DNA of 46,085 bases from a virus. The stretch is taken from the IMG/VR virus record IMGVR_UViG_3300025889_000012, positions 1-46,085 of that record. One strand, written 5' to 3'. Position 1 is the first letter of the stretch; every line of letters begins with the position of its first letter. Below the pieces are notes generated by a model. That model was not told the origin of the DNA and made no database searches. It saw nothing but the letters and a program-made list of their open reading frames with translations. This document shows positions 1 to 46,085 of this stretch, piece by piece. Position numbers and translations under genes: made by a program.

Positions 1-127
1 GGATGATCGATGGACGCAGCTACTCGGAGTTGGATTAGGGCCGAGATCAGCCGTCGCAGAGTCAGCGAGTTGCGACTTCACCGCAAGAACGTGGACAAGC
101 GAGTCGGCGGCAAAGAGGAAGTCCCCC
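1..127. repeat. Terminal overlap, left copy (circular join)
   Basis: These 127 bases are identical to the last 127 of the window. The exact length equals a common maximum assembler k-mer, so this is best read as the overlap of a circular or circularly permuted assembly, not a biological direct repeat. The true unit length is then 45,958 bp. The join lies within a run of overlapping genes, so it has no functional meaning. Confidence 0.9.
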
Positions 128-654
128 GCCCGCCCCAGTGTCCAGCCAAGTTCGATGCGGCCATGATCTCGGCGCGAGTGCTGTTCCGCGAGCTGGACAA
201 GTGGCTGCTTGACAATCACGGGATCGATACCCGTAACGCGGCCAACGAGTTCATCGCAAAGAGAACCGGATATTCGGCCAAGCGTCTGCTTGACATGCGA
301 CGCCAGAAGAAGGTGTCGTTCGACACCGCAGACCACATCGTCACGCACATCAACGTGTGGTTGTGGCAGGACTCCAAGAGCATGAACCGGATCTACTCCC
401 GCACCGACTTTCGCTGGTGGGAGCCAGAGTTTCGCCGGGAACAGGACAAGAAACGGGAGGTGGAATACAGGCGTCGCTCTGACCGCCGCAAGCAGTTGAT
501 CGTCAAGTCATACGGCGAGGTTGCCAGCAGATGCGGCACCAGCCGTGTGTCAGTTCATCGCGTCCTGAACGGCAAGGGCAAGGGCAAGGTCGGTGAAGAC
601 CTGCAAAAGAGGATCCTTGCCACCTGGAATCAGATCATGGAAGAGGCCGCGTGA
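10..654 (+). CDS. DNA-binding protein with two helix-turn-helix regions
   Basis: A 214-residue basic protein of unknown exact role. Residues about 82-115 (ANEFIAKRTGYSAKRLLDMR and following) look like a helix-turn-helix. Residues about 168-205 resemble a LacI-type HTH: EVASRCGTSRVSVHRVLNG followed by a basic stretch. The start is fixed by the other end of the circular map, where CCACCTACCA and GGAGGGG lie 7 bases upstream of the ATG. It overlaps the nuclease gene ending at 45996 (position 38 here) and overlaps the Prim-Pol start by 4 bases (GTGA), so it is translationally coupled in the replication operon. It could be an origin-binding or early regulatory protein; this is inferred from position and folds only. 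Confidence 0.7.
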   Translation: MDAATRSWIRAEISRRRVSELRLHRKNVDKRVGGKEEVPRPPQCPAKFDAAMISARVLFRELDKWLLDNHGIDTRNAANEFIAKRTGYSAKRLLDMRRQKKVSFDTADHIVTHINVWLWQDSKSMNRIYSRTDFRWWEPEFRREQDKKREVEYRRRSDRRKQLIVKSYGEVASRCGTSRVSVHRVLNGKGKGKVGEDLQKRILATWNQIMEEAA

Positions 655-2390
655 ATCTCCCGGACTACGCGGAGAAGTACAGCAGTCTCGGCTGGGCGCT
701 CACCCCTGTCGTCGGCAAGGCATCAAAGGATCCCGGCTGGCAGCGCACCATGCCTCTTCCGCCGCAGGACGCTAGGGATATCTGGGCCGGTCGCGGCGAC
801 GTGAACATGGGTCTGGTTCTTGGCCCGTCCGGGATCGCTGACTTCGAGTTCGACAGCGGAGACATCGAGGAGTTCTATCGTCTGCTGGGCGGCAAGATCC
901 CCCCGACCCCCGCCTACCGGACAGGCAGCGGCAAGCATCATGTGCTGTTCAAGGCACCGGACAAGCTGAAGCGCCGACAGAAGAACGGGATGGAACTGCG
1001 AGCAGGCCCAGCCCAGTCGGTGATCCCACCGTCCGTGCATCCGGAAACAGGCAAGCCGTACGAGTGGCTGCCGGGACATGAGCCGTGGAACGTCGAACTG
1101 ATGGACGTTCCGGAACGAGTCCTGTCCTTTTTCGAGACACGCGGCAAGACAGTCGAAGGCCCGTCCTGGTATGAGGCGCTCCGCGCCGAGAAGAAACTGG
1201 GGGAGGGAGAAGGACGGCACGCCAGCCTCATGTCGTATCTCGGTAAGGCCGTCCAGATTTACGACAACGAAGACGACCTACTGGACGCTGCGCTCGTCTA
1301 CGCGGAGCAGACACAGGATCCGCCCTATCCCCCGGAGATCATCAGGGCACAGACAGCGGATGCGTGGCGGCGCTGGCGCGACGAAGGGATAGCACCGGAA
1401 GACCCCGACCCGATCACCGCCATCGACCGGCTCGGCATCCAGCCGTTGCGCGAGATCCAGATGCGGTCAATCCGGTTCGTATGGAGGCCGTTCCTCCAGG
1501 AGTCCGCGTTCCATCTGCTCGTCGGGCAGAAAGGGGCAGGGAAAGGATCGCTGCTGGCGATGTGGGCGGCACAGATGACCACCGGCCTGCTGACAGACCC
1601 TCCCAGGGCAGTCCTGTGGTTCGGCACCGAAGACTCATACGACATTGACCTGAAGCCCCGGTTCATGGCGCAGAGCGGCGACGACAAGATGCTGTTCGTC
1701 GTCCAGAAGTCCCTCACCCTCCCGGACGACCTGCCGTATATCGAGGAGTTCTGCCAGGTGGCCGGCGTCGGCATGGTCGTCATCGACCCGCTGGTCGCAG
1801 CCATCGGCAAGGCAGACACCAACGACGAGTCCAGTGTGGTCAACGCCATCGGCGCGTTGAACCGGCTGGCAGACCGCATGAACATGCTGATCCTCGGAGT
1901 CCGGCATCTGGGCAAGGCCACCGACCGTGGGGCGTTGGCTGCCGTGCTGGGCGGGGTCGCGTGGGTCAACACGCCGCGTGTCGTGCTGGGCCTGGCCCGT
2001 GACGATGGGGGCACCGTGACCCTGGAGATCCTTGCAGGGAACCGCACGGCCAGCTCCCAGTCGTACGAGTACCGGATGGAAACCGCACAGGTGGAAGGGC
2101 TGGACGAAGAGGTCACCCGTCTGGTGTCGGTCGGACAGGTTCACAGGTCGGTCAGCGATGTCATCAACCAGAAGACCACGTTGAAGAAGGCGAAGGAGAC
2201 AAGGGAGTTCATTCTCGCATTGTTGGCCGGGTCGAACTATCACGCGAACGATCTTGCCCTAATGGTGATCGCAAAGACCGGCACCAACAAAACCACCTTT
2301 GACACGGTGATGAACGAGTTGAAGGAGGAAATGAAGATCGGCTTCTACAAGGATCCTGACGACCGTTGGATGGTGAAACTGTGGGAGTGA
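651..2390 (+). CDS. Bifunctional primase-polymerase with RepA/DnaB-like ATPase domain
   Basis: A 579-residue replication protein. The N-terminal ~170 residues match the archaeo-eukaryotic Prim-Pol fold: an early GWALTPV segment, the acidic strand ADFEFD (about 62-67), the RTGSGKHHVLFKAP nucleotide-binding segment (about 89-102) and the IPPSVHPETGKPYEW segment. A P-loop ATPase follows, with Walker A GQKGAGKGS near residue 291 and a Walker B-like VVIDPL near 376, typical of RepA/DnaB-related hexameric helicases. The C-terminal ~90 residues look like a winged helix. GTG at 651 overlaps the previous stop (GTGA). The protein probably primes and unwinds at the phage origin. No family A, B or C DNA polymerase is visible in the genome, so extension may rely on this Prim-Pol or on host polymerase. 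Confidence 0.88.
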   Translation: MNLPDYAEKYSSLGWALTPVVGKASKDPGWQRTMPLPPQDARDIWAGRGDVNMGLVLGPSGIADFEFDSGDIEEFYRLLGGKIPPTPAYRTGSGKHHVLFKAPDKLKRRQKNGMELRAGPAQSVIPPSVHPETGKPYEWLPGHEPWNVELMDVPERVLSFFETRGKTVEGPSWYEALRAEKKLGEGEGRHASLMSYLGKAVQIYDNEDDLLDAALVYAEQTQDPPYPPEIIRAQTADAWRRWRDEGIAPEDPDPITAIDRLGIQPLREIQMRSIRFVWRPFLQESAFHLLVGQKGAGKGSLLAMWAAQMTTGLLTDPPRAVLWFGTEDSYDIDLKPRFMAQSGDDKMLFVVQKSLTLPDDLPYIEEFCQVAGVGMVVIDPLVAAIGKADTNDESSVVNAIGALNRLADRMNMLILGVRHLGKATDRGALAAVLGGVAWVNTPRVVLGLARDDGGTVTLEILAGNRTASSQSYEYRMETAQVEGLDEEVTRLVSVGQVHRSVSDVINQKTTLKKAKETREFILALLAGSNYHANDLALMVIAKTGTNKTTFDTVMNELKEEMKIGFYKDPDDRWMVKLWE

Positions 2391-2731
2391 GTCCGATATT
2401 TGATCCGAACAGCGACAAGTACCCCGACAGGATCTTCCGTTCGGGGCAATGGATGACACAGGAGCAGATTGAGCGAAGGAAAAAGCGGCAGTGCGAGCGG
2501 AGGTGCGCGAGGCGCGCAAACGACCCGGAGTATGCCGAGAAGGAGCGTGCCCGGAAGCGCGAGAGGCGCAGAAGGTCGAAGACTCTAAGGTCACTAGCCC
2601 TCTCGCTTGAACTCGGATTGCTAACGAGGAGGATTGCGGCCCTTTTTCAAATGGCTACTTCTGAATCCGCAACAAAGAACGAAAGAGAACTCGCTCTTTC
2701 TGCTCTGAGAAAGGAAGGCTACCAGATATGA
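2387..2731 (+). CDS. Small highly basic protein, unknown function
   Basis: A 114-residue protein starting at the GTG that overlaps the Prim-Pol stop by 4 bases (GTGA), the same coupling used by its neighbours; in-frame starts further upstream lie inside the Prim-Pol gene. Residues about 30-65 are dominated by Arg, Lys and Glu with repeated ERR/RKRE blocks and probably form a charged helix that could bind nucleic acid. The C-terminal part is a plain helical region. I recognise no family. Its place between Prim-Pol and the exonuclease suggests a replication accessory role. Confidence 0.6.
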   Translation: MSPIFDPNSDKYPDRIFRSGQWMTQEQIERRKKRQCERRCARRANDPEYAEKERARKRERRRRSKTLRSLALSLELGLLTRRIAALFQMATSESATKNERELALSALRKEGYQI

Positions 2732-2985
2732 AGCCACATCACCAGCAGTTCATCGACCATGCCGTTGACGCGATCAACTCCTTTCACCGGGATGAGCGAA
2801 AGGTTCAGGCAAAGAAGACCAGAACAACAGCTGTGGCAGCCCTTGATCGCCTCGATGCCGTCCTCGCCAAGAAGGATCAGATCGACATGTTCTTCGTTCC
2901 CGATGAGGGAAGAAAGTTCGGCAGAGCGATTCTAGTCGCAGAATACGGTGAAGAGACTGTCACAAGAGCACTAGGGCCAGCATGA
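2728..2985 (+). CDS. Hypothetical protein, 85 aa
   Basis: Small soluble, mostly helical protein beginning MKPHHQQFIDHAVDAINSFH. No recognisable domain or cysteine motif. It starts with an ATGA overlap of the preceding gene and ends with an ATGA overlap of the DnaQ-like gene, so it sits within the tightly coupled replication operon. Confidence 0.6.
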   Translation: MKPHHQQFIDHAVDAINSFHRDERKVQAKKTRTTAVAALDRLDAVLAKKDQIDMFFVPDEGRKFGRAILVAEYGEETVTRALGPA

Positions 2986-3572
2986 GAGAGTCCAGAACAC
3001 TGAGAGAATCACGGGAAAGGGTGGACAAGCGCCTGACCTTCGACATCGAGAACAGGCCCTTGAGCTACTGGTACGACGGTCAGAGCACCGCCGACGTGAC
3101 CGTCATCGCCTGGAAATGGGAAACCAACCACAAGGCCGACAGCGTGATGCAAGACCAGACTACCACCACCCGTGACATCCTAGAGCAGTTCAGGCCGGTC
3201 ATCGACCAGGCAGACGTTGTGGTGGGCCACAACATTCGCCAGCACGACCTGAGCTTGCTGAACGCCCAGTACATCATTCACGGGATGGCCCCGCTGAAGC
3301 CCATCCTGACCATCGACACACTGAGGGATCTACCCAAGTGGAAGGACGTTCCCCGCAGCCTGGAGTACCTGACCGACCTGTTGGGCTGTCCCCTCCAGAA
3401 GTTTCACATGACCCAGCATTCCTGGAGGACAGCGAACGCGCTCAGGGACGACTCTGCTTTGGCGTTGGCGAAGACACGGTGCGAGGTGGACGTGCTCGCA
3501 TCAGAATGGGTGTGGAAGGAACTGGAGAAGCGGGGACTGTTGACGAAGCAGCCGAGAATGTGGAAGCCGTGA
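2982..3572 (+). CDS. DnaQ-like (DEDD) 3'-5' exonuclease
   Basis: A 196-residue stand-alone exonuclease of the RNase H-fold DEDD superfamily. Exo I is FDIENRP (D21, E23), Exo II is VVVGHNIRQHDLSLL (H83-N84, D89), and Exo III is the C-terminal RCEVDVLASEW segment with its Asp near residue 167. This layout is typical of proofreading exonucleases fused to or partnering DNA polymerases, but no polymerase domain follows. It may proofread for the host polymerase or the Prim-Pol, or process DNA ends. The gene begins with an ATGA overlap and ends with a GTGA overlap. Confidence 0.8.
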   Translation: MRESRTLRESRERVDKRLTFDIENRPLSYWYDGQSTADVTVIAWKWETNHKADSVMQDQTTTTRDILEQFRPVIDQADVVVGHNIRQHDLSLLNAQYIIHGMAPLKPILTIDTLRDLPKWKDVPRSLEYLTDLLGCPLQKFHMTQHSWRTANALRDDSALALAKTRCEVDVLASEWVWKELEKRGLLTKQPRMWKP

Positions 3573-4030
3573 ACGGAGACATTTATACCCCATCATGCAG
3601 TTGCACGGGAGGTAAGTGGGGACTCGACAGGGATCCCAGTGGTTCCCTCAACTGGCGATGCCAGAAATGCCTCGCATGGGCGACTATTCAAGACTCCTTC
3701 ACGGCACCACAGGGCAGGCACCCGTCATCCCAGCGGTTCCACGACATCCTCGATGAGTGGAAGACCGTGCATGATAGGAAACAGGCCGACTACGGCAAGA
3801 CCGATGATCCGTTCGCAAACGTGAGGGCCAGCATTGACTTCGGTGTTCCAGGCTGGATCGGAGCTGTCATCAGGGCCAACGACAAGATGCGCCGGCTTCA
3901 AAAGGCCGCAACCGACTATCTGCAAACAGGCCAGATCACAATGGAAAACGAAAGCATTGTGGACTCGTTCGATGACCTGGGCGTGTACATGGCGATATCA
4001 AAGGTGCTGTTTGAGGAGGAGACGCCGTGA
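3569..4030 (+). CDS. Zinc ribbon fused to Nmad1/DUF1599-like domain
   Basis: A 153-residue protein; GTG at 3569 overlaps the exonuclease stop (GTGA), and the open frame extending upstream is only overlap with that gene. The N-terminal ~40 residues carry CSC and CQKC pairs, a probable zinc ribbon. From about residue 50 to the end it matches the phage nucleotide-modification-associated domain 1 (DUF1599) pattern: RKQADYGKTDDPFAN, a later R-x-x-DKMRRL helix, then ENESIVDSFDDLGVYMAIS. This domain resembles all-alpha NTP pyrophosphatases, so a role in nucleotide-pool control or base modification is likely but not proved. It is the last gene of the replication operon before the small RNA. Confidence 0.65.
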   Translation: MNGDIYTPSCSCTGGKWGLDRDPSGSLNWRCQKCLAWATIQDSFTAPQGRHPSSQRFHDILDEWKTVHDRKQADYGKTDDPFANVRASIDFGVPGWIGAVIRANDKMRRLQKAATDYLQTGQITMENESIVDSFDDLGVYMAISKVLFEEETP

Positions 4031-4052
4031 CCGACGAGCCGCGCTGGGGGAG

Positions 4053-4081
4053 GAGACAACATAGCCTTCATGTGATAGGAT
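4053..4081 (+). promoter_or_regulatory. Promoter of the predicted small RNA
   Basis: GAGACA (4053-4058, 4 of 6 to TTGACA), a 17-base spacer, then TAGGAT (4076-4081) preceded by TGA, an extended -10. The same GTGATAG core recurs at 4190 and 5504. Predicted transcription start is about 4088. Confidence 0.55.
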
Positions 4082-4087
4082 ACGATC

Positions 4088-4178
4088 AGTCCGCCGAGCT
4101 GGTAACTCGGCACCCTGACAGGCATGTGCCTCTCAGTGGTAGGTGGGGGAAGGGCCTCTTCGGAGGCCCTTCCCTTTT
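4088..4178 (+). ncRNA. Predicted ~91-nt phage small RNA of three hairpins
   Basis: A non-coding unit between the replication operon and int, framed by its own promoter and a strong intrinsic terminator. Hairpin 1 has a 6-bp stem, GCCGAG (4093-4098) with CTCGGC (4106-4111), and a 7-nt loop CTGGTAA. Hairpin 2 is ACC-CTGA-c-AGGC (4112-4123) pairing with GCCT-c-TCAG-t-GGT (4128-4140), loop ATGT. Hairpin 3 is the terminator. A long open frame crosses the region in the + direction but runs through all three hairpins, so I treat it as chance. A role in lysogeny or int control is inferred from position alone; no known RNA family is recognised. Confidence 0.5.
4147..4178 (+). terminator. Intrinsic terminator with C(UUCG)G tetraloop
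   Basis: A perfect 12-bp stem (GGGAAGGGCCTC at 4147-4158, complement at 4163-4174) closed by a TTCG tetraloop and followed by TTTT (4175-4178). It ends the small RNA and would also stop read-through from the replication operon. Confidence 0.85.
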
Positions 4179-4190
4179 CTGTGGCATCTG

Positions 4191-4199
4191 TGATAGGGT
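4191..4199 (+). promoter_or_regulatory. Candidate int promoter (extended -10)
   Basis: TGATAGGGT immediately after the terminator matches the extended -10 TGATAGGAT of the small RNA promoter. No good -35 is seen 16-18 bases upstream. It would give int a leader of about 125 nt. Confidence 0.4.
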
Positions 4200-4331
4200 G
4201 AAACAGACAGGAAGAACCCGTGAAGAGGGGGTGAGTGCGCTAAGCATGGTACTAGAGGAGATTGATCTTCTACTCGACCAGATCGATGCAACAATCCTTG
4301 CAATCACCTACCACTATCGAAAGGGAAGCGG

Positions 4332-5420
4332 ATGCGAAAACGACATACCACCCGCTATCCGGGAATCTATTACCGACTTACGGACGAGACGAACCCTGAT
4401 AGCCAGCGCCGCTACATCGTTTGGTGGTCAGACATCAACGGTCGCGGGCACACGCTCACCCTTCCTCTCGGCACTACTCTTGAGGGCGCACGGGCGAAGC
4501 AAGGAGAACTGAAGCATCGTCGCCAGAAGGGAGAGGCGCTCGTTCAGACCAGGATGAGCGTCGGGGAACTGCTGGACTTGTGGCTGACCACCCGATCAGA
4601 GTCGGTCAAGCCAAAGACGGTTGAGGACTACGAGTGGGCGATCCGGCATCTGAACAAGCATGTCGGACGGGCCAAGGTCACAGAGCTGACCGCCACCGAT
4701 GTCGCCCGCATGATCTCCTCGATGAAAGCGGACAACATGAAGACCTGGACGGTCAGGAAGATCCTGTCCCCCCTGTCAGCCGCGTACAGGCTGGCGATGC
4801 GGGAAGGCTGGGTGTCCGCCAGCCCGGTCGAGAAGCTGATGCCGCATGAACGACCGAAGGGCGATCAGAAGCAGATGCGGGTGCTGTCCCGTGAAGAGAT
4901 CCGCCTGCTGATCGAGAACGCCGGCAGCGAACGCTGGGAGGTGCTGTTCAGCGTGCTGGCGTACACGGGCCTGCGGATCAGCGAAGCCCTGGCGTTGACC
5001 TGGGATGACATCACCCCCGAGGCGATCATCGTCAGGGCATCGAAGACCCAGGCCGGGGTTCGCGAAGTGATGCTTCCCCATTCGCTGCATGTTCGGCTGG
5101 CCCGGTACATGCTTGCCAACAGAACACGAAGCCAGTATGTGTTCTCAACGAAGACCGGGGGGCCTGTGCCCAGGCGCTTGGCGCTGGTTGCTCTCCGGGC
5201 GGCTGAGAAGCGGGCAGGCCTGCCGGACTTCACGCTGCATGAGCTTCGTCACACGTACGCAAGCCTGCTGATCGCACAGGGGGAACCGCCAACGCTGATC
5301 GCCCGCCAGATGGGCCATTCGGATCCTGGGGTGACAATGGGAACCTATGCTCATCTGTTCGAGGGGCAGGAGAGCATCCAGGCCGCACGAAGCAGACTGG
5401 ACGCTGCAATAGGAATGTGA
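4332..5420 (+). CDS. int: Tyrosine-family phage integrase
   Basis: A 362-residue site-specific recombinase. The N-terminal ~65 residues form an arm-type DNA-binding domain (KRHTTRYPGIYYRL..., YIVWWSDINGRGHT). Residues about 75-165 are the SAM-like core-binding domain. The catalytic domain shows R215 in TGLRISEAL, H303 and R306 in LHELRHTYASL, H329 in MGHS and nucleophile Y339 in GTYAHLF. The upstream leader contains TCACCTACCA (4304-4313) and AAAGGGA before the ATG. The probable att site, a tRNA-Thr 3' half, lies at 5946-5992, beyond the repressor. Length and motifs are complete, so it should be active. No excisionase gene is recognised nearby. Confidence 0.95.
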   Translation: MRKRHTTRYPGIYYRLTDETNPDSQRRYIVWWSDINGRGHTLTLPLGTTLEGARAKQGELKHRRQKGEALVQTRMSVGELLDLWLTTRSESVKPKTVEDYEWAIRHLNKHVGRAKVTELTATDVARMISSMKADNMKTWTVRKILSPLSAAYRLAMREGWVSASPVEKLMPHERPKGDQKQMRVLSREEIRLLIENAGSERWEVLFSVLAYTGLRISEALALTWDDITPEAIIVRASKTQAGVREVMLPHSLHVRLARYMLANRTRSQYVFSTKTGGPVPRRLALVALRAAEKRAGLPDFTLHELRHTYASLLIAQGEPPTLIARQMGHSDPGVTMGTYAHLFEGQESIQAARSRLDAAIGM

Positions 5421-5442
5421 AGGGGGTGGGGCGGGATATGTT

Positions 5443-5459
5443 GAAACGCTCACAGTTTC
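5443..5459. promoter_or_regulatory. Candidate repressor operator O1
   Basis: Inverted repeat GAAAC-N7-GTTTC between int and the repressor gene. Its half-sites share GAAA/TTTC with the repeat at 5497-5515, though spacing differs by two bases. Confidence 0.45.
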
Positions 5460-5496
5460 CTGCTACGTTCAGGAAGTTGTATACATCCCCCCCGAA

Positions 5497-5515
5497 ATGA
5501 AAGTGATAGTTTCAT
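5497..5515. promoter_or_regulatory. Operator O2 overlapping the repressor promoter
   Basis: Perfect inverted repeat ATGAAA-GTGATAG-TTTCAT. Its centre contains the TGATAGTTT extended -10 (5504-5512), and its right arm reaches the first ATG of the repressor. A protein bound here would block the promoter, so the repressor is probably autoregulated. Transcription would start about 5519-5520, exactly at the second ATG, which predicts a leaderless mRNA. Confidence 0.55.
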
Positions 5516-5846
5516 GCTTATGACGGAAGAAGGAAAAAGGGCAAGGGAGATCGGGAAGCGCATCAAGTTGGCCCGAAAGGAGGCCGGCGGGATGACGCAG
5601 CGCGAACTCGCCAACGCTGTGGGAGTCACCGAAAGGTCTGTCGTGTCGTATGAGCGCGGACAGGTCGTCCCCTACCGCATGATGGACAAGATCGCTGAAG
5701 TGACCAGGAAGCAGTCAACCTGGCTGCTGTACGGCGACGAAGATGCTTCGCTCGACCCAGAGCTGTTCCTGGAGGAACTGAAGGCTCTGCGGCGCGAAGT
5801 TCTGTTGCTCCGCCGCGAGTTCGAGGAGCAACAGTTGGGCAAGTGA
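5514..5846 (+). CDS. XRE/Cro-CI family HTH repressor
   Basis: A 110-residue regulator, probably the lysogeny repressor. Residues about 10-70 are a Cro/CI HTH: IGKRIKLARKEAGGMTQREL, ANAVGVTERSVVSYERG (recognition helix) and the following helices ending WLLYGDE. The C-terminus from about 75 (LFLEELKALRREVLLLRREF) is a heptad-like coiled coil, probably for dimerisation. No protease-type C-terminal domain is present. Two ATGs are possible, 5514 and 5520. The second fits a leaderless transcript from the promoter within O2, and no SD precedes either. A terminator and attP follow. No divergent cro-like gene is visible. Confidence 0.8.
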   Translation: MLMTEEGKRAREIGKRIKLARKEAGGMTQRELANAVGVTERSVVSYERGQVVPYRMMDKIAEVTRKQSTWLLYGDEDASLDPELFLEELKALRREVLLLRREFEEQQLGK

Positions 5847-5898
5847 TGGGCAAGTCGGCCACCCCAGTGGTGAAGCCGATCTGAAGCAGAGACGAAAA

Positions 5899-5926
5899 AG
5901 GCCCGCTGCAATCCCGCAGCGGGCCT
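5899..5926. terminator. Bidirectional intrinsic terminator
   Basis: Perfect 11-bp stem AGGCCCGCTGC / GCAGCGGGCCT with a 6-base loop, an A5 run on its left (T5 on the minus strand) and a modest T-rich stretch on its right. It can end the repressor transcript rightward and the long late operon leftward. Confidence 0.8.
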
Positions 5927-5945
5927 ACGTTTCTGGGTGCCCCTT

Positions 5946-5992
5946 CCTCCATGGTAAGGAGGAGGCCCGGAGTTCGATTCTCCGAGAGGGCT
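5946..5992 (+). other. attP: attP core: 3' half of tRNA-Thr(GGU)
   Basis: This stretch reads as a tRNA from the anticodon arm to the discriminator base: anticodon stem CCTCC/GGAGG with loop ATGGTAA (anticodon GGT, Thr), 5-base variable loop, T-arm CGGAG-TTCGATT-CTCCG, acceptor 3' strand AGAGGGC and T at 5992. No D-arm or 5' acceptor strand precedes it, so it is not a working tRNA. Phages that integrate into tRNA genes carry such a 3' segment to restore the host gene. The identity block may extend slightly beyond these ends. Confidence 0.85.
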
Positions 5993-6096
5993 CTGATTTC
6001 TTCCCAAAGTAAAGTGACCCTTGGGCAAAAAACGGGCAAGCGGGCGGTACTGGGGGTAGGGGGAGCCGCCCCAGGTTTTGTGACCGCCCGCCTGAA

Positions 6097-6327
6097 TCAC
6101 CAACCGTTCCCCGGCAGAATGAAATGCACCCACAGCCAGGTCAGGAACAGCAGCACGACCAACTTGACCAAGGTGGAGCGGCGCATCAGCCTGTCCCGCA
6201 CAACCCGTGTCAGGGGCAGGGTGCCTTTCGCCTTCTCGGTGAACACGGCGAACAGCTCGTAGGCTAGGCCGACTGTCATCCAGGTGATCCAGAAGATCCA
6301 GGAGGCCAGGGCGAGGTCAGCGATCAC
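6097..6327 (-). CDS. Two-TM membrane protein, holin candidate
   Basis: A 76-residue protein, last gene of the late operon. GTG at 6327 overlaps the upstream stop (GTGA). It has two hydrophobic segments, residues about 3-27 (ADLALASWIFWITWMTVGLA...) and 56-72 (LVKLVVLLFLTWLWVHF), joined by a basic loop. A class II-like holin or accessory lysis protein is likely because it follows a peptidase endolysin and a membrane-anchored protein. Small two-TM proteins at this place are common in actinophages. The bidirectional terminator lies downstream. Confidence 0.65.
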   Translation of the reverse strand: MIADLALASWIFWITWMTVGLAYELFAVFTEKAKGTLPLTRVVRDRLMRRSTLVKLVVLLFLTWLWVHFILPGNGW

Positions 6328-6620
6328 GACGCCGCCCCTCCGCCCTTGCTCGCATAGCACTCGATCACGATGCGGTCAGTGACCTTCGGGGGAACAGTCC
6401 CCTTCGTGATGCCCTTCCTGTTCTCGTAGTAGTCGCACGTTGCCACGATCCCGTTGGAGATCGGACTGGACTCTGACGACGCCTTGATCCAGGATCGGTA
6501 CGGCACGACCTTCTTGGTGACGGTCACCGTGTTCGTCTGCGGGAACGCGAACAGGGCAACTCCCAGCACAACAGCGGTGACCCAACCGAACCCGGCCGCG
6601 ACGATCCCGAGTTCTCTCAC
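6324..6620 (-). CDS. Membrane-anchored extracytoplasmic protein in lysis cluster
   Basis: A 98-residue protein with an N-terminal hydrophobic helix (about 7-27, IVAAGFGWVTAVVLGVALFA) followed by a soluble domain with two cysteines (CDYYE and IECYAS), which could form a disulphide outside the membrane. It overlaps both neighbours by 4 bases (GTGA). It may be an accessory lysis protein; the family is not recognised. Confidence 0.6.
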   Translation of the reverse strand: MRELGIVAAGFGWVTAVVLGVALFAFPQTNTVTVTKKVVPYRSWIKASSESSPISNGIVATCDYYENRKGITKGTVPPKVTDRIVIECYASKGGGAAS

Positions 6621-7063
6621 GCCCAGCCCCTGCCCGAGACATGAATGTGGTACAGATGACTTCGGTCATTTGGGAAGTTCGAGAAGTACCGCCAGCCCTC
6701 CGAGGCCCGGTCGATGTTCCAGATCCGGTCACCGAGGATGATGTACTGGATGTTCAGGGCGCGCGCGTTCTGCTGAAGCAGCTTGGCGTACTTGCGGGCA
6801 ACCCAGTAATTCCAGCCCTTGTTGAAAAACCGGTTCTTGCGGCCAAGGTCATAGGCCAAGGCCATTCCAGGCTTGCCGTTACGGTCACCCCAGGAATGGT
6901 CACCGGGCTTTCTCGCATAGGTTCCAAGATCCGTGAACGACCTCTTCCGGCCCATGCTGTAGGCCAGCCACAGAGAATCATGCAACGAGTGAAACCCCTG
7001 GTTCGGCTCGACCAGGCTGTGATGCTTCTTCAGATACCGGGTGAGTAACTGCTTGTAGGTCAT
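6617..7063 (-). CDS. M15-like peptidase, probable endolysin
   Basis: A 148-residue single-domain enzyme resembling the M15/VanY-like peptidases (L-Ala-D-Glu or D,D-peptidases). The zinc-binding pattern is present: H56 in DHSWGD, D72 in MALAYDLG, and H139/H141 in LYHIHVSGRG. Aromatic residues around ILGDRIWNIDRASEGWRYF are typical of the substrate face in phage lysins. It likely cuts the peptidoglycan peptide stem at the end of infection. It has no signal peptide or wall-binding domain, so release should need a holin. It overlaps its neighbours by 4 bases. Confidence 0.72.
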   Translation of the reverse strand: MTYKQLLTRYLKKHHSLVEPNQGFHSLHDSLWLAYSMGRKRSFTDLGTYARKPGDHSWGDRNGKPGMALAYDLGRKNRFFNKGWNYWVARKYAKLLQQNARALNIQYIILGDRIWNIDRASEGWRYFSNFPNDRSHLYHIHVSGRGWA

Positions 7064-7491
7064 AGCTCCTCGCAGTCAATGACCTCCAGACGGGACTGGA
7101 TCAACGGGTCGTTGACGATCGCTTCGGTTTTCGCGACCAGGGCCGCGTACTGGGCACGCAAACCGGGGTTTACCGCCAACTCGGAGGCAGCGTGAATGTC
7201 TGCCAGTTGCGACTCCATCAGCACGCTGAGCGTGCGACGGAGCGCGTTCGCGCGATGGCACTCCGCCACCGTCTCCGCATGAACATTCTCTGCCACACGC
7301 GCCGCGCTGTTGTAGGTGGCGAACAGCGCCACCGACACAACGATGACGGCTATTGTCCGTACGACAGAAGCCCCAGAACCTTCAGGCCCCAGGCCAATAG
7401 CAGCGATCCAGCCACGCTTGCCTGCGCGATTTGACTTAGATCCACGCTGTTCAGCATTTGGTTCAGTCCGACGCTCAAAACGATCAACCAC
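7060..7491 (-). CDS. Single-TM protein with helical extracytoplasmic domain
   Basis: Up to 143 residues. A hydrophobic segment (VVRTIAVIVVSVALFATYNSA) is followed by about 75 helical residues with cysteines in ECHRANALRRTL and VIDCEEL. The GTG start at 7491 has AGGGAGG just upstream but would overlap the neighbouring gene by 142 bases out of frame. The only close alternative in-frame start (GTG 7338) falls inside the membrane helix. The C-terminal part is confidently coding; the N-terminal ~45 residues are not. Topology and place resemble a spanin- or holin-accessory protein. Confidence 0.5.
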   Translation of the reverse strand: MVDRFERRTEPNAEQRGSKSNRAGKRGWIAAIGLGPEGSGASVVRTIAVIVVSVALFATYNSAARVAENVHAETVAECHRANALRRTLSVLMESQLADIHAASELAVNPGLRAQYAALVAKTEAIVNDPLIQSRLEVIDCEEL

Positions 7492-7619
7492 CTCACCTCC
7501 CTCTTGATCTCCGCCCCAACCCGAGCCGTCGAAGCGTCAGCGAACGCCTCCACTTCTTTGGAGAGCGTTTTCAGCCCCTCGTACAGCTCTTGGTGGTTGA
7601 CCTGATCGTCCGACATCAC
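7350..7619 (-). CDS. Small membrane protein, holin-like
   Basis: An 89-residue protein: helical acidic N-terminus (MSDDQVNHQELYEGLKTLSK...), then two hydrophobic stretches (WLIVLSVGLNQMLNS and ASVAGSLLLAWGLKVLGLLS). Coiled coil followed by a hydrophobic hairpin is common in actinophage holin cassettes. GTG 7619 overlaps the upstream stop (GTGA), with an ATG immediately following. Confidence 0.6.
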   Translation of the reverse strand: MMSDDQVNHQELYEGLKTLSKEVEAFADASTARVGAEIKREVRWLIVLSVGLNQMLNSVDLSQIAQASVAGSLLLAWGLKVLGLLSYGQ

Positions 7620-8599
7620 ATTTTCCTGTCAATGTGTAGGTGTGGTGCCGCATGGTCTGCGGACACGGTTGCGATCTGCTGTCCGCGTCTGACCTTCGAT
7701 CCGACTGGTAGTCGGTCGTCAATGTGCCCCATCCAGTACATGCGACCGGACTTGCCACGGAAGTACAGGGCCTCGCCGCCCTGAGCGGAACCCCACCTCA
7801 CGATCTCCCCGTCCTCCGGTGCCCCGATCGGGGTGCCAGGGGCCAGCATGATGTCCTGGGCGGTCTTCTGGCCGTTGTTCCAGTCCAGCCCGTCCGTCAC
7901 ATGGCTGCCTTTCCAGGACGTGCCAGGCACATACACCTTGCCGTTGTATGTGGACTGAAGCTCTCTCTTCTTCGGGAGTTTCGGATTGACAGGCCCGTTA
8001 TCCCCGTCCGCGAGCTTCCCGGTAGGGAGCGCATCGAGAAGGCTGTCCCCCACAAGATCAGGAACGCCGGGACTGTCCTGCTTCGACCTCTTGAACAGGG
8101 ACGAGGAACGGGTGAAGGACTTGAACGGATTGTCAACGCCTGGACTTGGCTTCGCGGGAAGAGGCACAGCCCCGGCAACAGCGGCAACTGCGGTAGTCGC
8201 TGCCTTCCGTACTGTGCTTGGCCCAGACTCGCCAAGGATCTTTGCCGCATAGTCCGGGCGGGCGGTGCGCGACCCTGACACCCACTTCGACAGGTCACCA
8301 CGAATGTCACCAGAATACTTGTACGGGTTCCCTTGCCTGAGAGCGGCAACCACATCCTGATATCCGGACATGATCGTCTGGGCCGTATAGTCAATCCCCG
8401 TCCTGTAGTCCGGGAAGACCCGAACACCGACCGTGTTCATCGACGGGTATTGCGATCCCCTGGTGGTATTCAGCCAGTTGAATGACGCGGTGTTGTTGGT
8501 GTGTCCGCCCTCCCACCGCTGCCACGTCTGGAGGAAACGCCTGTTCTGCTTTGTGACTGGTGCCCCAAGGCGCTTGAGCACATCAATGTCCCAGGGCAC
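7616..8599 (-). CDS. Two-domain peptidoglycan protein: lysozyme-like plus M23-like
   Basis: A 327-residue protein. Residues about 20-120 resemble the transglycosylase/lysozyme-like domain of actinophage lysins (WQRWEGGH with candidate catalytic E30, FNWLNTT, GIDYTAQTI). A Pro/Ser-rich linker follows. Residues about 230-327 are an M23 (LytM) fold: TDGLDW, APGTPIGAPEDGEIV, GHI and APHLHID. The metal site is incomplete: the first His of the usual HxGxD is Thr (T235), with H233 two residues earlier, while H292, H320 and H322 remain. It follows the large ejection-type protein, so it may act from the virion at entry rather than at lysis. Confidence 0.7.
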   Translation of the reverse strand: MPWDIDVLKRLGAPVTKQNRRFLQTWQRWEGGHTNNTASFNWLNTTRGSQYPSMNTVGVRVFPDYRTGIDYTAQTIMSGYQDVVAALRQGNPYKYSGDIRGDLSKWVSGSRTARPDYAAKILGESGPSTVRKAATTAVAAVAGAVPLPAKPSPGVDNPFKSFTRSSSLFKRSKQDSPGVPDLVGDSLLDALPTGKLADGDNGPVNPKLPKKRELQSTYNGKVYVPGTSWKGSHVTDGLDWNNGQKTAQDIMLAPGTPIGAPEDGEIVRWGSAQGGEALYFRGKSGRMYWMGHIDDRLPVGSKVRRGQQIATVSADHAAPHLHIDRKM

Positions 8600-11500
8600 T
8601 CACCTCTCCTCGTCGTCAAGGCGCTTCACGGCAGCGATGATCTTGCGGGAACTTGCCCCAAGATCGTGCTCCAGGAACCATTCGGCCTGTTCGTCGGTAA
8701 CCGAAGCGATCTGGTCTGTCGTGGGGAGCTTCAGGTACGGGAATGCGATCCGGAGCGCCTCCACCCTGGCAACAGCCTTCTCCCTTGGGGTCAACTTGAC
8801 CCGTTTCCCGTAGATGTCACGCTTGTGTGTCTCCGCGCGAACGTCGGCATCCTGTATCCAGGTGACGATCTCCACGGCCCGGTCGATCTCGTCCTGGCTG
8901 GAAACGTCGTATGGCAACCCGTACTTGGACACGATGGCGCGAAGGTTCTTCTTCTCGGATTCCATCTTCTGCTTGCGCTTTGGGGACATCTCCATGTCTG
9001 TTGAGAACCCCAAGGCACGTCGCACCTGATCCGCAAAGCTCCCGCCACGCTTCAGCCTGCGATAGTCCGGCATCCCCGGCACAATCGACGCCAGAGCGTC
9101 AGCGCCACGATCGAAATAGTCGTTGAACGCCATGACACCAATGTCACGCAGGGCCGGGGAAAGGTTCGCGCCAGCGCCGTACGCTGCGTCAGCAAGAGCA
9201 GCCCCGTAGTCTCCACGGGCGAGATCAGCAACAGGAGCAAGGGCCTGTGGGACACTTTCCGCCGCAGGGCCAAACGGGTTCATCCACTCGATGTTCTGAC
9301 CGCCAATCCTGTTGCCGGGAATGGCGTTGATCTCCTCGCTGGAGATGTCCTGTCCCATCGTCAAGGCAGCGAGAAGACCGGCCCGCAGAGGATAGTTCGC
9401 CGCCCACTGGAACGGCCACTTGGCGGCACCGTACTTGAACGGCAGAATGAAGAAGTACCGCCCAGACCACGCCTTCACCTTTTCGGGCAAGGCGTCGAAG
9501 TCGATCATGTCCTCGCGAACCCACTGTGAGATGCTTCTGCGTGCGGCGACTGTGGCTGGATCCTTGGAGTCCAGGAACGCTCGCACAGCCTGTGCGTCGG
9601 ACACGTCAACGCCCATGCGCTCCGCGTACCCGTACCACATCGCACGCCGCCAAACCTCGTCGGCGGGAACCGAGAGCTTCTGTCCGGCCCAGTTCGAGAA
9701 CCTGCGGGAGAGCATCTCCCCCTTCACCGCTGCGCTTTTCTTCGGGTCACGCACGATCGGCCCCAGTTCACGAAGACCCATCGTTGCCTGAACCGCACCC
9801 GTTTCCACGTCAATGTCGCGGTTCAGATGGAACCCACGGCCCCTCTTCGAGTTGCGCGCGACATGCCGGAACGCAGACGGGTTCGTGACAGACATCAGGA
9901 TCATGTTCTGGATCCCGTTGCGAACCACATATCGAGCACCGAAGTCAGGCGTGTAGATCAACGCGGCACGGGAGGCGTTGTTCAGGATCCCGGCCACGTT
10001 CGCCAACAGCATTTCGTTGGACGCAATGTGGGCGTCCCCCAGCAGCGCCGTGGCAACCCTGTACGGGACAGCACGAACCGTGCCAGCGGCAATGTCCTCG
10101 TCTGCCAACCACGCCGGCCTTGGCTTGCTGGTGTCCCAGAACCAGTCCTGGACTGTTTCGGCAAGCGTCGTGGGAGTGAACTCGTCCGGATTGACCTCCG
10201 CATACCTCTCCGCGTACGTCGCCCCGCCCTCTTTCGCCGCCTTGCGCTGCTCTGCCGTTAGCCTTACGGCTTTCTGGTGGGGATCCCTGACAAGAACGGT
10301 TCCGCCTGGATAGTTCGGGATTGGATCACCGGGATTCAGCTCGTCGCCAACCTCCCACAGCCATTCCCGCGCCTTCACCGTGTACTCGTACCGAACACGG
10401 TTGCGGTAGTTCGAGGTGAGGGACGTTCTCGTCGCCTCCACTGCCTGCTTCATGTACCGACGCAAACGGTTCTTGTGGGCGTTCATCACCTCTTTCGGAA
10501 CACCCACAACGTCGTTCCCGCCGAGCTGCCTTGGAACCATCCTTCCAGACGTGTCGCTGGAGTCCAACTCCTTGTGGGGCACGAACGCCCTGGCCTCCGG
10601 AATCAAAACCTCGTCAGGATCCAGCAGTCCAGCCCTGATGTCATGCAAGACCTGAAGTTCGTCAAGAAGTGGCGCTGGATCGTCGGCAGATGAAACAGCA
10701 GCCGAGAGCTCCGCGATCTTGGCGTCCAACTTCTCTCGCGCCTTCCCGACCTGAGACACACGCGAGCCGTTCTCGTCCGGCTCGATCAGCCCCTGCTCCA
10801 CCCAGCGACGAACAACAGCGTCCCTTCTCCTGGACAGAACATCCAGCGGAATCCCCTTGTCGGCAGCCCACTTGCGGTAAATCTCCTCTGCCTTCAACGA
10901 CACCTGAACAGACGCCTCGACAGCCTGGGAGAACTCCACGCTGTCGATCTTCCTGTCCTTCAGCGCCTTCTCCAACAGATCAATGTTGTTCCTGAGCCTG
11001 ACAACATCCTTCCCGGTGTAGGTGAGATCACCGAGCTTCACGGGGCTTCCCCCTGTGGCCCCGTCAACCTGCGAGAGAATGTTCCTCAGATCAAGGATCT
11101 TCGTTTGGATCGCAGCCCTGAACGACATTGACTTCGGGGCCTCCAGAACAGCAAGAAGAGCCTGATCCAGATGCGGCCTGGAGCGGGGAATCAGGCCAAT
11201 ACGCACCTCGGAGATTCCCTGGTCGATGATCCTCTGCGCCTCGTTGGCCCATGCGTCGAGACGGTTGATCTCCTGCTTCCACGTCTTCCGCTGACGGTTC
11301 GCAGCACGGGTTGACGTTGAAAGACGCCCACCGAGAAGACTGGGGCCTTCCCCCTGGTTGAACCTGTCCAGTGTCTGTGAGATACGCTGTGTGACCTTCT
11401 GCACAGAACGGGCAACGGGAGTGCGTGCCCACGGTGGTGCGGCGACAGACTGGGAATACGCCCCCTTCCAGACCCTCTCCGGAATACCCCCACCAACACC

Positions 11501-12190
11501 GTTGAACGCGGCCGTACCCGGAAGCCGCGACTCCCTAACAGCCCACCTCGCAGCCTCAGCACGCGACATGCCCTTGTTCGCGGCAAGAATGCTCTTGGTC
11601 AGCAATCCAACGCTGCCAACCTTCGCGGGCACCGTGACAGCAGGAAGAAACGCCGCAACAGTGATAAGCGGATCCTCTTTCGCCATCTTCCACAAACGGT
11701 TCGGATCCTCTGTCTTCGACTTCCCCCACTTGATGACAGGCTGGCCGTCCTTCCCCATCTCGATATGGGAGATGGAGAGATCACCGGGGGCCTGGTCAAC
11801 GATCATGTCCCCGAAATCAAGCAGGCCAACAAGAAGCGGATCAACAAACGCCTTGTCGAACTTGTCGAACTTGAAATCACCATAGCGGGGGGCTTCGTAC
11901 AGGTCTTGGCCGAACGCAGCAGCTCCCGATCCGACCATCTTTCCGAAGCCCAGACCGATCTTCGGAATGTCATCAAGGATGTTCCCAACAAGTCCAGCCG
12001 GGGAGAACCCGGCTGTCTTCACGTCCTTCAACGACTTTGAGGCACCCCTCTGCCGTTCCGACCTGCTCTTTGGGGCTGGCTTGGTCGAATAGGTGGGGGT
12101 CTTTTTCAAGGTGGACGGCCCGCTCCCCGAACGCCGCAGCACCACCTTCTTCTTAGTGCCGCCGCCGTTCCCGCCGCGCTTTCCCGGCAT
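8600..12190 (-). CDS. Very large virion protein, probable internal/ejection protein
   Basis: A 1196-residue protein, the longest in the genome. The N-terminal ~100 residues are basic, Ser/Lys-rich and probably disordered. The middle (about 300-600) is helical and charged. The C-terminal third has Trp/Tyr-rich helices (YFFILPFKYGAAKWPFQWAA near 930). No enzyme motif is recognised. Its size, its place after two other large helical proteins at the end of the structural block, and the absence of a tape-measure gene suggest an internal core protein ejected with the DNA, analogous in role to T7 gp14-16. That role is inferred from genome order. Confidence 0.6.
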   Translation of the reverse strand: MPGKRGGNGGGTKKKVVLRRSGSGPSTLKKTPTYSTKPAPKSRSERQRGASKSLKDVKTAGFSPAGLVGNILDDIPKIGLGFGKMVGSGAAAFGQDLYEAPRYGDFKFDKFDKAFVDPLLVGLLDFGDMIVDQAPGDLSISHIEMGKDGQPVIKWGKSKTEDPNRLWKMAKEDPLITVAAFLPAVTVPAKVGSVGLLTKSILAANKGMSRAEAARWAVRESRLPGTAAFNGVGGGIPERVWKGAYSQSVAAPPWARTPVARSVQKVTQRISQTLDRFNQGEGPSLLGGRLSTSTRAANRQRKTWKQEINRLDAWANEAQRIIDQGISEVRIGLIPRSRPHLDQALLAVLEAPKSMSFRAAIQTKILDLRNILSQVDGATGGSPVKLGDLTYTGKDVVRLRNNIDLLEKALKDRKIDSVEFSQAVEASVQVSLKAEEIYRKWAADKGIPLDVLSRRRDAVVRRWVEQGLIEPDENGSRVSQVGKAREKLDAKIAELSAAVSSADDPAPLLDELQVLHDIRAGLLDPDEVLIPEARAFVPHKELDSSDTSGRMVPRQLGGNDVVGVPKEVMNAHKNRLRRYMKQAVEATRTSLTSNYRNRVRYEYTVKAREWLWEVGDELNPGDPIPNYPGGTVLVRDPHQKAVRLTAEQRKAAKEGGATYAERYAEVNPDEFTPTTLAETVQDWFWDTSKPRPAWLADEDIAAGTVRAVPYRVATALLGDAHIASNEMLLANVAGILNNASRAALIYTPDFGARYVVRNGIQNMILMSVTNPSAFRHVARNSKRGRGFHLNRDIDVETGAVQATMGLRELGPIVRDPKKSAAVKGEMLSRRFSNWAGQKLSVPADEVWRRAMWYGYAERMGVDVSDAQAVRAFLDSKDPATVAARRSISQWVREDMIDFDALPEKVKAWSGRYFFILPFKYGAAKWPFQWAANYPLRAGLLAALTMGQDISSEEINAIPGNRIGGQNIEWMNPFGPAAESVPQALAPVADLARGDYGAALADAAYGAGANLSPALRDIGVMAFNDYFDRGADALASIVPGMPDYRRLKRGGSFADQVRRALGFSTDMEMSPKRKQKMESEKKNLRAIVSKYGLPYDVSSQDEIDRAVEIVTWIQDADVRAETHKRDIYGKRVKLTPREKAVARVEALRIAFPYLKLPTTDQIASVTDEQAEWFLEHDLGASSRKIIAAVKRLDDEER

Positions 12191-13651
12191 CTATGTTCCC
12201 GTTCCGCTTAGCCCGCCGCTGGGATCTTCCGTCTCGCCACCGGCCGCGCCAGCAACATCATTAGGATTGATAGATGGGGGCAGGCGATCATACGTGTCGG
12301 AAACCCCGGCCCCGCTTCTTCGCAGACGTATGTTCGTCATCCCGAGGGCCTTCATAATCTGAAGGATCGTCTTGCGAAGGGCGATCCTCGCGGCACCAGT
12401 CTGGAGCGAGTTGCCGCCCATGTTCGCCCAGAGAATCGCGTAAATCTCCTTGCCGCCCTTGTTCTGATAGTTCGGCTTGAGCCTCCCGTTCTTGTCATAG
12501 AACAGAAGAGACGCCTTCCTCACCCCGTCACGGGACATCGAGGCAACCGTCTTCAACTCAGACTGCTTCAACGTGGCCTTGGAACCACCAATCTTCACGG
12601 GCTCGCCGTTCTTGCCGATCTTCCACCCGTTCTCAATGATCTGGCCGGTTGACTTGTCACGATGGTATCCAGGCAGCGGATTCCCGTCCGCGTCCATGCC
12701 CTTCAACTGCATCTGACGGTTCGCTTCTTTCTTGAATGCCAGCGTCATCAACTGGTTGTAGCGGTCTTCCTTCCCTTCGGCCAAAGCCTGCTTTGCCTGC
12801 GCTATCAGCCAGTCTCGTTCCGACTCCAGCTTTTTGAGGTTGAACTCGGCAGTCTTCATCGCCCAATCACGCTCTGCGTCCAGGGCGTCCTGCTTCGTCT
12901 TCGCGGCCTGCGCCTTCAATGACTGCTTCTGCTCCAGGAACTTCGCCTGAAGTTCAGGTGACTGCGCCTTGATCTCCGCGATCTGCTTCGCGAAATCCGA
13001 CATGTTGCCAAGACCCTGATTGAACAGGGTGGAAGCGTCCAGAGCGCCCTGGCGGGCAGCGAACGACGGCTCCAACGCAGCCAGAGAACCGAACGCCGCG
13101 CCGGCCTGCGACAACGCCGTGCCGGGGATCTGACCGCCAACCCCGTACAGCACGTTGCCCATGCCCTCGCCCTCGTTGCGGACAGCGCCCTCCTGCCCGG
13201 TGCCGGACACCATGTTCAACTGCTCTGCCGCCTGCGCGTTCGCGATGTTCCTCACGTCCCCGGCGAACCCGCCAGCGAACCCCGCAATGTCCTTCGCGGC
13301 GTTCGAGTAGATGTCCTGGATCATCCCAGGGAAGTTCTGCTGCTGAAGATACTGGCCCAGGGCACGGCCTCGTTCCGCCTGAAGCGCAGCCTGCCGTTGC
13401 AGCTCCTCCATGTAGAGGCGGCGCTGCTCCTCGACCGCCGCAACCTGTGCGGCAATGTACTCCTCCGCCTGCTTGCGTGCCCACTCCTCGTCGGTCATGC
13501 CGAGAGGCTTCTTCTTCTTGGGGGCCGGGGGCTTGGGTGCCGGGGGCAGACGAAGCGGCCCAGCCGTACCCCAGGTTCCGGGGTTCCCGGTCAGGCGAGT
13601 GTTCCTGCCTGCCGTGCCCCACACACCAGGATTTCCATAGACGGTCGCCAT
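12191..13651 (-). CDS. Coiled-coil virion protein, probable ejection protein
   Basis: A 486-residue protein. The N-terminus contains two copies of a short GNPGxWGTAG motif, a Pro/Lys-rich segment, then a helical region with long Ala/Gln/Glu heptads (EEWARKQAEEYIAAQVAAVE and following; a second coiled coil about 215-290). The middle is Gly/Ala-rich, and the C-terminus ends in a Gly/Ser-rich tail. It lies directly upstream of the 1196-residue protein. I know no enzymatic family for it. An internal virion role is inferred from composition and order. Confidence 0.6.
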   Translation of the reverse strand: MATVYGNPGVWGTAGRNTRLTGNPGTWGTAGPLRLPPAPKPPAPKKKKPLGMTDEEWARKQAEEYIAAQVAAVEEQRRLYMEELQRQAALQAERGRALGQYLQQQNFPGMIQDIYSNAAKDIAGFAGGFAGDVRNIANAQAAEQLNMVSGTGQEGAVRNEGEGMGNVLYGVGGQIPGTALSQAGAAFGSLAALEPSFAARQGALDASTLFNQGLGNMSDFAKQIAEIKAQSPELQAKFLEQKQSLKAQAAKTKQDALDAERDWAMKTAEFNLKKLESERDWLIAQAKQALAEGKEDRYNQLMTLAFKKEANRQMQLKGMDADGNPLPGYHRDKSTGQIIENGWKIGKNGEPVKIGGSKATLKQSELKTVASMSRDGVRKASLLFYDKNGRLKPNYQNKGGKEIYAILWANMGGNSLQTGAARIALRKTILQIMKALGMTNIRLRRSGAGVSDTYDRLPPSINPNDVAGAAGGETEDPSGGLSGTGT

Positions 13652-13660
13652 ATATGCCCC

Positions 13661-14548
13661 TTAGTCCAGGAACCGGCCTGGAGTGCCCGTGAACCGGGTT
13701 TCGTCGTAGCCCTGAGTTGGCCCCGTACCAGCGGAGTACGTGTACGAGCCGTAGTTGCCGTAGCCGGTCTGCGGTTGCGACGCCACCGGGGCAGAACCCC
13801 CGCCGCCCCCGCCTGACGGCTGGTAATACTGGCTGTAAACCTGGGCAAGCAGGTTCGTCAAATATTGGCTGCGCCCGTACTCGCTGTTCGACCAGGCGTT
13901 GTAAACCCCGCCAATGTTGCCAAGCAGGGCACCCAGGGCATCCTGAAGGTTCCGGTCGAAAGCCAACTGCCTGCGTCGCAAACCAGCACCCTTCGTTCCC
14001 GACCGGCGCATCCCCGTCGCTGACAGACGATTCACGAAATCGGTGATCCCGTACTTCCTGTCATCGAGCATCCTTGCGTACGCCGAGATGCCCGTGTCCG
14101 TGTTCTTCTGGATCAGCGCCTTCGTCGTGTCGTCCAGGGCACCCCACTTGTCCTGGAAGTTCTCCGGGACAAGACCGAACTGGATCAGCTGCTGGCGAAT
14201 GTTCGCGATCCCCTGCGCCTTCTCAGCCTCACCCTGAGCCTTCGACTGGGCCACAGCCTGCGCGTAGAACGGAATCGACATGGGATCAAACCCGTTCGTT
14301 CCAGGGGCAGACCCGCCACCGTTGAACCAGTTCGCACCCTCAGAATACTGGCCCAGAACACGGCCCTTCGAGTCGAGCTGCACCCCGCCAGGGCCAACAT
14401 ATCCGTCCCAGCCGGTTGCCCTCTGCAACCCCGAAACATCATATCGGTACGGGCGGTATGCCCCCCCAGTACCAAGATACTGGTTCTCGATAACATTCAG
14501 TCCTGAGATCGGGGACTGTCCCCACCAGGATGGGGCCGAAGTAGCCAT
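13661..14548 (-). CDS. Virion protein with Gly/Tyr-rich C-terminus
   Basis: A 295-residue protein. The N-terminal ~90 residues are Gly/Tyr-rich (GGAYRPYRYDVSGLQRATGW). The central helical part (about 95-230) includes MRRSGTKGAGLRRRQLAF, a pattern also seen in podoviral internal proteins that end in Arg-rich helices. The C-terminal 60 residues are low-complexity Gly/Ser/Tyr/Gln with a run of six glycines. It is probably one of the set of internal or tail-tip proteins. No family is firmly recognised. Confidence 0.55.
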   Translation of the reverse strand: MATSAPSWWGQSPISGLNVIENQYLGTGGAYRPYRYDVSGLQRATGWDGYVGPGGVQLDSKGRVLGQYSEGANWFNGGGSAPGTNGFDPMSIPFYAQAVAQSKAQGEAEKAQGIANIRQQLIQFGLVPENFQDKWGALDDTTKALIQKNTDTGISAYARMLDDRKYGITDFVNRLSATGMRRSGTKGAGLRRRQLAFDRNLQDALGALLGNIGGVYNAWSNSEYGRSQYLTNLLAQVYSQYYQPSGGGGGGSAPVASQPQTGYGNYGSYTYSAGTGPTQGYDETRFTGTPGRFLD

Positions 14549-14557
14549 TTTCCTCTC

Positions 14558-15307
14558 CTAAGACCCGGCGATCCTGACGGGGGTTATCAGAAGCCAGCGA
14601 TTGCGGTAAGTGCCTGTACCGGATCCGACGCGGTAGCGGAGTTTGCAGTCCTGACTGTCGGTTGGGACGGTTGCGATAAGCGCACGAGACATGCCGATGC
14701 GGTTAGCCCCCCCACCCGTCACGACGCCCTCAGCCTGGATACCGTCAGCGTCAGTGGCCTCGCTGTTTGAATACTTCACGCTCAAAATCAGATCGGAGTC
14801 CGCCGTGGAGTTGTCCATGCTGGCCCCGAAGTCGAAGCGGTAGATGCCCGCCTTCGGGAGCGTGATGGTCGCCACCGTCGAAAGGTCGTGGAATCCCGTT
14901 GACGTCGTACTCTCAGCAGCCGCCGTCGAGACATACATCGGGGATCCTCCCTCGTACACCCACTTGTACGAGTCACCGATGCGCGAGTCATACCTGAGAG
15001 ACCACGCGATCCCGTTGTCAGGATCCACGTCCAGAATGAACGGCTGAGTGTCCTCCGGTTCTGTCGGGAACGTCGTGCCACGGTTCGTGATGTACCTGTT
15101 GAACCCCCGCAGCTGAGTGACCGGAATGTCCAGCCCGTTCACGTTCAGAAAGTCGATGATCCAGGCCCCAAACTCCTTGGGGAAGTCCTCCGGACGCTTC
15201 AGATAGCGTTTGATCTGTCCGCGCTCCTCCGGGGACAGGAACGACTCCGACTTCTCCCGCTGTTCCTTCGTCTCCTTGCGGTCGCTCTTTTCGTCATAAC
15301 TGCTCAT
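14558..15307 (-). CDS. Structural protein with C-terminal beta-sandwich
   Basis: A 249-residue protein. A charged helical N-terminus (about 1-60) probably attaches to the virion. Residues about 100-249 read as a jelly-roll of the C1q/TNF kind seen at the ends of phage fibres: TLPKAGIYRFDFGASMDNS, LILSVKYSN, alternating beta strands and a final RWLLITPVRI strand. It overlaps the tail-nozzle gene stop by 4 bases (ATGA), so it is a candidate collar or short-fibre subunit. Confidence 0.55.
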   Translation of the reverse strand: MSSYDEKSDRKETKEQREKSESFLSPEERGQIKRYLKRPEDFPKEFGAWIIDFLNVNGLDIPVTQLRGFNRYITNRGTTFPTEPEDTQPFILDVDPDNGIAWSLRYDSRIGDSYKWVYEGGSPMYVSTAAAESTTSTGFHDLSTVATITLPKAGIYRFDFGASMDNSTADSDLILSVKYSNSEATDADGIQAEGVVTGGGANRIGMSRALIATVPTDSQDCKLRYRVGSGTGTYRNRWLLITPVRIAGS

Positions 15308-16848
15308 CGCAACCGCTTCGACTCCTCCTGCTGGTTCACCTCAGCACCCAGGTCGTAGCCCAGTAAGTCCCCGGCGTTGGCACGGGCGAACTTCAGGCCG
15401 ATCCCGTACATCCGTCCCCCCACAGGCACACGCTGCCGGTCGTACACTCCGCTCGTCTCTGCCAGGGTGGACAGGGCCGTGTACGACGTGGACTCCGGGC
15501 TGGTCACATATGACACGGCCAACGTCGGGTTGTCTGTCGCGAAGTCATCCAACTGGTAGCCGACATGCAGCGCCTTCACGATTTTGATGCCCGGTCGGCC
15601 CAGCTCGTAGAACGGGGTTTCCAACACGGCCGCCACCGCCGTGCCGTCCCCGTCGTTCTTGTAGGTCGAGTCCCCCACATCGAAGATCGTGGCGAGACGG
15701 GCCACATAGTCCGCGTTTCTGCGACCGAAGAACGTGTCGTCACCGACCCCGTACTGTCCATCCCAGAACGACGTGGCCTTCAGGTTTGACAACCGTGACC
15801 ATGCGTACGTGTTCAAGTCCACAAGGAAAGCGTCCTTGAACGTGGTGCCGTCCATCACCGAAATGACGACCTTGTTGCGGATCACCCCCATCGAGAACGT
15901 CCAGGTGGAGGTGGCCTGGTCGGTCAGGTCACGCCAGTACCGGAGCATCCCGCCCTTTGTCGTCAGGTCGTCCATGTACACGCCGTCGGTGCGGAACAGG
16001 CCCTCCGGGGCACAGAAGAACACCTGATCCTGGTAGACGACGATCCCGAACGGATCCAACAGGCCCAACTGCTGCCACGGATCGTCGTTCACCATGTCCT
16101 CGCCAGGGGGCGGCGTGTTGCCGCGCACCCGGCTGATCTGCTGGTCATGGAACACCAGCAAAGCGCTCTTCGTCGCTGCCAGAGCCTTGATCGGCAACGA
16201 GAAGTCAATCCAACTGTCGGTGGTGTCCCAGGCGGTCACCGCACCGGACACCGCACAGTCAGGGTCACCAGGCGGGGAGAACCAAATGCGGTTCGGGTAC
16301 TCGGTGCTCGACACGGTTCCCGCGCCCAACACCGTGTAGTCCTTGTAGACGGTGGCGAGCTTCGCGAACGGCGGGGAACCACCCAGCGCCGCCAGCGTGG
16401 TGCCGTCATACTTGTACGGGGCTGCGGCCCCGTCAGCGTCAGGGATGATGACCAGCCCCGTGTAAACAGCGGTGGCAGCCGAGGCGGCAGTACCCCCGTG
16501 AAAGACCGGGTTCTGGATCACGTTATGGGCCTGCCCGATCCCCGTCACGGCCCCCGTCGCAACCGAGTACAGGTATCCGTCCTCGTCCAGACACAGGTTC
16601 TTCGAGACTGCGCCGGCCGTGGGGGAGAACGTGGCGAACACCCCGCCCTGGATGTAGGAGGCGGTCGCCGTGACCGCGCTCACCGCAGACGAATGGTTCG
16701 CCCACCCGCCCCGCTCCCGCACAGGAGCGCCGTACTCGATGATCCCGTCGATGATGTTCCAGGCCGCGTTCGGCGGCATCCTGTTGCGGGACATGTCCCG
16801 CTTCATGCCGTTCGTAAACTGGTTCTGGAGCGGCAGCGGACGGCTCAT
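15304..16848 (-). CDS. Tail nozzle / tail tubular protein B-like
   Basis: A 514-residue beta-rich protein. It starts at ATG 16848, which overlaps the adaptor stop (ATGA); the open frame upstream is overlap with the adaptor gene. The N-terminus (PLPLQNQFTNGMKRDMSRNRMPPNAAWNI, split by charged residues) and repeated propeller-like blades (KLATVYKDYTVLGAGT, NRIWFSPPGDPD, DPFGIVVYQDQVFFCAPEGL, AWSRLSNLKATSFWDG) match nozzle proteins that plug podoviral tails (P22 gp10, T7 gp12 role). Its place directly after the adaptor supports this. Confidence 0.7.
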   Translation of the reverse strand: MSRPLPLQNQFTNGMKRDMSRNRMPPNAAWNIIDGIIEYGAPVRERGGWANHSSAVSAVTATASYIQGGVFATFSPTAGAVSKNLCLDEDGYLYSVATGAVTGIGQAHNVIQNPVFHGGTAASAATAVYTGLVIIPDADGAAAPYKYDGTTLAALGGSPPFAKLATVYKDYTVLGAGTVSSTEYPNRIWFSPPGDPDCAVSGAVTAWDTTDSWIDFSLPIKALAATKSALLVFHDQQISRVRGNTPPPGEDMVNDDPWQQLGLLDPFGIVVYQDQVFFCAPEGLFRTDGVYMDDLTTKGGMLRYWRDLTDQATSTWTFSMGVIRNKVVISVMDGTTFKDAFLVDLNTYAWSRLSNLKATSFWDGQYGVGDDTFFGRRNADYVARLATIFDVGDSTYKNDGDGTAVAAVLETPFYELGRPGIKIVKALHVGYQLDDFATDNPTLAVSYVTSPESTSYTALSTLAETSGVYDRQRVPVGGRMYGIGLKFARANAGDLLGYDLGAEVNQQEESKRLR

Positions 16849-17546
16849 CGCCAGTCGATACCCGGCGTGGTCGGGTACGGCCTGCGCCGATTGTGCATCC
16901 CGACCTTCCGGCCCCGGTACACGCCGGTCTTCTTGTTCAGATCCCTTCGCACCATCTTCAGGCCCCGCTCCCACTCCGCCTGGAACGCCAGCCCGCCCTG
17001 CGACGGCTTGTGCTCCTCCGCCTCAGCGGCCTTCCACTTGACGTACGCCTCCAGGATCGGGTGGTACTCGGTCGGGATGTTCCCCTTCGTGTTCGTGGAC
17101 GGGGAATCCGACGTGACCGACAACGTGGTAGACGGCTTCGGCACATACAGCAGGTGCAACGTGTCCGAGCTGGACACAGGGGCAGGATGGATCCGCAACA
17201 GATGAGCCCCCTGCAACGAGTAGTAGCGTGGTGCCGTGTCCGTCGTCGCAGACCACAAACGCATGTCGGTGATCTCACGGGTGGAGATCGGCTCCATCAG
17301 CAGGCTCTCACCGCTGGCGGGCACGTAGTACACGTCCAGCAAAGCGAGAATGTCGGCGTCCAACGAATAGTCACCCTGATCGGCCGTGACAGCCAATGAC
17401 GCAGGGATCACGTTGATCTTCGTTTCCTTCAAGAACTGCTCGACAGCCTCGTTCGCCCAGGCGTCGATCAGATTTGTGTCAGCGGACGCGGACGTGCTCA
17501 TGCCCGTGACACGCGCAACACGGGTTCTGAAATCCGAAAGGTTCAT
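16845..17546 (-). CDS. Head-tail adaptor (tail tubular A-like)
   Basis: A 233-residue protein. It begins MNLSDFRTRVARVTGM, continues with LIDAWANEAVEQFLKETK, then a beta region (SLAVTADQGDYSLDADILALLDVYYVP split over several strands) and a helix ending YHPILEAYVKWKAAEAEEH. This order, a helical N-terminus with AWANEAV-type segment, beta insertion, then a helix ending YVKWKAAE, is typical of gp4/gp11-type connector proteins that bind under the portal. ATG follows directly on the TAG of the 32-residue basic gene. Confidence 0.75.
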   Translation of the reverse strand: MNLSDFRTRVARVTGMSTSASADTNLIDAWANEAVEQFLKETKINVIPASLAVTADQGDYSLDADILALLDVYYVPASGESLLMEPISTREITDMRLWSATTDTAPRYYSLQGAHLLRIHPAPVSSSDTLHLLYVPKPSTTLSVTSDSPSTNTKGNIPTEYHPILEAYVKWKAAEAEEHKPSQGGLAFQAEWERGLKMVRRDLNKKTGVYRGRKVGMHNRRRPYPTTPGIDWR

Positions 17547-17645
17547 CTAGAGCTTCTTGTCCTTCCTCGACTGCCTTGCGTGTCCGCGCCTGCGGCGCTG
17601 GTTGCGGTTGCGGACGAACTGTCTCTTGCCGATGCGTCTCGGCAT
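17547..17645 (-). CDS. 32-aa arginine-rich mini-protein
   Basis: A tiny gene encoding MPRRIGKRQFVRNRN followed by QRRRRGHARQ and a Lys-rich end; about half of its residues are basic. It starts with a TGATG overlap of the upstream zinc-ribbon gene and ends directly before the adaptor ATG, which strongly supports translation. It could bind nucleic acid or the capsid interior; function unknown. Confidence 0.6.
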   Translation of the reverse strand: MPRRIGKRQFVRNRNQRRRRGHARQSRKDKKL

Positions 17646-18034
17646 CAGAAGTTCTTGCCCGGAAGAAGGATCTGCGGCTTTGACACACCCCACAGCTCCC
17701 GTTTCTTGCGGGCCTCCAGCTCGTCCATCAGCGCCATCTCGTCGGCAAGCGACGTTGTTGGCCCCATCCGAACGTTGCCCTTGTAGCCCCTGGCAATGAA
17801 CTCGGCCTGCTTGTCCCGCATCGGGAACTTGCACACCTTGCATTCCTTCGGGAACGGCACGTCGTACGCCTCAAGGCACACGGCGCACACGTACCCGGCC
17901 TTCATGCGGCCAACGTCCTCTTCCGACAGGATGATCTTCGCCGCCGCCGTGACCGTGCCATCGGCACGAACGTTCACGAAGTCCTCGTCCTGCTCGACCG
18001 CCAGCGGGATCACCGGCTTGCGTGCGTCTCTCAT
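17645..18034 (-). CDS. Zinc-ribbon protein in structural cluster
   Basis: A 129-residue protein with a clear zinc ribbon, CAVC-x12-CKVC, at about residues 50-70, flanked by a helical acidic N-terminal part and a C-terminal helix (LADEMALMDELEARKKREL). It sits between a glycosyltransferase and the adaptor. Similar small zinc-ribbon proteins occur among head genes of actinophages, with unknown role. Neighbouring genes overlap its start (ATGA-type) and its stop (TGATG). Confidence 0.6.
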   Translation of the reverse strand: MRDARKPVIPLAVEQDEDFVNVRADGTVTAAAKIILSEEDVGRMKAGYVCAVCLEAYDVPFPKECKVCKFPMRDKQAEFIARGYKGNVRMGPTTSLADEMALMDELEARKKRELWGVSKPQILLPGKNF

Positions 18035-19116
18035 AGGCTTGCGAACACCTCCCGCCAGCGTTCAACCGTTGTGTCGATGTTTCGATGCTCCAACACGTAC
18101 CGCTTCGCCTCCTCGGCCCCGGCCTTCACCTCGTCAGGGTTGTGAACGAGATGCCGGAAAATCTCCAGCCACTCTTCTTGCGTTTGGGCAGTCCATTCCC
18201 AGCCCTGCTCGTCCCACCACGGACGGTACGGCTCCGAGCGGGACACGATCGGCAGAACCCCGGCCATCGCGTACTCCAGGGCCTTCACGTCGCTCTTGCT
18301 GTTCGACCATTCGTTCGGTCGCAACGGGGCAACCCCAATGTCGAGCAGACCAAGTTTGGCCCTTGCCTCTCCCAGACTGTCAGCCCAGGGGATCGCCCTG
18401 CCCGTCCAGCCGGGAGGACGAAAGCCGATCGTCATGCACTCCACACCCGGCTGGCGTGACGCCCACTTGAACGCCTTCTTGACGTACGGCCAGTCCATAT
18501 TGTGGGACGGACTGCCGTAATAGCCGATCCGCAGAACGTCGTCGGTGTGCCGCTCGATGTTCCAGTCTTCCGGCTTCACACTGTTCCGGCACACAAAGAC
18601 GTTCGAGTGGTAGTCCGAATACAGGTCTGCCAGGAAATCGGTGGCACAAATGATCCCGTCGAACAACGGCGTAAGAGCACGGTGCATTTCATGCGAATAG
18701 GTAAGGCCCTTCGCCTTCGCCTCCGCATGGGTCTTCGCCCAGGTGGACTGGGTGTTGCTCGGCACCGACCGCAGGTAGTTGTCGTCCACCTCCTGCAACG
18801 TGGCGTAGCCCTGCGCCTGAAGCTGGAACGCAATCCTGGTGCGGGCGTCGTCCCCGAGGAACTGCCACACCAGCGGCCCCACGGCATGTTGCATCGCGAT
18901 CTCGAACGGCTCACGGCTGGTGATCGAGAACAGCTCTGGCCGCAAGCCGATGACGTTCGCCGGCAACCTGGAGGCTGGAACCTCGCACCGCCAATAGGTC
19001 GTTCCGGGTGTTGCCTGTCTGATGAATGTGGCAGTCGGATCGTCCGGCAGATAGTTCTGCTGAAGCTCCGAGACCTCAGCCATCCTTTTCTTCAGAGCGT
19101 CGGTTTCGACGCTCAA
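18031..19116 (-). CDS. GT-B (GT4-like) glycosyltransferase
   Basis: A 361-residue enzyme. The C-terminal Rossmann half shows the GT4 pattern: VFVCRNSVKPEDW, DVLRIGYYGSPSHNMDW, a DIGVAPLRPNEWSNSKSD segment where family members bind the sugar nucleotide, then KALEYAMAGVLPIVS. The N-terminal half has the acceptor-side fold (GPLVWQFLGDDA, LQEVDDNYLRSV). No signal peptide or membrane segment, so it acts in the cytoplasm. It sits between head genes, which suggests that it modifies a virion protein. Together with the GT75-like enzyme and methyltransferases near 28-30 kb it forms a plausible glycan pathway. Confidence 0.75.
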   Translation of the reverse strand: MSVETDALKKRMAEVSELQQNYLPDDPTATFIRQATPGTTYWRCEVPASRLPANVIGLRPELFSITSREPFEIAMQHAVGPLVWQFLGDDARTRIAFQLQAQGYATLQEVDDNYLRSVPSNTQSTWAKTHAEAKAKGLTYSHEMHRALTPLFDGIICATDFLADLYSDYHSNVFVCRNSVKPEDWNIERHTDDVLRIGYYGSPSHNMDWPYVKKAFKWASRQPGVECMTIGFRPPGWTGRAIPWADSLGEARAKLGLLDIGVAPLRPNEWSNSKSDVKALEYAMAGVLPIVSRSEPYRPWWDEQGWEWTAQTQEEWLEIFRHLVHNPDEVKAGAEEAKRYVLEHRNIDTTVERWREVFASL

Positions 19117-19658
19117 GCCTCGATCACCACCTCCGCCTCGCGCATGTCGTCACCGAGCAGAAGCGCCAGCAGCTCCTCGCGGTTCTGGTTCTCGCGCTCG
19201 TACTCCGCGACAGCCTCCGGATCCAGGTTCAGCGTCCGGATGACCTCGATCGCCTTGGCCGGGTCGAGAAGATCGAAGTTCGGGAACGGCTCCTTGGCCG
19301 CGACCGGGGCAAGCTCCACATGGTCGGCCCCTGCTGTGGCCCGCAACTTCTCAATGATCTTGTCGATCTCATCGTCGGTAAAGCCCTCGTTCGAGCGCGA
19401 CCACTCGGAGTCCCACACGCTGCACCGGGAGCGCGGAGACACGTTCGTGTTCGTCTCGAAGTCCTCTGGCAGACCGGGAAACTGGAAAGACGCAACCGCG
19501 ACAGCAAAAGCGTCCGCGTCGAGCAGCGTGCGGCGGAACTGGGCGTCAATGCGCTTCTGAAGAACCTTCGCTTCGCCGGTTCCGTAGTGCTCCAGAATCT
19601 CGTTCTGAACACCGACCTGATAGTTGCCGTAGCGTGAAACAAACCTGGCGTTTGCCAA
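19113..19658 (-). CDS. Structural-region protein, 181 aa, unknown
   Basis: Soluble protein with helical N- and C-terminal parts (KVLQKRIDAQFRRTLLDADA; DDEIDKIIEKLRATAG) and an acidic Glu-rich end. TTG start at 19658 with AAGGAG about 9 bases upstream, after a hairpin that separates it from the major capsid gene. Possibly a minor head or decoration protein; no family recognised. Confidence 0.55.
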   Translation of the reverse strand: MANARFVSRYGNYQVGVQNEILEHYGTGEAKVLQKRIDAQFRRTLLDADAFAVAVASFQFPGLPEDFETNTNVSPRSRCSVWDSEWSRSNEGFTDDEIDKIIEKLRATAGADHVELAPVAAKEPFPNFDLLDPAKAIEVIRTLNLDPEAVAEYERENQNREELLALLLGDDMREAEVVIEA

Positions 19659-19684
19659 GACGAATCAACTCCTTGAGAATGAGA

Positions 19685-19710
19685 GGGAGGGGGCCTTTCA
19701 GCCCCCTCCC
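19685..19710 (-). terminator. Hairpin after the major capsid gene
   Basis: Perfect 10-bp G/C-rich stem (GGGAGGGGGC / GCCCCCTCCC) with a 6-base loop, just beyond the capsid stop. The minus-strand continuation (TCTCTCATTCTC) is only moderately T-rich, so it is probably a partial terminator or a 3' stabiliser that raises capsid mRNA over downstream genes. Confidence 0.6.
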
Positions 19711-19721
19711 AGATCACGGTG

Positions 19722-20888
19722 TTAGCCCGTGATGCCCCACAGGACTCCGTGAGCCTTCTCCACCGAAACCTCCATCGAAGTCTCGGTCAGGTACTCGTGG
19801 ATGACCTTGTCCTCGCCGTTGCCCTGGCGTCCACGCAGAAGCAGGCCGTTGCGATTCCGCAGCGGGCGCTTCTTCACGTAGTCCAGATCCACGACGAACA
19901 GAGCGCCACCAAGCTGCTTGTTAGCAGTCTGGAAGACACCCCATTCGCGCTTGACGATGACCGGGGTGGACTCACCGTACGCACCGTTGATGAACGCAGA
20001 CACCTTCGCGCCGTACACCCGATCCTCCGGGCGGGCACGAACCCAGTTGTTCGCGAACAGGTTCGAGAGCGCCTGGGCCGGCGTGGGCGCTGCGAAAATG
20101 ACCTTCCGCAGCGAACCATGCTGGTAGATGTCCTGCATCTTGTTGTCGAACGAGGTGAGCGAGAGCGTCCCCACCGACGTGTACACGTTGGTCGAGAGGT
20201 ACTCCTGGATCCCGCCCATGTAGCCCTTCGAGGACGGCGATGCGGACGAGAACGCCCGACCACCGAAGAACGACAGATGCTCCAAAGCCCGCTTATGTTC
20301 CACGGCCTTCTTCGCCAGCTCTGTCGCAGGCTCGTTGGAGCCATACGTCTCGATCTCCACATCCGTGCCGGTGAAACCGAACGGATGCCGCACGATCTGG
20401 GTGTAGTTGTAGCCCAGAACACGCTTCGTGGCCTTCAGCGTTCCATAGTCGGCACCCTGCGCTGATGCGTTACCGATAATCACCACGTCCTTCGTGGACT
20501 CGGCATTAGCAGCAGCGATGTCACCGATCGAACGGGTCACACCAACCGAATCGGTGGTCACACCCGTCACCTCGCACTTCTCGCCAGTCTCGGCAAGAAG
20601 GATGATGTCACCGGCACGGAAATACGCGCCAGTGTCCGTCGCCATGCTGAGCGACGTGGCAGCCGAAGTAGCCGACGCAGCGAGAGTGGTGGCGTTGGGG
20701 AAATACTGATCCTCAAGCCAGTTGACCTTCTCGCGGGTGGCAGCCCTGGACGGCAGCCTGTTCAGGATCGTCATGAACTGGCTGGTGTCGGGATCCAGAA
20801 GCCGGAACTTCGGCTCCATATCCACGACCTTCTCATCACTGAGAACAGCCTCGGTATCAACGATCCCAGTATTGACCGTTACGGCCAT
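19722..20888 (-). CDS. Major capsid protein (HK97 fold, SU10/DUF5309-like)
   Basis: A 388-residue protein with the layout of SU10-type capsid proteins: an N-arm, REKVNWLEDQYFP, a GD-containing beta segment (YFRAGDIILLAETGEKCEV), helices around YTQIVRHPFGFTGTDVEI and the spine helix ATELAKKAVEHKRALEHLS, GKVIF-type A-domain strands (RKVIFAAPTPAQALSNLF) and the end HEYLTETSMEVSVEKAHG. It follows the acidic scaffold protein and is followed by a hairpin, both usual for an abundant capsid protein. Confidence 0.82.
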   Translation of the reverse strand: MAVTVNTGIVDTEAVLSDEKVVDMEPKFRLLDPDTSQFMTILNRLPSRAATREKVNWLEDQYFPNATTLAASATSAATSLSMATDTGAYFRAGDIILLAETGEKCEVTGVTTDSVGVTRSIGDIAAANAESTKDVVIIGNASAQGADYGTLKATKRVLGYNYTQIVRHPFGFTGTDVEIETYGSNEPATELAKKAVEHKRALEHLSFFGGRAFSSASPSSKGYMGGIQEYLSTNVYTSVGTLSLTSFDNKMQDIYQHGSLRKVIFAAPTPAQALSNLFANNWVRARPEDRVYGAKVSAFINGAYGESTPVIVKREWGVFQTANKQLGGALFVVDLDYVKKRPLRNRNGLLLRGRQGNGEDKVIHEYLTETSMEVSVEKAHGVLWGITG

Positions 20889-20943
20889 TCTGGATCTTTT
20901 CTCCGTTAGGAACAGTTACATGGTTCCCGACGAAGCGTGGGTA

Positions 20944-22026
20944 TCAGCCCTCCTGGGCGGCCTCTAGCCAGTTGCCCCCATAGAGCTGGCCCGCTGCGCG
21001 GTCAAACTCGCTGTAGAACGACTCAAGGCGCTCCTCGCGAGTTGTCGGAGCAGGAGCCTTACGTGTGGCGGACACAACCCGTGCGTCCGACTTCTCCTGC
21101 GCGACCTCCTCCGCTGCTTTCAACACAACCCGCTTCACAGCCTCCTTCGAGGTGACGCCAACCTGGCGGCTCTTGGTGATCTTGAGAAGCTCCTCGAAGG
21201 CCGAAGCCCTCTCGGAAGGGTTGCCGTTTTCAAGGATCCCCCGGAGGGTGGGGAACTCCTCTGCCACCTTCCCCAGATGGGGAAGATGCTGCTCGACATC
21301 CGGATGGCGGGAAACAACCTCTGCCATCGCGGACTCAAGCGTGACCTCCTGCTGCGGATGGGCGGGTGCCTGCTGTTGCTGCACCTCGTTCATCTGCTGC
21401 TGAAGGTTCACGGCGAACATCGCGGCCTCGAACGGCTCCACCTCACCCCACGCCTTCAGCGCCTGGTGAAGCGTTGCACCGTCGCCCCGCTCCAAAGCCT
21501 CGAACACAAGGCCCTGCGGGTTCTCCTCGATGTCGTTCTGGTACGGCACATACGGCTGGAACTGGGGCTGCTGACGCTGCTCCAGCATGGACTTCATCTC
21601 GTCCAACTGCTTTCGCAGCTCGCCAACCTCGTTGCCCTGGCGTCCGATCAGCGACTGGCTCTCCGCCAGCGCCTCCAACGCCTTGCCAACGTCCCCGCCG
21701 TACTTGTCGAGAACCGACTGAACACGCTCGTTCAACTCGATGACAAGCGCCTCGTCGTCCTCGTCCTCGACACCCTCGTCCTCCACCGTCTCCTCGTCTG
21801 AGGGGGCTTCGTCCTCGGTGTCCGTGGCCTCTTCCTCGGCCACAACTTCAGTCTCCTCCTGCGCCTCCTGCGGCTGCTGGGGGACAAATCGTCCTGTGTC
21901 TGGGTCGCGGGGCTGCGAACCCGTGTCGGCGCTCTCGCCGGGGGTCTTGTCGAGAAGCCAGTCCATGATCCCGTCGTCAACGAGGGATTCCGCGAGATCG
22001 GCCTCCGACTCAATGCCCTCACTCAC
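20944..22026 (-). CDS. Capsid scaffolding protein
   Basis: A 360-residue acidic, helical protein. Residues about 55-100 are an extreme Glu/Asp run (EEEATDTEDEAPSDEETVED), then a coiled coil (LNERVQSVLDKYGGDVGKAL..., ELRKQLDEMKSMLEQRQQ), Gln-rich stretches and a basic C-terminal helix-loop-helix (about 305-360) of the kind that binds capsid protein. Its place immediately before the major capsid gene supports the call. Confidence 0.8.
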   Translation of the reverse strand: MSEGIESEADLAESLVDDGIMDWLLDKTPGESADTGSQPRDPDTGRFVPQQPQEAQEETEVVAEEEATDTEDEAPSDEETVEDEGVEDEDDEALVIELNERVQSVLDKYGGDVGKALEALAESQSLIGRQGNEVGELRKQLDEMKSMLEQRQQPQFQPYVPYQNDIEENPQGLVFEALERGDGATLHQALKAWGEVEPFEAAMFAVNLQQQMNEVQQQQAPAHPQQEVTLESAMAEVVSRHPDVEQHLPHLGKVAEEFPTLRGILENGNPSERASAFEELLKITKSRQVGVTSKEAVKRVVLKAAEEVAQEKSDARVVSATRKAPAPTTREERLESFYSEFDRAAGQLYGGNWLEAAQEG

Positions 22027-22339
22027 TCAGTTCACCATCCTTCTTGCTCATGGCCTGTTCGATCTCACGCTCAAGATCGACACGGGCCTTCTTCGGGAAC
22101 CGCGTCAACGCCCAGATAGCGCCCTGCCAGAACCCCCGCTTGTAGTCGATGTCCCGCTGGTCAACAGGAGCAGTTGACGACGAAAGGTTGCGGGCGAGAT
22201 TCTGGTAGTACGTGTCCCGCTGGAACTTCAACTCTTCCGCTCCGGCATGAACCGCAGCGATGTTGTCGAGCCGGCTGACCAGATCGAGCCGCTCACCCCT
22301 ATCGATAAGGATCACCTCACACGTTTCGAGCGCCGCCAC
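22019..22339 (-). CDS. Hypothetical protein between portal and scaffold
   Basis: About 106 residues, helical (KFQRDTYYQNLARNLSSS, DYKRGFWQGAIWALTRFPKK) with a charged end. GTG at 22339 would overlap the portal gene by 23 bases; GTG at 22315 gives 98 residues without overlap and may be the true start. The end overlaps the scaffold start. No family recognised. Confidence 0.55.
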   Translation of the reverse strand: MAALETCEVILIDRGERLDLVSRLDNIAAVHAGAEELKFQRDTYYQNLARNLSSSTAPVDQRDIDYKRGFWQGAIWALTRFPKKARVDLEREIEQAMSKKDGELSE

Positions 22340-24248
22340 CGCCGAGAGCCTGTGCCCTCTGAAGCGCCGTGACAGGCGACTGCGAGATCATGGCGGAAGG
22401 AGACACGGACGGGTCAATCGACCCTGGCCCCGTGATCCCCAACGCCTGCTGTTCCGCCCCCGGAGGGGCCTGACCGCCCTGTGCGGGAGGAGGTGCCGGG
22501 GTAGCCGACTTGAAATACCGTTTGAAGTCGGACTTCCCGAACGCCTTGAGCGTGTCCTCCCACAGCGCGTCCACGTTGATAAGCGTTGCCGCACCCTGCT
22601 GGGCAAGACCGGCAACGATCGGGATCGCCTGCATCCCGATCTGGTAGAGGGCCTGTGCCGACGCCTGCTCCTCCTGCTTGCGGGCCGCGTCGGGCAACGC
22701 CTCGATCTCGAAGTTGAAATCACCCTGGAGGATCTCGGGCATGACGATCGCGATCTCCTCCTCGCCATCCAGGCCGAGCACCGGAGCTGCGGTCGGCGTC
22801 CTGATGAACTGCTGATTCAGGATGATCCTCTGCTGACCCACCTTCTCCCAGGCCCGCAGCATCGACGCCTTGCTCATGTCGATCGAACGCTGAGCAATGT
22901 TCGTGACAATAGACGCGCCGGTTGCTGTCTTTTGATCCACAACCTGCGAATCGGTGCCACTGGAGAACGGGAACCCGCCGGACAGGTTCTGCATGTCCCC
23001 CTTCAGCAGCGCCTCGCTGCCAAGGGAAATCTCGGCCGGGATCGGGTTCGGTGCCCACTGACCAACCTGGGTCGGATCTTCCATCGGCCACAACGCACCC
23101 GGCTCGAACTCCAGATCCTCCGGGTTCTCCATGTCAGGACGGAAGAAGATGATCGCGTTGTTGATCAAGCGCAGGTTGTCGAGACGCTGGTTCGCGACAT
23201 CCCACAGCATCTTCTGGAGAGCGTCGATCTTCTCCACCTGGGAGATTCCCACCACGCCGAACAGGTCTGGCTGCGTCGAACAGACCACGAACGGCGGGGA
23301 CTCATGGAAGAACGGGAACTTCTCCCGGTAGGCAAGCAGCGCGGAACGGTTCACGACGGTGGTGACGGTCTTGTTGACCTGATCCCACACCTCGCACACC
23401 TCGATCAGATCCTTGGTGGTCTTGCGGGAATCAGCACCCCAACGGTTCGGGTAGTTGTCGGCAGCATCGGCGGTTCCGACGATCTCCCTGACCAGCCTTT
23501 CCGGCCAGCCGCCCCGCTTCGGCCCCCACATCGGGTCGTCCCCCTCGAACTGTTCCCACAGATCCTCCGGTGACAACCACACCCTGTCCACCAGATAGCG
23601 GGCATTGTCGATCTTCGTTGCAGCCTCATGCCACATGAAGTCATGGATGTCACGCACCTCTGTGACCGGCCCGTCATACACGACAACAGGCTTCACGACC
23701 TCACGCATCGACGGCACCGTCACCGGCTGCCCGGTCATCGGGTCAACCACCGGGAACCCGTTGGCGTCCGTCAGGGGCTGCTCCTCCGACACCAGTTGGC
23801 GGCGACGCTCCTCGCGGGTCGTCCACAAGGTCTTCGCGACCGTGATCCCCGCAATGGCGTTCTGCAACGCGAACGGGCGCTGCTCCTCATGGAACCCCGA
23901 CCGGCGAACCTGCCAGTCGAACAACACCTGATGCGCCTCCGACCCAAGCCGTGCCCGCTCCCCGGCAGACGGATCGAAATACTGCTCCATCGTCGCGCGA
24001 GGGCGGATCCGGTACGACAGCCTGTCATCGACCAGGGACGCCAGACTCGTCTCAACGATGTGCATGATGTACGGCGGATACAGCTTGCTCGTCCACTCCG
24101 CAGCCTCACGCAGTTCATCCACCACGCCCCGGTACGCCTTGTAGCGGCGATCCACGTCAGCGATGAACCCAGCATGGAACGACTGGCACTCACCGATGTA
24201 CTGGATCGCCTTGTCGAAGGCGTCCTTGTTGGGGAGCCTCTCAGCCAC
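22317..24248 (-). CDS. Portal protein
   Basis: A 643-residue protein in the usual place after the large terminase. The N-terminal helical part (FHAGFIADVDRRYKAYRG, TSKLYPPYIMHIVETSLASL), a wing region with the strand HDFMWHEAATKIDNARYLVD, the stem helices with ALQKMLWDVANQRLDNLRLI and a Gln/Pro-rich C-terminus are typical of podoviral (P22/SU10-type) portals. The EEEIAIVMPEIL-type beta strand and barrel helix EKVGQQRIILNQQF follow. It forms the dodecameric DNA channel. Confidence 0.8.
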   Translation of the reverse strand: MAERLPNKDAFDKAIQYIGECQSFHAGFIADVDRRYKAYRGVVDELREAAEWTSKLYPPYIMHIVETSLASLVDDRLSYRIRPRATMEQYFDPSAGERARLGSEAHQVLFDWQVRRSGFHEEQRPFALQNAIAGITVAKTLWTTREERRRQLVSEEQPLTDANGFPVVDPMTGQPVTVPSMREVVKPVVVYDGPVTEVRDIHDFMWHEAATKIDNARYLVDRVWLSPEDLWEQFEGDDPMWGPKRGGWPERLVREIVGTADAADNYPNRWGADSRKTTKDLIEVCEVWDQVNKTVTTVVNRSALLAYREKFPFFHESPPFVVCSTQPDLFGVVGISQVEKIDALQKMLWDVANQRLDNLRLINNAIIFFRPDMENPEDLEFEPGALWPMEDPTQVGQWAPNPIPAEISLGSEALLKGDMQNLSGGFPFSSGTDSQVVDQKTATGASIVTNIAQRSIDMSKASMLRAWEKVGQQRIILNQQFIRTPTAAPVLGLDGEEEIAIVMPEILQGDFNFEIEALPDAARKQEEQASAQALYQIGMQAIPIVAGLAQQGAATLINVDALWEDTLKAFGKSDFKRYFKSATPAPPPAQGGQAPPGAEQQALGITGPGSIDPSVSPSAMISQSPVTALQRAQALGGGGARNV

Positions 24249-24645
24249 CGACCGCCCCCAACGCCTGCCTCAGCGCACGGGGGTCAGCCTTGCCCTGGAG
24301 CAGACCGTCCTGGCCCTGCTGCTCCTCCACAAGAATCTTTTGAAGCGTGGCGAGGCACTTCAATACGGTCTGAATGTGCATCTCGTCGTCCTCGGCCTCC
24401 GCGTACTCCTTCAGCATGTCGAGCGCACCGCGCAAAGCCTCGGTGTTAGCGCCACCCGCAGACCCGTACAGCGAACCTTCCGGCTGCGCGTCCGGAGGCC
24501 CCATTTCCGCGTTCGTCGCCTCGGTCGCCATCTGCTCTGCCGCAGCCAACAGATCAGGGGGAATCCCCCCGCCGGCAGCGGGCTGAGGGGCAGCGCCCCC
24601 CATCAGGGCTGAAAGCATCTCAGGAGGCAGTCCTGGTGCCGCCAT
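24241..24645 (-). CDS. Hypothetical protein between terminase and portal
   Basis: A 134-residue Ala/Gly/Pro-rich protein. The N-terminal part is low complexity (GGAAPQPAAGGGIPPDLLAA); the C-terminal part has two helices (LRGALDMLKEYAEAEDDEMH, VLKCLATLQKILVEEQQ). It overlaps the portal start by 8 bases. Likely a head-assembly or portal-associated protein by position; no family recognised. Confidence 0.6.
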   Translation of the reverse strand: MAAPGLPPEMLSALMGGAAPQPAAGGGIPPDLLAAAEQMATEATNAEMGPPDAQPEGSLYGSAGGANTEALRGALDMLKEYAEAEDDEMHIQTVLKCLATLQKILVEEQQGQDGLLQGKADPRALRQALGAVGG

Positions 24646-24647
24646 TC

Positions 24648-26327
24648 TTATCTCCTCTGTGCCCTCGGATCCAGCGCGGACAGGGGCTTGGGTTTCGAGA
24701 CGCGGAAGGCGTCCATGTTCTTCTTCTTGTACGAGTGCTGGTGCTCACCGAACTCGCCGTACAGGACGAGTGCGATGCCCCACGCGATCACAACGTCGTC
24801 GTTGCAGCCGTCCGCCGCACGAGGCGACGGGCGGGTTTCACGGTGGACGAACGTCCTCGACTCGGACAACCAGCGAGGCGTCATCCAGGGCAGAAGCCTG
24901 TCGTTCACCCAGTCCCGAAGCGCGGACACGACATGCGCTCGTGTCTTCTGGTTCATCGGGAACCCGAGCTGCACCGTGGTCGGGCGCGTCGGATGATCCC
25001 AGGAGCGGTGCCGGTACATCTTCGGGTACGGCTTGCGTCCCTTGTGCCCGTCCCGCAAATGGCCGATCACCACGTCCCCGTAGCCGCCACCCTTCTCCAC
25101 GGCAAGCCGCGCGGTGTTGTACCACAGGCCCAGGAAATGCAGTTGCTCAGCGAACGCCTCATAGTCGGCCTTCATGTAGACCTCGGCGCACGGAGCGCCC
25201 GTCTGAAGGTCGATCACCGCCCCTACAGAGAAGTCTGTGCCGTGCCCGGTCGCAACGTCCGCTGCCAGCCCGTACTCCTTGTTCGGTTCGGGCTTCTGGA
25301 ACACCTCCACCCAACCGGACTCGGATGCCACCAGTTTCGCCTTGTTCGGCTGATCCGTATACGTGACGAACTGGAACCGGCCCTCGTTGGGACAGCCAAG
25401 CTCCGTGTACTCCTTCAGGGCGTGAACGTCGAAGTACGGGTTGCCGGACAGCAGGAACGCCTCGTCCGGGGTGTTCGGGTACTGCTCCGCCTTCTCCGCC
25501 TGACCCAACGCAACGTTGTCGTACCAGGCATCGTCACGGTCAGGGTGCAGATCCCAACGCAGGAACTCGCGGTGCAGACGGGGATAGTCAGGCCCGCCAG
25601 CCCCAACCCACAACTCGTGGAAGAAGTTGCCCCTGCCCTTCCCGTCCGACATGCCGTTCGCGGTGGACACAACCCCGATCCGGCCACCCTTGTCACCCAT
25701 CGCCGGGATGACCGCTTTCCAAAGCTCTCTGGCGTACTCCTGGCGTGACGCCTCATCGAAGATGATGAGCGCCGCAGACCGACCGTGGCCGGCGCTCTTG
25801 GTGGCAGCCATACCAACGATCGAGGACACCTTGCCGTCCCTGTGACGCAACTCGATCGTCGTGGACGGCCTTGCGTTGCGGCTGGGCTTCACCACTTCGA
25901 CCAGCGAACGGAAATGATCCGGCAGGGACAGGAACATGTCCCAGATCCGGTTGATGACCGCTACCGCGTCGTCCTCTTTGATCGAGTAGACAAGGATGTC
26001 GGCACCGGGCTTGAACAGCGCCGTGTGCAACGCCAGCATCGCCCACACCCAGGTGACACCAAGCTGGCGTCCCTTCAGCGTGATCGTCTGGTCTGCCGCA
26101 AGAACCTTGTCGAGATACTCGCGCTGCCAGAACCACTCGTTGCCCCGGTACTCCAGGCCGTGCTCCTCCGCCTCGTCGGGCGTGAGCATCGTGAACCGGA
26201 ACACCTCTCCCGAGCGGGAGTCGATGCACGTTAGATGGTTGGCGAAGAACGCCGGGTGCTCGCGGGCGGACTCGATCTCCACATAGGCCCGCAGAGCACT
26301 CACCGGCTCCGCGGTCTGTGTGCTCAA
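24648..26327 (-). CDS. terL: Terminase large subunit
   Basis: A 559-residue packaging motor. The ATPase half carries a Walker A-like LKGRQLGVTW (84-93), with K85 and R87 in place of a full P-loop as in many terminases, and Walker B LIIFDEAS (187-193), then the coupling segment IGVVSTANG. The RNase H-like nuclease half has AADVATGHGTDFS (D357, D365) and the C-terminal DGCNDDVVIAW acidic cluster. GTG 26327 overlaps the upstream stop (GTGA). Complete length suggests an active headful or site-specific terminase; the packaging type cannot be read from the sequence. Confidence 0.9.
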   Translation of the reverse strand: MSTQTAEPVSALRAYVEIESAREHPAFFANHLTCIDSRSGEVFRFTMLTPDEAEEHGLEYRGNEWFWQREYLDKVLAADQTITLKGRQLGVTWVWAMLALHTALFKPGADILVYSIKEDDAVAVINRIWDMFLSLPDHFRSLVEVVKPSRNARPSTTIELRHRDGKVSSIVGMAATKSAGHGRSAALIIFDEASRQEYARELWKAVIPAMGDKGGRIGVVSTANGMSDGKGRGNFFHELWVGAGGPDYPRLHREFLRWDLHPDRDDAWYDNVALGQAEKAEQYPNTPDEAFLLSGNPYFDVHALKEYTELGCPNEGRFQFVTYTDQPNKAKLVASESGWVEVFQKPEPNKEYGLAADVATGHGTDFSVGAVIDLQTGAPCAEVYMKADYEAFAEQLHFLGLWYNTARLAVEKGGGYGDVVIGHLRDGHKGRKPYPKMYRHRSWDHPTRPTTVQLGFPMNQKTRAHVVSALRDWVNDRLLPWMTPRWLSESRTFVHRETRPSPRAADGCNDDVVIAWGIALVLYGEFGEHQHSYKKKNMDAFRVSKPKPLSALDPRAQRR

Positions 26328-26893
26328 GTCGTGATCGTCTCGATCAGATACGCGCTATAGCCGGAATAATCAAACCACTGTTGATAGTCGGCAAGCGTGT
26401 GGTTGTTCCCGTAGGTGCCGAACACCGGGTAGAACTCCTTGAACCCCAACTGGTTGACAGCCGTGAACTCCATGCGCTCCGGTGTCGCCAACGGGTTCTC
26501 GTTCACATAGCACTCCGCATGACAGACGAACCCCGCGTCCACCCACGGCTTCGCGTTCGCCCTGGACGCCGCAATGTCCATTACGCCGTTCTGGTCTGTG
26601 ACAGCGAACCCGGCGAAGTTCGTGACTGTCGCCAAAGGACAGTCGGGCAGGTTCCCGGACAGGATCGCCTGGGTTCCACCTACGAAGTCGCCCCAGCCCT
26701 CAACCTCGGCAATCGCAAAACCGGCATCGTCCGGTGTCCTGACGATGTTCTCTGCCATCGTCCACCACACACCCGGAAGCAGCCCCTCGGCACGCAGCAC
26801 CTCCTGGAACACAGGCCACCGTTGCTGATTGTCGAAGTCGTCCAGTTCGAGTGCGACAGCATAGAACCCGAGCTGCTTCGCTCTGCGAGCCAA
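26324..26893 (-). CDS. TIM-barrel-like protein, possibly read by -1 frameshift
   Basis: From the first usable start (TTG 26893) this gives 189 residues. The same frame is open further upstream with a convincing domain beginning (AYAAWGLASGQFTALSLARR), but it has no start codon there. That beginning joins the 65-residue gene at 26941-27138 exactly by a -1 step at CGGGGGTAG. Segments such as YAVALELDDFDNQ, GVWWTMAENI and EVEGWGDFVGGTQ suggest a glycoside-hydrolase-type alpha/beta barrel, with acidic residues at strand ends. It may be a virion-associated or wall-active protein. It overlaps the terminase start by 4 bases. Confidence 0.5.
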   Translation of the reverse strand: MARRAKQLGFYAVALELDDFDNQQRWPVFQEVLRAEGLLPGVWWTMAENIVRTPDDAGFAIAEVEGWGDFVGGTQAILSGNLPDCPLATVTNFAGFAVTDQNGVMDIAASRANAKPWVDAGFVCHAECYVNENPLATPERMEFTAVNQLGFKEFYPVFGTYGNNHTLADYQQWFDYSGYSAYLIETITT

Positions 26894-26940
26894 AGACAGG
26901 GCGGTGAACTGGCCGCTGGCAAGACCCCATGCCGCGTACG

Positions 26941-27138
26941 CTACCCCCGGAACGGGAAAGGGGCAGGGGCCTGCGCCTCCAGCGCAGACAGCCGATCCTC
27001 GAACTCGTTGTGTCCCTTGACCAGAGACTTGAGGGTCGCGGTGCGCTTCTCCCAGGCAGCCCTGTGCTCAGGGTGCAGGTTCTTCTCGCGCAGCAGCGCA
27101 GCGTCGAGGCCGTGCTGGTATCCGATCTTGTCAGCCAC
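26941..27138 (-). CDS. Short helical protein, possible N-terminal part of frameshift fusion
   Basis: A 65-residue protein: MADKIGYQHGLDAALLREKN, a Trp-containing helix, and a coiled-coil segment EFEDRLSALEAQ, ending FPFRG before TAG. The stop is preceded by five G bases; slipping back one base there continues into the barrel-like frame. GTG 27138 overlaps the upstream gene by 8 bases. Confidence 0.5.
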   Translation of the reverse strand: MADKIGYQHGLDAALLREKNLHPEHRAAWEKRTATLKSLVKGHNEFEDRLSALEAQAPAPFPFRG

Positions 27139-27289
27139 GGATCCCCTTTCGCTTCTTCTTTGTCTCTGCGTCCATGACGAACCCGCCGATCATTCCGAAC
27201 GAGCCGTCCTCTTCGACCTTCGTCACCCTCGCTCCGGCCCTGCCCTTGCGCTTCGGGATCTTGTCGAAGTACATGCGCCGCTTTGCCAT
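27131..27289 (-). CDS. Small basic protein, 52 aa
   Basis: Begins MAKRRMYFDKIPKRKGRAG and ends in a Lys/Arg-rich tail (ETKKKRKGIRG); the middle is a short beta segment (TKVEEDGSFGMIGGF). ATG 27289 overlaps the stop of the upstream gene (TGATG). Unknown function; it may bind nucleic acid. Confidence 0.55.
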   Translation of the reverse strand: MAKRRMYFDKIPKRKGRAGARVTKVEEDGSFGMIGGFVMDAETKKKRKGIRG

Positions 27290-27402
27290 CACTTCTTCCC
27301 CTTCGCGATCTTCGACTTCTTCGCGCCAGGGTGCCGCACGGTCTTCTCGACCTTCCCGGCCTTGATCGTCGCCGCGATAGCGGCAGCCTTGCCAGCGTTC
27401 AC
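27289..27402 (-). CDS. Small Lys/Ala-rich protein, 37 aa
   Basis: Encodes MNAGKAAAIAATIKAGKVEK followed by a Lys-rich end (KKSKIAKGKK). GTG 27402 overlaps the upstream stop (GTGA) and its stop overlaps the next ATG (TGATG). The perfect coupling on both sides supports translation despite the size. Function unknown; the composition resembles histone-tail-like or DNA-condensing peptides. Confidence 0.5.
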   Translation of the reverse strand: MNAGKAAAIAATIKAGKVEKTVRHPGAKKSKIAKGKK

Positions 27403-27566
27403 GCCGGCTCGTTTCTGGCCCAGACAACACCGACAGCGGACGCGACAGCGCCCAGGATCGCGATGATCTCCGGTTGCGACAGGTCACCGTCCTGGAGCGC
27501 GGTGCCCACCACGACCAGCACACCGGCAGCGGCGGCAACGCCCTTCTTGTACTTCTTCAACTTCAT
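27399..27566 (-). CDS. Small holin-like membrane protein, 55 aa
   Basis: A basic N-terminus (MKLKKYKKG), a hydrophobic helix (VAAAAGVLVVVGTAL), a short acidic turn (QDGDLSQPE), and a second helix (IIAILGAVASAVGVVWA) ending ARNEPA. This two-helix pattern with an acidic hinge and a terminal N-x-P is typical of a widespread actinophage holin-like family. ATG 27566 overlaps the methyltransferase stop (ATGA). It lies far from the endolysin, so it may have another membrane role. Confidence 0.6.
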   Translation of the reverse strand: MKLKKYKKGVAAAAGVLVVVGTALQDGDLSQPEIIAILGAVASAVGVVWARNEPA

Positions 27567-28036
27567 GCGTCCTCGCTTGTTGGCTTGGTTGCGTACGCCA
27601 GCACGCCGGGATGGTCGGGATACGGGTCGGAGCAGATGTTCCCGATCGTCAGTCCGGCGTCACGAAGCAACATCTCGATGGCCTCGTTGGTGAACCGCCA
27701 GTAGTCGCCCGGATATTCGTGATAGGGGAACCCGATGCCGCGCGTCGTGAGCAACAGATGCCCGCCCGGTCGCAGCACCCGCGTCATCTCCGAAATCGAC
27801 TTCCAGAACGCCGGGTCGTGCTCCAGCATCTCGGTGCAGACCACAACGTCGAACGACTCGTCCTTGAACGGGATGTCGTTGGCAGACGCGACAAGATCCA
27901 CGCCATCCCCGTCTTCCATGTCGATGCCGATGTACTGGCCCGTGAAGTAGGGCCGCACCGTACCGTTGATGTTCTGGCTGCCGCACTCAAGCGTCTTCAG
28001 CTCGGCAAGGTTGTACCGCTCGACGTGCTTCTCCAC
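27563..28036 (-). CDS. Class I SAM-dependent methyltransferase
   Basis: A 157-residue enzyme of the Methyltransf_11 type: motif I-like LECGSQNING, YIGIDMEDGDGVD (acidic end of beta 2), SFDVVVCTEMLEHD (motif IV region), then RVLRPGGHLLLTTRG. The GTG start at 28036 lacks a good SD; in-frame codons upstream (LLHPSVLYY) look coding-like but no start is seen there. Short for the family, with the N-terminal helices mostly missing. It is in the same island as a second methyltransferase and a GT75-like protein, so a glycan or sugar-nucleotide substrate is likely. Confidence 0.7.
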   Translation of the reverse strand: MEKHVERYNLAELKTLECGSQNINGTVRPYFTGQYIGIDMEDGDGVDLVASANDIPFKDESFDVVVCTEMLEHDPAFWKSISEMTRVLRPGGHLLLTTRGIGFPYHEYPGDYWRFTNEAIEMLLRDAGLTIGNICSDPYPDHPGVLAYATKPTSEDA

Positions 28037-28064
28037 GTAGTACAGGACGGACGGGTGCAGAAGA

Positions 28065-28595
28065 TCACTTCCTCGTTTTTTGGTGCCAGTAGTAGGGCCA
28101 CAGGCGTTCCATCACCCAGGGCGCGGACTGCCTCGACATCTCCCCGACCATCAACTGGTAGTCCTTGACAGGACGGGACAGGATCGTCTCCGCCGACGCG
28201 GAGAACTGTCCCCCGGCCGTGAACGACAACGACTCCGGAGGCTCCGTGCCGATCCAGTCATCCCAGTATTCGCGGATCGGCAACCCGGGATGGTGCGGAA
28301 GCCCTTCCAGGTCACACACCACTTTCCAGGTTCCCAGCTCCACGAACGGCCCCTCTTCGAGCAGGGCCACGTTCAGATCGGGGCAATGCGGAAGGGGGCT
28401 GCCCTGCACGCACGCAACCCGGTCACCGGGACGCAGGCTGTCGTACACCTTGGCAAGACCGAAGAAGAACGACGAGCACTCCCTGCCCTCGTTCGGCAGA
28501 TCCACGTTCTTCGTCACCACAATCGGGTTCCACCCGTCGATCGTGTCCAGCCAGGAGATGTCCTCCTGCCAGCGGGCAACGATCAGATGGTTCAC
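28065..28595 (-). CDS. DUF3431-like protein in glycan island
   Basis: A 176-residue protein starting at GTG 28595, which overlaps the previous stop (GTGA). The opening NHLIVARWQEDISWL, the segment VVTKNVDLPNEGRE, the helix SSFFFGLAKVYDSL, and RVACVQGSPLPHCPDL, later GGQFSASAETILSRP, follow the order seen in DUF3431, a family with a glycosyltransferase-like fold and unclear activity. It probably acts with the adjacent methyltransferases and GT75-like protein. Confidence 0.55.
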   Translation of the reverse strand: MNHLIVARWQEDISWLDTIDGWNPIVVTKNVDLPNEGRECSSFFFGLAKVYDSLRPGDRVACVQGSPLPHCPDLNVALLEEGPFVELGTWKVVCDLEGLPHHPGLPIREYWDDWIGTEPPESLSFTAGGQFSASAETILSRPVKDYQLMVGEMSRQSAPWVMERLWPYYWHQKTRK

Positions 28596-29152
28596 CGGCG
28601 CTCGAACACGGCGAGACGGAAACAGTCGTCCCACAGCCTCCACTCCGGATGGTCGAGCAGCTCAAGAGCGAAACGGGTCACACCGGGCCAGGGACAGGAA
28701 TCGGGGTCACGCTCGTCGTACCACCAGGCGTCGTGCAACGCGATCCTGGCGTTGCGACCAAGCCGGGGCGCATACAGCTTGAACGCCCGTTTCGTGTCCT
28801 CGTAGGTGTGCTCGTGGTCGATGTGCAGCATGAGCGCCCCCCTGGGAACCTTCCGGTACACGTCGCGGTAGTCGCCCCGCACAACCGTTACCGGCAAGCC
28901 CTTGATGTGCTCCATGAACTCGTCGTAGGTGTCCACGGTGCCGTGCTCGCTGGAACCAGTGAACGTGTCCACCGCCCAGCCGGGAAACTCTGTCTGCCCG
29001 AGAACAGCGGTTGACAGGCCCTTCCACGATCCGATCTCCACCCACGGGCCACGGGTTGCGGAGAACAGCAGTTCGGCCTCCTTCCGCGCGTACCAGCCAT
29101 CGACGCTGGACGCCCGGTTCCACATGGCGTCGGTCAGAACAGGGCCAGCCAC
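28592..29152 (-). CDS. Class I SAM-dependent methyltransferase (Methyltransf_24-like)
   Basis: A 186-residue enzyme. Motif I is WVEIGSWKGLSTAVL, the second strand gives WAVDTFTGSSEH, and the catalytic region is ALMLHIDHEHTYEDTKRAF followed by RIALHDAWWYDE, matching the macrocin-O-methyltransferase/Methyltransf_24 type, often acting on sugars. GTG at 29152 overlaps the upstream gene by 19 bases; ATG 29125 (MWNRASS) is an alternative without overlap. It is coupled to the DUF3431-like gene downstream (GTGA). Confidence 0.7.
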   Translation of the reverse strand: MAGPVLTDAMWNRASSVDGWYARKEAELLFSATRGPWVEIGSWKGLSTAVLGQTEFPGWAVDTFTGSSEHGTVDTYDEFMEHIKGLPVTVVRGDYRDVYRKVPRGALMLHIDHEHTYEDTKRAFKLYAPRLGRNARIALHDAWWYDERDPDSCPWPGVTRFALELLDHPEWRLWDDCFRLAVFERR

Positions 29153-30072
29153 TCGTCCCTCGCTTCCAGAAACGGGATCGAGTACCAGTCCTCGAACAGT
29201 CCGGCCGCAGAGTCGGTCACCTCGCGGTAGGCGTCGATCATGCTTGACCCGCCAACCTCAAGCCCGTACCACAGGTTCTCGTTCAGGGGGATGCCGGGGG
29301 CCTCGCGAAAAGCGTTCTTTACCGGATCGGACGCGCGCTGGTGCCGGACGCTGGCCTTGCCGTTCACCACCATCACATGCCCGAGATAGTCCAGCACCTT
29401 CTTCTGGAACAGGCCCGACCAGATGTCACCGAAACGGTTGTACTTGCCGTCGATCAGCGGCAACTGCCACATGATCGGGGCGAAACCGGTCTGCCACGCA
29501 CAGTTCATGATGCAGCCCGTGACCGGCGCATGGTGGGGCACCGGCAGAACGACCGGCGCGAACGTCTCGTAGTCCCTGACACCGGAAAGCTGGGTGGAGG
29601 CGTCGTAGTCCAGAACACCGTGCCAGCCGCCGTACTGCACACCCACCGTTGCCGACAGGCGCTCCTGGTAGGGGAACCCGCGCAACGGCTTGCCGTAGGT
29701 CGTCAACGCACCAACGTTCAGATACGGCGACAACGGGGCACCATGATGGAACACCGTCTCGTAGTGCGAGAACAGGTCGCCGCACGGGCGCACATCGTCG
29801 TCCAGGGTCAGCGTGTATGCCGCCCCCATCTCCCACGCCCGGTAGATGCCCCAGGAGCGGATCATGTCGGAGCGCCGAGCCGCGTGCTCCAGACCGATCG
29901 TGTCCCAGGCGTGATGCTCCGCGTCGATGTTGACCGCCCAACCGGGAACCGTATGGTGGTCGTGAACGACGATCAGATGCTTGTCTTCGAGCTGCGGTGC
30001 CCACGCATCCACGAACCGTTCGAGACTGTTGCGTCGAACGGACGGGACAACGACCGCCCAGGTGTCGCTCAT
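29134..30072 (-). CDS. GT75-like protein (reversibly glycosylated / UDP-arabinopyranose mutase family)
   Basis: A 312-residue protein, ATG 30072 overlapping the upstream stop (ATGA). It shows the GT75 order: VVVPSVRRNSLERFVDAW, HLIVVHDHH, the metal-binding LDDD in YTLTLDDDVRP, the conserved RGFPYQER segment (plant proteins have a similar RGYPFSLRE, with the auto-glycosylated Arg), then LDYDASTQL (PDYDAPTQL in plants), GCIMNCAWQTG, RFGDIWSGLFQKK and HQRASDPVKN (HSKASNPFVN in plants). Family members interconvert UDP-arabinopyranose and UDP-arabinofuranose. In a phage late operon it may supply a sugar for virion glycans. Activity is inferred. Confidence 0.75.
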   Translation of the reverse strand: MSDTWAVVVPSVRRNSLERFVDAWAPQLEDKHLIVVHDHHTVPGWAVNIDAEHHAWDTIGLEHAARRSDMIRSWGIYRAWEMGAAYTLTLDDDVRPCGDLFSHYETVFHHGAPLSPYLNVGALTTYGKPLRGFPYQERLSATVGVQYGGWHGVLDYDASTQLSGVRDYETFAPVVLPVPHHAPVTGCIMNCAWQTGFAPIMWQLPLIDGKYNRFGDIWSGLFQKKVLDYLGHVMVVNGKASVRHQRASDPVKNAFREAPGIPLNENLWYGLEVGGSSMIDAYREVTDSAAGLFEDWYSIPFLEARDEWLALF

Positions 30073-31256
30073 GTACCGGCGTGCAGAAGCGTTCGCCACG
30101 CCTTCGGGCCGGCACCGGCAAACTGCGTGTATAGGTTGAACGACAGCGGAATCGACGTTGACATCCGGGCCACCCTTGTCAAAGCGGAAGCAACACTGAG
30201 ACTAACAGGAAGATCGGATGCCAGGGCTGCGCCCCTGGTCAGCGCGGACACCAGTCCCACAGCGATCTGCACCGACGTGCTTACAGCGGTTCCGCGTGTC
30301 AGCGAAGTCTGGATCCCGAGCGTGACCTGAAGATCGGCAGCCAGCACGAAGATGCGCGTAAGAACCGTGTCGATCGCCACTGACAACTGGGTGTCTGTTG
30401 CGATCGGGCGGATAGCGGTCAGGGTCGTCACGATCGCCAACGCCAACTGAAGGTCATTGGCGAGACTGTGCGTGGTTCCTCCGCCGGAGGTCGTCAGCAA
30501 TGTCGCGATGCTCAGCGACAGCGGCAAATCGTTTGCCAGGGTTGCGGTGCGGGTCAGCACCGTGGAGATCGCAGCGATGAGCTGCTGATCCGTTGCCAGT
30601 CCGACACCCCTGGCGATGTCGGTGGCAATCGCCACCACGTACGGGTTGTCCGACGCAAGCGCCACGCCACGCTGGAGCGCGGTGACGACATCGACGCTTA
30701 GCGGGATGTCGCTGGCGAGCACAACCCCCCGGATCAGGGTGGACGCCACATCGAGCGTCAGGCCGAGATCGTTGGCAAGGGTGGCGATATGGGTGCCAAC
30801 CGTGTCCACCTGTGCGCCGAAAGCGTTGTCGGACGCCAGGGTGGCAGTCCTGGTCGGGGCTGCCGTGTCGATCGTCAGGGTCACACCGAACGCGGTGGAC
30901 AGCGCCCTGGCGATCGTCATGTCGGTTGCCACGTCGAACGCGGACGTGACAGCGGACACCAACCCTACCCCACGGTTGATGCTGGTCACAACATCGACCA
31001 CGTACGGGTTGTCCGAGGCTAGCGTTGCCGTGCGCGTCAGGTCGGTCGCGACAGCCACATCGGCGGTGACCGCTGTCGCGAACGTTGCCGTGCGGGAGAA
31101 CGTCGCCGTGTCGATCTGCACAGCTGCCGTAACAGCAGACGCAAGGCTGACCGTTGTTGCGGTGCTGGCAGGGATCGCCCACAGTCCACGGTAGACCGTG
31201 CGGGGCTGCCTGACGGGTGCCCGTGTCAGCGAGTGCGTCGGAGCGTACTGCGGCAC
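30069..31256 (-). CDS. Protein of seventeen ~20-residue repeats
   Basis: A 395-residue protein. After a 37-residue N-terminus (MPQYAPTHSLTRAPVRQPRT...) it is built almost wholly of about 17 tandem repeats of 20 residues with consensus near ASDLPLSVDIATxLTRxAxL, one bearing a 5-residue Gly/Thr insertion. Regular hydrophobic spacing (every second residue in the central part) suggests a stacked beta solenoid or trimeric fibre. It ends AGPKAWRTLLHAGT. It lies between receptor-binding-type proteins and the glycan island, so it is probably a tail-fibre or surface protein. Confidence 0.65.
   Translation of the reverse strand: MPQYAPTHSLTRAPVRQPRTVYRGLWAIPASTATTVSLASAVTAAVQIDTATFSRTATFATAVTADVAVATDLTRTATLASDNPYVVDVVTSINRGVGLVSAVTSAFDVATDMTIARALSTAFGVTLTIDTAAPTRTATLASDNAFGAQVDTVGTHIATLANDLGLTLDVASTLIRGVVLASDIPLSVDVVTALQRGVALASDNPYVVAIATDIARGVGLATDQQLIAAISTVLTRTATLANDLPLSLSIATLLTTSGGGTTHSLANDLQLALAIVTTLTAIRPIATDTQLSVAIDTVLTRIFVLAADLQVTLGIQTSLTRGTAVSTSVQIAVGLVSALTRGAALASDLPVSLSVASALTRVARMSTSIPLSFNLYTQFAGAGPKAWRTLLHAGT
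30129..31145 (-). repeat. Tandem 60-bp coding repeats
   Basis: DNA level of the 20-residue repeats: about 17 units of 60 bp, diverged in sequence but nearly constant in length. Phase is kept throughout except for one 15-bp insertion. Confidence 0.6.
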
Positions 31257-31265
31257 CCGGCTCTC

Positions 31266-32045
31266 CTAGTTGTAGTGTGGGGGCCAGCCAGCCGGGGCCG
31301 GGGGCAGCATCGCCACGATCGGAAGGTCTGCTTCCACAACGGGGGCAGGGCGAACGGCGATCACGGTCGCGACACCGTTGCCACGGATGAAGTTGGATCC
31401 CGTCCACACCCCCACGTCCTCGGCCGAGGCGTTGAACTGGCGGAAGGCGACACCTGCGGTGATGTCACCCACCGCATCGGCAGCGCGAGCGACGATCAGA
31501 TCGCCGGAGCAGTTCGTCGGTGATGCCGAGATGACCGGTGGGCTGCCGGTCGTGGAGGTCTCTGTCTGCCCGCCAACGCAAATCCAGAGCGTGTCCTCCG
31601 CGTCCCAACCGGACGGGTCGAACGATCCTGGGTCTGCTGCCGCACCTGACGCGCGGGACGCGGCCTGCACCTCCGGCGGTGACCCCGATCCGCGCCATGT
31701 CGCGGCCGGGATCCGCATCAGGAACTGCACCGACTTCCACGAGTCGGCCGACGTGACGGTGAACGTGCCTGACTCGCTGCCCGACGCGACCTTGTACGCG
31801 ACCCCGATGGCTCCGTTGCCGGTTCCTGTTGTTGAATCGTCCAGGATCTCGGTGAGCGACGCCCCCCACGACGAGAACTGCGGGCTGGTGTCGCCCTCGT
31901 ACATGACGCAGATCGCGATGATCAGGTCACCCGCCTGCGGGGCGAGTGTTGTCAGGCTAGGGAACGTGTGGGTCGTGCTGGCGGTGCTCGTCGTTGCCGA
32001 GAGCAGCGTGTTCGCCGCTGTCGTCGGGATGGTCGGGAACGCCAC
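31266..32045 (-). CDS. Beta-rich virion surface protein
   Basis: A 259-residue Thr/Ser/Ala-rich protein of beta character (GDLIIAICVMYEGD, SGTFTVTSADSWKSVQFLMRI, TLWICVGGQTETST). The pattern, including the Trp-containing strand after SADSW, resembles the protein at 33961-34620 and suggests related jelly-roll folds. Probably a tail-fibre or receptor-contact subunit; function not proved. Confidence 0.55.
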   Translation of the reverse strand: MAFPTIPTTAANTLLSATTSTASTTHTFPSLTTLAPQAGDLIIAICVMYEGDTSPQFSSWGASLTEILDDSTTGTGNGAIGVAYKVASGSESGTFTVTSADSWKSVQFLMRIPAATWRGSGSPPEVQAASRASGAAADPGSFDPSGWDAEDTLWICVGGQTETSTTGSPPVISASPTNCSGDLIVARAADAVGDITAGVAFRQFNASAEDVGVWTGSNFIRGNGVATVIAVRPAPVVEADLPIVAMLPPAPAGWPPHYN

Positions 32046-32051
32046 CGGGCG

Positions 32052-32492
32052 TTACTCGTCCCAGACCCAGGTCACATCGCAGATTTGCCCCGTGCCCGTG
32101 GGTGTCGTGATCCCCAGTCCGTTGTTGGCGGTTGCCGGGATCACGATGCCGGTGTCACCGAACGACCACACGATCGCTGCACCGATCGCGGCTCCAATCG
32201 AGCCGAGTACGAGGTTCCCGGTCGTGATCGTCGGCCCGCCGCTGTGCGAGTTGAACCCTGCCGCCTGCGGTGTGACGGAGGCGTCGTCGTACTCAAGCTC
32301 GGTGAGCGTCGCGCCCTGCGTGCCTGCCGTGGTGAGGCGCTGCAACGCCACCTGGCAGGCCGTGCTGGTCGTGTTGAAGATCCACAACTCGCGCAACCTG
32401 ACGGCCCCGGACGCGGTGCCGTACAGCGACATTCCCGGTAGCGTTGACGTGGGGGCGCTCGTCATCCGAGCGCCCAGGGTGTACCGGGCCAT
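32052..32492 (-). CDS. Fibre-region beta protein, 146 aa
   Basis: Small Thr/Ala-rich protein with alternating strands (AVRLRELWIFNTTSTACQVAL, split by loops; LVLGSIGAAIGAAIVWSFGD) and the end ICDVTWVWDE. It abuts the next gene. Probably a structural component of the tail fibre array; no family assigned. Confidence 0.5.
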   Translation of the reverse strand: MARYTLGARMTSAPTSTLPGMSLYGTASGAVRLRELWIFNTTSTACQVALQRLTTAGTQGATLTELEYDDASVTPQAAGFNSHSGGPTITTGNLVLGSIGAAIGAAIVWSFGDTGIVIPATANNGLGITTPTGTGQICDVTWVWDE

Positions 32493-32884
32493 TACGACAC
32501 CACAGGCGTGATGCTCAGGTCGATGTCGCCGGTGGCGAACTCGGCGTTGTCACCGGCAGTCACAGCCTTCGACGCGGCCAGAGCATCCGAGTACAGGAAA
32601 CTGCCTGCCGTCAGATGATCCCAGAACGAGACATGCGAATAGGTTTCCGTGGTGGAAACGCTCGTCCAGGTCACGGCCGCGCTGTTCGACGCGGCCCCCG
32701 CCGACGCGGCACCGAAGCCAACCTGCTTGCGGGTCGTCTCGCCGGCAGCGTTCGCCGTGCCCGCCGTGCCGGGATCCCCGGTGTGGAGCTTCACATAGCA
32801 GGCGGTCGGGGCAGTCCAGTCGTTCGTTCCGCCGAGCGCGTCGATGATCTCGTTCGCGATCGTGGAAGCAAGTCCAGGTGCCAT
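32492..32884 (-). CDS. Tail-fibre-associated protein, 130 aa
   Basis: The opening helix LASTIANEIIDALGG followed by CYVKLHTGDPGTAGTANAA is a pattern frequent in actinophage minor tail or fibre proteins. The rest is beta (WTSVSTTETYSHVSFWDHL, GSFLYSDALAASKAVTAGD). It starts just after the 106-residue protein and ends sharing its last base with the next start. Confidence 0.6.
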   Translation of the reverse strand: MAPGLASTIANEIIDALGGTNDWTAPTACYVKLHTGDPGTAGTANAAGETTRKQVGFGAASAGAASNSAAVTWTSVSTTETYSHVSFWDHLTAGSFLYSDALAASKAVTAGDNAEFATGDIDLSITPVVS

Positions 32885-32893
32885 CCTTCTCTC

Positions 32894-33214
32894 CTAGATT
32901 TTCCGGGCCAACAGGTGCCCGTGGGCTGATCCGCCCGTCGTGGTGATAGACAACGGGCGGCTCACGCCACCCACGAACAATGGGTACTCCTGCTCCGCAT
33001 GAGGAGAGGACACACCACCGTTCGTTGCCACCGGGATGTCCCCGGTAAGCCAGTCCGTCCCGTCCGAGAACGCATAGGTTCCCGCCGCAGACATGACAAC
33101 CGTGTAATTGATGACCGCGTAGCGGTAGCCGGGTGCCGCCGCGATCAGCTCTGTGGTGCCAGCCCCTCCCTGGTCGATCGACACCTGAACCGTCTCACCG
33201 CCCACCGAGCGCAT
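32894..33214 (-). CDS. Fibre-region protein, 106 aa
   Basis: Beta-rich: VQVSIDQGGAGTTELIAAAP, YAVINYTVVMSAAGTYAFSD, then RPLSITTTGGSAHGHLLARK. Similar small domains cap phage tail fibres. It shares one base with the preceding membrane-protein gene. No firm family. Confidence 0.5.
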   Translation of the reverse strand: MRSVGGETVQVSIDQGGAGTTELIAAAPGYRYAVINYTVVMSAAGTYAFSDGTDWLTGDIPVATNGGVSSPHAEQEYPLFVGGVSRPLSITTTGGSAHGHLLARKI

Positions 33215-33399
33215 CAGACGACCCTCAGCACGATGTCGATCACAACAGCAGCCGCGAACCCTGCTGCGGCAGCGCCAACGGCAAGGTTCTTCTTTGCCCT
33301 CTCCTGTTTGGAGGGCATGATCGGAACCGCCCGGTACTTGCCGATCCTGCCGGTGTTCGGGGTGTTCGGCTCAGGCGGCGCTGGGCGCTCGCTGGGCAT
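33214..33399 (-). CDS. Small C-terminally anchored membrane protein, 61 aa
   Basis: Pro-rich N-terminus (PSERPAPPEPNTPNTGR), a Lys-rich helix (PSKQERAKKN), then one hydrophobic segment (LAVGAAAAGFAAAVVIDIVL). It lies between two fibre genes without gap. Could be a phage membrane protein or a small virion component; unknown. Confidence 0.5.
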   Translation of the reverse strand: MPSERPAPPEPNTPNTGRIGKYRAVPIMPSKQERAKKNLAVGAAAAGFAAAVVIDIVLRVV

Positions 33400-33960
33400 C
33401 TAACCCTGCTCCTCTGAAACGACTGTCAACGTCAATGAACTGTCCTCGCTGGTGGCGGTGAGGGTCTGAGATGTGTCCTCGCTGGAAGCGGTCAAGGTGA
33501 GGCTGTCCGCCGACTGCTGTGTCAGAACCAGCGTGTCCTCGTCCTCTTCGGTCAGGTTCAACAGGTAGTAGGTGCCCTGGACGGCGAGAAGACCAGTGCC
33601 GAACGCCTCGAACACGCTGTCCGTTTCGATGGCAAGAGCGACAACATCGTCGTAATCGACGGCAGGGTTGTCGATCACCGAAGCGTTGAACGCGGTGTCC
33701 GTCTCGATCGCGATCTCGACACTGATCGAGTTGACCCCGGTCGATGATCCCATCGTCAGGAGCAGCGGGATCTGGGTGGAGCCGGACGGCAAGGTCAGCG
33801 ACGCCTGGGCGTCCAGGGCCGTGTCCGTCTCCACGGCTATGTCAACCGCGATCTCCTGGCCTACGCCAGTGACAATCCCCGCGAGGAGCAGCGGAAGCTG
33901 CGCCTGCGAGGACTGGAGCGGTGGCTGCGATGCCGTGTACTCCGCAGCAAGGAGAAGCAT
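33400..33960 (-). CDS. Repeat-containing fibre-region protein
   Basis: A 186-residue protein with internal repeats of two kinds: IA[VI]ETD[TS][AV][LF]xA (three copies, AVETDTALDA, AIETDTAFNA, AIETDSVFEA) and a C-terminal series SEDTSQTLTA / SEDSSLTLTV. Very acidic, without cysteine. The first repeat recalls the VxIATD strands of the 17-repeat protein at 30069-31256, which may be related. Confidence 0.55.
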   Translation of the reverse strand: MLLLAAEYTASQPPLQSSQAQLPLLLAGIVTGVGQEIAVDIAVETDTALDAQASLTLPSGSTQIPLLLTMGSSTGVNSISVEIAIETDTAFNASVIDNPAVDYDDVVALAIETDSVFEAFGTGLLAVQGTYYLLNLTEEDEDTLVLTQQSADSLTLTASSEDTSQTLTATSEDSSLTLTVVSEEQG

Positions 33961-34620
33961 CTAGCCAACGCCGAGAAGGGGGAACAGCGATGTGCCCGAG
34001 GCGGGCTTGACGGCGATGGCGGCCTGCGAGTAGAAGTCGCTGTTCAACCACGAATGCGACATGGTGACGCTAGAAGCCCCGGCCTCATACGATGACGCGC
34101 CGATCACACCAGGGTTGTACGATGCGTCGTACACCCCGTACAGATCCGACTGCCCGCCACCGATCGTCCAGGTGTCGTCAACGCCGTCCTCAATCTTGGC
34201 GCACACGTCCAACACCAGCCCGCCCGTCTGCGACGTCAATGCCAGAGACGACGACGTGCCCGTGGACGACGGTGCTTTGAAGTCCGTGTCCTCCTCCGGG
34301 GTGGTGGTGTCCACCCCGGCAAGGTTCACGGCAGCAAGGAAAAAGTTACGCGAACTTGCGTTTGTCCAGGTGATGTTGGCGGTGGTGGCGGTCGGGTTGA
34401 TTGTCCGAAAGATCACGCAAGCCACCCGGAAATCCGGTGTGCCGCTGCCCACGACCTTCGTCATGCTGGATCCGTTCCATGAAACGCTGGCGATGTCACC
34501 GTCCGTATAACGGTTGCCGATCAGCACGTACAGCACGTCGGTGCCGGACGTGACCGTGTGCGACACCGAAGTGGCGGTGTATTGCGACTTGGTGATAGAG
34601 CCGAGAATCGAGACGGCCAT
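33961..34620 (-). CDS. Beta-sandwich surface protein
   Basis: A 219-residue Ser/Thr-rich protein: SHTVTSGTDVLYVLIGNRYT, SVSWNGSSMTKVVGS, VACVIFRTINPTATTANITW, NFFLAAVNLAGVDT, then SSVTMSHSW and SQAAIAVKPASG. The order is that of an immunoglobulin or jelly-roll domain found on phage tail appendages. Resembles the protein at 31266-32045. Confidence 0.55.
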   Translation of the reverse strand: MAVSILGSITKSQYTATSVSHTVTSGTDVLYVLIGNRYTDGDIASVSWNGSSMTKVVGSGTPDFRVACVIFRTINPTATTANITWTNASSRNFFLAAVNLAGVDTTTPEEDTDFKAPSSTGTSSSLALTSQTGGLVLDVCAKIEDGVDDTWTIGGGQSDLYGVYDASYNPGVIGASSYEAGASSVTMSHSWLNSDFYSQAAIAVKPASGTSLFPLLGVG

Positions 34621-34621
34621 G

Positions 34622-35851
34622 TCAGATCCACCCGTAGTGGGCGAACGCGTTGGCGATTCCCTGCGCCACGCTGGTCGTCCCGTAGTTCGGGTTGCGAACA
34701 GCCCACAGCATCGAGTTGTCGTGATAGATCGTGGTCGTCCCGTTGGCTGCCGGATCCCGCGTGTACCCCTGTTTCCAGTCGGTCAGGTTGTCGTAGGTGT
34801 GGAGCGGGATGTTCACGAGGTCCAGCGGCTTGGCTGGCGTCGTCTGCCCGTTCGCGGCAACCCACCCTTCCGCGATGCCGTTGTTGTCGGCCCCGAGACG
34901 CAGACGGATGAGGATGTTGTACCACGTATCGAACGAGATCGGCCCCCACGATCGGTTATTGCCCGACGTTCCGGCAGGACGCAGTTGGCCGTTGGGATAG
35001 ACGGGGCCGCCCCAGCACTGGAACGATAGGTTGCGGCTTGACCCGAGATTGATGCCCCAGCAGTTCCACGTTGCCGTTGCGTTCGCAGAGCCTCCGCTGT
35101 GCAGGTCTTCGATCCACCCCCAGCCGTTGTTCGTTGACAACTGGGATCCCGACGGCACCATGATCGAGAACGAGAACACGGCGTCCGTGCCGACCTGTGT
35201 CTGCTCGTCGTATGTCCAGCCGCCCCACGGCCAACCAGCCCGCCACTGGGCGCGCTCATGGCCCCACAGGTCGCCGCCGTCGAGGTTGATCACACGCAAG
35301 ACACGGCCCACGCCGACGTTGCCTCCAGCATTGACCGCACTCGGAGCCGCAACATTGGTGACGGAGTTCCCGGCGGACAACTGGTATCCGGCCCACTGTG
35401 AGTCGAGCGCGGCCCCGTTGTCGTAGTTCGTCGTGGCGACAGGGAGGCCGGTGTCGGTGTTGGAGATCGTCACGAACGACGACTGGGTCTGGTACACCCG
35501 GCCGTCGGCGGTCACGTCCGCCCGGATCGTGTGCGACCCGTCCGCCACAGCCGACGTGTCCCACGGGTTGCCGTTGCCAGCCGTGGTGCCCTGATAGTCC
35601 CACGGCGCAGCGGCCTCTGTGCGCACCAGGGTGCCGTCCAGGTAGAACGACACGCTCGTGATGCCGGGATAGTTCGGCACGAACACGTACTTCGTTCCCG
35701 ACAGGGATCCAGAGAGCGGCACAGCGTTCGAGTGGTCGGCGTTTGATGACACCATGATCTGCACCTTCTTCGGGTTGAAGTTCGAGTCGTACGACAACGA
35801 CGACCCGATCTGCTCCGAACGAGACTGGTATCTGCCCCTGGACTGGCGCAC
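34622..35851 (-). CDS. Tailspike with Ig-like and polysaccharide-lyase-like domains
   Basis: A 409-residue protein. Residues about 45-130 form a bacterial Ig-like domain (ITSVSFYLDGTLVRTEAAAP, GSHTIRADVTADGRVY). Residues about 140-400 resemble the jelly-roll of polysaccharide lyases (heparin-lyase-like): RVLRVINLDGGDLWGHER, AVFSFSIMVPSG, WGWIEDLHSGGS, LSFQCWGGPVYPNGQ, WYNILIRLRLGADNNGIAEG, TTTIYHDNSMLWAV. It may depolymerise a host surface polysaccharide. Catalytic residues cannot be assigned by eye. It is the largest protein of the fibre block. Confidence 0.6.
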   Translation of the reverse strand: MRQSRGRYQSRSEQIGSSLSYDSNFNPKKVQIMVSSNADHSNAVPLSGSLSGTKYVFVPNYPGITSVSFYLDGTLVRTEAAAPWDYQGTTAGNGNPWDTSAVADGSHTIRADVTADGRVYQTQSSFVTISNTDTGLPVATTNYDNGAALDSQWAGYQLSAGNSVTNVAAPSAVNAGGNVGVGRVLRVINLDGGDLWGHERAQWRAGWPWGGWTYDEQTQVGTDAVFSFSIMVPSGSQLSTNNGWGWIEDLHSGGSANATATWNCWGINLGSSRNLSFQCWGGPVYPNGQLRPAGTSGNNRSWGPISFDTWYNILIRLRLGADNNGIAEGWVAANGQTTPAKPLDLVNIPLHTYDNLTDWKQGYTRDPAANGTTTIYHDNSMLWAVRNPNYGTTSVAQGIANAFAHYGWI

Positions 35852-36252
35852 TACACGTACTTGTGGTAGCTGACCTGGACGGTCGCGGCGTTCGTGATCC
35901 CGATCAGCCGGACGTTCGACAGGTTGTCCAACTCGATCGCGTCACCGCCCGCCAAATAATGACCCTGGGTGGTGGTCGGGTAGGAGGCGCTGCCGTCGCG
36001 TGTCCAACGGATCGCCACAGAGGTCGGCTCCACCGACAGCCAGCAATGCGTCGCACCGGAAGGCACGGTCAGGGTCGTCACGGTGGACGTGGACACGGAC
36101 AGCGCGTACTGTCCGCCCGTCACCGCCGTTGCCACCGCAGGCCCAACATCGACCTGCTGCCACTGTCCCGAACCGGAATCCCTCGACGCGATCACCGTCC
36201 CGTTCGGAACAGCTCCCGTGCCTGAGTTGGTGAACGTCACATTGTCAGCCAC
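35851..36252 (-). CDS. Fibre-region beta protein, 133 aa
   Basis: Starts MADNVTFTNSGTGAVPNGTV; beta strands WQQVDVGPAVATAVTG, TLTVPSGATHCWLSVEPTSVAIRW split by a turn, IELDNLSNVRLIGITN, VQVSYHKYV. A pattern common in small phage decoration or fibre-tip proteins. Shares its stop position with the start of the tailspike gene. Confidence 0.5.
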   Translation of the reverse strand: MADNVTFTNSGTGAVPNGTVIASRDSGSGQWQQVDVGPAVATAVTGGQYALSVSTSTVTTLTVPSGATHCWLSVEPTSVAIRWTRDGSASYPTTTQGHYLAGGDAIELDNLSNVRLIGITNAATVQVSYHKYV

Positions 36253-36260
36253 AGAATCTC

Positions 36261-36776
36261 CTAGACGTAGAAGACCACGACGCTCACGTCGTTCGCGGTC
36301 GGGGCGGTCGTGTCGGAATCGGCATACCCGGTCGTGCAGGCCACCGTGATCCCGTTCGAGAACTGCAACCAGTACGGGAACGCGATATGGCCGGCAGCCG
36401 ACGGTGGCAACTTGAACTTGAAATTGGTCGCGGTTGACCCGACCGTCGTACCGCCAGCCGTGTTGTCATAGAACTTCAGCACCCTGGCGGACGTGGAGGC
36501 GTTGTAGAAGTAGTAGCCCGCCACAGCACCGGCAGACCCCTTCACCTCCTCCTCCGTCTCGTCCAGATCCTCGCTGGAAGAGAACGCCAACAGATCACCG
36601 TACGCGGCCACGATCCTCGGAATCACCGAAAGACCGTTCGTCGTCGCGGTAATCAGATCCCCCACACCGTCCTGCGATATCGCCAGCTTGATGACCTGGG
36701 CATGGCCCCCCGCCCCCGTATCATCGGTCAGGATCGTCGTGCCTGATCCAGCAGTAATCGGAACGCCGTCTGCCAT
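36261..36776 (-). CDS. Fibre-region protein, 171 aa
   Basis: Beta-rich, Thr/Ala/Gly-rich. Begins MADGVPITAGSGTTILTDDT and ends TANDVSVVVFYV, with a central GAVAGYYFYNASTSARVLKF segment typical of head-fibre or tail-appendage domains. No catalytic motif. Confidence 0.5.
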   Translation of the reverse strand: MADGVPITAGSGTTILTDDTGAGGHAQVIKLAISQDGVGDLITATTNGLSVIPRIVAAYGDLLAFSSSEDLDETEEEVKGSAGAVAGYYFYNASTSARVLKFYDNTAGGTTVGSTATNFKFKLPPSAAGHIAFPYWLQFSNGITVACTTGYADSDTTAPTANDVSVVVFYV

Positions 36777-37247
36777 TTACGCTGCCCTCGCCCAGTCAGA
36801 AGTGAAACGAACCGTGATGTTCGACCCGTCAGGGGACACCACGAAATCATGCAACGACATCGGAATCACCGAAGAATCATTTCCCGCCGTCGTATCAGGA
36901 TCGTACGCAACCACGATCTTCGACCAATCATCCCCGGCACCCACAAGATTCCACTCCTGATCCGGCAACCCAAGCTGCACACGATCATTAGAATCATCCG
37001 CCGCAAACGCAGACAGATCACTGTCAGTCAACGTCTTCCGGGCATAGTTCGTGTTCGTCACCTCGGCAGTCGTCCCAGACAACATCGCAGACACCGAATC
37101 CGTGTCCAAAAGCGTTGCGTCAGACTCCAGACCAGACGTTGCCAGGGCAAGAACGATGATCGCGCTGTTCGCCCCGTCATTGTTCTTGACGCGGTAATAG
37201 AACTCGCCCCAGCGGCCCTTGGAGATGTTGAAGATGCTCGCGGCCAT
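36777..37247 (-). CDS. First gene of the late operon, 156-aa virion protein
   Basis: Starts MAASIFNISKGRWGEFYYRV; the rest is beta and acidic (SAIIVLALATSGLESDATLL, VSPDGSNITVRFTSDWARAA). Begins KNNDGANSAI-type patterns often seen in phage structural proteins of the same block. AAAGGG precedes the ATG. It is the most upstream gene of the ~31-kb leftward operon, so the late promoter should lie in the intergenic region to its right. Confidence 0.5.
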   Translation of the reverse strand: MAASIFNISKGRWGEFYYRVKNNDGANSAIIVLALATSGLESDATLLDTDSVSAMLSGTTAEVTNTNYARKTLTDSDLSAFAADDSNDRVQLGLPDQEWNLVGAGDDWSKIVVAYDPDTTAGNDSSVIPMSLHDFVVSPDGSNITVRFTSDWARAA

Positions 37248-37304
37248 CCAGGCCCTTTCTGTGCGTTAGAGAGGCTCTCAGAGCCATACAAGGGGTAAAG
37301 AAGA

Positions 37305-37333
37305 AGGATTCCGGAAAAGACAGGATTCCGGAA
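37305..37333. repeat. Direct repeat with palindromic TTCCGGAA
   Basis: AGGATTCCGGAA occurs at 37305-37316 and 37322-37333, a 17-bp period, each with a palindromic core. Placed next to a TTGACC hexamer upstream of the late operon, it may bind a regulator. Confidence 0.65.
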
Positions 37334-37465
37334 GGTCAATACCAGGCACGCAGCCCTGGCTGATTCGTCTGACGAGGGGTTCTAGTTACGATTCCTCTGT
37401 CGATGCGGGCTGCGCCGGGGTACGGCCCCCGGTATGCCCGCCGGTGCCGCTCTCATTGATGTATT

Positions 37466-37496
37466 GCATGCATGCCTCGTGCATGCCCGTGCATGC
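37466..37496. repeat. Cluster of four GCATGC palindromes
   Basis: GCATGC at 37466, 37470, 37481 and 37491, each followed by C or A/CC. The density is far above chance. Candidate protein-binding, origin or packaging signal. Confidence 0.55.
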
Positions 37497-37576
37497 CTAC
37501 CTGCCTAGCCTGTCCCTCTTTCCCTCTGTCCTACTCTCCTACCTGTGGAGGGTCATAGGGTGGATACCGCCTGGGC

Positions 37577-37612
37577 ACTAGCCCCACGGGTAGTGGGCTA
37601 GTAGTGGGCTAG
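37577..37612. repeat. Inverted repeat and tandem 11-bp repeat
   Basis: TAGTGGGCTAG is repeated in tandem (37591-37601, 37602-37612). ACTAGCCC (37577-37584) pairs with GGGCTAGT (37595-37602) in an 8-bp stem. It overlaps the stop codon of the leftward gene at 37609. Confidence 0.5.
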
Positions 37613-38058
37613 CCAGTCTCGGCCAGCCTCAGCAGGGTACGGCGCTCTTCCGGGGACAGGGCCAGGATATCCTGGGGTAGGGAGGGTGCCTGCTCAGTCC
37701 TATCCTCGGTCGGCTGGACAGGCCTGCCGTACACTCGGGATAGCCATAGCTCGATGCCTCGCAGGGCGATCGAGTCATCCTCAGACAGGGCCAGACTGCG
37801 TAGCCTGTCTGTCAGCGCGTCCGCTTCTGCCTCCAATCTCTGCCCCATCATGGCCCTAACCCCTAGTCGTGCTACCTCTTCCTGCTCTTCTCTTTTCCGT
37901 AGTCGTTCCTTGCGTACCTGTACGGATGTCTCCCTCATCCGGGACAGTCTCTCTTCCCTAGCAGCATCCGTCATACCGTGTACGGGACAGAACTTCTCCC
38001 CAGGCTTCACTCTGGAGCGGCAGGGTTTACCGGCTGAGGTTAGGGCGGAACATGGCAT
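37609..38058 (-). CDS. Zinc-finger protein, candidate small terminase
   Basis: A 149-residue protein. The N-terminus MPCSALTSAGKPCRSRV...FCPVHG has the C-x(n)-C...C-x2-H pattern seen at the start of many actinophage small-terminase-like proteins. A charged helical middle (REERLSRMRETSVQVRKERL) and a C-terminal oligomer-like part follow (LRGIELWLSRVYGRPVQPTE). Direct proof of a terminase role is missing, and terL lies 11 kb away on the same strand. Its start is 3 bases from the -35 of the divergent early promoter. Confidence 0.5.
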   Translation of the reverse strand: MPCSALTSAGKPCRSRVKPGEKFCPVHGMTDAAREERLSRMRETSVQVRKERLRKREEQEEVARLGVRAMMGQRLEAEADALTDRLRSLALSEDDSIALRGIELWLSRVYGRPVQPTEDRTEQAPSLPQDILALSPEERRTLLRLAETG

Positions 38059-38060
38059 AC

Positions 38061-38089
38061 TTGACTCTTTCCGGTAGCGGTGCTACCGT
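38061..38089 (+). promoter_or_regulatory. Early promoter of the small-gene cluster
   Basis: TTGACT (38061-38066), 17-base spacer, TACCGT (38084-38089), starting transcription near 38096. A perfect palindrome fills most of the spacer, which suggests that the promoter is under repressor control. Confidence 0.65.
38072..38088. promoter_or_regulatory. Operator palindrome inside the early promoter
   Basis: CGGTAGC-GGT-GCTACCG, two perfect 7-bp arms, located between the -35 and -10 hexamers. It differs from the GAAAC/TTTC sites near the XRE repressor, so another regulator may bind it. Confidence 0.55.
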
Positions 38090-38118
38090 TCTCTATGACA
38101 CCTACCACGGGAGGGAAC

Positions 38119-38439
38119 ATGTACTACGAATTGAATCAGGATAGCCCGGAACTATTGGAGGCTATGGAGGCCGCTACAGGTTTCCAGTGTGGCGTACTGA
38201 ACACGGGCGGGGGATGCACGGTTCTCGCAATCGACCTCTCGCAGGATGCCCGGTTTCTGGGGCGTCAAGTCTGGCTCACGCGGGAGGCCCAGTGGGTGCT
38301 CGGGTTCTATGACTTCTCAAAGGACGAGCAGGACGAGGGAGTTACCGTGTACCTCATCCCTCGGGATGCGGACGATGCGACGAGTGTCGCTGCTGAAGTT
38401 GCGGGAATTCTGACTCGCCTAGGAACCACCTACCACTAG
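38119..38439 (+). CDS. Early small protein, 106 aa, unknown
   Basis: Begins MYYELNQDSPELLEAMEAAT. ATG 38119 is chosen because CACCTACCA and GGGAGGG lie directly upstream and the promoter start is at about 38096. Mixed alpha/beta: GGGCTVLAIDLSQDARFLG, VWLTREAQWVLGFYDF, VTVYLIPRDADD, final helix. No family recognised. The CCACCTACCA box of the next gene lies in its last codons (TTYH-stop). Confidence 0.65.
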   Translation: MYYELNQDSPELLEAMEAATGFQCGVLNTGGGCTVLAIDLSQDARFLGRQVWLTREAQWVLGFYDFSKDEQDEGVTVYLIPRDADDATSVAAEVAGILTRLGTTYH

Positions 38440-38448
38440 GGAGGGAAC

Positions 38449-38889
38449 ATGCACGAGCCAATCGCATACACCTACAACGCCGATACGCATTGCCCATCAT
38501 GCGCCGAAGAGGCTTTTGGGCGTTCTGAGGATGGAGACATTGCCCCCGATGCAGGCGTCATCGCACCGTGGGATGAGTGCGACCCTGCGACCGGTATCTG
38601 CTGCGGCACTTGCGGATGCGAGATTGTCGAATCCCTGCCGTATACCGTGATCGAGAACACTCCCGGCTATCTGCCCGACGATCCCGACCCTGCCAGGTTC
38701 CATACGTTCCGGGAGGCCGTCCGCTACATGGTCGAGCAGGTGAGAGACTACCGGGATAGCCTGCGAGACTTCGGCGGAGACCCTGAAGGGTGGCTAGACC
38801 GGACTCTCGGGCAGGCATACATGCGAGACGCCGGCCGGAACCACGATTTAGGGCGTTCGTTCGAGGTTGTCGATACGCCGAACCTGTAG
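38449..38889 (+). CDS. Early zinc-binding protein, 146 aa
   Basis: A CPSC pair near residue 15 and a CCGTCGC cluster near residue 52 suggest one zinc site formed of four cysteines. The rest is soluble (FHTFREAVRYMVEQVRDYRD). GGGAGGG lies 4 bases upstream of ATG 38449. Function unknown; early small zinc proteins often bind host regulators. Confidence 0.65.
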   Translation: MHEPIAYTYNADTHCPSCAEEAFGRSEDGDIAPDAGVIAPWDECDPATGICCGTCGCEIVESLPYTVIENTPGYLPDDPDPARFHTFREAVRYMVEQVRDYRDSLRDFGGDPEGWLDRTLGQAYMRDAGRNHDLGRSFEVVDTPNL

Positions 38890-38967
38890 GACGCCCTGCG
38901 ACTCTTCCCGGCTAGTCCGGGGAGGGTCGGAGCGCATCCGCTCCAAACCACCTACCACGAGGGAGGA
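38882..38967 (+). promoter_or_regulatory. Leader cassette 1
   Basis: After the preceding stop: an 11-bp stem (38901-38911 with 38917-38927, two G-U pairs, loop CTAGT), a 6-bp hairpin GGAGCG-CATC-CGCTCC (38929-38944), AAA, the box CCACCTACCA (38948-38957) and SD GGGAGGA. The opening AACCTGTAGGACGCCCT recurs at 39258. Same architecture at 39532 and 40572. Confidence 0.65.
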
Positions 38968-38970
38968 ACC

Positions 38971-39258
38971 ATGCAATACGCGGACGGTACATCCCTAGAC
39001 TTTTCGCAACCCCGGGGACATACCTGTAAGGGTTACGCTCTGTGCCCAGATGGGAAGATTCGGGCTTTTCGGGGCGGAACGGCCGATACATTCTTCTCTG
39101 TCCCTGCGAGGGTTAGCGCGCAGGGAACGACGGTTTCCGGGTTTGTGACGGTAGAGACGAGGGATGGGTATTCCACGCCGACAGGGGATGATCCATTTAT
39201 CGTGCGATTCGTCCCCTACAAGTACGGGAAGAATCACAATCTCGTCTCAGGGTCGTAA
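38971..39258 (+). CDS. Early small protein, 95 aa, unknown
   Basis: Begins MQYADGTSLDFSQPRG; beta-rich with a basic middle (KGYALCPDGKIRAFRGGTA, TVSGFVTVETRDGYSTP, FIVRFVPYKYGKNHN). Start set by the cassette SD GGGAGGA and 3-base spacing. No motif recognised. Confidence 0.6.
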   Translation: MQYADGTSLDFSQPRGHTCKGYALCPDGKIRAFRGGTADTFFSVPARVSAQGTTVSGFVTVETRDGYSTPTGDDPFIVRFVPYKYGKNHNLVSGS

Positions 39259-39299
39259 CCTGTAGTACGCCCTACGACTCCACACCTACCAACGGAGGT
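39258..39299 (+). promoter_or_regulatory. Leader cassette 2 (shortened)
   Basis: Shares the opening ACCTGTAGTACGCCCT with cassette 1, then CACCTACCAA (39283-39292) and SD CGGAGGT. It lacks the GGAGC/GCTCC hairpin and has only a small GTAG/CTAC stem, so it looks like a partial copy. Confidence 0.5.
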
Positions 39300-39307
39300 A
39301 CACCATA

Positions 39308-39520
39308 ATGGGGCTTTATCTACTCAGCGGAGAATGGCATACGTCCGACGGCGTTAGATGGTTCTGCGGACTTCCCGTTTCCGCGCATTCGAGGGATGGC
39401 GCAGTCACCCGAGCGGAGGCTTACGGTTTGATAGTTGACACCGTTCGGGAGACTACTCGAATGCCGCGCATGGACTGGGCATCGGACGAGGCGCGAGAGC
39501 TCGCGGAAATGCTCTCCTAG
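39308..39520 (+). CDS. Early small protein, 70 aa, unknown
   Basis: Begins MGLYLLSGEWHTSDGVRWFC; a C-terminal helix (ASDEARELAEMLS) follows a basic turn. ATG 39308 after GGAGGT. No family recognised. Confidence 0.6.
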   Translation: MGLYLLSGEWHTSDGVRWFCGLPVSAHSRDGAVTRAEAYGLIVDTVRETTRMPRMDWASDEARELAEMLS

Positions 39521-39531
39521 AGGGGCTGTTG

Positions 39532-39590
39532 CGGATGCGGGCTTCGGCCCGCGTCCGGAGCATCCGCTCCAAACCACCTACCAAAGGAGG
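39532..39590 (+). promoter_or_regulatory. Leader cassette 3
   Basis: An 11-bp stem CGGATGCGGGC / GCCCGCGTCCG closed by a TTCG tetraloop (39532-39557), then GGAGC-ATCC-GCTCC (39557-39570), AAA, CCACCTACCA (39574-39583) and SD AAAGGAGG. The stem has a G-U pair at the seventh position from the loop, as in cassette 4. Confidence 0.7.
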
Positions 39591-39596
39591 TATCCA

Positions 39597-39851
39597 GTGC
39601 CCGAGTCAGCATTCAATCCTAGTGTTGGGGATCGAGTCTGCTATTCGGCGCGATTCCTGGCGAGTATCCAGGCATCCGAGTATGCCGACAGGGAAGGTAC
39701 AGTTGTCGCCATCCTGCAATCTCCCGGATCGTCCCCGGATCGTATCCGCGTGGAATGGGATGACGAGCCGGGGGAGCCTACGTCCGCTCTCGCAGTCAAT
39801 CTCGCGCGTCCGAAGTCTTACCGCGCGGTCGATCCCACGGCGGTCAAGTAA
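39597..39851 (+). CDS. Early small beta-barrel-like protein, 84 aa
   Basis: GTG 39597, set by AAAGGAGG 6 bases upstream. The segments VGDRVCYSARFLASIQA, REGTVVAILQSPG, RIRVEWDDEPGE and ALAVNLARP follow a small KOW/SH3-like barrel pattern seen in phage proteins that tune RNA or protein contacts. The exact role is unknown. The stop overlaps the next start (TAATG). Confidence 0.6.
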   Translation: MPESAFNPSVGDRVCYSARFLASIQASEYADREGTVVAILQSPGSSPDRIRVEWDDEPGEPTSALAVNLARPKSYRAVDPTAVK

Positions 39852-39946
39852 TGCTCGCCTACGACTGGATCGTGATCGCGGCCCTTGCCTGCTACGGGCT
39901 GGGGATCGCCCTGCTCCTGCTAGATATACGAGAGGATGAGGAGTAG
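39851..39946 (+). CDS. 31-aa single-TM mini-protein
   Basis: MLAYDWIVIAALACYGLG then a Leu-rich end of the helix and LDIREDEE. One membrane helix with an acidic tail. ATG overlaps the previous stop (TAATG) and a stop falls 3 bases before the next ATG, so it fits the operon exactly. Function unknown. Confidence 0.5.
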   Translation: MLAYDWIVIAALACYGLGIALLLLDIREDEE

Positions 39947-39949
39947 ACC

Positions 39950-40204
39950 ATGCCACGCTACATCGTAGAGCTAGAGACTGGCCGATTCGGGGATTGGCTC
40001 ATTCTGGAGGGGGAGTCAGCGGAGGCCGTGCTCGATTCCCTCATTCCCCGGACGCCGACAGGCAGGATCTCGAAAGTGAAGAGAGCCCCGGCCGTGCGCT
40101 GTATTTCCGAGACTATCCCTACACGGGAACGTCGTAGACTTGCCCAGGAGGCTGGCCTGCCGTTTCCCGTGCCACCGTGGAAGAAAGTGAGGCGGGGGAA
40201 GTGA
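39950..40204 (+). CDS. Early small protein, 84 aa, unknown
   Basis: Begins MPRYIVELETGRFGDWLILE with a short beta-alpha region, then basic C-terminus (ERRRLAQEAGLPFPVPPWKK). SD GAGGA upstream is inside the mini-protein gene. Coupled to the next gene by GTGA. Confidence 0.6.
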   Translation: MPRYIVELETGRFGDWLILEGESAEAVLDSLIPRTPTGRISKVKRAPAVRCISETIPTRERRRLAQEAGLPFPVPPWKKVRRGK

Positions 40205-40560
40205 CGACCGAGACATATACCGTGTTTGCCCTGGCGAACATGGCCGAATGTGCCGGCCCGGACTCTACAGAGTCGCCCGGTGCAAGGTTCCTAGAGTCTG
40301 TCGCGGATTCGACGCGAGAGCAGATCGAGTACGCGGGATCATGGGATGATGACATGGCCTCTGAGATCGCTGACTCATGCGTCCCCGTGTATACGCATGA
40401 CCTCTGGGCGACGTTCGTAGACCTGGCCGCATACCAGGAGGATCCATCCGAACTTGGCTATGACGCCTCAGATATGACCAAGGCAGCGCAGGTCTGTCTC
40501 TACATGATCGCGGAGAGGCTAGCGCGCAGGCTGGGAGACGAGGCTACAGACGAGGACTAG
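40201..40560 (+). CDS. Early small acidic protein, 119 aa
   Basis: GTG 40201 overlaps the preceding stop (GTGA). Helical and acidic: TVFALANMAECAGPDSTES, ESVADSTREQIEYAGSWDDD, DLWATFVDLAAYQEDPSEL, AAQVCLYMIAERLARRLGDE. No motif recognised. Could be an antirestriction-type or DNA-mimic protein by charge only; that is speculation. Confidence 0.6.
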   Translation: MTTETYTVFALANMAECAGPDSTESPGARFLESVADSTREQIEYAGSWDDDMASEIADSCVPVYTHDLWATFVDLAAYQEDPSELGYDASDMTKAAQVCLYMIAERLARRLGDEATDED

Positions 40561-40571
40561 GGCCGACGTTG

Positions 40572-40627
40572 CCGCTCCTGCCTTCGGGCAGGGGCGGGAG
40601 CGCCCGCTCCAAACCTACCAAGGAGGG
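40572..40627 (+). promoter_or_regulatory. Leader cassette 4
   Basis: An 11-bp stem CCGCTCCTGCC / GGCAGGGGCGG closed by a TTCG tetraloop (40572-40597), then GGAGC-GCCC-GCTCC (40597-40610), AAACCTACCA (40611-40620) and SD AGGAGGG. Very like cassette 3, including the G-U pair seventh from the loop. Confidence 0.7.
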
Positions 40628-40630
40628 ATC

Positions 40631-40846
40631 ATGCGTACTACCTACACAGTCCCGGCGAAGGATGCAGGATGCGAGGTTAGCGTCTCACGGTTCAATGAGA
40701 GCGTGAGCCTGCTCATCTCCTGGGATGATGGAACAGACGAGCCGGACGAGCTCGGAGACTACGGCGAGACGAGGGCTGCCGCATACCTGACAGACGATCA
40801 GGCGAGGGAGCTTATCGAAGCCCTACAGACGATCATCGGAAAGTGA
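40631..40846 (+). CDS. Early small protein, 71 aa, unknown
   Basis: Begins MRTTYTVPAKDAGCEVSVSR; beta strands then a helix (LTDDQARELIEALQTIIG). ATG set by AGGAGGG. Last gene of the rightward small-gene cluster; converges on the leftward operon. Confidence 0.6.
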   Translation: MRTTYTVPAKDAGCEVSVSRFNESVSLLISWDDGTDEPDELGDYGETRAAAYLTDDQARELIEALQTIIGK

Positions 40847-40866
40847 GGCGAGGATGATGCCTCTCA
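40844..40866. terminator. Small inverted repeat between convergent operons
   Basis: GAGGC-N9-GCCTC spans the gap between the two converging stop codons. Only 5 bp and without a T run; a weak bidirectional terminator at best. Confidence 0.25.
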
Positions 40867-41115
40867 GACCTCGTAAACGTACTCTGCCCGTTCGTTCACA
40901 GTGAACGGCTCTACAGAATAAACCCCGTGAGGCACCTTGCTAAACCGGACTGACGTTCTGGAACCGTCCCAGGTATGCGACCTCTTGCCCGACGGGTGAG
41001 TGAACCGGAAGCCGTCACACTTGACCGGATCCCATGCGAGGGTGATCGTCGTCGCTGTTTCCGATGCGAGGCGAAGCTGCAACCCCGCTACACGGCGATT
41101 GAAGAACGGGATCAC
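40864..41115 (-). CDS. Fibronectin-III-like small protein, 83 aa
   Basis: Begins MIPFFNRRVAGLQLRLASET; then ATTITLAWDPVKCDGFRFTH, HTWDGSRTSVRFSKVPHGVY and a closing VEPFTVNE strand. The W-D-P-V / G-F-R / S-V-R-F / G-x-Y series is that of an Fn3 domain, common in actinophage small proteins. Overlaps its upstream neighbour by 4 bases. Confidence 0.6.
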   Translation of the reverse strand: MIPFFNRRVAGLQLRLASETATTITLAWDPVKCDGFRFTHPSGKRSHTWDGSRTSVRFSKVPHGVYSVEPFTVNERAEYVYEV

Positions 41116-41420
41116 TCGTCATCCTCTGATCCGAGGTAACCGCCAATGATGCCCAGCCACTCTGTCAATGCGGCAAACAGGACATCGGAGGGGACGCCGG
41201 CCTCACCACAGCTCGTGAACATGCCGGTTGTATACGCATCCTCCTCTACAGAATCAGGCTCGACAGTCAGCAGCAAAAACCCGCCGCGCTTGCCGATCCT
41301 TTGCAGATGCGAGAGCGCAGTCCGATACGAGATCTCAAACTCTTCCAGGGGAATGTCCCCCTCCCCCTCTGTGAGCATGACGCGAGGCTGCCCGCTCATC
41401 CTGAACTCATCGAACGGCAT
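41112..41420 (-). CDS. Hypothetical acidic protein, 102 aa
   Basis: Begins MPFDEFRMSGQPRVMLTEGE; mixed alpha/beta with FLLLTVEPDSVEED and a final acidic helix (LFAALTEWLGIIGGYLGSED). The start overlaps the 58-residue gene upstream by 14 bases. No family recognised. Confidence 0.6.
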   Translation of the reverse strand: MPFDEFRMSGQPRVMLTEGEGDIPLEEFEISYRTALSHLQRIGKRGGFLLLTVEPDSVEEDAYTTGMFTSCGEAGVPSDVLFAALTEWLGIIGGYLGSEDDE

Positions 41421-41583
41421 CTGTCACCTCGACAGCGTTAGGGAATGTCTTGTGAAAGACGGCGAGGAACAGAGCCTCCCTCGCGTCTGAGCGTTTCGCG
41501 GTTCGTTCGCGCCTCAAGCGTTCGAGAGAGGACTGATTCTTTCCCTCACTAATAGGTGTTTTACAGGCGCTTTCGGTATGCAC
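41407..41583 (-). CDS. Small basic helical protein, 58 aa
   Basis: GTG 41583 has GGAGGG about 9 bases upstream. Encodes MHTESACKTPISEGKNQSSL, a basic helix (RLRRERTAKRSDAREAL) and a hydrophobic end (FLAVFHKTFPNAVEV). It overlaps both neighbours out of frame by 23 and 14 bases, a layout consistent with the dense leftward operon. Unknown function. Confidence 0.5.
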   Translation of the reverse strand: MHTESACKTPISEGKNQSSLERLRRERTAKRSDAREALFLAVFHKTFPNAVEVTDAVR

Positions 41584-41851
41584 GAATGTACTCCCTCCAT
41601 GTGGCTCTGCATTCGTCGCAACGACAGTTGAGGCGAGCGTAGGCGTACAGGGTGCCGTGCTTGAACGTCGGGTTGTGCATCATGTCGCCCCGCAGGATCT
41701 CGAAACCCGACTCGTACACGTCCTGCATGACAGGGTTCAGCTCGCTCCATGATCCGACGCCCTTGCGTCGGCCGTGATTGTCCTCGCCTTCCATCAGCTC
41801 CCGGAAATACATCTCATCGATGTACTCGTCAATCTCATGGTCGTCTGTCAT
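41561..41851 (-). CDS. Hypothetical protein with CRCDEC cluster, 96 aa
   Basis: N-terminal acidic helices (MTDDHEIDEYIDEMYFREL). The C-terminus TLYAYARLNCRCDECRATWR has the N-C-x-C-x2-C pattern typical of small zinc-binding ends in actinophage proteins (a C-R-C-x2-C fold often near HNH-like or DNA-binding proteins). ATG 41851 overlaps the methyltransferase stop (ATGA). Confidence 0.6.
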   Translation of the reverse strand: MTDDHEIDEYIDEMYFRELMEGEDNHGRRKGVGSWSELNPVMQDVYESGFEILRGDMMHNPTFKHGTLYAYARLNCRCDECRATWREYIRAYRKRL

Positions 41852-42531
41852 CGGATCTGGGAGATCAGTTGGTTGCCGATGAACTCGGTGTATGCGGGAG
41901 GAATGGCTTCGGCCAGCTCTTTTCTTGTCATCCAGTCAATGCCCATTGCCTCGCGGGCTTCCGTGAGGTTGCGTGGCTTGCGGCTGTTGCCGCCCTTGGT
42001 GGCGGATGTGCGTTCATTGATGCGCCTGCCCCCGGTGCCGGTCACGTCGATCGGTTCTGGTTGCAGATAGTGGGCGCATGGTGGCACCAGTCCTATGTCG
42101 AATCCAATGCACTCGAACAACCTGTGCCGGCGCACTCCCAGGCCGAAAGACGACCCGCACAGCATCACCGGGTTTTCGAGGGGCGCTCCAACAACGTTTT
42201 CGATCACGCACGGAACGCCCTCCGACGCTGCAAGTTCCAGCAATGGTCGTAGTGGCGTTATCAGATCGGGGTATTCCTCGTCGTGCAGGGCGGCTGTTGT
42301 TGAGAACCGCTGACACGGCGGGGATGCGTGGATAGCGCCCCAGTAGCCGTTCATCGGCATATAGGCATCTACTGCGTCTGCCAGGAACCCAATAGCTCCC
42401 GCACGATGAAAGGGAAAAGGGTATCCGGGCTGCGGCTTGATGTCCACGCCAACCACGTCGAACCCCGCCCGGTGATACCCCATCGCGGCACCGCCAGCAC
42501 CACAGAACAGATCCAGGAGAAGTGGCCTCAC
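41848..42531 (-). CDS. DNA (cytosine-5) methyltransferase
   Basis: A 227-residue C5-MTase: motif I LLLDLFCGAGGAAMGY, motif IV ASPPCQRFS with the catalytic Cys, motif VI VIENV, motif VIII-like VRRHRLFEC, and motif X IPPAYTEFIGNQL. The target-recognition part is short. No restriction enzyme gene is adjacent, so it is probably an orphan methylase that protects phage DNA from host restriction. Its specificity cannot be read from sequence. GTG 42531 overlaps the preceding stop. Confidence 0.85.
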   Translation of the reverse strand: MRPLLLDLFCGAGGAAMGYHRAGFDVVGVDIKPQPGYPFPFHRAGAIGFLADAVDAYMPMNGYWGAIHASPPCQRFSTTAALHDEEYPDLITPLRPLLELAASEGVPCVIENVVGAPLENPVMLCGSSFGLGVRRHRLFECIGFDIGLVPPCAHYLQPEPIDVTGTGGRRINERTSATKGGNSRKPRNLTEAREAMGIDWMTRKELAEAIPPAYTEFIGNQLISQIR

Positions 42532-42782
42532 TTGCCCCTGCCTGTCCAGTACGGGTCACGTTGCTTCTCCACATGCACCCAGCCTTTTCCCTGGCAGCCG
42601 GCGCAGGCTTTCACCTGGGAATACCGGGTTGGTTTCACCCGGCACAACAGGTCAAGGTCGTTGCGAAGGAGACAGTCGGGACAGGGTTCTCTTTTTCGGG
42701 GGTTGAACCCGAACGGCATGATCGGATCTGTCCTGGACACGAAGCAGAACAGTATCATTCGTTCCGGACGGTAACCTCGCAT
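42528..42782 (-). CDS. Zinc-knuckle protein upstream of methyltransferase, 84 aa
   Basis: Carries CPDCLLRNDLDLLC and CAGCQGKGW, a DnaJ-like pair of zinc knuckles, in a basic context. The N-terminal 21 residues before MPFGFNPRKREPC are less certain; ATG 42719 is an alternative start. Coupled to the C5-MTase, so it may assist it or the DNA. Confidence 0.55.
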   Translation of the reverse strand: MRGYRPERMILFCFVSRTDPIMPFGFNPRKREPCPDCLLRNDLDLLCRVKPTRYSQVKACAGCQGKGWVHVEKQRDPYWTGRGK

Positions 42783-42838
42783 CCGTTCCAGGACGTTCTG
42801 CCTCCTTCATCCCCCGCGCCCTTGTCCTTTCCAGAAGT

Positions 42839-42868
42839 GAATGAGTTAGTTAGTTAGTTCACTCATTC
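42839..42868. repeat. Inverted repeat enclosing (TTAG)3
   Basis: GAATGAG (42839-42845) and CTCATTC (42862-42868) flank three TTAG units. On the minus strand it lies exactly at the end of the candidate 64-residue gene and could form a hairpin at its 3' end. Confidence 0.5.
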
Positions 42869-43057
42869 GTTCATCCAAGACCGTGAATCTGTCACGTCTC
42901 CCTGGGCCTCCCCGACCGAGTAGGCGTCGTCCCTCCAGCCTGCCGTCTTTTTCCCCAAGCTGACACACGCCCTCTGACGGCTGTGTCCCGCATGACAGGG
43001 CGGGGTGCCGGACAGGCACCAGACCAGAATAGCATCGGGTTCGGACGTGCCGATCAC
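42863..43057 (-). CDS. Candidate small protein, 64 aa
   Basis: GTG 43057: MIGTSEPDAILVWCLSGTPP, then CHAGHSRQRACVSLGKK with two Cys and two His, and an acidic end. Codon third positions are GC-rich like real genes, but the SD is weak. It would be the first gene of the leftward operon. If it is not real, 42783-43113 is a non-coding region holding the divergent promoters. Confidence 0.35.
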   Translation of the reverse strand: MIGTSEPDAILVWCLSGTPPCHAGHSRQRACVSLGKKTAGWRDDAYSVGEAQGDVTDSRSWMNE

Positions 43058-43113
43058 CGTACCGTCCGGGGCTACCTGTATGCTACCGCAACACTACCGA
43101 AAGGGGTAAGGTC

Positions 43114-43572
43114 TTGGAGACGGCAACCGTCACCTTCGTGCAGCACAAGGCATGGCCGGGGGTGTCACAGAAGACCAGCAAGCCGTACGTCCGCAACGTG
43201 TTCACGGACACGGCAGGGCTGGACTATTCGACGCTGGACGAGGGACTGGCATCGCAGCTTGTTGCGTCCCTGAACCAGCCGGTGTCGATCGCTTTCGACA
43301 CCCAGCAGAACGGCCAGTACACGAACCGCTACTTGAAGTCGGTGAACGGTGCTGCCGCCCCGTCGTTCGTGCAGCCGCCCACCACGACGGCCAGCACCGC
43401 GACCCTTCCCACTTCCCCCGATACCCGCCAGAAGTCGATCAACTACTGGGCCGCGCTGGGACGCGCCATCGACTCGTTCGCAGCGGCAGGACTCGATCCT
43501 GTCTCGCACCACTCGGAGCTGCGCGAGTTGACGGAGCTGTACCTGTCCTGGGCGGACGAGTACGCGGCATGA
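43114..43572 (+). CDS. Possible OB-fold single-strand DNA-binding protein
   Basis: A 152-residue protein with a TTG start after AAGGGGTAAGG. The N-terminal ~75 residues (METATVTFVQHKAWPG, PYVRNVFTDTAGLDYST, QPVSIAFDTQQNGQYTNRYL) read as a small beta-barrel with aromatic residues. A Pro/Thr linker and a C-terminal helical domain (INYWAALGRAIDSFAAAG) follow. It lies directly before a RecB-like exonuclease, which supports an ssDNA-binding or annealing role. This is inference; no family match is certain. Ends with an ATGA overlap. Confidence 0.45.
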   Translation: METATVTFVQHKAWPGVSQKTSKPYVRNVFTDTAGLDYSTLDEGLASQLVASLNQPVSIAFDTQQNGQYTNRYLKSVNGAAAPSFVQPPTTTASTATLPTSPDTRQKSINYWAALGRAIDSFAAAGLDPVSHHSELRELTELYLSWADEYAA

Positions 43573-44507
43573 GCCTCGAAGAACTGCGCCAACGGGCGCA
43601 GTCAGAGCCGGAGGTTTCCCCCTCCTTTCCCTCCGGCTCCCCCACCACAGAGGGGGAGGAGTCGGGCGCTACCCCTGACTCTTCCCCCCGTGGGGTTTCC
43701 CAGGTCACGGTGCCTGCCGGGTTCGACATCTACTACCAGGCTGCCCCTCGCCGCCTGTACACGATCGACAGCGAAGAGGTGCCGTCGATCACGACCCTGC
43801 TTGAGATCGTCGGCGCGTTCGGTGCCGGCGCATGGTGGGGCCAGGGCATCGGCATCCACGGGGCAATGGAGTTCTGCCGGTCAACACAAGCCCTGGAAAC
43901 GTCCGACGAGGTGGTGCTGGACTGGATCAAGGCCCACAAGCTCACGGTGCATGACACGCGGGACAGGGCGGCAGACCGGGGCACCTCTGTCCATGACTCC
44001 TTCGAGACATGGGCAACCCAGAACGTGCTGCCCAACCCGGACGTGCATCACCCATCAGAGGCCGGGTATGTGAAGGGGCTACTCGACTTCATCACCCATT
44101 CCGGCATTGACCCGCGTGCCAGCGAAGTGATGGTCGGTCATCCCGAACGGAAGTTCGCTGGCCGGTTCGACCTGATCGGTCTGATGCCGAAGGCGGCAGA
44201 AGTGTGCGTCAAGTCGTATCCGAAGCGGTCGGACAGGTTCGAGAAGGTCGCAGGCGGCTTCTACCTGATCGATTTGAAGACCTCAAAGAAGGTGCAGGAC
44301 AAGTTCTTCTGGCAGTTGGCCGCATACCACGACGGGTATGAGCGGTGCGGCTACGGCCAGGACGTTCCCATCGACCAGCGTGCCGTGCTGCATGTGTTCG
44401 AGGACGGCCGGTACGAGCTTGTCGTGCGGGACGAGGACATGTGGGAGCGGGATCTGACCACGTTCCTGAAGGTTGCCGACGCATGGAGGGCGGTGAACGA
44501 GAAGTGA
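43569..44507 (+). CDS. RecB-like PD-(D/E)XK exonuclease
   Basis: A 312-residue nuclease. ATG 43569 overlaps the preceding stop (ATGA). The N-terminal ~50 residues are Ser/Pro/Glu-rich and disordered. The nuclease core shows a helical part with RDRAADRGTSVHDSFETW (usual R-G-T-x-VH), HPERKFAGRFDLIGLM (E and G-x-x-D), FYLIDLKTSKK (the D-x-K catalytic pair) and the QLAAY helix. This is the Cas4/RecB-family (PF12705-type) layout, used in phages for DNA-end resection in recombination. It probably acts with the preceding gene. Confidence 0.82.
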   Translation: MSLEELRQRAQSEPEVSPSFPSGSPTTEGEESGATPDSSPRGVSQVTVPAGFDIYYQAAPRRLYTIDSEEVPSITTLLEIVGAFGAGAWWGQGIGIHGAMEFCRSTQALETSDEVVLDWIKAHKLTVHDTRDRAADRGTSVHDSFETWATQNVLPNPDVHHPSEAGYVKGLLDFITHSGIDPRASEVMVGHPERKFAGRFDLIGLMPKAAEVCVKSYPKRSDRFEKVAGGFYLIDLKTSKKVQDKFFWQLAAYHDGYERCGYGQDVPIDQRAVLHVFEDGRYELVVRDEDMWERDLTTFLKVADAWRAVNEK

Positions 44508-44632
44508 GCAACAAGACCTGGAACATCGGAATGCTTATCGGGATCGTGTATTGCGCCCTGGTCTGGGGCGGCATCGCTTTCCTGTTCTGGAAGGGCTGGT
44601 TCTCCGGTCTGCTTGATGAGGTGGCCCGGTGA
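44504..44632 (+). CDS. 42-aa single-TM protein
   Basis: Starts at GTG 44504 (GTGA overlap): MSNKTWNIG followed by one long hydrophobic helix (MLIGIVYCALVWGGIAFLFW) and KGWFSGLLDEVAR. Ends with a GTGA overlap of the next gene. Function unknown; position gives no hint beyond the operon. Confidence 0.55.
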   Translation: MSNKTWNIGMLIGIVYCALVWGGIAFLFWKGWFSGLLDEVAR

Positions 44633-44841
44633 AGTTGTTTCCGAGAGCAAAGCCAGAACCGATCATCGGATGGAATCCCCTCCCGCCGAGACTCCCGCCG
44701 ATCTGGATTGACACTGTGGTCATTGACGACGATCCAGACCCCGATCGCGAACTGCACCGGACAGTGTGCACGCTGCCCGACGAAGAGATCGAACGAATCG
44801 CGAATGCGGTCGCGCTCGCGCTGAGGAAGGAGATTCTGTGA
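44629..44841 (+). CDS. Hypothetical protein, 70 aa
   Basis: GTG 44629. Basic, Pro-rich N-terminus (MKLFPRAKPEPIIGWNPLPP), acidic middle (DDDPDPDREL) and a C-terminal helix (DEEIERIANAVALALRKEIL). No recognised domain. Coupled on both sides by GTGA overlaps. Confidence 0.6.
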   Translation: MKLFPRAKPEPIIGWNPLPPRLPPIWIDTVVIDDDPDPDRELHRTVCTLPDEEIERIANAVALALRKEIL

Positions 44842-45035
44842 CCAGAAAGCGTGACCTTCGTGACCCGATCAAGCTGGGCGAAACCTACCTGTCCCTGCGA
44901 GAGAAGAAGGTGGAGATCCAGACAGCCGTGCAGATGCCCGTCCAGGACTATGACGACGGCGGTGTCATGTCGTCGGACTGGCGGGATCATCATTCGCAGA
45001 CCCCGCAGACCACCAACCACCAGGACGCAGCATGA
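44838..45035 (+). CDS. Hypothetical protein, 65 aa
   Basis: GTG 44838: MTRKRDLRDPIKLGETYLSL, a charged middle, then a Gln/Thr/His-rich end (HHSQTPQTTNHQD). No family recognised. Ends with an ATGA overlap of the HNH gene. Confidence 0.6.
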   Translation: MTRKRDLRDPIKLGETYLSLREKKVEIQTAVQMPVQDYDDGGVMSSDWRDHHSQTPQTTNHQDAA

Positions 45036-45613
45036 CCCGTCTGCCTGTCGATTCCTGGAACATCAAGCCCCGTCTCGACATCCCCCCCTACCTGCTGAAC
45101 ACGGTCTGTCCCGTCACAGGGGAAACATCAGGACTGGAAGACCATCATGTGTTCCGTCGCTCGTTCACGGGACTGGGCGCAGACAACCGTGACCTGTACT
45201 GGGTCGAAGTGATCGAACAGGACGGCAGCTCGGTCATTCTCCCGAACCGTGTTGCCCTCTCCCCCGAGGCCCATCTCAGGCTGACCACCAACAGGGCTGA
45301 CCTTCGCTACGAGGACGGCAAGTGGTGGTGGGAGGAGGCCGACGAACGGTACGTGGTCTGCATGGACTTGCACATCGGGAGTGCCGTGAAGCCTCCAAGG
45401 AAGAAGCGACGCAAGCCCGATGAGGAGGCCCGCAAGACCCGCAAGACCATTCAGATGAGGGTGCCGGCGACAGCCCAGGAGAACGGTGCAGAGGTCTTCG
45501 ACACGCTGGTGGAAGAGGTCACCCGCAAACTCGCCCCGGAAATGGGATGGGACGACGACGTGCCACCGTACTACCCGGTGACCGCCTCTCTGGCAAAGAC
45601 CCTACAGGACTGA
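45032..45613 (+). CDS. HNH-like endonuclease domain protein
   Basis: A 193-residue protein. Residues about 25-85 form an HNH-type core: CPVTG, LEDHHVFRRSF (the HH pair), then NRVALSPEAHLRLTT with N and H for the metal site. A basic linker (KPPRKKRRKPDEEARKTRK) and a C-terminal helix (EVFDTLVEEVTRKLA) follow. Such proteins occur in phage recombination or packaging modules. Only one Cys pair member is seen, so structural zinc is doubtful. Overlaps neighbours by ATGA and TGATG. Confidence 0.65.
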   Translation: MTRLPVDSWNIKPRLDIPPYLLNTVCPVTGETSGLEDHHVFRRSFTGLGADNRDLYWVEVIEQDGSSVILPNRVALSPEAHLRLTTNRADLRYEDGKWWWEEADERYVVCMDLHIGSAVKPPRKKRRKPDEEARKTRKTIQMRVPATAQENGAEVFDTLVEEVTRKLAPEMGWDDDVPPYYPVTASLAKTLQD

Positions 45614-45996
45614 TGACCCACAGTCGTCGCAAGGGGGCCGGCGGGGAACGCGAAGTCCGCGACGTGCTCCGCTCCCACAACATCGAGGCCCGCAGGGACG
45701 GCCGACTGGACGAAGACCTCGACCACGGCCTCGTCGGCTACCACCTGGAAGTCAAACGTCGTGAACGGTACGAGATCGATTCATGGCTGGCCCAGGCCGA
45801 ACGCGATGCCGGTGACCGTATACCTGTCGTGGTTTTCCGCAAGAGCAGGGAGCCGTGGCGGGTCATTCTCAGGCTCGATGACTGGCTGGAATCGTTGACT
45901 TCATCCGACCAGGATGGTAGTGTTCACGAATCCAATCAGAAGTCCACCTACCAGGAGGGGATGATCGATGGACGCAGCTACTCGGAGTTGGATTAG
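45613..45996 (+). CDS. Hjc-like Holliday-junction nuclease (PD-(D/E)XK)
   Basis: A 127-residue protein. ATG 45613 overlaps the HNH stop (TGATG). The pattern RRKGAGGEREVRDVL, LDEDLDHGLVGYHLEVKRRE (D and E-x-K), AERDAGDRIPVVVFRKSREP is the order of archaeal Hjc-type resolvases and related phage nucleases: E in the first helix, D, then E-x-K. It probably resolves branched replication intermediates. It ends 29 bases into the next gene across the circular join, and CCACCTACCA with the next SD lies inside its last codons. Confidence 0.7.
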   Translation: MTHSRRKGAGGEREVRDVLRSHNIEARRDGRLDEDLDHGLVGYHLEVKRRERYEIDSWLAQAERDAGDRIPVVVFRKSREPWRVILRLDDWLESLTSSDQDGSVHESNQKSTYQEGMIDGRSYSELD

Positions 45997-46085
45997 GGCC
46001 GAGATCAGCCGTCGCAGAGTCAGCGAGTTGCGACTTCACCGCAAGAACGTGGACAAGCGAGTCGGCGGCAAAGAGGAAGTCCCCC
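45959..46085. repeat. Terminal overlap, right copy (circular join)
   Basis: Second copy of the 127-base terminal overlap. It restores the context missing at the left end: the Shine-Dalgarno sequence GGAGGGG at 45954-45960 belongs to the gene that starts at position 10 (45968 in this copy). Confidence 0.9.

Follow-up and report, generated by a model that had tools for sequence, protein, structure and literature searches.

A nine-base box beside the Shine-Dalgarno sequences of early genes in an apparent actinobacterial phage, and a predicted antisense RNA that may read it

A nine-base sequence, CACCTACCA (the box), stands immediately 5' of the Shine-Dalgarno (SD) sequence in the leaders of early, replication and integrase genes in the 46,085-base genome of an uncultured phage, a virus record from IMG/VR that we analysed over its whole length and call the window. 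The exact reverse complement of the box occurs at a single place, where it runs directly into by far the strongest plus-strand terminator candidate in the window. From this arrangement, and from modelled RNA pairing, we propose that a phage antisense RNA may repress the tagged early genes via the box, which we regard as a serious possibility rather than a probability.

Results

The phage and its apparent host

The record carries a 126-base terminal repeat (positions 1-126 equal 45960-46085), and the first gene of its replication operon, which starts at 45969, is thereby also the gene at window position 10 (gene 10 below). Encoded in it are a primase/AAA protein (651-2390), a tyrosine integrase (int, 4332-5420 on the plus strand, with its ATG at 4332), an HTH repressor-like protein (5514-5846), a T4-type terminase, the large terminase being distant from all annotated phages, and an Ocr-like antirestriction protein (40201-40560) that is 37-46% identical to proteins of Streptomyces and Rhodococcus phages. 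This last likeness indicates an actinobacterial host. By its sequence the phage looks like an actinobacterial one, with early genes and leaders that resemble those of actinophages; a search for the host through a tRNA-Thr half at the presumed attP gave no match in 396 genomes from the phylum of an actinobacterial MAG. The relatives of the record in IMG/VR are identical (100%) fragments only, a DNA search with the 37.5-42 kb region returned no matching phage records, and relatives sought via int and the primase were not found. One other locus, L109, has one protein gene in common with the phage (73%), and its leaders differ.

A box tied to the Shine-Dalgarno sequence

Seven exact copies of the box lie on the plus strand of the whole window, against a mean of 0.095 in shuffled sequence, and one lies on the minus strand, against a mean of 0.045; with up to one mismatch allowed there are 21 matches, against 6.85 +/- 2.4 in shuffles. 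The plus-strand copies are found at 38099-38107, 11 nt 5' of the ATG at 38119; at 38427-38435, 13 nt 5' of the ATG at 38449 and within the last codons of the 38119 gene; at 38949-38957, 13 nt 5' of the ATG at 38971; at 39283-39291, 16 nt 5' of the ATG at 39308; at 39575-39583, 13 nt 5' of the GTG at 39597; at 45945-45953, 5' of gene 10; and at 4305-4313, 18 nt 5' of the int ATG. An eighth tagged leader has the variant AACCTACCA at 40612-40620 (+), 10 nt 5' of the ATG at 40631. All eight share a single orientation, with the start codon 10-18 nt 3' of the end of the box and GGAGG 0-4 nt 3' of it, the exception being int, where the SD is AAAGG, weaker and farther away. Three of the boxes sit in the 3' end of the upstream reading frame and the distance to the SD is still kept. 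The sequences that flank the box are unrelated in the leaders of 38119, 38449, 39308, int and gene 10, so the identity of the box is not due to recent duplication. The box is under sequence-specific selection, its seven exact plus-strand copies all adjoining an SD and a start codon; the repeated occurrence of the box in these leaders is secure, and a role of the box in translation initiation is likely.

Boxes are confined to early, replication and int leaders, and the late minus-strand genes have no exact copy, as the preliminary description of this DNA had stated. That description offered two ideas of what the box does. One, that a regulator of translation initiation acts on it, is supported. 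The other, that the box pairs with its own SD, we reject because a gap of 0-4 nt is too short to leave a useful loop; the predicted leader folds show no such general feature.

Structured leaders and promoters

In three of the tagged leaders the box is preceded on the plus strand by a cassette of two hairpins. The first hairpin of cassette 1 (38900-38928) has 12 bp with G-U pairs and is followed by GGAGCG-CATC-CGCTCC (38929-38944); those of cassettes 2 (39533-39556) and 3 (40573-40596) each have a C(UUCG)G loop and one U-G pair and are followed by GGAGC-ATCC-GCTCC (39557-39570) and GGAGC-GCCC-GCTCC (40597-40610), respectively. Hairpin 1 begins shortly after a stop codon in all three and varies in sequence among them; hairpin 2, together with AAACC, is nearly invariant. 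The plus-strand folds of the three cassettes reach -31.9, -30.9 and -29.9 kcal/mol (z -4.2, -6.2 and -3.8), with weaker values on the minus strand, and the 58 nt 5' of the three cassette boxes fall within the most stable 0.4% of the window. G-U pairs are placed such that the cassette stems are unbroken on the plus strand and interrupted on the minus strand.

These folds bear out much of the preliminary description, which had reported a repeated early leader with a shared order of elements in three places, C(UUCG)G loops in two of them, and conserved RNA structure; the stems do pair better on the plus strand, with z-scores of -3.8 to -6.2. It was also right that the cassette hairpins, which lack a U-tract in all three cases and were picked up by neither of two terminator scans, are not simple terminators, and that the box stands without an unusually stable fold before 38119, 38449, int and gene 10. 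The 39308 leader brings the leaders lacking an unusual fold to five of the eight: what had been called a shortened copy of the cassette at 39258 does carry the box along with part of the leader sequence, but its fold (-3.1 kcal/mol, z -0.6) contains no hairpin of significance. At gathering thresholds the Rfam covariance models matched nothing in the window, neither an RNA family nor a ribozyme such as the hammerhead, and when the early region was searched by E-value (E<=5) only chance-level hits came back, with no hammerhead ribozyme among them.

Two promoter-like sequences on the plus strand could be read directly, a likely early promoter of the 38119 gene (38061-38089, TTGACT-N17-TACCGT) and a likely promoter of the replication operon (45895-45923, TTGACT-N17-TAGTGT). 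Given these sequences 5' of the 38119 and gene 10 leaders, own transcripts probably start there. An inverted repeat at 38072-38088 overlaps the -10 of the former promoter.

A reverse copy of the box before a strong terminator

Read on the plus strand, the only exact minus-strand copy of the box in the window is TGGTAGGTG (4137-4145), which we call the anti-box. It lies between the replication operon and int, in the context ...CTCTCAGTGGTAGGTGGGGGAAGGGCCTCTTCGGAGGCCCTTCCCTTTTCT, and runs directly into a strong intrinsic terminator (4145-4178, +) made of a 12-14 bp stem, a C(UUCG)G loop and a U-tract, TTTTCT. A consensus terminator scan misses this terminator, probably because G-T pairs lengthen its stem into the U-tract. 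Since the C(UUCG)G loop and the U-tract both exist on the plus strand, the hairpin is an RNA element of that strand. An exact reverse copy anywhere in the window has a P of about 0.045 by shuffling; for one that lies no more than about 12 bases from the only strong plus-strand terminator P is about 1e-5, a crude estimate made before allowing for the number of noticeable stories. The place of the reverse copy, adjoining a strong terminator, suggests an RNA as the regulator. The preliminary description had missed this single reverse-complement copy before the terminator at 4145-4176.

Upstream, at 4053-4081 (+), is a candidate promoter for such an RNA, GAGACA-N17-TAGGAT with an extended TGTGA before the -10; the extended -10, TGTGATAGGAT, occupies 4071-4081 and the -35 is weak. 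TGTGATAGGRT has two matches in the whole window, the other one immediately 5' of int; in the leader of a Streptomyces phage, TTGACA-N17 precedes a -10 that resembles it, TGTGATAGTGT. The predicted antisense small RNA would extend from about 4087 to 4179 (+, ~93 nt), a stretch with a predicted fold of -53.7 kcal/mol (z -5.35) and with no confident coding frame on the plus strand. The CUGGUAA loop of its 5' hairpin (4099-4105, +) would carry a second, short UGGUA anti-box motif. A pattern search with the small-RNA seed found no relatives, and none of the relatives found otherwise carries a diverged copy.

Predicted pairing with the tagged leaders

The anti-box matches 8-12 nt in each tagged leader. 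Ranked by simple duplex energies, the eight tagged leaders come first among 24 plus-strand starts (-31.0 to -42.7 kcal/mol), the strongest duplex, -42.7 kcal/mol, being that at 38449, and the full duplexes reach over the SD and AUG. Next after the tagged set is the untagged start at 45032 (-30.2 kcal/mol), which has the box-like CACCAACCA; a late minus-strand start, 31256, gives -31.2 kcal/mol. When accessibility is counted, pairing is favourable in all eight tagged leaders (-4.3 to -9.3 kcal/mol) and is at or above +0.8 kcal/mol at each of the 13 other plus-strand starts tested, a separation that partly follows from the seed containing the anti-box, seed and targets having come from one and the same search. 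In this prediction the box is part of the paired stretch, and several leaders are paired at the SD and AUG as well. The start of the repressor gene (5514) is not a predicted target. In the predicted fold of the small RNA the seed is mostly paired, with an opening cost of 6-11 kcal/mol.

The box in other phages

The box recurs next to SDs in separate phages. Whole-record scans found it in a second, uncultured and unrelated phage, IMGVR_UViG_3300041403_000630 (G005; loci L132/L133), for which tblastx against the window gives only scattered short pieces of low identity that we read as composition noise. G005 has six exact boxes on one strand, five in leaders and one in coding-like sequence (4594), and a variant leader box, CGCCTACCA, brings its boxed leaders to six. 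Most of these are built as TTGACA/TTGCCA, N16-17, TANNAT, a short GC-rich hairpin, box, SD and ATG; in the leader at 23656 the box lies farther upstream of the start. The hairpin sequences of G005 are unrelated to those of the window and the order of elements is the same. With the close relatives found all 100% identical and the G005 hairpins unrelated, there is no alignment of homologues to be made. The 27-kb fragment of G005 has no exact anti-box. Rhodococcus phage ChewyVIII has two boxes, each before an SD and ATG.

Among viral contigs the cassette was found in identical fragments of the same phage only. We discarded the idea that the exact cassette is widely shared, as the 15 matches of a genome-wide pattern look like chance, lying in coding-like sequence of unrelated bacteria. 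Single-copy matches to ACCACCTACCA-N-GGAGG in viral contigs were likewise set aside, most being in coding-like sequence.

Discussion

A possible antisense regulon

We propose that the box may act as an mRNA address tag just 5' of the SD in early, replication and int genes, and that a trans-acting small RNA (about 4087-4179, +), which would bear the reverse complement of the tag directly before its terminator, pairs over the box and partly over the SD and AUG such that 30S binding would be blocked. The tagged genes would then be lowered together, with no effect on the late genes or on the HTH repressor gene (5514), and the intercistronic hairpins probably insulate or process the mRNA and keep the box and SD unpaired. 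In its full form the proposal is of an RNA regulon of a temperate phage's own, in which one antisense RNA, apparently a reversed leader copy, would silence eight early, replication and int genes together and spare the repressor and late genes; we advance this form a little more cautiously still. The tagged set consists of small early genes, int and the gene at the head of the replication operon, and the repressor gene is untagged, which fits lysogeny maintenance or early shut-off; the small RNA might thus act in maintaining lysogeny or in a late shut-off of early functions. What we observe is the order and placement of these elements; that the RNA is made, that it represses and when it does so we infer. 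Because the minus strand of the small-RNA stretch looks like a leader (box, GAGAGG, ATG), the RNA may have arisen as an inverted leader copy, and we take the likeness to suggest such an origin. If the proposal is true, an apparent actinobacterial phage would hold a regulon under the control of one seed.

It is also possible, if on balance doubtful, that the box is a start-associated initiation element independent of any antisense RNA, either an unstructured C/A-rich stretch or a site for a phage or host protein, that leaves the SD accessible or brings in the ribosome on early mRNAs, and that the copy at 4137 is coincidental or without effect. The five exact leader copies and one variant beside SDs in the unrelated G005 and the two copies 5' of SDs in ChewyVIII are what one might expect of such an element, C/A-rich stretches also occur 5' of SDs in other actinophage leaders and 5' of the start-associated sequence (SAS) of cluster K phages, and several of the predicted leader folds leave most of the box unpaired. 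However, nine identical letters amid unrelated flanks need a sequence-specific reader, for which no protein candidate was found, and an exact reverse copy abutting the strongest plus-strand terminator is left unexplained.

We think it unlikely that the box is instead a DNA operator or stoperator bound by the phage repressor, in the manner of the 13-bp asymmetric sites of cluster A phages. The box is short and asymmetric, lies in intergenic gaps and keeps a single orientation relative to transcription; in G005 TGGTAGGT overlaps the spacer and -10 of the first promoter and forms an inverted pair with the box downstream of it, and in the window TGGTAG overlaps the 45918 promoter. But all copies in the window adjoin an SD at a near-fixed distance that DNA sites do not require, the three copies within the 3' end of an upstream frame keep that distance too, and the plus-strand G-U pairs favour an RNA function for the adjoining hairpins.

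Another reading concerns the reverse copy itself, which at 4145-4137 could simply be one more tagged leader, that of a 69-codon gene on the minus strand (ATG 4125), with no small RNA at all. Hairpin, CACCTACCA, GAGAGG and ATG do follow one another there at the usual spacing, and the codon score of the 69-codon frame is intermediate, not clearly that of a wrong frame. Against this, the frame overlaps a good plus-strand gene (3569-4030) by about 110 nt, its SD is weaker than those of the other leaders, no minus-strand promoter is seen there, and the UUCG loop and U-tract exist on the plus strand only. The coding score is not decisive, and we judge this reading less likely than the small RNA and quite improbable in its own right. 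That the hairpins are the purpose of the cassette, as intercistronic RNA-processing or mRNA-stability elements with the box part of a processed 5' end, seems very improbable: hairpin 1 does come soon after the stop codon in the three full cassettes and other actinophage operons have an RNA element in many early leaders (VieEnRose has eight type II hammerhead ribozymes), but five of the eight boxed leaders are without an unusual fold, and the Rfam searches gave nothing in the window at gathering thresholds, with hits of chance level only in the early region.

Comparison with known systems

Phage antisense RNAs that act at ribosome-binding sites have a precedent in the c4 RNA of P1/P7, which pairs around a ribosome-binding site and silences phage genes (Citron and Schuster 1990, reviewed in PMC12197685). 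The predicted small RNA would resemble c4 in being phage-encoded and complementary to ribosome-binding regions, its complementarity and terminator being in silico results, and we claim no sequence relation between the two. They differ in reach, as c4 targets one operon (ant) and the predicted RNA would reach eight separate leaders via one tag. Structured RNAs in phage leaders also have precedents. Type II hammerhead ribozymes flank single phage genes (PMC3088659), and those of VieEnRose likewise occupy several early intergenic leaders, with one structured RNA to each; the hammerhead is a self-cleaving motif with a defined core, of which the window has none at Rfam gathering thresholds.

Among DNA sites the natural comparison is with the stoperators of cluster A phages (L5, TipsytheTRex), more than 20 asymmetric 13-bp sites bound by the repressor, which are placed in promoters and short intergenic spaces and whose orientation follows transcription (PMC9283540). 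Stoperators are not reported to keep a set distance from the SD or to be accompanied by an antisense RNA, whereas the box here has 9 bp and is tied to the SD. A stoperator-like role remains among the readings, strengthened by TGGTAGGT in G005 and weakened by the strict SD spacing.

The nearest design is that of SAS and the extended element ESAS in cluster K mycobacteriophages, whose discoverers asked whether an RNA or a protein is the partner, and whether it comes from the host or the phage (PMC3203893). SAS is a short asymmetric repeat that adjoins the SD, in one orientation, in 11-19 nonstructural genes that follow larger intergenic gaps, and ESAS has a 17-bp imperfect inverted repeat 5' of about half of the sites. 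In common with our phage is a repeated asymmetric element a few nt from start codons in one orientation, here in all eight plus-strand copies, and the putative promoter that ESAS contains (PMC11373665) recalls the promoter-bearing leaders of G005. Hairpins stand in three of eight leaders here, as a stem of 10-12 bp and a second short one of other sequences, where cluster K has its 17-bp repeat at about half of the sites. There are also differences. SAS, GGGATAGGAGCCC, includes the SD, whereas the box lies 5' of it (CACCTACCA-N0-4-GGAGG), and the leaders do not match GGGATAGGAGCCC at up to two mismatches. The stems here pair and favour the RNA strand, unlike the ESAS inverted repeats, which are reported not to support mRNA hairpins. 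As its sequence and its position relative to the SD both differ, the element in the window is not a member of the cluster K SAS. A single reverse SAS is mentioned in four genomes (PMC3203893); we considered it as a second case of an antisense RNA and rejected it, since the site in Anaya (59870) lies downstream of a terminator-like hairpin and not before one.

The role of SAS in actinophages has been open since 2011, and the box described here is a second, unrelated start-associated sequence. What is new is the reverse copy at 4137-4145 abutting the strongest plus-strand terminator, an arrangement that predicts a box-complementary small RNA. With it this phage supplies a concrete, testable candidate for the RNA partner of a start-associated sequence.

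Genome ends and integrase region

A terminal repeat of 126 bases (1-126 and 45960-46085) contains the start of the gene at 10, and because of this repeat the genome in the record is probably complete or circularly permuted. Downstream of the tyrosine integrase gene int (4332-5420) and the repressor-like gene (5514-5846) positions 5945-5992 resemble the 3' half of a gene for tRNA-Thr(GGT); this is the probable attP, which was unmatched in 396 genomes sampled from one phylum. The start of int is itself overlapped for 180 nt by an open frame (4246-4512) whose N-terminus is plausibly helical, and the int copy of the box, the nine-letter tag just 5' of the SD in early, replication and int leaders, falls within the codons of that frame, read as ITYHYRKG.

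Box-like words and inverted repeats

An additional box-like word, CACCAACCA, is found at 45011-45019, 12 nt 5' of the start at 45032. TGGTAG(GT) or ACCTACC-like words also occur in promoter spacers or -10 regions, near a downstream box, both at the replication promoter (45910-45953) and in G005, an unrelated phage with the same box (L133, minus strand near 13639-13598 and 12754-12691); in both phages these words are a possible operator. At L003 and L008, loci of identical sequence, box and SD together make a long cis inverted repeat directly 5' of the start (TCCCTGGTAGGTGG...CCACCTACCAGGGA), possibly a riboswitch-like or operator element.

Leaders of other phages

One protein gene is common to the window and the phage L109 (IMGVR 3300036862_000007), whose successive leaders near 430, 930, 1450, 2350 and 2940 carry long inverted repeats that stop directly 5' of AAAGGAGG-like SDs; this is the layout of the window leaders in an unrelated version. 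Among Streptomyces phages, Zemlya (NC_021339) repeats a tRNA T-arm/acceptor-like minihelix in many early leaders between 1304 and 6424 (for example GGGTG...CCTGGGTTCGAG..CCCAGGCACCC), which had no Rfam match at gathering thresholds and may be a site of RNase P or tRNA-like processing. VieEnRose (ON526983, 41077-50193) carries eight type II hammerhead ribozymes in early-gene leaders between 1481 and 9077, all eight matching Rfam RF02276 at 41-55 bits, which suggests that its early transcript is cleaved into segments of single-gene length; prophage arrangements resembling such ribozyme-bearing leaders are already known (PMC3088659).
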